Source: a virus
Virus record (IMG/VR): IMGVR_UViG_3300008216_000051
Span: 1-29,767 of that record
Strand: one strand, 5' to 3'
Length of the DNA stretch: 29,767 nt
Shown piece after piece: positions 1 to 29,767 of this stretch. How positions within the stretch are numbered: position 1 is the stretch's first letter; every line of letters starts with the position of its first letter. Both the position numbers and the translations under genes were made by a program. The notes beneath the pieces are model-generated. The model saw nothing but the letters and a program-made list of their open reading frames with translations, ran no database searches and was not told the origin of the DNA.

Positions 1-9
1 AACACAAGC

Positions 10-261
10 ATGGCAGGATTTAAACTAATGACTAATGAAGAATATAAAACTTATATTATACATGGCAGTCTTTATTCTAATATGAATAAAGGAGTAACTG
101 GTACTCCTATATGGGCTAAGAATCTTACCATACAAAGTGTTACCAAACCTGTTACTAATAAGGGTAATCCTATGTATCATAATCCTAATCAGCAGAGTAC
201 TTTTATTGCCAATAATACATTACCACAGTCAAACTATATGAACCCACGGAGAATGGCATAA
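10..261 (+). CDS. Small protein of unknown function (83 aa)
   Basis: I do not recognise this protein. It is polar, rich in Asn, Thr and Tyr, has no membrane segment and no cysteine. The ATG lies nine bases from the window edge, so its ribosome site cannot be judged and an upstream start cannot be excluded. Its TAA shares one base with the ATG of the next gene (TAATG), so the two are probably translated together. As first visible gene of the virion-structure operon it may be a small structural or accessory protein, but that rests on position only. Confidence 0.72.
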   Translation: MAGFKLMTNEEYKTYIIHGSLYSNMNKGVTGTPIWAKNLTIQSVTKPVTNKGNPMYHNPNQQSTFIANNTLPQSNYMNPRRMA

Positions 262-2507
262 TGGCATATAATGTAGAACAACTGCAAGATTTACAAAATA
301 AGATTGGTTCTGAACCTGTCATGCCTACTTCTTTGTCAAGATATAATGCTTTTGAAGGATTGAAACGTCAAGCTAAAGGTATGCCTCAACGTATACCTCA
401 ACGTAGAAATACTTTCCAACCAAGAACTATGCAAGAAGGTGGTCAACCAGACATGCTTGATGATGCACAGAATATAGCTTCAAAGGGTAGGTATGGAGAT
501 ACCATGTTGATGCATGTTAATCCAGAAGAGGTACGTGGTCTTTCTTCATTAGGTCCAGTAACTAAAAATCCTGAAACTGGTCTACCGGAAGCATTCTTTT
601 TTGCTGCTCCTTTAGTCGCAGGTCTTGCTGGTGCTGGTGCTGCTGCTGCTGGTACTGCTGCTGCTGCTACTGCTGGTGCTGGACTAATGGCTGGTTTAGG
701 TGGAATGTGGGCAGCATTAGGACCAATTGGACAGGGAATGTTGATTGGTGGAGGAATGGGTGGATTAAGAAGTTTATTTATGGGAGGAGAAAATCCATTA
801 AAAGATATATTATTGGGAGCTGCTTTCGGTGGTTTAACTGGTGGGGTTAGTCATCTTATTGGTGCTCCCGGTGCTGTAGCTCCCGGTGCAACGGAAGCTA
901 TTGAAGGTACTAAATTAGTTGCGGCTGGTCCTCCTGCTGGATTTAGTGGTGGTGTTTATGCTGATGCTTTGGCTGCTGGTCAACGAGGAGTTACGACGCC
1001 AACACTTGGTTTGGATGCTTTTAGAAATGTTGGTCGTGATATGCTGAGTGATATACCACCTTCTGTTATTACTCCTCCTCCAGATCTTACAGGTGGTGTA
1101 ATACAAACTGCTGGAACACCTAATTATTTACCGGGAACTACTTGGTCAGATCAGCCCGTTGCTACTACGACAGGAATTAGTCCTAAAACTTGGGCAGAAG
1201 CTGAAAAATATTATCCTTCTAAAGATTGGCCGCAAGGTTTTGTTGAGGACGCATTTCGTGGTCCTAGTCCAACAGTATTACAAAAGGCAGGAGAGGCTGG
1301 AATGAAAGCAGCTACTGCTCCAGAACCTTGGAGTTTTACAGATTGGTGGGGAAGACGAACAACTCCTGAGAGGATTGGATTAGGACTTGGTGCTACTACA
1401 TTAGGTCTTTCAGCTTTAGAAGGACCGCCAGCACAGGCTGAGATACCGGGATTAAGAACGCCAGCAGCTATTCCAGAGTTAGATCCATTTACCCCACGTA
1501 CTCCTATAGGAGGTAGAGGTGTGGAGTTCTATGAAAGAACTATAGGAGAAGGAAGAACTCCTGAAGAGGCACAGTATTTTACAGAAGATGAGATAGATGA
1601 AGAAGATGTGAATGTAGCCAAGGAAGGTGGTCTTGTATCTTTACAGATGGGAGGTACTACTAGTTTTGGTCAGTTACCGTATCATCCCGGCCATCCTGCT
1701 ATACCACCTGCACCTGCTGGTTATACATATGCTCCAACTATTAGAGGATATGGAGCACCAGTATTGAAGAAAACATCAGAGGTTGGTGGTGTATATATAG
1801 GAGGAGGGGGAGCGTCAACTCCTACACTTCTAAAAGGAGCAACGATGGGTGAACTTGGAAGAATTAATAGACCGGATTGGGAACGTGCTGGGGATACTAG
1901 TGCTGCTACTGCTGCTCCTGAACCATTTAAATTTCCTGCTGCAACTCCTTTCCAGAGTAATATTTCCTCTTTCAATATAGAAGATGCTTTAGCAAGAATA
2001 ACAGGACAAGATCAAGTTCCTCAAGTACCAGCAGTATTGCCTGAACAAGTTGCTGCTCCTATTTCAACGGATGTTGCTGTTCCAACAGATACATCTGCAT
2101 TAGGAGATCTTCTATCAAGATTTCAACAGACGGCACAAGTTGATCCAATAGCTGGATTAGTTGCATCTGGAGTAGGGGTAAATCAAGGAGGGAGTGTAGG
2201 ATTAGCTCGTGGAGGAGTATTTGAAGGACGAGTACAAGGACAAGGAGATGGTATGGCAGATCAAATAGCCTTTAATGTAGTACCACAAACTCCACAGGAT
2301 ATTCCTAATACTCCTGATGTGGCTTTACTTAGTTCAGATGAGTATGTTGTACCTGCTGATGTGGTATCCATGCTTGGTAATGGTAGCAGTACGGCTGGTG
2401 CTCAAGCACTAGATCAGTTTAATCAATTGATGAGAAAGAAAGCATTTGGTACAAATAGGCAACAAAGAGAACTTAATGCAGGAAGGGAGCTTTCAAGTCT
2501 AGTATAG
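261..2507 (+). CDS. Ala/Gly-rich putative virion protein (748 aa)
   Basis: Probable internal or tail-associated virion protein; exact role unknown. Residues about 111-200 form a long hydrophobic Ala/Gly stretch with glycine-zipper spacing, of the kind seen in proteins that insert into membranes during DNA ejection. Around residue 455 lies EGGLVSLQMGG, almost repeated in the 818-aa protein two genes downstream. The last 95 residues contain a GxVxGxGDGxxD segment followed by LSSDEYVVPADVVSMLGNGS, resembling a C-terminal motif I know from phage tape-measure-like and structural proteins. No enzyme motif is visible. The ATG overlaps the previous stop by one base and has GGAG upstream. The next gene starts directly after the TAG. 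Assignment to the virion rests on composition, motif and context. Confidence 0.8.
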   Translation: MAYNVEQLQDLQNKIGSEPVMPTSLSRYNAFEGLKRQAKGMPQRIPQRRNTFQPRTMQEGGQPDMLDDAQNIASKGRYGDTMLMHVNPEEVRGLSSLGPVTKNPETGLPEAFFFAAPLVAGLAGAGAAAAGTAAAATAGAGLMAGLGGMWAALGPIGQGMLIGGGMGGLRSLFMGGENPLKDILLGAAFGGLTGGVSHLIGAPGAVAPGATEAIEGTKLVAAGPPAGFSGGVYADALAAGQRGVTTPTLGLDAFRNVGRDMLSDIPPSVITPPPDLTGGVIQTAGTPNYLPGTTWSDQPVATTTGISPKTWAEAEKYYPSKDWPQGFVEDAFRGPSPTVLQKAGEAGMKAATAPEPWSFTDWWGRRTTPERIGLGLGATTLGLSALEGPPAQAEIPGLRTPAAIPELDPFTPRTPIGGRGVEFYERTIGEGRTPEEAQYFTEDEIDEEDVNVAKEGGLVSLQMGGTTSFGQLPYHPGHPAIPPAPAGYTYAPTIRGYGAPVLKKTSEVGGVYIGGGGASTPTLLKGATMGELGRINRPDWERAGDTSAATAAPEPFKFPAATPFQSNISSFNIEDALARITGQDQVPQVPAVLPEQVAAPISTDVAVPTDTSALGDLLSRFQQTAQVDPIAGLVASGVGVNQGGSVGLARGGVFEGRVQGQGDGMADQIAFNVVPQTPQDIPNTPDVALLSSDEYVVPADVVSMLGNGSSTAGAQALDQFNQLMRKKAFGTNRQQRELNAGRELSSLV

Positions 2508-2939
2508 ATGATTGTATATAAAGCAGAACCACAATATATAGATGTCTTGTGGCCTTATGTTGGTCCTCTTTTAAATGAAGCTATTAAACGTACAATAGGA
2601 GAGATTAATTTAGAAGATATAAAAGAGTGGTTGAAAGAACAAAGACAACAACTTTGGGTTATAGTGGATGAAGAAGAGAAGGAAATTATTGGAGCATTTA
2701 CAACTGAGATTTATATCTATCCAAACCAGAAACATTTAAGAGGACACTTGTGGGGAACAAAGAAGAATACATTAAAGAAGTGGATGGATAGTTGGAGTGA
2801 GCCTGTTGAAAAGTTTTGTAAGGAAAATAATATAAGTCATATAGAAACTGCTGGACGAGATGGTTGGACAAGAGCTTTAAAAAATAAAGGATACAAAAAG
2901 TACTATACTGTTTTAGTGAAGGAACTGGAAAATGAGTGA
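2508..2939 (+). CDS. GNAT-like protein, possible internal virion protein A analogue (143 aa)
   Basis: The pattern of an N-terminal strand-helix, a beta hairpin (LWVIVDEEEKEIIGAF) and a C-terminal GRDGWTRALKNKGYKKYY segment fits a small GNAT acetyltransferase fold. The last segment matches the usual alpha4-beta7 end of GNAT proteins, where a residue near the ligand is followed by a phenol-rich strand. A canonical acetyl-CoA P-loop (Q/RxxGxG/A) is not evident, so activity is doubtful. T7-like phages carry a GNAT-like protein, internal virion protein A (gp13), among their late structural genes, and this copy sits between two putative virion proteins. The ATG abuts the previous stop with no gap and the end overlaps the next gene by eight bases, so translation is coupled. 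Confidence 0.75.
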   Translation: MIVYKAEPQYIDVLWPYVGPLLNEAIKRTIGEINLEDIKEWLKEQRQQLWVIVDEEEKEIIGAFTTEIYIYPNQKHLRGHLWGTKKNTLKKWMDSWSEPVEKFCKENNISHIETAGRDGWTRALKNKGYKKYYTVLVKELENE

Positions 2940-5388
2940 TACAAGAGAATATATTTCAAACTTAGATATGCCCGAAAAGATTTCATTGTTCAAGGAATTA
3001 TACAATGAACTTGCAGGATATGGCATAGAAGGAGATACGGAGCTTGCTCATGTAAATACATTTGAAGCATCTCTATTAAAGTCTCTTGGTGGATCAGGCA
3101 CTCTTAATGATATTACTAATTTTAGAGAATATAAAGGAGGTGGAAGTCAACCAGCACCAGTAGCACCACCTGCACAACAGACAATTACGCAAACATCGGA
3201 ATTTCCCACAGAATTAAAACCATTTATCTCAGATGTTCTTGGAGCAGGTCGAGCTGAATTTGAACGTGAGAAGGCAGAAGGCTTACAACCTTTCCCCGGT
3301 CCACAGATTGCTCCCTTTACTCCAGAACAACAAGCAGCTTTTGCCGCCGGTAGGGAACAATTTACTGGTCTTGCCGGTACACCATTGGCACGAGCAGCCA
3401 CATATTATCAACCTGCCTTGGCAGCGACTGCACTTGGAACTGCTGAAATAGGAGCAGAAGATATTGGTCGTAGGATGGACCCCTTTTTGCAGAACGTAGT
3501 AGATATTGCAAAGAGAGAAGCTCGTTCAGATGAAGAAGTAGCAAGACAAAGAAGGGCAGCACAAGCTGTAGCAGGTCAAGGATTTCTTGGAGGAACTCGT
3601 CCTGCCTTTGTTGAGTCTCAGGCTGAACAGGATCTTGCAGAACGACTAGGTGATATACAGGCACGAGGATTATCTGCATCATTCCAGCAAGCACAAACAG
3701 CGGCTGAACAGCAACGAGCAAGAGAGATGACAGGTGGTAGACAGTTTGCCACATTGGGTGATGTAACAGGTGCAAGAGCACGCTCTGATATTGCTGGTCT
3801 TGCTGGTGTAGGAGAAACACAACAGCAAAGAACACAACAGGCATTGGATATAGCTAAAAGAGAATTTGAAGAAGAGAGAGCTTTCCCGCAATCTGCACTA
3901 CAAAGATATGCATCATTGATACGTGGCTTCCCACTTCAAGCTACTCAGCAGAGATTTGCCACACAGACTGTACCTACACCTTCCTTAGCTCAAACATTGG
4001 TTGGTGGTCTTGGTACGGCTGCTGGATTATATGGAGCTTTTGGTGGATTTGGATCTCGTGCTGCTGCGGAGGGTGGGCTTGTCTCCTTACAACAGGGTGG
4101 ACAACTTCCCGGCGCTGGATTTGCTATGGGAGATGTTGGTGGAGCTGGTGTAGCTCCTATGCCAACTGCCAGACAGATGCCAACTTCACAGGATGTACAA
4201 GAGGCTATGGAGCTACTTAGACAACGAGGAGCGGCTATAAGGAGTATGTCTTTACCACAGGTGCCACAAACGAATTTACCCACTGAGATCTCCTCTCAGG
4301 CACTCTCAGGGGTACTTCCTGCTGCTGAAGGTGGGTTGATGTCTGTTGTTAAACGGCAGGATGGTGATTTAGTAGGACCAATAACTATGGACGACATAAG
4401 GCGACGGTATCTTGCTTTTAAAGAGGCTCCTTTCGGTGCAACCAAAGCAGAGTATCTTCCAGTACAGGAGGCTCGTCAAGCTCAAGCAACTAGAGCACAA
4501 GAGATGTCTCAGAGATATGAACAACGACAAAAGGATTTACATGAACAACGAATAAGAGAACAATATGGTAATGTTGCTCAGTTCTTTGCTCGTCTTGGTA
4601 CAGATGTTTCTCCTGCTGCGCAAGCAGGTGGAATATCAGGGCTTCTTGGTGCGGGTGTATCTTCTCTGAAAGAAACAGTTCCTGAAGCACTAGCTACAGA
4701 AAAAGAATTTTATGGATTAGGGCTGACTCTTGAAGATAAACTTTCTGAGGCTGAACTTGCTGGACTAGCAGCGCAAACAGGAGTAGAGGAAGGAAAGTTA
4801 TCTGATATACTGGCACAAACCGGAGCTGAACGTACTGCTAGAGGAGAGGAATTAGCAAGTGGTATTGATATCTATGAAGCACAAATTGAAGAAATACAGG
4901 CAGAGGCTGATCTTGCAGCAGCAAAGGCAACTGGTAATTTAAAAACTTCAGATTTTAATGCAGCAATGAGAATGGTACAAGTACTATATCCTAATGCTAT
5001 CTTATCATCGATAGGTGATGAATTAGTATGGGATAAAAAGGCAATGGGATCTAGTGCATCTTTAGTAGCAACTAATTTACAAGTAGATTATATACGTGCA
5101 TTACGACAAGCTCAAGATGGAGGACTCTCAAGTATTGAAGCACAGGATTATGCAATAAGTGAAATTATGCCAACAATTAGAGCAATAGTTGCACAAGATC
5201 CAGATACACCACCTATTCCACTTCCTAATCAAAAAGCAATTGATGAATTAAAGGCAGATCCTTTGGGAGAAGCACTTATAGAGGATGATCAAGGAAAGAT
5301 GGTTCCAAGTGGAGCAAATAATATATCTGCTTTTATGATAGAATTTAAATTAAGTAAATCTGAAGTACTAGCTTTACTTAAAGATTAA
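2932..5388 (+). CDS. Putative virion protein (818 aa)
   Basis: Large soluble protein without an enzyme motif, probably part of the virion. After a short acidic N-terminal region and a Pro/Gln linker (about residues 70-90), residues about 90-135 contain PTELKPFISDVLGAGRAEFE and GPQIAPFTPEQQAAF, a segment I recall from uncultured marine phage structural proteins. Residues 140-340 are Gln/Ala/Arg-rich and predicted helical. Residues about 350-375 are Gly/Ala-rich and hydrophobic, followed by EGGLVSLQQGG, shared with the 748-aa protein, and a weaker copy EGGLMSVV near residue 467. The C-terminal third is helical and charged. The ATG overlaps the preceding stop by eight bases and is preceded by GAAGGA. 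Tail, connector or internal role cannot be decided from sequence. Confidence 0.8.
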   Translation: MSDTREYISNLDMPEKISLFKELYNELAGYGIEGDTELAHVNTFEASLLKSLGGSGTLNDITNFREYKGGGSQPAPVAPPAQQTITQTSEFPTELKPFISDVLGAGRAEFEREKAEGLQPFPGPQIAPFTPEQQAAFAAGREQFTGLAGTPLARAATYYQPALAATALGTAEIGAEDIGRRMDPFLQNVVDIAKREARSDEEVARQRRAAQAVAGQGFLGGTRPAFVESQAEQDLAERLGDIQARGLSASFQQAQTAAEQQRAREMTGGRQFATLGDVTGARARSDIAGLAGVGETQQQRTQQALDIAKREFEEERAFPQSALQRYASLIRGFPLQATQQRFATQTVPTPSLAQTLVGGLGTAAGLYGAFGGFGSRAAAEGGLVSLQQGGQLPGAGFAMGDVGGAGVAPMPTARQMPTSQDVQEAMELLRQRGAAIRSMSLPQVPQTNLPTEISSQALSGVLPAAEGGLMSVVKRQDGDLVGPITMDDIRRRYLAFKEAPFGATKAEYLPVQEARQAQATRAQEMSQRYEQRQKDLHEQRIREQYGNVAQFFARLGTDVSPAAQAGGISGLLGAGVSSLKETVPEALATEKEFYGLGLTLEDKLSEAELAGLAAQTGVEEGKLSDILAQTGAERTARGEELASGIDIYEAQIEEIQAEADLAAAKATGNLKTSDFNAAMRMVQVLYPNAILSSIGDELVWDKKAMGSSASLVATNLQVDYIRALRQAQDGGLSSIEAQDYAISEIMPTIRAIVAQDPDTPPIPLPNQKAIDELKADPLGEALIEDDQGKMVPSGANNISAFMIEFKLSKSEVLALLKD

Positions 5389-5408
5389 TTAAAGTAAGGA
5401 AATTATGA

Positions 5409-8400
5409 ATGGCTAGTAAATGGTCAGATCCTAAATATCATCAAGGTGGTGTTGAAGTTGATACTGCTCCAGATCCTGATACAGATAAGGAAGAAGAAGT
5501 ATCTGTAGAGGAGTTAAGAGCAAGGGCTGCTGGTTTTGAAGAAATGCCTGAAATTGGATTTCCTAAATTTCCTTGGTCTAAAGATGATCCTCGCAAAAGA
5601 GTAATACCTGAAACTGGTAGAGAGTATACTGCTAAGATGGAGCCAGCTTGGGAAGCTATAAAGTTTGATCCTGAAACTAAGACTTTAAAATGGAAGTATG
5701 AGGAGAAACGTGAACCAACTTATACAATGAAAGAGTTGGATAAACATCCAAAGTGGCTTAAAAATGCACGAATTATTTATAAAGAAGAAGAAGGCGAGGA
5801 TTATAAAAAATCTGATGCAGAGTTATCACAATGGTTTAAACGTAGACATTCCAGATTAGGTAATAATATGCTTAATATGGGATTAACTGCATTGGATGCA
5901 AAGAACATGTCACCAAAAACAAGACAAGCATTTGCTGATTCTCTGGATTCTTTTGTTGATACAAAATCTGATATAGGATCTTTTGCGAGAGCAGTCTGGA
6001 ATACCGTAATTGATCCTACAACATGGATACCTATTGGAGGAAGTATTTTTGCAAAGCCTATTGCAAAGAAACTTGGACTCAAGGGATTACAGAAGTTACT
6101 GTTGAAGTTTGATAAGCCTCATCTAATAAAAAAGGAGTTAGAAAAAGAGGTAGGTAAAACAGCAGCGGCAACATTTGCAACAAAAGGTTTTGCAAAAGAA
6201 ATAACAACTGAAACATTATCAAAAGCACAGAAGGATGCAGCAAAAGAATTAGCAAAGAATGCTGCTAGAGTAGGAGCACCAATTACTGGAGCGTGGTCAG
6301 GTGCATATGATGCTGAACATCAATGGTTAAGTAGAGAAGTAAATAGAACTGGTTGGGAAGAATTTGATCCTGTACAAACAGCAAAGGCTGTTTTTCTTGG
6401 AACATTTATTGGTGGACCAGCTTCTTATAAGATAGCTAATGTAGCAGCATTATTAGGATCTCGTCGTGTTCTACGTAATCATCAAGGTAGATTGGATTAT
6501 CTTGATTATGAGGCTACTAGAAAAAAGTTAGATAGTTCAGATGAATTAATTCCTAATAGAGCTTCGTATAGTGATATTGAATCTACAGCAGCCAGATTAC
6601 AAAAAGATTTAAATACAAACGGGGTTGTTAATTTAGATATAAAAGGAACAAGAGCACGAACTGTAAAGCAGCAAAAGAAAGTAGATATAAAGGGAGATGC
6701 TGCTAAGAATGCAACCTTTGAAGATATTCAAGATACTTTTCGTAGATATGGAATTGAATTAGATCAAGGTGCTACAAGAGGACAGTTCGTAGGACGAAAA
6801 ATTACAGAGTTTGGAGAAGGTATAATTGATCCAGCCACAGGACGTAAAACAAAGGAAGTAGTTTGGGCTAGATTTAAAAGAATGGCTTACTCTGACAGTG
6901 GTTTAGGAAGGAGATTTGAATCTTCAAGAAGGAGATTTGATGCTAATTCTTTAAAAGCAGAGAGAGCAATAAAGAAAAGATTAGGTAGTTTGAAGACGGC
7001 TATGGAAAAGGACTATGGTACTAAAGCAAAAAATATAGGAGAAGATACGTTTGGACTTATAGATCGGGCTTTACGAGGATATACTGTACATCTTCCTAAA
7101 AATGTTGCTCGTGAAGTATCTAAGATGCGTAAACATATTGATTACTTACAACAAAGATTGTGGGATAGTGGAGTACTTAAAAAAGAATATGATGCTGAAG
7201 GTAAATTAAAACAGGATAGTCTTGCTTTTAAGATAAAAAAATCTATGGATGGAGAAGATCCAGAATTATATATTACAAGACAATACGAAGTATTTGATAA
7301 TCCAGATTGGGCTACAAAAATAGGAGCTAATTTAGAAGTATTAAATACTGCAAGAAATTTTCTACGAGGAAGATTAAGAAATAATAATGAGTTTCAAGAA
7401 TTAGATGACAGAGCATTAAAGGCAAAGTATACAGACAAGCAAGGACTTGAAAAATTTGATTATAATAAAGCAGGTTTAACTGATGAAGAAGCGGCAAAAC
7501 ATCAAGCGTTTATAGGTAAAGGCGGAACTCTTGATAAACTTATGTATGAACTTACTCATGCAACAGATGAGGAAAGTTTATTTCATATGTTTTCTAATCA
7601 AAGACCATTAGGAAGAAAGGCTTTAGAAATATTAAAGCGTAGAGAAGATATACCTAGTGAATTAAGAGTATTGATGGGAGAGTATAAAGAGCCTTTTGCA
7701 AATTTTCAAAATTCAGTTATGAAACTGGAGCAAACTATAGCTACTTATCAGTATGAAAAAGAACTTGCTGATCTTATCAGGGCTGGTTTACTGGACGGTG
7801 CAGGTACATTTAATCCTGATGTAGGTAGAGTAGTAGCTCTACAATCAAGAATGCCTAAACGGGCAGGTGTGGCACGTCCTCTTGCAGAAGGGTTGTCTGC
7901 TGAAGATACTGGTATTAATCGTCCTTTAGATGGAATGCATGGAACTAATGAGGTTGCAGATGCTATTCTAAAAGGGAATGAGATTTTTCAAGATCATAAT
8001 TTCTTTAAGCCAGTTCAATATTATCTTTCAGCACAAGCACAAACAAGATTAACCAAGACTGTTTATAACACAGCCGCTATAGCTAGAAACTTTTTAACTG
8101 CTGGAATCATGGCTGTAGGTGCAGGATATATAAATCCAAGAAATTTAAGAGCACTCCCTAAAGTTTTTAAAGGTATGTATAAGTTAAGTGATGAAACATT
8201 ACAGGCTGAAATGGAGAAAGGATCATATTTAGGTTTCCTACAAAGTGGTACAATTTTAGGAGCATTTAGAGCAGCAATGGGAGATGCAGCAGATCCTTCT
8301 TTTTGGAATGGAAGTAATCCATTATATACAAGAGGGAACAAAGTTAAAGCAGCAGCAAAACGGGCGAATATTTCAGTAGTTAAATTTTACCAGCTTATGG

Positions 8401-10064
8401 ATGATGTTTGGAAACAGTTTGGATTTCTTAGTGAAAGAGATATACAAAGACCTATTCTTAGAGATACGGCTCATCTTGCTAAAGCTAAAAGAGAGGCTGG
8501 TGAGCAACTGACTCCTGAAGAAAATGATTTGGTAAAGGTGATGGATGCTCAGGGTACTGGTGATTATAATCCTGACTTAGATATTGTTCATACCTTTAAG
8601 AGTGCTGATGGTATTACAGTAAATATAACAAGAGTAGAACAAATTGCTGCTGATAATGTTGCAAAATATATGCAGAATTATGCAGGAGTTCCTCAATTTG
8701 TTCGCTACTCCCGTCTTTTACCAGCGGCTGACTTTCTTGCTTTTAATACAGAGCTGGCAAGAAATCAGAAAAATATACTAGTGGCTGCTGGAAGTGATTG
8801 GCTTGAAGGTGGGCGTGTGATGAAAAGAAATATTATTCTTCCAGATGGAACAAGAGTAGGAGAGGCTCAAAGAGCAATAGGGCGACGTAGAATGGGTTCT
8901 CAAATAGCTGCTCAATCGGCAGCAGTAGCTATGTCGGGAGCCTCTACATTATATCTTGGCCTTAAATATGGAGGAGATGTTTGGGATTATATACGAGGTG
9001 AAGATGAAGTTGAAGCCAATACAGATGGTATTGAATCCTTTGACCAAGACTATGCTCGTGGAACTACATATGCCTATTTAACAAAACCGGAGAATGGTAC
9101 AGGAGTAAGAATGAATTTGTCCTTCTCCAATCCATATGCTGTTATGCAAGATCCTATACGTGGAACGCTGCGTGATATGGCTAACGGTACATTTAGTGAA
9201 GAAGGAGTAACGGATGCTGTAACTAAAGCTGTTCTAAAACCATTGGGAGAAATAATGGGACCATCTATGTTTTTTGAAAGTTTTATTAATCTATATAAAA
9301 ATACGGATGCGTATGGAAGACCTATTGTGGATGTGAGACAAAAGACTATTCCACAAAATGTGATGGCTGTAATAGGAGAATTGTGGAAACCTTATGAACC
9401 GGGAGTCATTAGAGATGCAGAAAGGATTGTTAGATCTGTAACGGATCGTCCTGAAGGTCAGGAATATGCTTTAAAACCGGGAACATATCCAAGAAAATAT
9501 ACTACATTTCAAGCCATAGCTGGTTTAGTTGGAATGCGTCCAGAATATTATGATGTAAAAAATAATATGCTTGGTCAAATGCAAAAAGAAAAACAAGTAA
9601 CTGGAAAGGCTAGTCAAATATTTAATAGGATGGTTCATAATCAACAGACTGTAACTGCTGATGATCTTGCAAAAGCATATGCACATTCTTTGGATGTGCA
9701 ATATAAAAGTGCCAGACGAATGGCTAATATTATAGAGAGAGCAAAAGCATCTGGTCTGAGCAAGAAAGAAATTATAAACTTTATTACAAAGGACGGCATG
9801 TTCTCAGATAAATTAGATTCAAAGATGTTTGCTGATATGGTTAATAAAGGTAAGTTCCTTCCATCAAAGCCAAATATAGGAGAGATGCGTCTATGGGCAA
9901 AGTATGCAAAGGATAATGGATTGCATCAGCCAGATATAAAGGGAGCGCAACGAGAATTAATAAACATATGGAAAAATAGTTTAGGACAGAGTGTAGGTAG
10001 AGATGATCAACCAGTTACTTCAACACGTAAAAGTAAATGGTCAGATCCTACATATCATCAATAG
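5409..10064 (+). CDS. Giant putative internal virion / DNA-ejection protein (1551 aa)
   Basis: Largest gene of the window. Length, charge and position between structural genes and lysis genes match the largest internal virion protein of T7-like phages, or its functional equivalent in other podoviruses; the sequence has no enzyme motif I can name. Residues about 115-240 (acidic, then WFKRRHSRLGNN and a hydrophobic DPTTWIPIGGSIFAKPIAKK region) resemble large proteins of uncultured marine phages. The middle is Lys/Arg/Ala-rich and helical; hydrophobic patches occur near residues 885-905 and 1165-1185. The peptide SKWSDPKYHQ at residues 3-12 returns as SKWSDPTYHQ at the extreme C-terminus. The start at 5409 is preceded by AAGGAA; the ATG four bases earlier is closed by a stop after three codons. 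Confidence 0.82.
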   Translation: MASKWSDPKYHQGGVEVDTAPDPDTDKEEEVSVEELRARAAGFEEMPEIGFPKFPWSKDDPRKRVIPETGREYTAKMEPAWEAIKFDPETKTLKWKYEEKREPTYTMKELDKHPKWLKNARIIYKEEEGEDYKKSDAELSQWFKRRHSRLGNNMLNMGLTALDAKNMSPKTRQAFADSLDSFVDTKSDIGSFARAVWNTVIDPTTWIPIGGSIFAKPIAKKLGLKGLQKLLLKFDKPHLIKKELEKEVGKTAAATFATKGFAKEITTETLSKAQKDAAKELAKNAARVGAPITGAWSGAYDAEHQWLSREVNRTGWEEFDPVQTAKAVFLGTFIGGPASYKIANVAALLGSRRVLRNHQGRLDYLDYEATRKKLDSSDELIPNRASYSDIESTAARLQKDLNTNGVVNLDIKGTRARTVKQQKKVDIKGDAAKNATFEDIQDTFRRYGIELDQGATRGQFVGRKITEFGEGIIDPATGRKTKEVVWARFKRMAYSDSGLGRRFESSRRRFDANSLKAERAIKKRLGSLKTAMEKDYGTKAKNIGEDTFGLIDRALRGYTVHLPKNVAREVSKMRKHIDYLQQRLWDSGVLKKEYDAEGKLKQDSLAFKIKKSMDGEDPELYITRQYEVFDNPDWATKIGANLEVLNTARNFLRGRLRNNNEFQELDDRALKAKYTDKQGLEKFDYNKAGLTDEEAAKHQAFIGKGGTLDKLMYELTHATDEESLFHMFSNQRPLGRKALEILKRREDIPSELRVLMGEYKEPFANFQNSVMKLEQTIATYQYEKELADLIRAGLLDGAGTFNPDVGRVVALQSRMPKRAGVARPLAEGLSAEDTGINRPLDGMHGTNEVADAILKGNEIFQDHNFFKPVQYYLSAQAQTRLTKTVYNTAAIARNFLTAGIMAVGAGYINPRNLRALPKVFKGMYKLSDETLQAEMEKGSYLGFLQSGTILGAFRAAMGDAADPSFWNGSNPLYTRGNKVKAAAKRANISVVKFYQLMDDVWKQFGFLSERDIQRPILRDTAHLAKAKREAGEQLTPEENDLVKVMDAQGTGDYNPDLDIVHTFKSADGITVNITRVEQIAADNVAKYMQNYAGVPQFVRYSRLLPAADFLAFNTELARNQKNILVAAGSDWLEGGRVMKRNIILPDGTRVGEAQRAIGRRRMGSQIAAQSAAVAMSGASTLYLGLKYGGDVWDYIRGEDEVEANTDGIESFDQDYARGTTYAYLTKPENGTGVRMNLSFSNPYAVMQDPIRGTLRDMANGTFSEEGVTDAVTKAVLKPLGEIMGPSMFFESFINLYKNTDAYGRPIVDVRQKTIPQNVMAVIGELWKPYEPGVIRDAERIVRSVTDRPEGQEYALKPGTYPRKYTTFQAIAGLVGMRPEYYDVKNNMLGQMQKEKQVTGKASQIFNRMVHNQQTVTADDLAKAYAHSLDVQYKSARRMANIIERAKASGLSKKEIINFITKDGMFSDKLDSKMFADMVNKGKFLPSKPNIGEMRLWAKYAKDNGLHQPDIKGAQRELINIWKNSLGQSVGRDDQPVTSTRKSKWSDPTYHQ

Positions 10065-10073
10065 GAGTTTAAT

Positions 10074-10316
10074 ATGCAAGACATGACCATGATTTGGAAT
10101 GCCATACTTACTATGGCAGTTGGTGGATTTCTCTGGTGGATACGTGCTACTAGTGCTGCTGTTACTAAGATACGTGAAGAAAATTTGTCAACTAGGGAGC
10201 ATATTGCTCTGACCTATGCAACCAAGCAGGATGTTAAAGATGACCTACGGCAGATCATGGCACGGTTTGATCGTCTGGAAAGTAAGATAGATGATTATAT
10301 GAGGATGGGAAAGTAG
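10074..10316 (+). CDS. Small membrane-anchored coiled-coil protein, lysis-associated (80 aa)
   Basis: One N-terminal transmembrane segment (about residues 7-24, ending in GGFLWWIR) is followed by a charged helical region with heptad-like spacing (residues about 30-76). This is the topology of an inner-membrane spanin subunit (Rz-like) and also of some small accessory lysis proteins; XhlA-type proteins have the reverse order. It lies ten bases after the giant virion gene and directly before a lysozyme and an M15 peptidase, which supports a lysis role. AGGAG lies at a good distance before the ATG. The stop abuts the lysozyme start. Holin function is less likely because a better holin candidate is present at 12646-13053. 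Confidence 0.7.
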   Translation: MQDMTMIWNAILTMAVGGFLWWIRATSAAVTKIREENLSTREHIALTYATKQDVKDDLRQIMARFDRLESKIDDYMRMGK

Positions 10317-10880
10317 ATGGCTGATAGAATATCTGATCAATATCCCAGAGCAGCACAGATAATACGTCATTATGAATCTGTTAATCAATCTGGTCAGCCA
10401 CATCTTATTCCTTATGAAGATATAGGTGGGACGTGGGTAGCTGGTTATGGTAGAACTGTTGATAAGGATCGTAAAGAAATTCCTTGGACCATAGAACAGT
10501 CGGAAGTAGACTTAGATACTCAGATCTCAGAAAAATTAAAAGAGATTGATCAACTAGAAAGAGAATTACCAGAAGGACTTACCTTTACTAAATCAGAAAA
10601 GGAAGCTCTTATTCCGTTTTTACAAAATGTAGGATATACAAAGCTTAAAGGTACAAGAGCTATGGAAGCATTGAAAAGAGGTGATAAAAGGAGATTTGCT
10701 TTTGAGCTATTCGATGCTGAAAAAGGATTCACAAAAGGTACAGATAAAGAAGGAAGAACTACTGTCCTTGGTGGATTAGTAGAAAGGCGAGGAAGAGAAG
10801 GATCTTTATTTTATGAAGAAAGAAATATAGGTGGGATGGTATCACGTAATCCATATCCACATAATCCACGATCAATATAG
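10317..10880 (+). CDS. Phage lysozyme-like endolysin, GH24 type (187 aa)
   Basis: Probable muramidase cutting the glycan strands of peptidoglycan. The N-terminal part has the family signature: catalytic Glu in HYES (E20), then YED (D35), GGTW and AGYGRT. In classical members Glu and Asp are separated by eight residues; here fourteen lie between, so there is an insertion of about six, and the usual Thr after GG-x-W is Val41. The later segment FTKSEKEALIPFLQNVGYTKLKG corresponds to the conserved helix region of T4-type lysozymes. No signal peptide or SAR anchor is evident, so export would need a holin. The gene follows the preceding stop without gap and is followed by an M15 peptidase eight bases later. 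The C-terminal 25 residues are of unknown role. Confidence 0.82.
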   Translation: MADRISDQYPRAAQIIRHYESVNQSGQPHLIPYEDIGGTWVAGYGRTVDKDRKEIPWTIEQSEVDLDTQISEKLKEIDQLERELPEGLTFTKSEKEALIPFLQNVGYTKLKGTRAMEALKRGDKRRFAFELFDAEKGFTKGTDKEGRTTVLGGLVERRGREGSLFYEERNIGGMVSRNPYPHNPRSI

Positions 10881-10888
10881 GAGTACTA

Positions 10889-11308
10889 ATGGAAGACCAA
10901 CTATATTCGTATATTAAAACTACCGCTGTAAAAAGATGGGAGTTTTTCTCAGAAGATGAATTAAGATGTAAGGGAACAGATGAATTAGATATGGATGAAG
11001 AGTTTATGAAAAAGCTTATAGCTCTTCGTAAAGAATTAAATCAATACTTTAAAATAATATCAGGCTATAGACATATGGCTTATAACGATATCCTTGGTAA
11101 AACAAGAGATTCTCCACACTTATTAGGTAAGGCTGTGGACATAGCATGTCATGGTAAAAAAGCATACAATATAATTAGAATAGGAATGGCACATGGCTTC
11201 ACTGGTATTGGGGTGAAGCAGCATGGAGAAAAGGAAGATAGGTTTGTCCATCTTGATACCATGAATAATGGGGAAAGATCCAGACCAATGTTATGGAGTT
11301 ATAAATAA
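10889..11308 (+). CDS. M15-family peptidase endolysin (139 aa)
   Basis: Predicted zinc-dependent peptidase of the D,D-carboxypeptidase/endolysin group (peptidase M15), acting on peptidoglycan peptides. The zinc-binding pattern is clear: SPHLLGKAVD gives H77 and D84, and FVHLD gives H121 with D123; SGYR (residues 58-61) provides the conserved Arg. The length fits single-domain phage members, and there is no cell-wall-binding domain. AGGAG lies five bases before the ATG. It follows the lysozyme gene, so this phage appears to carry two different peptidoglycan hydrolases in tandem. Its last ten bases overlap the end of a convergent minus-strand gene, so it closes the plus-strand operon of this window. 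Confidence 0.9.
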   Translation: MEDQLYSYIKTTAVKRWEFFSEDELRCKGTDELDMDEEFMKKLIALRKELNQYFKIISGYRHMAYNDILGKTRDSPHLLGKAVDIACHGKKAYNIIRIGMAHGFTGIGVKQHGEKEDRFVHLDTMNNGERSRPMLWSYK

Positions 11309-11466
11309 TAAATCTTATTAATATTTTTAATTATTTCATCTATAATTTTAAGTTGTTTACGATATGTTTTAGTGGATTGTCTATTGTATTGAATATATTG
11401 TTCATGACTTTCCTTAGTAATTTTACGAAGTTTATATAATTCTTCTATAATTAGATATGTGGACAT
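11299..11466 (-). CDS. Small charged helical protein, unknown (55 aa)
   Basis: Unknown protein, Lys/Ile-rich and probably helical, ending in INKIYYL. The open frame extends 27 bases further upstream, but the internal ATG at 11466 is directly preceded by GAGGAG, so I take it as the start. It is the last gene of the minus-strand operon, 40 bases after the putative lipoprotein gene. It overlaps the 3' end of the convergent M15 peptidase gene by ten bases. Coding status rests on the ribosome site, operon position and amino-acid pattern; no family is recognised. Confidence 0.55.
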   Translation of the reverse strand: MSTYLIIEELYKLRKITKESHEQYIQYNRQSTKTYRKQLKIIDEIIKNINKIYYL

Positions 11467-11506
11467 TTTCTCCTCTGTATCTGATTTTATCATTTAAGCA
11501 TCTTTA

Positions 11507-11623
11507 TTAAAAATTATAGGAATATTTCACCATCAGTATTTGTTGTGTATTATCTATATAAAAATTTGTAGACATAGAAGAACATGCTGAAAGAATTAAT
11601 AATAAAAATATATATTTTATCAT
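11507..11623 (-). CDS. Tiny putative lipoprotein, possible o-spanin-like protein (38 aa)
   Basis: The frame encodes a short N-terminus with one Lys, a hydrophobic stretch (IFLLLI) and the lipobox LSAC at residues 11-14, followed by SSMS. That is a classical signal peptidase II site, giving a mature lipoprotein of 25 residues with Cys14 lipidated. The ATG overlaps the terminase small subunit stop as ATGA, the usual sign of translational coupling. Ser15 after the Cys would favour outer-membrane sorting under the +2 rule known from enterobacteria. Rz1-like outer-membrane spanins are small lipoproteins, but 25 mature residues is very short and lacks the Pro-rich character of lambda Rz1. An immunity or exclusion lipoprotein is an alternative. 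Confidence 0.6.
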   Translation of the reverse strand: MIKYIFLLLILSACSSMSTNFYIDNTQQILMVKYSYNF

Positions 11624-12030
11624 AAATTAAAATTACATTTCTTAACAAGTTCATCAACAGTTTCTTTACCAAGAATCTGAAGAGATTCTATTATAGCTAA
11701 CTCTAATCCCTCCTTTGATATATCTATAGCTTTATCACTCTTTGCTCCTCGTACTCTTGATAATAGCTCCAGTGCTTTAATGGCACTGTTAGTGTGTCCA
11801 TTTGCCTTGGCAAACGTATATTGATTTTCAATTTCACTTATAACATCAATGTTAGTTTCTAGTTCATTCTCAAGATCAGCTATCCTTTCTACTATCTCGT
11901 CGTTTTTAAGCATACGATATCCCTGATTATATGCTGAACGTGGTGCATATCCAGCAGCCTTCGCTGCTTCAGTGGCATTACGATGTAGAATATAGGCTTG
12001 AGCAAACCTTTCTTGTTTATCTGTTAGCAT
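11620..12030 (-). CDS. terS: Terminase small subunit (136 aa)
   Basis: DNA-recognition subunit of the packaging motor. The N-terminus LTDKQERFAQAYILHRNATE followed by AAKAAGYAPRSAYNQGYRML is the helix-turn-helix start of the Terminase_2 family; a coiled-coil-like central segment (about residues 50-95) would form the oligomer core. Length is normal for the family. The large subunit is not in this window, and small and large subunits are therefore probably not adjacent: the visible virion genes run on the other strand. The ATG lies inside the end of the upstream GIY-YIG gene (14-base overlap) with no strong ribosome site, so translation probably depends on coupling. The stop overlaps the lipoprotein ATG. 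Confidence 0.88.
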   Translation of the reverse strand: MLTDKQERFAQAYILHRNATEAAKAAGYAPRSAYNQGYRMLKNDEIVERIADLENELETNIDVISEIENQYTFAKANGHTNSAIKALELLSRVRGAKSDKAIDISKEGLELAIIESLQILGKETVDELVKKCNFNL

Positions 12031-12646
12031 TTGATAGTCTATATATTTCGTGATCAGGCATATATGTATATGTTAATAGATCTTCCAAAGAAGAGTGAGT
12101 TAGGTCAGAAAGAAGAGGTAATAGATAGTTTTTTGATGTATTTATAGTTTCTAAAAAATATTCAACTGCCTTATTTTTATTTACATAAAACCATTCACTT
12201 TTAGATTGACTGCAATACTTAGAGAAGGTTGAAATAAGATGTCTTTCTAATAGTTTATAATGAGAAACTTGCTCTTTTTTTAAGTAAGAAAAATTATCTT
12301 CGGGAGCATAACTATTATATTGTTTTAATCGTTCTTTTGGATATTTTGTCATTCCAACTTTTACCCAACCTTCATAACTTTTATTTACAATACAATATAT
12401 ATATCCTTCTCGTGATATTATATCTTCTCTAAGACAATGTTCCCATTCAGGATTATTCCATTTCTTTAAAAGAAAATTTCTTTTTAATCTAGCTGCTTCA
12501 ATATCTCTAGTTTGTAAACTAATACGATATTGTTTACCATAATTACTAAATCGTTTTTGAAACCAATAGACACCATCTCGTTGATACATATATTTTGTAT
12601 CTATATTCTTATCCTTTATATATAGGTCTTTTACAATTTTAGACAT
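12017..12646 (-). CDS. Integrase-type N-domain fused to T5orf172 GIY-YIG nuclease domain (209 aa)
   Basis: Residues about 18-62 (YQRDGVYWFQKRF, then RISLQTRDIEAARLKR) look like the small N-terminal DNA-binding domain of tyrosine recombinases (DUF6538/Arm type). No recombinase catalytic domain follows. Instead residues about 80-157 match the T5orf172/MUG113 branch of the GIY-YIG nucleases: GYIYCI, WVKVGMTKYPKERLKQY (with Arg106), a glutamate in LLERHLI (E134) and EWFYV. It may be a site-directed DNA-cutting protein or a mobile endonuclease. Start and holin stop overlap as TAATG, and its end overlaps terminase small subunit by 14 bases, so it sits inside the late operon. A regulatory DNA-binding role is the alternative. 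Confidence 0.78.
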   Translation of the reverse strand: MSKIVKDLYIKDKNIDTKYMYQRDGVYWFQKRFSNYGKQYRISLQTRDIEAARLKRNFLLKKWNNPEWEHCLREDIISREGYIYCIVNKSYEGWVKVGMTKYPKERLKQYNSYAPEDNFSYLKKEQVSHYKLLERHLISTFSKYCSQSKSEWFYVNKNKAVEYFLETINTSKNYLLPLLSDLTHSSLEDLLTYTYMPDHEIYRLSNANR

Positions 12647-13053
12647 TATTTAAGATTGTTCCTTTGTATTCCCTTGGACTTCTCAAAACTTCTCATTCCA
12701 CCAAGACCAAGCAATGATAATGTTAATGTCATTAATCCCTCTGTTGGTATGACAGGTATCATTAAAGCAGGAGTCCAGATAGCCATAGCCCAGACGCATA
12801 TAGGCTGGAATACGAATTGCCATGCCAGACCAAAGGCACATATCCACATGATGGCAGGTCTAGCTCCAGCTACGAAGATGGAAGGATGCTTTGCCTGTTC
12901 CTGATTAACAGCTATCTGTGCCAGATTAGCTCGTTGCACCTGTGTCTTCAATTCATGGTTGAGCTTTGCACGTAGATCTTTATCCTCCACAAACTTATCA
13001 AGTACGTTATCCACCACACCTACTACTGCTTCTGCAATTCCAAATAAGGCCAT
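12646..13053 (-). CDS. Holin, GTA-type three-transmembrane family (135 aa)
   Basis: Predicted to form the inner-membrane lesion that releases endolysins. After a charged amphipathic N-terminal half (residues 15-55) comes KHPSIFVAGARPAIMWICAF, then further hydrophobic segments around residues 67-82, 83-98 and 105-120, ending in GLGGMRSFEKSKG. This is the pattern of the 3TM holin family found in gene transfer agents and many alphaproteobacterial phages. AGGAGG lies five bases before the ATG, one of the strongest ribosome sites here, suggesting high expression. It lies on the minus strand, whereas the lysozyme and peptidase are on the plus strand about 1.3 kb away and converge with it. Confidence 0.85.
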   Translation of the reverse strand: MALFGIAEAVVGVVDNVLDKFVEDKDLRAKLNHELKTQVQRANLAQIAVNQEQAKHPSIFVAGARPAIMWICAFGLAWQFVFQPICVWAMAIWTPALMIPVIPTEGLMTLTLSLLGLGGMRSFEKSKGIQRNNLK

Positions 13054-13142
13054 CTTATCCTCCTGTTAAAAATAGTATATTGTTAAATAAAATCCAAGTA
13101 TAAAACTTACAACTAATAATTGAAATATAAATTCCAGTTTAA

Positions 13143-13805
13143 TCAAGGTATACCCGTAGCATCTTCAAATTTCTCTCTCATGCTCAGATGTTTCCGATAG
13201 TTGACATGTGTTTTAAATACTCCAGTAGATACAAATCTATCCTCCACTTCTTCAAAAGCCATGTAAACATTAATTCGTTCTTTATGCTTATCATACCATA
13301 TTTTATTGATTAAATCAATCCACCATTCTGGTTCCTGTACTGTTATATGTACGTTCTTACCATTGGGAAATTTCTTGAGTGCTTCATAACAGGCTATATT
13401 CAGGAATACAGATTTATTTGCAAAGAACATTATACGATCTATGATCCATTCCAGATCCTGTGTGGGAAGATGTTCCATTACATCAACACATATAACCATG
13501 TCATATGTACCAGTTGGTAGCTTGGAGAATTTTTCAAGACCGGGATCATAGAGTGTATAGTCTTTTATCTTCAAGAATTTATGAAGAGGTTTACCTAATT
13601 TATTGTGTTCATCTTTATATAGATTACCTTTCCCACAACCATAATCAAGAAGTGTTTTGCATTTATTATCTCGTATAATTGATCGAACATAATGAGCATA
13701 CTTTGTCATACTCCTACCGGGAAATATAGTCAGATCTGTATGTAACTTTTTATATTCCTCTATTAACTCATGATATTCTGCTGATGGTTTAGTCACTGAA
13801 CACAT
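13143..13805 (-). CDS. Class I SAM-dependent methyltransferase (220 aa)
   Basis: SAM-binding motif I is LLDYGCGKGNL (Gly-rich loop at residues about 54-60), followed by an acidic strand end in LYDPG and the motif CVDVMEHLP at residues about 106-114. This is a Methyltransf_11/23-like small-molecule methylase. Target unknown; neighbours with glycosyltransferase features suggest a sugar or virion-surface substrate. The frame extends to an ATG at 13877, but that would overlap the upstream gene by 89 bases. I prefer the ATG at 13805 (17-base overlap, weak GAAG ribosome site); a GTG at 13796 is also possible. A gap of 89 AT-rich bases without a convincing promoter separates its stop from the holin start. 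Confidence 0.82.
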   Translation of the reverse strand: MCSVTKPSAEYHELIEEYKKLHTDLTIFPGRSMTKYAHYVRSIIRDNKCKTLLDYGCGKGNLYKDEHNKLGKPLHKFLKIKDYTLYDPGLEKFSKLPTGTYDMVICVDVMEHLPTQDLEWIIDRIMFFANKSVFLNIACYEALKKFPNGKNVHITVQEPEWWIDLINKIWYDKHKERINVYMAFEEVEDRFVSTGVFKTHVNYRKHLSMREKFEDATGIP

Positions 13806-16134
13806 CTTCAAAATTGGGAATTTTGTTTTCATCCAGATGTAATTTCCACAATGCATTAACCAATGAATTTTCACCATATAAATTAAGAGACATGCTCATG
13901 GTAGTATCATTAAATACTCTTTCACAATCCTGTGCCATAGCAAGTAACTCACCAGTGGTCCAGAAATTTTCTCCACGTACATTAACTTGTAGATACTTTG
14001 GTTTTGGTTCCTCATCTTCAGCTCCAGTAGTTTCCTTCTTCTGTTCTTCTGTAGGTTCATCTTTAAGGGAAGAATCAAAACCAAATAGATGGTACTTTCT
14101 AAAGCCCATTGTGTGCATGATGCCAAGTATTCTCATGGCTGCACACGTACCACCTGTTATAAGAGTAGCTCCCTCTGGTATACCAAGATCTTCCATGACC
14201 GTAATTTTCTGATCCTTTATTTCCTGTTCTCTTTCTGCTTCATTTCTGAGAGATTCTGTAAAGGCATGCCATCCATAAATATTGGCTTTCTTTTCAATAA
14301 GATACTTAGTTACGGAGGGATCTGTCATGGATGCTACAAAGAACTTTGTACTTGGATCAACAGTTTTGAATAGATCTTTTCGTATAATGCCATGTGTACT
14401 TTCTCCTTCAATTGATCGTGGATCTAGTACAACACATGCCCAAGGTTTAATACCATTAGCCAGTAGGTGTGGGTATGAATGCTTTACACATATTGTCTTG
14501 GCCTCTGGATTTTCTTTCATAAGTTCTTTTACTTTATCATAATCAGTGGAATGACCACCGGAAATAACAATAACATCTCCATCATTTGGTCTGCACTTTC
14601 CAAGAAACTTATCCTTATCAATCAAGCTCATATTTTCTTTTATATTAGCCTGTATATATTCCTTATCCACACAATCTCTTGGGTGTACTACAATAGGAAC
14701 ATTAAGAATCTCCTCTGGCAAGGAAGGAACTAACTTGTCATTATATATTAAAGCTAGATGTGTAACTCCTCCATTCTTTACAGGATCAGAAGAGGGAAGT
14801 ACAATACGTTTTATGTCCTCCAGATTTTTTACTAATACATTAGTTCCACAATATTTTTTAGGTGGACCTTTCTTATCTGAATCTGGACTAAAATAATTAT
14901 CAACAGCAACAACACGAGAACCTTTTAACTTTTCATAATCATTCTGTACGGTGATAATACTATTACCACCACCGATCAAGGCAAAGTCTGGATTATCGTC
15001 CTTCAATACCTCTCTGGTATTTCCTTTAATAAGTTTAAAATTAAAGGTTTTATCCCTGTCCTTTTTTATTTTCTTTTTAAAATCTGTAAATCTTTTTTCA
15101 ACAGCAGCCTTGGTAACATGAGCTTTTAAATTAAATTCTGCTTCATCAAGATCAGCAGTACCGTCTTCAAAGAGATCATATCCAGTATAGGTTACCTTGT
15201 CTGTGTTTTCAAATGCAGTCAAAGCCATCTCCAAAGCCCGACCTCCATTCCATGTACCAGTTTCAACAAATGATTCTGGTTTATGGAATCTGATAATATC
15301 AGCCAAGGTCTTGGTTCTATTAGGTCTGATGTCGGGAGGAAGAGCTTCTTTGGACAAAGGAAATACTCTGTTCCCTTCACTATCTCTTAATGATCTGTTA
15401 TCTTCTTCCAGATTTTTAAGATGTTTATTAAATGGTGTGGCCTTTATACCCTTCTTGGTATTGGATGGAGTAAGGGTATGTACTCTCATGCCATGTGCTC
15501 TGTATATATTCAACAGCCGTTCAAAGATGAAAGCCTCATGCCACTCTCTGTAAGATAGAACTTCACCACTCTCATAAGCACCACGAAGATCACCAAGAAT
15601 ATCCAATGGAGCCTGATGATTAAGATTGAAGGCCATAAAGCATGGATCACTATATTGATCTGGAGTGCTCTCTACAGAGTCACCACTAAGATGTACTATA
15701 TCTGCACCTTCAGGGAGGAAGTCATGTACAAAATCTGATGTTAGATTGTCAACGGGAATTACATTTGTATTCATCCATAGTAACCATCCACCATCTTTAG
15801 TTTCTTCGGCTATTTTAAAAGCCTCTTCAGTCAGGGAAAATACTTTTGGAGCCGTTAGTAATGTATCTATTCTCCAGTTGTATTCAACAGTACCATTCTC
15901 TGTACCATTATGCACGTCCATACTGGTACGAAATTCATTAAACTCTTCCACATCTTCTAAATTTTTATATGTTATAGTTTCTGGAAGGGAGTAGGCATCC
16001 AAGGCACATTCAAAATGATAAGCAGACAACTTAATATTGGGATGCCAGAACTTATCAACTCTGTTGAACATCTGATGTGCATGATCTTTAAGAGAGTTCT
16101 CATTAAAGGCAGTTACTACATTTAGTTTCGTCAT
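13789..16134 (-). CDS. Three-domain glycan-modification-like protein with Maf/DUF115-type domain (781 aa)
   Basis: Three regions are visible. Residues about 1-225 look like a nucleotide-sugar transferase-like domain (GGWLLWMNTNVIPVDNL in the position of a DxD strand, though DxD itself is absent). Residues about 270-430 resemble a class I methyltransferase fold (SFVETGTWNGGRALEMAL, then YTGYDLFEDG) with a later acidic VAVDNYFSP. Residues about 515-700 match DUF115/Maf-like proteins: DGDVIVISGGHSTDYDKVKE, then HLLANGIKPWACVVLDPRS. Maf proteins act with flagellin glycosylation in bacteria. The protein probably builds or transfers a sugar, but no single reaction can be named. AAGGA lies six bases before the ATG. 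It is followed by the methyltransferase with a short overlap. Confidence 0.75.
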   Translation of the reverse strand: MTKLNVVTAFNENSLKDHAHQMFNRVDKFWHPNIKLSAYHFECALDAYSLPETITYKNLEDVEEFNEFRTSMDVHNGTENGTVEYNWRIDTLLTAPKVFSLTEEAFKIAEETKDGGWLLWMNTNVIPVDNLTSDFVHDFLPEGADIVHLSGDSVESTPDQYSDPCFMAFNLNHQAPLDILGDLRGAYESGEVLSYREWHEAFIFERLLNIYRAHGMRVHTLTPSNTKKGIKATPFNKHLKNLEEDNRSLRDSEGNRVFPLSKEALPPDIRPNRTKTLADIIRFHKPESFVETGTWNGGRALEMALTAFENTDKVTYTGYDLFEDGTADLDEAEFNLKAHVTKAAVEKRFTDFKKKIKKDRDKTFNFKLIKGNTREVLKDDNPDFALIGGGNSIITVQNDYEKLKGSRVVAVDNYFSPDSDKKGPPKKYCGTNVLVKNLEDIKRIVLPSSDPVKNGGVTHLALIYNDKLVPSLPEEILNVPIVVHPRDCVDKEYIQANIKENMSLIDKDKFLGKCRPNDGDVIVISGGHSTDYDKVKELMKENPEAKTICVKHSYPHLLANGIKPWACVVLDPRSIEGESTHGIIRKDLFKTVDPSTKFFVASMTDPSVTKYLIEKKANIYGWHAFTESLRNEAEREQEIKDQKITVMEDLGIPEGATLITGGTCAAMRILGIMHTMGFRKYHLFGFDSSLKDEPTEEQKKETTGAEDEEPKPKYLQVNVRGENFWTTGELLAMAQDCERVFNDTTMSMSLNLYGENSLVNALWKLHLDENKIPNFEDVFSD

Positions 16135-16143
16135 TTATTATCC

Positions 16144-16365
16144 TTAATGTACAGTTTGCTGTTCAACTTCAAAGGAACTCATATCTTCAAATACTTTACT
16201 AGCATCTTCCTTACCAAGTAAGGTAACATAAAAATGATGCAGTTGTGCTGCTAAACATCCAGCTAGAATAAGAGGATTGTCAGTAAGTTTTAATTGTTCC
16301 TTGATAAACTTTTGTATGTTACTACTAAGTAAGCTCATTAATTCTTCTTCATTTAATTCATTCAT
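16144..16365 (-). CDS. Small helical protein, unknown (73 aa)
   Basis: Unknown acidic, helical protein with a hydrophobic helix around residues 30-50 (NPLILAGCLAAQLHHFYVTL). The frame extends to a TTG 36 bases upstream, but the ATG at 16365 has AGAGG at a good distance and shares a base with the stop of the 36-aa zinc-ribbon gene (TAATG), so I choose it. The next gene starts nine bases after its stop. No family is recognised. Confidence 0.7.
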   Translation of the reverse strand: MNELNEEELMSLLSSNIQKFIKEQLKLTDNPLILAGCLAAQLHHFYVTLLGKEDASKVFEDMSSFEVEQQTVH

Positions 16366-16475
16366 TATCGTGAACCTCTTTGTGGACCACAACGAGTGCA
16401 ATATAAAATTCCTTTTCTACGAATTAGGTACACACCCCCACACTTCTTACAGCCCTTAACTGGTGTCCATGTCAT
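16365..16475 (-). CDS. Tiny zinc-ribbon protein (36 aa)
   Basis: The frame encodes two CxxC pairs: CKKC (residues 9-12) and CTRC (residues 26-29), with GGVYLIRRKG between them, a complete zinc-ribbon knuckle arrangement. AAGGA precedes the ATG by about ten bases and the TAA overlaps the next ATG, so it fits the operon exactly. Zinc ribbons of this size usually bind nucleic acid or a partner protein; no target can be inferred. It lies between a glycosyltransferase and a small helical protein. Confidence 0.7.
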   Translation of the reverse strand: MTWTPVKGCKKCGGVYLIRRKGILYCTRCGPQRGSR

Positions 16476-16496
16476 TAGCTTTGTATCCTTTCTTTA

Positions 16497-17330
16497 TTAT
16501 TCCATAAAGGTAATGCCACTTACACTACTCTCATGAGATTCCTTTTCTGCACTCTTCTTTGTTGTTATAAGATAGTCTACTTCTGCATCTACCATACCAT
16601 TGGCCTGTAACCATCTTGCATCATTTACCCACTCAACTGCATACTTACCTTCCACCTTTCCTCTGCACTCCCAATCCTCAAACCAAGGACCACCAGTGGT
16701 GAAGTGAACATTTCTTGCTTCAAGATCAGGATCAGAGTGACCATCCAGCCAATTCCAATCTTCAGGTATTCTTCCTATATCTGATTCCTTATCAGATAGC
16801 CATCCAAAACCATGCAACCATCTTCCCGGCTTTGTATTAACATCATCTATTGTAAGGTTTTTATTTAATTCATGTGAACAATTGAACATCATAAGACTTG
16901 ACCAATTCTTTCTACGATATTGTTCCTGCACCTTCCCATCCATTTTAGTTCCCTTTTCTGGATTATACTTATGGTGTGTACACCAGAGAGGATAATAATT
17001 CATATCACAAAGCTCAAACAATTCTGTTACATCGGTTCTCATGTACATGTCACAGTCCATGTACAATGCCTTACCCTCAAACATATTCAGAAAAGGTACA
17101 AGAAATCTGGTAAAGGAAAACTCACTGGAAAAAGGACGGCCATCTATGGTGTCATAGTCTTGGCCGTCCATTGTCGTATGTTCTCTACGATACAAGCCCA
17201 TACGTTTGACCACATCTCTTTTTATAGGTACGACTCTCACTGGTTTTGATGCTATACGTTCCAGTGAAAACTTTAATACTTCATAAGCCATATCCTCTTT
17301 AGGATCATAGCCAATATAGACTGTATTCAT
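16497..17330 (-). CDS. GT8-like glycosyltransferase (277 aa)
   Basis: GT-A fold glycosyltransferase. The N-terminus NTVYIGYDPKED is the nucleotide-binding first strand. The metal-binding DxD is DCD at residues 92-94 within ALYMDCDMY. Near the C-terminus HFTTGGPWF stands where GT8 enzymes have HxxGxxKPW. It probably transfers a hexose from a nucleotide sugar, perhaps onto a virion protein or host surface sugar, in line with the other sugar-related genes downstream. AAGGA lies before the ATG and the gene follows Hsp20 after ten bases, so it belongs to the transcript driven by the promoter at 17820-17848. Confidence 0.85.
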   Translation of the reverse strand: MNTVYIGYDPKEDMAYEVLKFSLERIASKPVRVVPIKRDVVKRMGLYRREHTTMDGQDYDTIDGRPFSSEFSFTRFLVPFLNMFEGKALYMDCDMYMRTDVTELFELCDMNYYPLWCTHHKYNPEKGTKMDGKVQEQYRRKNWSSLMMFNCSHELNKNLTIDDVNTKPGRWLHGFGWLSDKESDIGRIPEDWNWLDGHSDPDLEARNVHFTTGGPWFEDWECRGKVEGKYAVEWVNDARWLQANGMVDAEVDYLITTKKSAEKESHESSVSGITFME

Positions 17331-17340
17331 AGATAATCCT

Positions 17341-17775
17341 TTAATTAATAGTTATTTGTTTTGGTCTTTGCTCTTCAGGGATATCCTGTTTCAAAGCAAT
17401 GCGGAGCACTCCATCAGTAAGCTCTGCACCCTCAACTTCAATCGTGTCATTAAGGATGAACTTCCTTTGGAATGCTCGTCTGGCAATTCCCTTGTGAACA
17501 TAGTCAGAGTTATCATGTCTACCAGTGATATCTCCCTCAATGGTTAGATTATTTTCTACAACCTCTACTTTGATTTCATCTTTAGTGAATCCGGCAAGTG
17601 CCATCTCTATGCAGTATGTATCTTCACCAGACTTAACTATATCATAGGGAGGATAACCATAACCATCCCCACCGGGGGGAGCTACGTTAGTAAAGTTTAG
17701 CATATGATCCAGAAGTCTTTCATAACCAATAGCAAATCTAGGCCAAGCTGTAAGTGTATTTTCAACTGTTCTCAT
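17341..17775 (-). CDS. hsp20: Small heat-shock protein, Hsp20/IbpA type (144 aa)
   Basis: ATP-independent holdase chaperone. The N-terminus has the IbpA-like YERLLDHM and YPPYDIVK segments, the alpha-crystallin domain spans about residues 42-130 with AGFTKDEIKVEV and the conserved GVLRIAL, and the tail has the I-x-I anchor (ITI, residues 141-143). Length is typical. Phage copies are known in cyanophages and other marine phages. It is the first gene after a near-consensus sigma-70-type promoter and has AAAGGAG as ribosome site, so high expression is expected. It may stabilise folding virion proteins or the stressed host late in infection. Confidence 0.93.
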   Translation of the reverse strand: MRTVENTLTAWPRFAIGYERLLDHMLNFTNVAPPGGDGYGYPPYDIVKSGEDTYCIEMALAGFTKDEIKVEVVENNLTIEGDITGRHDNSDYVHKGIARRAFQRKFILNDTIEVEGAELTDGVLRIALKQDIPEEQRPKQITIN

Positions 17776-17819
17776 AATCTTTCTCCTTTATGTGGAACCC
17801 ATTATGGCATTCCAAGGGT

Positions 17820-17848
17820 ATTATCTCACATAAATAGCTCTGTGTCAA
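17820..17848 (-). promoter_or_regulatory. Sigma-70-type promoter before hsp20
   Basis: On the minus strand TTGACA (17848-17843) and GATAAT (17825-17820) are separated by exactly 17 bases, and TGA stands directly before GATAAT, giving an extended -10. Expected start of transcription is near 17813, leaving a leader of about 38 bases with AAAGGAG before the hsp20 ATG. The -35 box overlaps the stop codon of the cupin gene. The match to the bacterial housekeeping consensus is 11 of 12 bases. Confidence 0.85.
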
Positions 17849-18201
17849 GAACTTTTTACCTCACCTCCTGAACTTTTACGTATGATATCATTATGATTTA
17901 ACTCACTCCAGTATATTTCCAAGCCAGTGCTACACTCCTCTAAGCTGGTAAACATATGGAACTCCCCCGGTGGAACTACTGTAAACTCACCGGGAAGAAG
18001 AAGAGTACTATCTACCAGATCATAATCATTCTTCCATCTCTCTATTTTTAATTTACCAGATATAAGATAGAAGGCATTGTATTTAGTCTGATGCTTATGT
18101 AAAGAACAGAATGTTCGTGGCTTTATCTCTATGAAATGTATCTCAACTGCTGGACTTTTCAACAGATCAGTTGTGGTTCCCCATATCTTTCCTTCCTTCA
18201 T
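17845..18201 (-). CDS. Cupin-fold protein (118 aa)
   Basis: Single small cupin domain. Motif 1 is HKHQTKYNAFYLISGKLKIE and motif 2 is LPGEFTVVPPGEFHMF, with metal-ligand candidates in HKH and the final His. It resembles the cupin_2 domain of mannose-6-phosphate isomerase type II enzymes and many sugar-binding proteins; without a second domain, the reaction is not assignable. The ATG overlaps the ribonucleotide reductase stop as ATGA. It is the last gene before the hsp20 promoter, whose -35 box contains its stop codon. Confidence 0.82.
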   Translation of the reverse strand: MKEGKIWGTTTDLLKSPAVEIHFIEIKPRTFCSLHKHQTKYNAFYLISGKLKIERWKNDYDLVDSTLLLPGEFTVVPPGEFHMFTSLEECSTGLEIYWSELNHNDIIRKSSGGEVKSS

Positions 18202-20153
18202 GTCAGATCCACAATCTCACACGATCCAGCAGTACAGGCAAGCTCTTGTGAGCCTGTAGTATTATCTTCCTTCTCAAATTCCTGTAACCGTGACCAATCA
18301 ATAGCTTTCTTAGGCATCATACTCTTAGCCTTGAAGTATTCTTCCTTATTAAGTTCCTGATATGGAGCTTGCTTATAGGTATGATCTGAATAGGGAAGGA
18401 AAGAAACTCCTGATAGATGATCAAAGTTTTTCCAGCACCATGCACCGACTTCTATCCATTCATTTTCCTGTACGGATATGGTAACACTTGGCTTATGTTC
18501 ACACCAGTATTGAGCATATGTCTTCCATATCTCCAGTTGTTGCATGGCACTCATATCATTTCTGAATTTGGAATCTGGATCTGATTTTATGGGGAAGGAA
18601 AAGACAGACGTATGTTCAGGATTCATAATGTCAGGCTCATTGGGAATGCCATATTCTTTCATAAAGATGGTAAGGGGATCTTTAACATCTGCTCTAACAG
18701 TACGAATATAATAAGGAGAATGTCTGGCATGAATACCACTGGAACTATTTACCAGTTGCGATACTGTGCCGGAAGGTTTGATACAGGTAATGGCAGTTGA
18801 CTGAGGAATGCCAAGTTTCTCTGCCCATTTCTTATTGGTACTGATGGCAACATTACGTAGATACGTTAAGGTATCTTCCAAGAAAGGAACCTTGGCAGAG
18901 TAATCTAAATGTTCAATTGGGAAATTAAGTAGCTTGCAATCCATGATGCCAGTAAGGGACACACCAAGCAATCTTTCTTCTTCCGTATTATCTCTCCATC
19001 TCTTTCTAAGATATCCAAAGTTTGTGAGAGTGGATTGAATAGTACCAAGTAATGTAGCTACACGTATCTTACGTGCCAAACTATTTCTATCATCTGCTGG
19101 TCTGCATATAACTTCTGTTAGATTACAGAATTGATTGGGACGTAGTATGATCTCTGAACAGGGATTAGTCCCAAAGTTAATATCAGATATCCTTCGTCCA
19201 TTCTGTGCTGCCTTCATCTGTGCTGATTGACGGTTGAAGATACCACGCTCACCACTCTTGCTTTCATAAAGAGCTTGCCACTCGTTCATGAATACTCCAG
19301 TATCAGGACGCTCAGTATATACAGCAGAGTTATTTGCCAAGGCTCTTTCTGGATTTGTCATATGCCAAGCACCTGACTTGGAAGCTCTCATACGAGCGTC
19401 TGACAAATTAGATAAAGATATCAGAGCAGATCTTCGTACTCCTCCCACCACCACAACCTCACCAATCTTGCATACTATATCATGACATTCAATGGAGCTT
19501 AACTTCCTGCCTCTGGCTTCACTGAACTTACGAATAGTAAAATCAAATAGATCTATCAATGGTTGTGGGCCACTGGCTCTACCACCAAAGGTCTTTAGTC
19601 TTGCACCGGCAGGACGTACTTTGCTGGCATCTATCTTGGGGATACGATTGCTATAGAGATAAGATATCAGATCTTTAAATGCTCTGGTCCAGCCTTCTTT
19701 GGAATCAGCTATGCTAATCACGTCATCCGTATGTTCAAACTCCTGATCTGGTATCGTAGGTAATTCATTTACATATTGTCTCTCAACAGAGAAGCCTACA
19801 CCAGTACCATTCATAAGAATATACAATATCTCATCAAAGGATTTAGGATTGTCAACTGAAAGGTAGGCACAATTATATCCAGATATATTCTCACGTTCCA
19901 GTGCTGGTCCGGCAGTCATAAGAGATCTCATACTTGGCATTACTTCCAAGGATAGGATAGAGTTCTTTATGGTGCTCCAATCTTTGGTATCAAGCTGGTT
20001 CTTTACTCCAAGATTATTCTCCACATGATTGCGAAAGAAATTAATTAATCTGCTGACGGTTTCATCCCATGTTTCTCTACGTCCTTCATCTTCCAGCCAT
20101 CTTGAGTAACGGGACAGATAGATAAAAGACTGATACTCAGTTGGTAGGTTCAT
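18198..20153 (-). CDS. nrdJ: Adenosylcobalamin-dependent (class II) ribonucleoside-triphosphate reductase (651 aa)
   Basis: Makes deoxynucleotides using coenzyme B12, without oxygen. The active-site motif is NPCSEI (thiyl Cys332, with Asn330 and Glu334), followed eleven residues later by Cys343; Cys95 lies in YNCAYLS. The eleven-residue spacing between the thiyl and redox cysteine equals that of the Lactobacillus leichmannii enzyme. The C-terminal shuttle pair is CTAGSC (Cys640/645). This matches the monomeric RTPR form. The frame extends five codons upstream, but GGGGAG seven bases before the ATG at 20153 favours that start. It overlaps DUF3310 by 17 bases upstream and the cupin by four downstream. 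The enzyme needs host cobalamin. Confidence 0.95.
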   Translation of the reverse strand: MNLPTEYQSFIYLSRYSRWLEDEGRRETWDETVSRLINFFRNHVENNLGVKNQLDTKDWSTIKNSILSLEVMPSMRSLMTAGPALERENISGYNCAYLSVDNPKSFDEILYILMNGTGVGFSVERQYVNELPTIPDQEFEHTDDVISIADSKEGWTRAFKDLISYLYSNRIPKIDASKVRPAGARLKTFGGRASGPQPLIDLFDFTIRKFSEARGRKLSSIECHDIVCKIGEVVVVGGVRRSALISLSNLSDARMRASKSGAWHMTNPERALANNSAVYTERPDTGVFMNEWQALYESKSGERGIFNRQSAQMKAAQNGRRISDINFGTNPCSEIILRPNQFCNLTEVICRPADDRNSLARKIRVATLLGTIQSTLTNFGYLRKRWRDNTEEERLLGVSLTGIMDCKLLNFPIEHLDYSAKVPFLEDTLTYLRNVAISTNKKWAEKLGIPQSTAITCIKPSGTVSQLVNSSSGIHARHSPYYIRTVRADVKDPLTIFMKEYGIPNEPDIMNPEHTSVFSFPIKSDPDSKFRNDMSAMQQLEIWKTYAQYWCEHKPSVTISVQENEWIEVGAWCWKNFDHLSGVSFLPYSDHTYKQAPYQELNKEEYFKAKSMMPKKAIDWSRLQEFEKEDNTTGSQELACTAGSCEIVDLT

Positions 20154-20370
20154 CCACGTTCTCCCCATATTCTAATTCTATACATAAATCTATGTAATGT
20201 CTAGCTTTTAATAAATCTTTCAGACCTTCTCCTTTTATACGGTGTCGGGTAATGTACTTGACCGCATTACCCTCACACCAGTTAAGACCATTAGCCATTA
20301 TATATTCAGTAGGTTGTATCTTAAGTTTCTTATAATGATCTCCACCTACTTGATAGTCTCGTGTTGACAT
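20137..20370 (-). CDS. DUF3310 protein (77 aa)
   Basis: Matches the phage DUF3310 family throughout: VGGDHYKKLKIQPTEYI, then NGLNWCEGNAVKYITRHRIK, then GLKDLLKARHYIDLCIE. Family members are small phage proteins often beside nucleotide-metabolism and replication genes; some are annotated as nucleotide kinase-like, but no function is established. Here it sits between endonuclease VII and ribonucleotide reductase, in keeping with a nucleotide-metabolism setting. AGGAG precedes the ATG. Its end overlaps the reductase start by 17 bases. Confidence 0.9.
   Translation of the reverse strand: MSTRDYQVGGDHYKKLKIQPTEYIMANGLNWCEGNAVKYITRHRIKGEGLKDLLKARHYIDLCIELEYGENVDEPTN
20161..20166 (-). promoter_or_regulatory. 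Ribosome binding site deciding the nrdJ start
   Basis: GGGGAG on the minus strand lies seven bases before the ATG at 20153; the alternative ATG at 20168 has no comparable site. The site lies inside the 3' end of the DUF3310 gene. Confidence 0.75.
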
Positions 20371-20371
20371 T

Positions 20372-20794
20372 TCATTCCTCTCCTTTATTCAGCCATTCTA
20401 TAGCTTTTGTTAAAAGATTTGTATCGTCCCTTAATAAGCCCATTCCAGTGTTACATCTATGACAAAGATATCCTCTGACTTTTCCAGTTATGTGACAATG
20501 ATCTACATTCCATGAATGTCCAGCCCTACTAATTCCATCTTGTTTTTTCCCACAAATGGGACATTCATAATTTTCATTAGGATGTCTATGTTTATCTTTA
20601 TATAATTTTATTATTAGGGAATGTTTGTTTTTACATTCTCTACAAGTATGCTTTCTGCCTTTGTAAGCCTGACTATCTATTGGAAATAATTCCAAAGGCT
20701 TTTGCTCATTGCATTCTATACAAATTCTGCTATTATCATCATCTACTACCTCTTCTTTTATCTCATAAAATAAATTAAGTTGTTCGATTTCCAT
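20372..20794 (-). CDS. Recombination endonuclease VII family protein (140 aa)
   Basis: Predicted HNH/His-Me-finger nuclease that cuts branched DNA before packaging, as T4 gp49 does. The core is CPICGK (Cys78/81), NVDHCHITGKVRGYLCHRCN (Asp98, His99, Cys111/114, Asn115) and a C-terminal AIEWL helix. Upstream an additional pair of CxxC (CIEC at 25-28 and CREC at 51-54) forms a second zinc knuckle, absent from the minimal family domain. AGGA lies eight bases before the ATG. It lies in the replication block with one base to DUF3310. An HNH mobile endonuclease is less likely because of the close family match. Confidence 0.88.
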   Translation of the reverse strand: MEIEQLNLFYEIKEEVVDDDNSRICIECNEQKPLELFPIDSQAYKGRKHTCRECKNKHSLIIKLYKDKHRHPNENYECPICGKKQDGISRAGHSWNVDHCHITGKVRGYLCHRCNTGMGLLRDDTNLLTKAIEWLNKGEE

Positions 20795-20796
20795 AT

Positions 20797-21150
20797 TTAT
20801 TTTCCTGATAGTATCTGATATATTCTGTATTGAAAGTTAGACTTCTTCTTTGAGTTGATAACATCATAAGCAAAGCCCCTTACACGGGAAGGTTCTATAC
20901 CAGCCTGATCACATACAAATTCAAAGTTCTCACATGTTACACCAATGCTACAGAAAAACCAAGCAGTAGCTCTATCCTTATTTATCTTCTTACGTCTGGC
21001 AGTAGCCTTATCCTTGTTTATCTTGTTCAATTTATTGGAGGCATCCAACAGGGCTTGTATGATTACGGCCAAGTACAATCGTCGCTCTGGTTCTTCATGG
21101 TCAAACAGAACTATAGGATCTACAAATATATCTGGATCATCGTCTTTCAT
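20797..21150 (-). CDS. Phage protein of unknown function with internal duplication (117 aa)
   Basis: The core pattern, PERRLYLAVIIQALLDAS followed by ATAWFFCS and FEFVCDQAGIEPSRVRGFAY, resembles a family of small phage proteins whose C-terminal part looks like a helix-turn-helix; no function is established. Between the two core parts the peptide KINKDKATA (residues 43-51) is repeated as KINKDRATA (residues 55-63). The ATG overlaps the stop of the GIY-YIG gene as ATGA, and its end lies two bases before the endonuclease VII start. A DNA-binding role is a guess from the helix-turn-helix-like end. Confidence 0.75.
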   Translation of the reverse strand: MKDDDPDIFVDPIVLFDHEEPERRLYLAVIIQALLDASNKLNKINKDKATARRKKINKDRATAWFFCSIGVTCENFEFVCDQAGIEPSRVRGFAYDVINSKKKSNFQYRIYQILSGK

Positions 21151-21947
21151 TCTTCTTTCTTTTCTTTGCGCCGTCTTTTCTTTTGAGCCTCAGACATTTT
21201 CTTTCTCTCTTCAGGATCTCTAAATCTTTTCTTTGCATACTCAGATCTTTTCTTTCTATACTCAGGATCTTTCACAACTTTTTGAAATGTTTCAGAATTT
21301 TTTATAGACTCAGATGTTTTCTTTCTCTCTTCAGGATCTTCATATCTTTTCTTTGTAGCCTCAGACATTTTCTTTCTCTCTTCAGGATCTCTAAATCTTT
21401 TCTTTTGAGACTCAGATGTTTTCTTTCTCTGTTCAGGATTTTCATATCTTTTCTTTTGAGACTCAGACAGTTTCTTTCTCTGTTCAGGATCTTCAAATTG
21501 CTTCTTTGCAGACTCAGACAAGTTCTTTCTATATTCAGGATCTTGATAGCTCTCAACAGGGCGATAGAACTTACCACCTACTCGTGAGTTATAGTAGGCA
21601 TGTTCCTCTGAGCCTTCCAGAGTAGAGGACAGTACATTGTGTTTCATCTGATAATACAGTTCATAGTATCGGAGACTACGCCTGTTCTTATATTCAGCTA
21701 TGATCTCAAACTTAAAATGCTTCTTACCTATCTCCTCTATATCTTTTGACAACCACTTGGAAGAACCTGCATATGTTTTCCAATCAGATTCCTTCTCCTT
21801 CATACGACTATAGATTAGATACTGTTTACATCCTATGTATGCCTTACCATTGCGAAGGTTGGTAATGATATACACGAATCCAAACTTATCCAAGTCAGGA
21901 ATAAATGCCTTACCACTACCAACCATCAACCAATGGTGATCTACCAA
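21147..21947 (-). CDS. GIY-YIG endonuclease with seven NUMOD3-like repeats (266 aa)
   Basis: The N-terminal nuclease domain starts with FGFVYIITN and GKAYIGCKQY (VYI 25-27, YIG 37-39), then WKTYAGSSKWL, KHFKFEIIAEY and YYELYYQ with catalytic-type Glu96; it resembles Seg-type phage endonucleases. Residues 136-260 are seven tandem 17-residue units of the form DPExRKKxSExxKKRxx, similar to the NUMOD3 DNA-binding motif, followed by a basic tail. It is probably a free-standing homing endonuclease. The frame opens with TTG at 21947, overlapping the exonuclease gene by seven bases; an ATG at 21926 is the alternative start and neither has a strong ribosome site. Both starts keep the full nuclease domain. 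Confidence 0.85.
   Translation of the reverse strand: MVDHHWLMVGSGKAFIPDLDKFGFVYIITNLRNGKAYIGCKQYLIYSRMKEKESDWKTYAGSSKWLSKDIEEIGKKHFKFEIIAEYKNRRSLRYYELYYQMKHNVLSSTLEGSEEHAYYNSRVGGKFYRPVESYQDPEYRKNLSESAKKQFEDPEQRKKLSESQKKRYENPEQRKKTSESQKKRFRDPEERKKMSEATKKRYEDPEERKKTSESIKNSETFQKVVKDPEYRKKRSEYAKKRFRDPEERKKMSEAQKKRRRKEKKEE
21168..21542 (-). repeat. Tandem 51-base coding repeat (about 7 units)
   Basis: Seven imperfect units encode 17-residue NUMOD3-like motifs at residues 136-260 of the GIY-YIG protein; unit 5 has six extra residues and is degenerate. On the plus strand the same array appears as recurring ttctttctctcttcaggatc. It is a protein repeat, not a CRISPR: there are no spacers. Confidence 0.9.
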
Positions 21948-22807
21948 TCTCTAATCTCTGGTACATCAGGCGTCTTTGATACATGCGTGAGATATCTATA
22001 TCCTCTTGCATAATCAAAGACACGTAGACCATGCCCACCATTCTTGTCCTTCCAGCATTCCTTCTTATGAGCACAGTAGATACATGACGTACCTAATCTG
22101 CGATTGCCGGAAGCACCATCTGCCACATCACTGTAACATCTTGGTGGTGGGGTATCCTGTTCAAGTAGTGTCTTGAGATATTTAATCCTATCACTAGCAT
22201 CAATCATCTCCAAGGAATGAACAGGCAGCAAACATATCTCACCAGTTTGTTTATTGATAACTAGGAATGCAGCTTCATTAAGACCATTCCCTTCAGCATA
22301 AGCAGAGATCTGAGCTATGTAGCCAAAGGGATCATCTCTTTCCAATCTACCTTTGTCAAACTTCTCAAAGCTCCTGCCCGATGCAGACTTGCAATCAACA
22401 AGTACGTCATCAATGATACAATCCTGATGTCCTCTAATTCCTCCAACGGTAACTTCCTTCTGTGTGTCTGTTACGCTATGTCCAGCCAAACGAGACAACG
22501 CAATAAGAAGTTCTTCCAGTATGTATCCATATAGAAACTTGATACGTGTGGAAGGTGCAAGAGGCAACACCTCATCCCGTGACGAATGCTTATCATACCA
22601 TAGCTGCCTGTCTGGTCTACCTATGGCAGACAATCTAAGATTGCCATTAGCACGAGGCTTCTCATTTAGAAATAGTTTCAAGTGCTCCTTTATGTTAGTT
22701 GCAAATTCATCAACATGATAATCTATTTCCCTCTCGTCCATATCCAATTGTTCAGGACCAAAGAGATTATAGATATCTTCTACTAAGGTGTATACATTTT
22801 TTTTCAT
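21941..22807 (-). CDS. RecB/Cas4-like PD-(D/E)XK exonuclease, putative Fe-S type (288 aa)
   Basis: Predicted DNA exonuclease. GHQDCIIDDVLVDCKSAS provides Asp129 and the D-x-K pair Asp138/Lys140, the PD-(D/E)XK core of the RecB/Cas4 branch; GRPDRQLWYDKH (residues 63-74) stands where Cas4 has its Cys-x-R-x-LWY helix, but here without Cys. Near the end SCIYCAHKKEC (Cys242, 245, 251), preceded by Cys224, could bind a [4Fe-4S] cluster. In T7-like phages a 5'-3' exonuclease supplies nucleotides and recombination ends; this may be the counterpart. The ATG has no ribosome site and lies ten bases after a terminator-like hairpin. Confidence 0.85.
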   Translation of the reverse strand: MKKNVYTLVEDIYNLFGPEQLDMDEREIDYHVDEFATNIKEHLKLFLNEKPRANGNLRLSAIGRPDRQLWYDKHSSRDEVLPLAPSTRIKFLYGYILEELLIALSRLAGHSVTDTQKEVTVGGIRGHQDCIIDDVLVDCKSASGRSFEKFDKGRLERDDPFGYIAQISAYAEGNGLNEAAFLVINKQTGEICLLPVHSLEMIDASDRIKYLKTLLEQDTPPPRCYSDVADGASGNRRLGTSCIYCAHKKECWKDKNGGHGLRVFDYARGYRYLTHVSKTPDVPEIRDW

Positions 22808-22816
22808 GTGGAAAAT

Positions 22817-22852
22817 GGGAGAGACATCTGCACCCGAACAGACGCCTCTCCC
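22817..22852 (-). terminator. Terminator-like hairpin after SSB
   Basis: GGGAGAG (22817-22823) pairs with CTCTCCC (22846-22852), then a 3x3 internal loop and an inner TCTG/CAGA stem enclose an eight-base loop. On the minus strand it is followed by ATTTT, a short U tract. It lies between the SSB stop (22870) and the exonuclease ATG (22807), so it may trim most SSB transcripts and let some through. An attenuator rather than a full stop is likely. Confidence 0.6.
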
Positions 22853-22869
22853 CCCTCATCAGCGGCTAA

Positions 22870-23343
22870 TTAAGAGGCGAAGGGGATATCGTCATCCCCC
22901 TCGTCACTGGAGAAACCACCTTCCACAACATCAAAAGCCTCATCAGCTTCTGTATTATAAGGAACAAGGTCCACTACCTGCACCGCACGTAGATCAGCAC
23001 TCACTCCTTTGTTACCCTTAAACTCCCACTCATAGGTCGTGTAGTGTACGTTAACCTTTGAGCCATTTCCAATAAGAGTATTGGTCATGGTACGCTTCTG
23101 ACCATCAACAAGATCAGGAGCACGATTGAGAGAACCATCCTTCCGACGAACCTTACGCTTGATTGAAACAAAATCTCCACGCTCGTCATCCTTATTCTTG
23201 ACGGTCAGACCATCCTTCTCAACGACAGCAAGACTCTTCTTGTCAAGGTTTGTAACATCAACAGACCACACACCATCCGAATCAAAGGTGGTGTTAGGGT
23301 TAGCAATAGCCGCCCAATAAGCGGTTCCAGAAATTACTGACAT
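22870..23343 (-). CDS. Single-stranded DNA-binding protein, T7 gp2.5-like (157 aa)
   Basis: Coats single-stranded DNA during replication. The N-terminus SVISGTAYWAAIANPNTTF resembles T7-like phage SSBs (gp2.5), followed by an OB-fold-like pattern of beta strands and YTTYEWEFKGNKGVSADLRA. The C-terminus is acidic and ends in DEGDDDIPFAS, which contains DDDIPF, the tip with which bacterial SSB recruits partner proteins, plus two extra residues. AGGAG precedes the ATG by ten bases. A near-consensus promoter lies just upstream and a terminator-like hairpin just downstream, so it is probably expressed as its own strong unit. Length is shorter than T7 gp2.5. Confidence 0.88.
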   Translation of the reverse strand: MSVISGTAYWAAIANPNTTFDSDGVWSVDVTNLDKKSLAVVEKDGLTVKNKDDERGDFVSIKRKVRRKDGSLNRAPDLVDGQKRTMTNTLIGNGSKVNVHYTTYEWEFKGNKGVSADLRAVQVVDLVPYNTEADEAFDVVEGGFSSDEGDDDIPFAS

Positions 23344-23380
23344 ATTTATATGTCTCCTATTTTGGTTGGTTAAAAAACGA

Positions 23381-23409
23381 ATTATCGCATAAACGGTTCA
23401 ACATGTCAA
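23381..23409 (-). promoter_or_regulatory. Sigma-70-type promoter before SSB
   Basis: On the minus strand TTGACA (23409-23404), 17 bases, then GATAAT (23386-23381), with TGC directly before GATAAT as extended -10. Expected transcription start near 23374 and leader of about 31 bases with AGGAG. It has the same boxes and spacing as the promoter before hsp20. It lies between the palindrome after the polymerase gene and the SSB ATG. Confidence 0.87.
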
Positions 23410-23428
23410 GCATTAAGTTGCAGATATT

Positions 23429-23479
23429 CTAATTAAACCGTATGTAGTACGTAAGTACTACCTACATACGGTTAATTAG
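23429..23479. repeat. Palindromic element, copy A (polymerase 3' end)
   Basis: A 51-base inverted repeat. The outer arms are CTAATTAA and TTAATTAG, the middle arms CCGTATGTAG and CTACATACGG, and the core is GTAGTAC GTAA GTACTAC. One extra A lies in the left arm and an extra CTAC in the right arm. The polymerase stop codon lies in the outer arm. No T tract follows on either strand, so it is not a standard terminator. Related to the element at 27621-27670. Confidence 0.88.
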
Positions 23480-25116
23480 TGTGTCGTAGCCCATGTCTCC
23501 CCGTCCTTCCACGTACTATCTAATGGACACTTGAATTTTAGATTGCGTTCCGTATCTTTGATTCCTTCCTTGGTTATAAGTCCGAATTGAGGGATGTCTT
23601 TCTTCGCCACTTCAAACTGGTACTCATCGTGAATGGAGGCTACCAGTTTAACATCCAAACCTTTCCTGTTTACTCTTGATGTCATATTTATAAGCCAATC
23701 TTTACATACACTTGCACCTGCTCCTTGTATTAAAGTATTAAGAGCACTATGAGGTGATCTTGTATGAAGGTATCTACCGTCCACACCTTTGATCTTATGC
23801 CTCTCAGCGGCCTCCTGAACGCTGTTACGGAGCCTTTTAAGGTCAGGCATGTTGGACAGGAACTTATCTATAAGTTCTTTCCCTTTCTTTCTACTGCCAC
23901 CTACAATCTTTCCTATCTTCTCAGCACCTGCTCCATAGAGGAAGGCATATATGAAGGTCTTGGCTTGATCTCTATCTGTTATACCTGCCATCTTCATATT
24001 AGCTGTATGGACATCACCATTCAGGATCTCCTCAGTATAGTCTTTGTTATCCATCAGATGTGCCAGACATCTAAGCTCAAGACCAGAGGCATCTGTACCT
24101 ACAAGTTTATGAGTGTGCGGATTGCTTACCGTCCAGCAATCCCTACATTCAAAGCCGAAAGGACTACGTACTGCTGGTATCTGAGCCATGTTAGGACTCA
24201 TGTGTGCCATTCGTCCTGTAATAGTTCTTAATGTAAGAACTCTGCCATGTACTCTGCCCGTGTTATCCTTATAGGCATCAATCCAAGACTGCACTTGAGC
24301 TATTCTCTTTTGCAACAAGAAGTAACGGGAGAATTTCTGAGCTTCTTCCATGTCAATTTTATTGAGGATCTCCTCACTAACAATCACATTACCTTTGTCG
24401 GTAAAGTCTTTTGGTTCCCAATCCAATGCCTGAAGACGATCAGCTATCTGCTGTCTTGATCCTATGTTAAATGGGATCAGCTTAGTCTTTGTCTTTAATT
24501 CTACAACTGTAGGTTTGAACGTAACCTTTGACCAGTTCACAAGCTCATGTGCCTCATCAGACAAGCGAGATAACAAACCTATGGTCTTTCGTATATCCAA
24601 AGCAAATCCATTTGTTTCCTGTTGGTCTATGATAGTTCTTATCTTATGTTCCATGCTAATGGATTTCTCTGAGAACTTTCTCCCTTCTTGTTTTAACTTT
24701 TTATATACCTGTTCTGTTAGGTCAACATCATTCTTACAATACTCCAGCATGTCTTCTGTATACGTAGTAAAGTTCTCATGCTCTCCCTTTGGGTAATGTA
24801 GAGTTTCTCCCCATGCTTTTAAACTATGTCCTCTTTCCCTAACCGGGTTAAAGAGTTGTGACATAACAAGTGTATCTATCATTTGATTTATCTTGATATC
24901 AACTCCAAACACTCTACGAAGAATGGGAACATCAAATGATATACCATTGTGCATGATAAAGTTATCTACCTTATCACACCAAGGCTTGAACTGATCCAAG
25001 TTATTGTGATCCCATACATGTACCTGAGATGTTTCAAGATCCTTCGCTACGATGCAATGGATCTTTGCCTTTTGTGTATCCAAGGAATCTGTTTCTATAT
25101 CAAGTACTACAGTCAT
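23476..25116 (-). CDS. polA: Family A DNA polymerase with 3'-5' exonuclease domain (546 aa)
   Basis: Replicative polymerase. The exonuclease domain has DIETD (Asp6/Glu8), NGISFDVPIL and YCKNDVDLTEQVY. Polymerase motif A is GTDASGLELR (Asp342), motif B RDQAKTFIYAFLYG (Arg382, Lys386, Tyr390) and motif C IHDEYQFEV (Asp497/Glu498). Tyr390 is at the position of E. coli Phe762 and T7 Tyr526. At 546 residues it is shorter than T7 polymerase (704), and no thioredoxin-binding insertion can be recognised by eye. The frame extends to a GTG at 25143, but the ATG at 25116 overlaps the Fe-S carrier stop as ATGA and places the exonuclease motif at the normal distance. Confidence 0.95.
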   Translation of the reverse strand: MTVVLDIETDSLDTQKAKIHCIVAKDLETSQVHVWDHNNLDQFKPWCDKVDNFIMHNGISFDVPILRRVFGVDIKINQMIDTLVMSQLFNPVRERGHSLKAWGETLHYPKGEHENFTTYTEDMLEYCKNDVDLTEQVYKKLKQEGRKFSEKSISMEHKIRTIIDQQETNGFALDIRKTIGLLSRLSDEAHELVNWSKVTFKPTVVELKTKTKLIPFNIGSRQQIADRLQALDWEPKDFTDKGNVIVSEEILNKIDMEEAQKFSRYFLLQKRIAQVQSWIDAYKDNTGRVHGRVLTLRTITGRMAHMSPNMAQIPAVRSPFGFECRDCWTVSNPHTHKLVGTDASGLELRCLAHLMDNKDYTEEILNGDVHTANMKMAGITDRDQAKTFIYAFLYGAGAEKIGKIVGGSRKKGKELIDKFLSNMPDLKRLRNSVQEAAERHKIKGVDGRYLHTRSPHSALNTLIQGAGASVCKDWLINMTSRVNRKGLDVKLVASIHDEYQFEVAKKDIPQFGLITKEGIKDTERNLKFKCPLDSTWKDGETWATTH

Positions 25117-25430
25117 ACGGCAAAACTTTCTCCACATCCACACTGAGATGTGGCATTAGGATTTTTAAATACTATGTACGAACCATTAATACCATCTGTA
25201 TAATCTATAGTTACACCCATAAGAAACATCATAGCCTCTGGTCTAACATATAAACTACCATCAAGCAATGGTATAACATCATGCGCTTCAGGGATATCTT
25301 CAATCAAATCCCACTCATAGGTAAAGCCAGCACAACCACCACCCTTCACACCAAGTCCTATACCTTTAACATCTTGATCTCTAACTATACGTGATAAATG
25401 TTCATTAGCTTCTTCAGTGATACTGATCAT
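25113..25430 (-). CDS. iscA: A-type iron-sulfur carrier, HesB/IscA family (105 aa)
   Basis: Receives and delivers Fe-S clusters. The three cluster-binding cysteines are present: Cys33 in GGGCAGF and Cys97/Cys99 in SQCGCGESF, the same spacing as in IscA/ErpA. Full family length. Phage-borne A-type carriers are known from marine phages and count as auxiliary metabolic genes. GGAG lies six bases before the ATG. It overlaps the polymerase start by four bases and follows a nuclease gene after nine bases, so it is tightly embedded in the replication operon. A likely client on the same strand is the cysteine-rich exonuclease; a host target is equally possible. Confidence 0.95.
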   Translation of the reverse strand: MISITEEANEHLSRIVRDQDVKGIGLGVKGGGCAGFTYEWDLIEDIPEAHDVIPLLDGSLYVRPEAMMFLMGVTIDYTDGINGSYIVFKNPNATSQCGCGESFAV

Positions 25431-25439
25431 GGAACTCTC

Positions 25440-25964
25440 CTATGCAGGATACTTTACATTTATGAATGCATCTGTAATTTTTTCACTGCGTTCTTCTTCT
25501 AAACCTTTCAGATCTGAATCTTTCATGTTAACTATATGAGCATCGTTGACATCTATATGATAGAACTTCTCATTGGATGCATACCTATTATTCAAAGTAC
25601 CAACTCTTGAATCTCTAACAACTTGACCATCAATAAACCATGCTTGCTTACAATCACAACGAAAGATAACAAACGTAAGAATCCCTAATGAACCATAACG
25701 AACCCACTTATTTATAATCTTTGATTTTCTATAGGGAATACGTACCTCTTCCCATACATTAGGCCACTCTCTAATCCAGCTATATTTAATTTCTGTTTCA
25801 AAGAAAGCTGGCCTGTTATCTTTAAGACAGGTAATGTCAACTCCATAATTCTCTTCTGGATTTATAAATTTATATCCATTTCTTTCCAGCCATGCAATCA
25901 TAACTCCCTTTGATAAAGGATCTGCTTCATCATAGAGTTTCTTATCAAACTTCTTAGTAGCCAT
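25440..25964 (-). CDS. PD-(D/E)XK-like nuclease (174 aa)
   Basis: The segment NYGVDITCLKDNRPAFFETE followed by IKYSW has the Asp...Glu-x-Lys pattern (VDI, then ETEIK) of the PD-(D/E)XK nucleases, preceded by a helix with GYKF and followed by strands (ILTFVIFRCDCKQAWFI). It is about the size of small phage endonucleases. T7 gene 3 endonuclease I, which resolves Holliday junctions, also has this fold, but I see no direct similarity beyond the core. Start and primase-helicase stop overlap as TAATG. The C-terminal 50 residues are charged and unassigned. A restriction-type or structure-specific nuclease is most likely. Confidence 0.78.
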   Translation of the reverse strand: MATKKFDKKLYDEADPLSKGVMIAWLERNGYKFINPEENYGVDITCLKDNRPAFFETEIKYSWIREWPNVWEEVRIPYRKSKIINKWVRYGSLGILTFVIFRCDCKQAWFIDGQVVRDSRVGTLNNRYASNEKFYHIDVNDAHIVNMKDSDLKGLEEERSEKITDAFINVKYPA

Positions 25965-27604
25965 TAATCATCTCCTACGTCAAATGGATTTTCAATCTCA
26001 GTCATTCTACCAGTATCCTTGTTATAAAACAAGTGCGTTGCAACTCCCGTATCACCTGTGTATCTATTCTTTAATATACGAATGGTGGTTGTATTGGATA
26101 CGATTGGATCATCATCCTGTTGATTTCTTTCCAATCCAATAACACTATCACTAAGATGTCCTATTGAAGCCGATCCTCTCAAATGACTTAAATTTATTTC
26201 TCTTCCATCTTCATGTCCACGATCACCGGAAGGTCTACGCAGATGAGATACCAGCAGTAAACAGATGCCGGTCTGCTCCACAAGAGATCTTAACTTGGTC
26301 ATTAGAATATCTATAGATTTTCTTTCATCTGTATCCTCTTGTCCTGAGACAAGTATGCTGAGATGATCAAGACAGATCCATTTACAGTCAAGTGCCTGTG
26401 CCATGAACCTTACTCGTGCAAGGATCTCTTCATTATCTATTGATCCAAAGTGATCAAAGGCAAAGAACCTGCCTGAGTCAATGGTATCCTCTTGGAATTT
26501 CTCCAACTGTTCTTGTTCAAACCCATCTCTGATTTCCTTTATGTACAGACGAGCACTGGCTTCAACTGACATGATGTTCCATGCAGTATTCTTTACGCTC
26601 TCTTCAAGAGCAAGTATACCTATGTTGTCATTCGTATTGCGAAGGAAGTGATGGAGTAGCTCTCGCATGATGCTACTTTTACCCATTCCAGCACCAGAGG
26701 TGAAACAAATTAACTCCCCTGTTCTCATACCATAGGTCTTTTCATTCATCTTAGGCCAAGGATAGAGACAAGTCTCACAATAGTCCTCTTCATATAAGGA
26801 CGATCCTATATCTTTGAGGTTAACTATGCCAGCAGGTGTGAATGGTTTCGCATTCCACCAGCAATCATTGAAGGCACTACGCTGTCCCATCTTGAGATAT
26901 TCATTAGAATCTTTATGATCAAGACGAACAATCTTTGCCTTGTTGGGAGAGAACAACTGAGCTACCTGTTCAGCAGCTTCCTGTCCTTGCCTATCCATAT
27001 CAAAGCATATCACCACGTTCTCAAAGCTATCAAGATAGGTGAATGCTTCCTTGCAATCACGCAAGGCAGAGCCACAACCTGTCTTGATAGATAGTGACGG
27101 CCACTTTGATCCCATTAATTCATAGGCTGACATGGCATCAACTTCGCCTTCGCAGATGGTAACGTACTTACCTTTGGGAGAGAAGATATTCTGTCCGAAT
27201 AGAACTGCATCCGACAGATCACCCTCAACCCACATTCTTTTATCTTTTGTCTGTCTTACTTTGTGACCTATCTGTTCACCTCTCTCGTTAAAGTAACCAT
27301 AAATGTGGTGGGTTATGATAGCACCCTCACTTTTAATCTTGGTACTATATTTCTTTGCAGTTTCAAGAGAGATCTTGCGATCACTTAGCTCGCCCCAATT
27401 CCCCATTGTTTTCATAGGCTTTGCTTCCTGCGTTGGTAATTCAAGAATTGTTCCTTGGTAAAACTGAAGATCTTTTCTGACCTCCTCACCGAATCTTGTT
27501 TGACAACTGAAGCAGAACGAATGCCCTTGTTGGTGGTTGACATTAGCGTCAGACGATCCACACTTAGGACATGGGCCCCTGTCCAGCCATTGCGGTTTAA
27601 TCAT
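25964..27604 (-). CDS. Primase-helicase, T7 gp4-like (546 aa)
   Basis: Bifunctional replication enzyme. The N-terminal zinc-binding domain has CPKC and CFSC (Cys12, 15, 31, 34). The TOPRIM primase core has TICEGEVDAMSAYELMG (Glu152) and VICFDMDRQG (Asp202/204). The RecA-like helicase has Walker A SGAGMGKSS (residues about 303-311), Walker B WICLDHLSIL (Asp413), and LLLVSHLRRP with an RGSASIGHLSDSV motif. Domain order and length equal T7 gene 4A. AGAGGA six bases before the ATG at 27604 is the reason for choosing that start over the ATG five codons upstream. The palindrome at 27621-27670 lies directly before this start. Confidence 0.95.
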   Translation of the reverse strand: MIKPQWLDRGPCPKCGSSDANVNHQQGHSFCFSCQTRFGEEVRKDLQFYQGTILELPTQEAKPMKTMGNWGELSDRKISLETAKKYSTKIKSEGAIITHHIYGYFNERGEQIGHKVRQTKDKRMWVEGDLSDAVLFGQNIFSPKGKYVTICEGEVDAMSAYELMGSKWPSLSIKTGCGSALRDCKEAFTYLDSFENVVICFDMDRQGQEAAEQVAQLFSPNKAKIVRLDHKDSNEYLKMGQRSAFNDCWWNAKPFTPAGIVNLKDIGSSLYEEDYCETCLYPWPKMNEKTYGMRTGELICFTSGAGMGKSSIMRELLHHFLRNTNDNIGILALEESVKNTAWNIMSVEASARLYIKEIRDGFEQEQLEKFQEDTIDSGRFFAFDHFGSIDNEEILARVRFMAQALDCKWICLDHLSILVSGQEDTDERKSIDILMTKLRSLVEQTGICLLLVSHLRRPSGDRGHEDGREINLSHLRGSASIGHLSDSVIGLERNQQDDDPIVSNTTTIRILKNRYTGDTGVATHLFYNKDTGRMTEIENPFDVGDD

Positions 27605-27610
27605 TTTAGT

Positions 27611-27616
27611 TCCTCT
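27611..27616 (-). promoter_or_regulatory. Ribosome binding site deciding the primase-helicase start
   Basis: AGAGGA on the minus strand lies six bases before the ATG at 27604. The upstream in-frame ATG at 27619 has no such site and lies two bases from the palindrome. Confidence 0.7.
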
Positions 27617-27620
27617 CATT

Positions 27621-27670
27621 CTGATTAATCCATATGTAGTACGTAAGTACTACTACATATGGTTAATCAG
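27621..27670. repeat. Palindromic element, copy B (before primase-helicase)
   Basis: A 50-base inverted repeat: outer arms CTGATTAA and TTAATCAG, middle arms CCATATGTAG and CTACATATGG, and core GTAC GTAA GTAC. An extra T lies in the left arm and an extra three bases in the right arm. It lies between the 109-aa gene (stop at 27681) and the primase-helicase. Compared with copy A the arms differ at several positions, and pairing is kept. No sigma-70 promoter or T tract accompanies it. Confidence 0.88.
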
Positions 27671-27680
27671 TTCGTTGGGG

Positions 27681-28010
27681 TTAAACACCCGGCCCCGGCC
27701 AAGTGCCATCTTGAATTTCTCTCATGCGTGTATTCATAGTCTCACGAGTGAAACTATCTGATACAGTACACATCTTTTTTATTGCAGACTTAGGTATTGA
27801 AATAAGTCCACCATACTGTGCTTCACTGGTACTATCAGAGTTATTAATAGACGAAGCTATAGTTATATAAACATCATCCTGATTGACTAACATACCAACA
27901 GTTTTAATTACCATTGGTTTTAAATCTTTAAGTTCCTGTTCACTTTTCCAATCAGCGTCATCATACTCTGCTGAATCAACCCACTCTACTACAATTACTT
28001 TATTATTCAT
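27681..28010 (-). CDS. Phage protein of unknown function (109 aa)
   Basis: Acidic protein. The N-terminus KVIVVEWVDSAEYDDADW and the centre LKPMVIKTVGMLVNQDD, with YGGLISIPKSAI, form a pattern I recall from hypothetical proteins of many tailed phages; no function is known. The frame runs further upstream, but the ATG at 28010 overlaps the previous stop by eight bases and has GGAAGA before it, so I place the start there. A small hairpin-like GGGT...ACCC lies around the stop codon. The palindromic element follows ten bases after the stop. Confidence 0.72.
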   Translation of the reverse strand: MNNKVIVVEWVDSAEYDDADWKSEQELKDLKPMVIKTVGMLVNQDDVYITIASSINNSDSTSEAQYGGLISIPKSAIKKMCTVSDSFTRETMNTRMREIQDGTWPGPGV

Positions 28011-28194
28011 CAGCATCTTCCCATGTATCTTTAACATAATTAGATACAAAAGTTTCCTTATCGGACATGATATCATCAACTTCCAATTTAGCAAAACGCT
28101 TTGATTCACGCAAGGAATAACCTTCCTGCTTGTATTGTCTTGTTATACTACGAAAGAGTTGTTGTCTCTCTCGTTGTAGGAAACTTCTACTCAT
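28003..28194 (-). CDS. Small basic helical protein, unknown (63 aa)
   Basis: Helical, Arg/Lys/Glu-rich, with SFLQRERQQLFRSITRQYKQ at the N-terminus and an acidic tail. No family is recognised. Both ends overlap neighbours by eight bases, which supports a real gene in a tightly packed operon. No transmembrane segment or metal motif is visible. Confidence 0.65.
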   Translation of the reverse strand: MSRSFLQRERQQLFRSITRQYKQEGYSLRESKRFAKLEVDDIMSDKETFVSNYVKDTWEDADE

Positions 28195-28525
28195 CTTCTA
28201 ATACCAGCTCACCCTGATTCAAAGCATCATTAGCTTTTTCCCAAATAGATATGCGAGCACTTCCATGCTTGCCTATCCATTCAGACCGACTCAGCCAACC
28301 AGCATCCTCTTCCATTTCAATTAGCCAATCGTTTACCCGTGACATATCTATCTCCTTTTGTTTCCATTTACGTATGTCTGCCAAACTTTTTTTAAGGATA
28401 GCTCGTATATCTTCACACGTAATCTTATCATAAAGTTCTTCTTTGTCAAGTCCATATTTATTTAAGAAGGCTTCTCTTCCAAGTGAAACATCTTCTCTTA
28501 TTTTTTTATCTATGATCTGGGTCAT
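28187..28525 (-). CDS. Small acidic protein, unknown (112 aa)
   Basis: Helical, charged protein without transmembrane segment. Residues about 10-60 are helix-rich (REAFLNKYGLDKEELYDKI). The later part contains WLIEMEEDAGWLSRSEWIGK. The helical pattern might include a helix-turn-helix, but I cannot assign a family. It overlaps the following gene by eight bases and the preceding one by 20, so it is co-transcribed with them. Confidence 0.65.
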   Translation of the reverse strand: MTQIIDKKIREDVSLGREAFLNKYGLDKEELYDKITCEDIRAILKKSLADIRKWKQKEIDMSRVNDWLIEMEEDAGWLSRSEWIGKHGSARISIWEKANDALNQGELVLEDE

Positions 28526-28691
28526 CCATCATAGCCCATCCGCTCATTCCGCTCTTGAACTTTGACTCATACTTTGCAGCAGTTTCCTGTGCATGTAAGG
28601 CATCTTGTAAAGTTTTAATACGTTTATGTGCTCTGTTAAGTTGCTCTTGTAAGTCTTTAACATTCCTACGTAATTCTCTTTCTATATCCAT
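28506..28691 (-). CDS. Small coiled-coil protein, unknown (61 aa)
   Basis: The first 40 residues (ERELRRNVKDLQEQLNRAHK and onward) have heptad spacing of Leu/Val/Ile and are a likely coiled coil; the C-terminal part is Met/Gly/Asp-rich. Function unknown. It overlaps the upstream gene by 26 bases and the downstream gene by 20. Confidence 0.6.
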   Translation of the reverse strand: MDIERELRRNVKDLQEQLNRAHKRIKTLQDALHAQETAAKYESKFKSGMSGWAMMDDPDHR

Positions 28692-28950
28692 CTTTAGATT
28701 CCTTCATAGCTGTATCAGGACGATCATGCCACACACCAGTGGCAATCCATACATAACGAGGACCGGAAGAAGCAAAAGGATATTCTCCTTCTTGTCTTTC
28801 CCAAGTAGAATCTACTAGCTCCCAACGCACCCACTTCTTGTCAAAGGTACGTTGAACAAACTCAGTCTTATTACAAACGTGAGGACCAAGTTCTCTGGCA
28901 CTCTCATACTTTTCTTCCGGCCATGTTGTCATGCTATTATTGTTCTCCAT
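28666..28950 (-). CDS. Small protein, unknown (94 aa)
   Basis: Polar, Trp-rich protein (TWPEEKYESARELGP, DKKWVRWELVDSTW and VWIATGVWHDRPD). No transmembrane segment, one cysteine, no recognisable family. The Trp spacing suggests a small compact fold. It overlaps both neighbours (26 and 22 bases) in the same operon, which supports coding status. Confidence 0.6.
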   Translation of the reverse strand: MENNNSMTTWPEEKYESARELGPHVCNKTEFVQRTFDKKWVRWELVDSTWERQEGEYPFASSGPRYVWIATGVWHDRPDTAMKESKDGYRKRIT

Positions 28951-29225
28951 ATAGTTTTAAATTCTTGATCCTTACCAAAGAAATCAGAGATCCAATCTCC
29001 TGATCTAAGGTAATGTCTTATTTCTCTTACGTATCCCTCATGTATTAAACTCTGTGCAAGGGAATGCTTATGCCCTTTACGTGCTTCCTTGGCATATATC
29101 TTACGCTGTTCGTCATTAAACTTCAACCATTTTTCCACTTCACCTATGTAAAGTGGATGTTCCTTACCTTTCTTAAGAACAGAAGGATGTACGTTAATTC
29201 CTTGTATCGTTAATGAAGTCGCCAC
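28929..29225 (-). CDS. Small basic protein, unknown (98 aa)
   Basis: Basic protein with LKKGKEHPLYIGEVEKWLKF and a Lys/His-rich helix (ARKGHKHSLAQSL). No family recognised. The only usable start is GTG at 29225, inside the end of the upstream gene (16-base overlap) and without a strong ribosome site, so translation may be coupled to that gene. Confidence 0.6.
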   Translation of the reverse strand: MATSLTIQGINVHPSVLKKGKEHPLYIGEVEKWLKFNDEQRKIYAKEARKGHKHSLAQSLIHEGYVREIRHYLRSGDWISDFFGKDQEFKTIWRTIIA

Positions 29226-29395
29226 AATTCTACACCACTTTCAAATTGTTCCATGTTGAGGCCAAAATCTTTGCACATTATTTCCATGTAACGCCATGCA
29301 CTTATCTTATCTACAAACTGCATGGTGTTGCCCTCATCATCCATCAAGATATTTACATAGTTATCTATCGTATCATTCTCTACAATAATCCACAT
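29210..29395 (-). CDS. Small acidic protein, unknown (61 aa)
   Basis: Acidic protein with short strand-like segments (WIIVENDTIDNYVNILMDDE) and a helix (ISAWRYMEIMCKDFG). No family recognised. AAGGAT lies seven bases before the ATG. It follows the 101-aa gene after 39 bases that hold one copy of an 18-base repeat. Confidence 0.6.
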   Translation of the reverse strand: MWIIVENDTIDNYVNILMDDEGNTMQFVDKISAWRYMEIMCKDFGLNMEQFESGVELWRLH

Positions 29396-29415
29396 GATTC
29401 TTATCCTTTATAGTT

Positions 29416-29470
29416 CGACTATCCACATGGTTGCTCACCAAGGATATCGACTATCTACATAGTTGATATC
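29416..29470. repeat. Direct repeat pair and 28-base palindrome
   Basis: CGACTATCCACATGGTTG (29416-29433) and CGACTATCTACATAGTTG (29448-29465) match at 16 of 18 bases. The second copy is embedded in a palindrome at 29443-29470, with arms GATATCGACTAT and ATAGTTGATATC around CTAC and one G-T mismatch. The palindrome codes for the C-terminus of the 101-aa protein; the first copy lies in the short intergenic gap. Confidence 0.75.
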
Positions 29471-29740
29471 TTCTATTGTCATAATATTAACCTTCTTATC
29501 TTTAAGCACTTCATGTGAGTGTAAAAGAAGTTTATCTAAACGCTTAAAGTAATCTGTTCTTGAATCGGGATCATCGTTATACATATATAAGCTATCACTA
29601 TATATAGTGTGCCATACCCCTTTAAATGTGCTAGGCTTTCTCGCAAAACGGAGAATGCCTCTTGGAATATACTGATATTCACGGTTAAAAGCAGCCAAAA
29701 CATATCCCTCTTTGTCTAGTTTGAAACAATAAGGGAACAT
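29435..29740 (-). CDS. Protein of unknown function (101 aa)
   Basis: Basic, Tyr-rich protein, with YIPRGILRFARKPSTFKGVW near the middle and a helix (YFKRLDKLLLHSHEVLKDKK) after it. No family recognised. The ATG lies 28 bases from the window edge with only a weak ribosome site, so an upstream start or an upstream gene cannot be seen. Its last codons overlap a 28-base palindrome. Confidence 0.6.
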   Translation of the reverse strand: MFPYCFKLDKEGYVLAAFNREYQYIPRGILRFARKPSTFKGVWHTIYSDSLYMYNDDPDSRTDYFKRLDKLLLHSHEVLKDKKVNIMTIEDINYVDSRYPW

Positions 29741-29767
29741 AATTCTAAGGGAAGGTCTATAGTATCT

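Follow-up and report, generated by a model that had tools for sequence, protein, structure and literature searches.

The locus and its genes

The window, the whole stretch of 29,767 nucleotides that was analysed, carries on its minus strand a replication block that runs from a primase-helicase gene to the gene of a family A DNA polymerase; next comes a gene for a gp2.5-like single-stranded DNA (ssDNA)-binding protein (Table 1). Two long palindromes bracket this block, as the first-pass annotation had placed them and as the open reading frames (ORFs) and their PHROG matches bear out. The primase-helicase more likely starts with the ATG at 27604, which has AGAGG in front of it (27616-27612), a few bases beyond the 3' foot of hairpin 2. 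The polymerase stop codon falls within hairpin 1, in what is its 5' foot when read in gene orientation. The predicted promoter of the gp2.5-like gene, just past hairpin 1, has 11 of 12 consensus matches and a TG extension, and its TTGACA is found at the same place in close relatives.

Table 1. Features of the window discussed in the text.
Feature	Position	Strand	Basis or location
Endonuclease-like gene	12017-12646	minus	
Endonuclease-like gene	20372-20794	minus	
Endonuclease-like gene	21147-21947	minus	
gp2.5-like ssDNA-binding protein gene	22870-23343	minus	PHROG 112, E 8.5e-14; downstream of hairpin 1
Predicted sigma-70-type promoter TTGACA-17-GATAAT, for the gp2.5-like gene	23381-23409	minus	promoter scan
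Hairpin 1	23429-23479	minus	between polymerase stop codon and promoter of gp2.5-like gene
DNA polymerase (family A)	23476-25143	minus	ORF; PHROG 17, E 3e-130
Iron-sulphur cluster assembly protein gene	25113-25430	minus	PF01521, E 6e-15
Primase-helicase	25964-27619	minus	ORF; PHROG 239, E 2e-167
Hairpin 2	27621-27670	minus	directly 5' of ribosome-binding site of primase-helicase gene
Small gene (unknown function)	27681-28109	minus	ORF; PHROG 25889; 3' end about 10 nt before hairpin 2

The iron-sulphur cluster assembly gene, which lies between the primase and the polymerase and overlaps the start of the latter, is an unusual auxiliary gene in a replication block. The window also includes two GIY-YIG-type endonuclease-like genes (SegE-like; T5orf172) and an endonuclease VII gene.

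Read directly, hairpin 1 is CTAATTAAACCGTATGTAGTAC GTAA GTACTACCTACATACGGTTAATTAG and hairpin 2 is CTGATTAATCCATATGTAGTAC GTAA GTACTACTACATATGGTTAATCAG. The earlier description of the pair is exact: the two share the core GTACGTAAGTAC, their arm differences are matched on both sides, each has one extra base in the left arm, and the right arm has four extra bases in hairpin 1 and three in hairpin 2. Since the genes at this locus run on the minus strand, the sense loop of both hairpins is TTAC; in gene sense, hairpin 1 has a 4-nt bulge on its 5' side and a 1-nt bulge on its 3' side, and hairpin 2 has a 3-nt bulge on its 5' side. All four single-strand folds (two hairpins, two strands) are better than 200 of 200 dinucleotide shuffles, with z values of -5.0 (sense) and -6.3 (other strand) for hairpin 1 and of -6.8 and -7.3 for hairpin 2.

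A family of hairpins between early genes

The two palindromes are almost certainly members of a previously uncatalogued family of hairpins of about 50 nt that lie between early genes. The family is carried by more than 80 contigs of uncultured marine phages. Among viral contigs, 18 stretches contain the exact string ATGTAGTACGTAAGTACTAC, and 117 fit a looser pattern that describes the whole architecture; most of the pattern matches are contigs of marine phages whose primase and polymerase link them to the window, and a reversed control pattern has 0 matches in five records. Strong hairpins number 97 in 992 kb of these phages versus 2 in 746 kb of Markov-shuffled sequence. The covariance-model search of relatives that had been proposed at the outset was performed with model R1 (9 bp, a 3-5 nt 5' bulge, 4 bp and a TTAC-type loop), which matches copies in the carrier records searched; hairpin 1 scores 43.2 bits (23438-23471) and hairpin 2 scores 42.3 bits (27630-27662), both copies being in the training set of the model.

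The family appears to be phage-specific. Across 84,980 bacterial and archaeal genomes, the whole-architecture pattern has four matches only, of which three are chance-like and at most one is credible, a weak candidate on the small MAG contig L256. Rfam 15 has no family above the gathering cut-off in the window and, for four many-copy loci, nothing at the hairpins even at E up to 1. Model R1 matches neither the cultured relatives HTVC104P and HTVC115P (Pelagibacter phages) and CRP-9 (Roseobacter phage) nor phage T7, a short-query BLAST against cultured phages gives no credible match, and a literature search found no paper on such hairpins in this phage group. On the primase tree, the family occupies several deep branches with non-carriers between them and is therefore considered old and to have been lost or replaced several times; some of the replacements are other long intergenic hairpins, clear terminators among them.

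Other hairpins are noted in the same group. Close relatives without the TTAC family (L102, L110, L129, L106 and L112) have other long intergenic hairpins at similar gene boundaries, such as TCTCAAGTCTTTTGGGACTTGAGA with A/T tracts. A second class of bulged hairpin, with the apical sequence C-TTA-GCTT...AAGC-AG and a variable loop, occurs in the phages that carry the family (e.g., G001 18695-18740 and 19089-19138; G009 1549 and 3947; L013 4672 and 5131), and some of these lie between A and T tracts, as bidirectional terminators do.

Architecture and covariation

In gene sense, the family layout consists of (i) an outer helix of about 8 bp, which often starts CTAATTAA and thus carries stop codons, (ii) a fixed single mismatch or 1-nt bulge, (iii) a 9-bp helix that is free in sequence, (iv) a 5'-side bulge of 3-5 nt, usually purine-rich (GTAA, GTGA, GGGA, TAGAG), (v) a 4-bp apical stem (GTTC/GAAC, GTAC/GTAC or TATC/GATA), and (vi) a loop that is TTAC in sense and rarely TTGC, TAAC, TTAT, TAC, TGC or TTC. 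The stems vary little in length, 42 of 66 distinct ones having 21-22 bp. A short direct repeat in the 5' strand (GTAG-GTAG, AGT..AGT; e.g., window 23444-23461, minus strand) gives rise to the bulge and makes two slipped pairings possible, a candidate switch.

The first-pass annotation had read the compensated differences between the two palindromes as a mark of selection on pairing, and the relatives strongly uphold this. In a clean alignment of 48 distinct copies, made from trimmed sequences (A3), pairs are kept in 98.6% of cells, two-sided changes number 233 versus 67 in shuffles, and the covariation score is 0.958 versus 0.198. Twelve of the 13 pairs vary on both sides; all nine arm pairs do so with compensation, and the apical core alone is conserved in sequence. 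When partner columns are slid by 1-3 positions, pairing falls to 25-40%. Copy detection required a C-G-closed apical stem and at least six paired bases beside the bulge; thus, the free evidence of covariation sits in pairs 7-9 and beyond, and pairs 7, 8 and 9 are paired in 52, 51 and 48 of 53 copies, respectively, versus about 25 when shuffled. Drifted, unpaired arms, or absence of the element from all relatives, were looked for and did not occur.

Position in phage genomes

Typically, a hairpin fills the gap that opens at the stop codon of a gene and closes just short of the following gene's ribosome-binding site. Many copies overlap or touch the upstream stop codon with the 5' foot and end with the 3' foot 10-16 nt before the next start, and a ribosome-binding-like motif lies within 30 nt of 94 of 115 copies compared to about half in shuffles. 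None of 142 distinct contexts falls inside an ORF of at least 100 aa, the nearest downstream ORF is co-oriented in 122 of 127, and 120 copies are sense versus 2 antisense. Near-complete early regions have 4-9 copies each. Among contigs with an early region (G001, G002, G006, G009, G010 and G012), family hairpins are found in the early and replication block only, and none are found in the structural-gene regions. Because the early genes all share one direction, orientation alone cannot separate action as RNA from action as DNA. The primase hairpin of G009 and G010 comes right after the end of a predicted sigma-70 promoter and would thus form the 5' leader of that mRNA.

Identical hairpins flank one small gene in L015 (919-969 and 1717-1767) and in L150 (6083-6136 and 6349-6402), an arrangement that could allow gene gain or loss by recombination between the copies.

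RNA or DNA

Counted by structural position, G·U makes up 9 of 1184 pairs (0.8%), with 4 A·C pairs; the 9:4 ratio amounts to a strand bias that is not significant (p 0.13). By minimum-energy folding, the G·U fraction of the family is 5%. As a control, nine T7 RNase III sites, at coordinates which we take to be theirs, have 33 G·U among 175 pairs (19%) and varied loops in minimum-energy folds. The near absence of G·U pairs in the family is a useful and testable puzzle in itself.

Loops of the C(GNNA)G and C(GNA)G types make very stable DNA hairpins. At the early promoters of phage N4, a loop-closing C:G pair and a template-strand loop with a 5' G and a 3' A are needed for extrusion, and the non-conserved bases of the stems matter for pairing alone (PMC4496689). 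Read on the template strand, the family loops are GTAA, GCAA, GTTA, GTA, GCA and GAA, all of the form C(GN1-2A)G, with the TTAT sense loop as the sole exception; a rule of this kind for template-strand DNA accounts for the loop variants better than one for sense RNA does. The apical stem, too, survives most often when the template strand is folded as DNA (24 of 80 copies, mean pair probability 0.51) and least often in sense-RNA minimum-energy folds (5 of 80 copies, 0.10), where the energy model may score UNAC loops poorly. Sense-RNA folds favour another apical pairing, and RNA-only folding failed as proof of the apical stem. Loops of the UMAC type are GNRA-like and are present in phage boxB RNAs (PMC12550061). 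The main loop of the family (UUAC) and the rare UAAC fit the wider UNAC class, and a sequence-specific RNA-binding factor is therefore reasonable.

Proposed function and alternatives

The fold that is always kept between early genes points to a switch or marker of early gene expression. It is plausible, and a shade short of probable, that the hairpins are expression-control sites in early polycistronic mRNA, with the loop and bulge bound by a trans-acting factor. Action in the transcript is favoured because of the position and orientation of the copies and the promoter just upstream of the primase hairpin in G009 and G010. Within the early mRNA, the long stem would wall off neighbouring cistrons, and the conserved bulge and GNRA-like apical loop would be presented to a putative RNA-binding factor of phage or host, whose binding may set the processing, stability or translation of the next gene; the hairpin after the polymerase would mark the 3' end of the replication operon. 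Against an RNA-level role stand the scarcity of G·U pairs, a restriction that RNA helices have no need of, the poor retention of the apical stem in sense-RNA folds, the closer fit of the loop variants to the template-strand rule, the confounding of orientation with early-gene confinement, and the finding of no protein partner specific to carriers. DUF932, the only early protein in every testable carrier (20 of 20 with enough upstream sequence), was rejected as the binding partner; it is also in 16 of 23 non-carriers. The DUF932 genes lie a few kb upstream of the primase (e.g., L106 5692-6684 and G001 23948-24853), and nothing in the PDB matches the predicted structure (pLDDT 75). No other shared early gene is found in every carrier and in carriers only.

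A role in DNA is possible but somewhat unlikely, in which the template strand, extruded or as ssDNA, would form a hairpin capped by C(GNNA)G or C(GNA)G and be read by a transcription or recombination protein, much as the virion RNA polymerase of N4 reads its early promoters. The rarity of G·U without significant strand bias, the loop rule shared with N4 extrusion (PMC4496689), the better-kept apical stem in template-strand folds and the restriction to early genes are consistent with such a role; the much shorter hairpins of N4, the predicted sigma-70 promoters, the rule-breaking TTAT loop and the lack of an RNA polymerase gene in searches of limited sensitivity argue against it. These searches found no PF00940 domain (control genomes were silent too, and N4-type enzymes may be missed), motif B in the DNA polymerase only, and no RNA polymerase match of the large virion proteins to PHROGs; no T7-type RNA polymerase emerged from them either. 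That a strictly Watson-Crick template-strand hairpin with C(GN1-2A)G loops marks early-gene starts, in phages without an N4-type RNA polymerase, is unlikely; if true, extruded DNA hairpins would have come to serve as transcription signals a second time, independently. Processing by RNase III, suggested in the first-pass annotation from the T7 example and by which the host enzyme would separate the cistrons, is possible. The intercistronic early-gene position, the size of about 50 nt, the internal mismatch and bulge, and the stem of about two helical turns (21-22 bp in the majority noted above, for an enzyme that calls for about 20 bp or more) all fit, and a phage-encoded enzyme (no gene for which is found in ten records) is not needed. 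The conserved apical loop, which RNase III does not require, the near-pure Watson-Crick pairing and the invariant architecture are unlike T7 sites, which have varied loops and, by the same minimum-energy measure, 19% G·U compared to 5%; RNase III processing is judged decidedly unlikely.

Very unlikely is a fold without function, in which template switching copies arm to arm in a corrected or mobile palindrome. Such copying would account for concerted, nearly pure Watson-Crick change and for the identical hairpins that sometimes flank one gene (L015 919 and 1717; L150 6083 and 6349), but it would erase the bulge, mismatch and loop, which are kept across lineages; furthermore, the position before ribosome-binding sites is fixed, and copies within one genome mostly differ in their arms. 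Transcription terminators or a double-stranded repressor operator, for which the palindromic form speaks, as does the place of hairpin 1, where the polymerase gene ends and a new promoter follows, are barely credible. Ordinary termination had been doubted from the outset, and rightly: five T within 14 nt downstream are found in 0 of 115 copies, and no intrinsic terminator is predicted at either window hairpin. After most copies there is too little room for a promoter, and the earlier suggestion of an operator lacks support, as the arms are free to vary in sequence and pairing alone is kept. The suggested replication start is not supported either, since each near-complete early region has 4-9 copies, each at a gene boundary.

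Whether the RNA-level control site that we prefer or a DNA hairpin proves correct, the family offers a well-delimited signal that recurs across uncultured ocean phages. It would reveal either a novel system in which RNA and protein together control phage early genes or a role that DNA hairpins were not known to play, and the many natural variants of one hairpin already mark the loop, bulge and stem length as the deciding parts.

Comparison with known systems

The placement of the hairpins is of a known kind, while the family itself is new. The early RNase III sites of T7 are likewise hairpins between cistrons, about 50-60 nt long, which separate early genes and also precede the primase and polymerase genes, but they have varied loops and 19% G·U, compared to the nearly fixed loop, fixed bulge and mismatch, and 0.8% G·U of the family. 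The ESAS elements of cluster K mycobacteriophages are multi-copy inverted repeats just upstream of the translation starts of some phage genes and are of unknown function (PMC3203893). They resemble the family in occurring as multiple copies and in placement and differ in their consensus arms, variable 4-13 bp spacer and adjoining 13-bp SAS, compared to the free arms and fixed loop described here; the SAS has no match in the window with up to 2 mismatches allowed.

The virion RNA polymerase promoters of N4 share with the family the early-gene location, the C(G..A)G template-strand loop and stem positions that matter for pairing only (PMC4496689). By contrast, N4 promoters have a short stem and a 3-nt loop, whereas the family has a stem of 21-22 bp and usually a 4-nt loop, and N4 encodes its virion RNA polymerase, whereas none is found in the phages of the family (with limited sensitivity, the PF00940 control being silent). 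The boxB/nut RNA of lambdoid phages, including the UMAC loop of phi21, likewise presents a GNRA-like loop of the UNAC type on a phage RNA hairpin. In nut sites, a boxA lies upstream of boxB; a boxA-like string is in 0 of 115 flanks of the family, with matches in the window at chance level, and the family stem is 21-22 bp long. Lambdoid nut sites occur one per operon, whereas the family has one copy per gene boundary.
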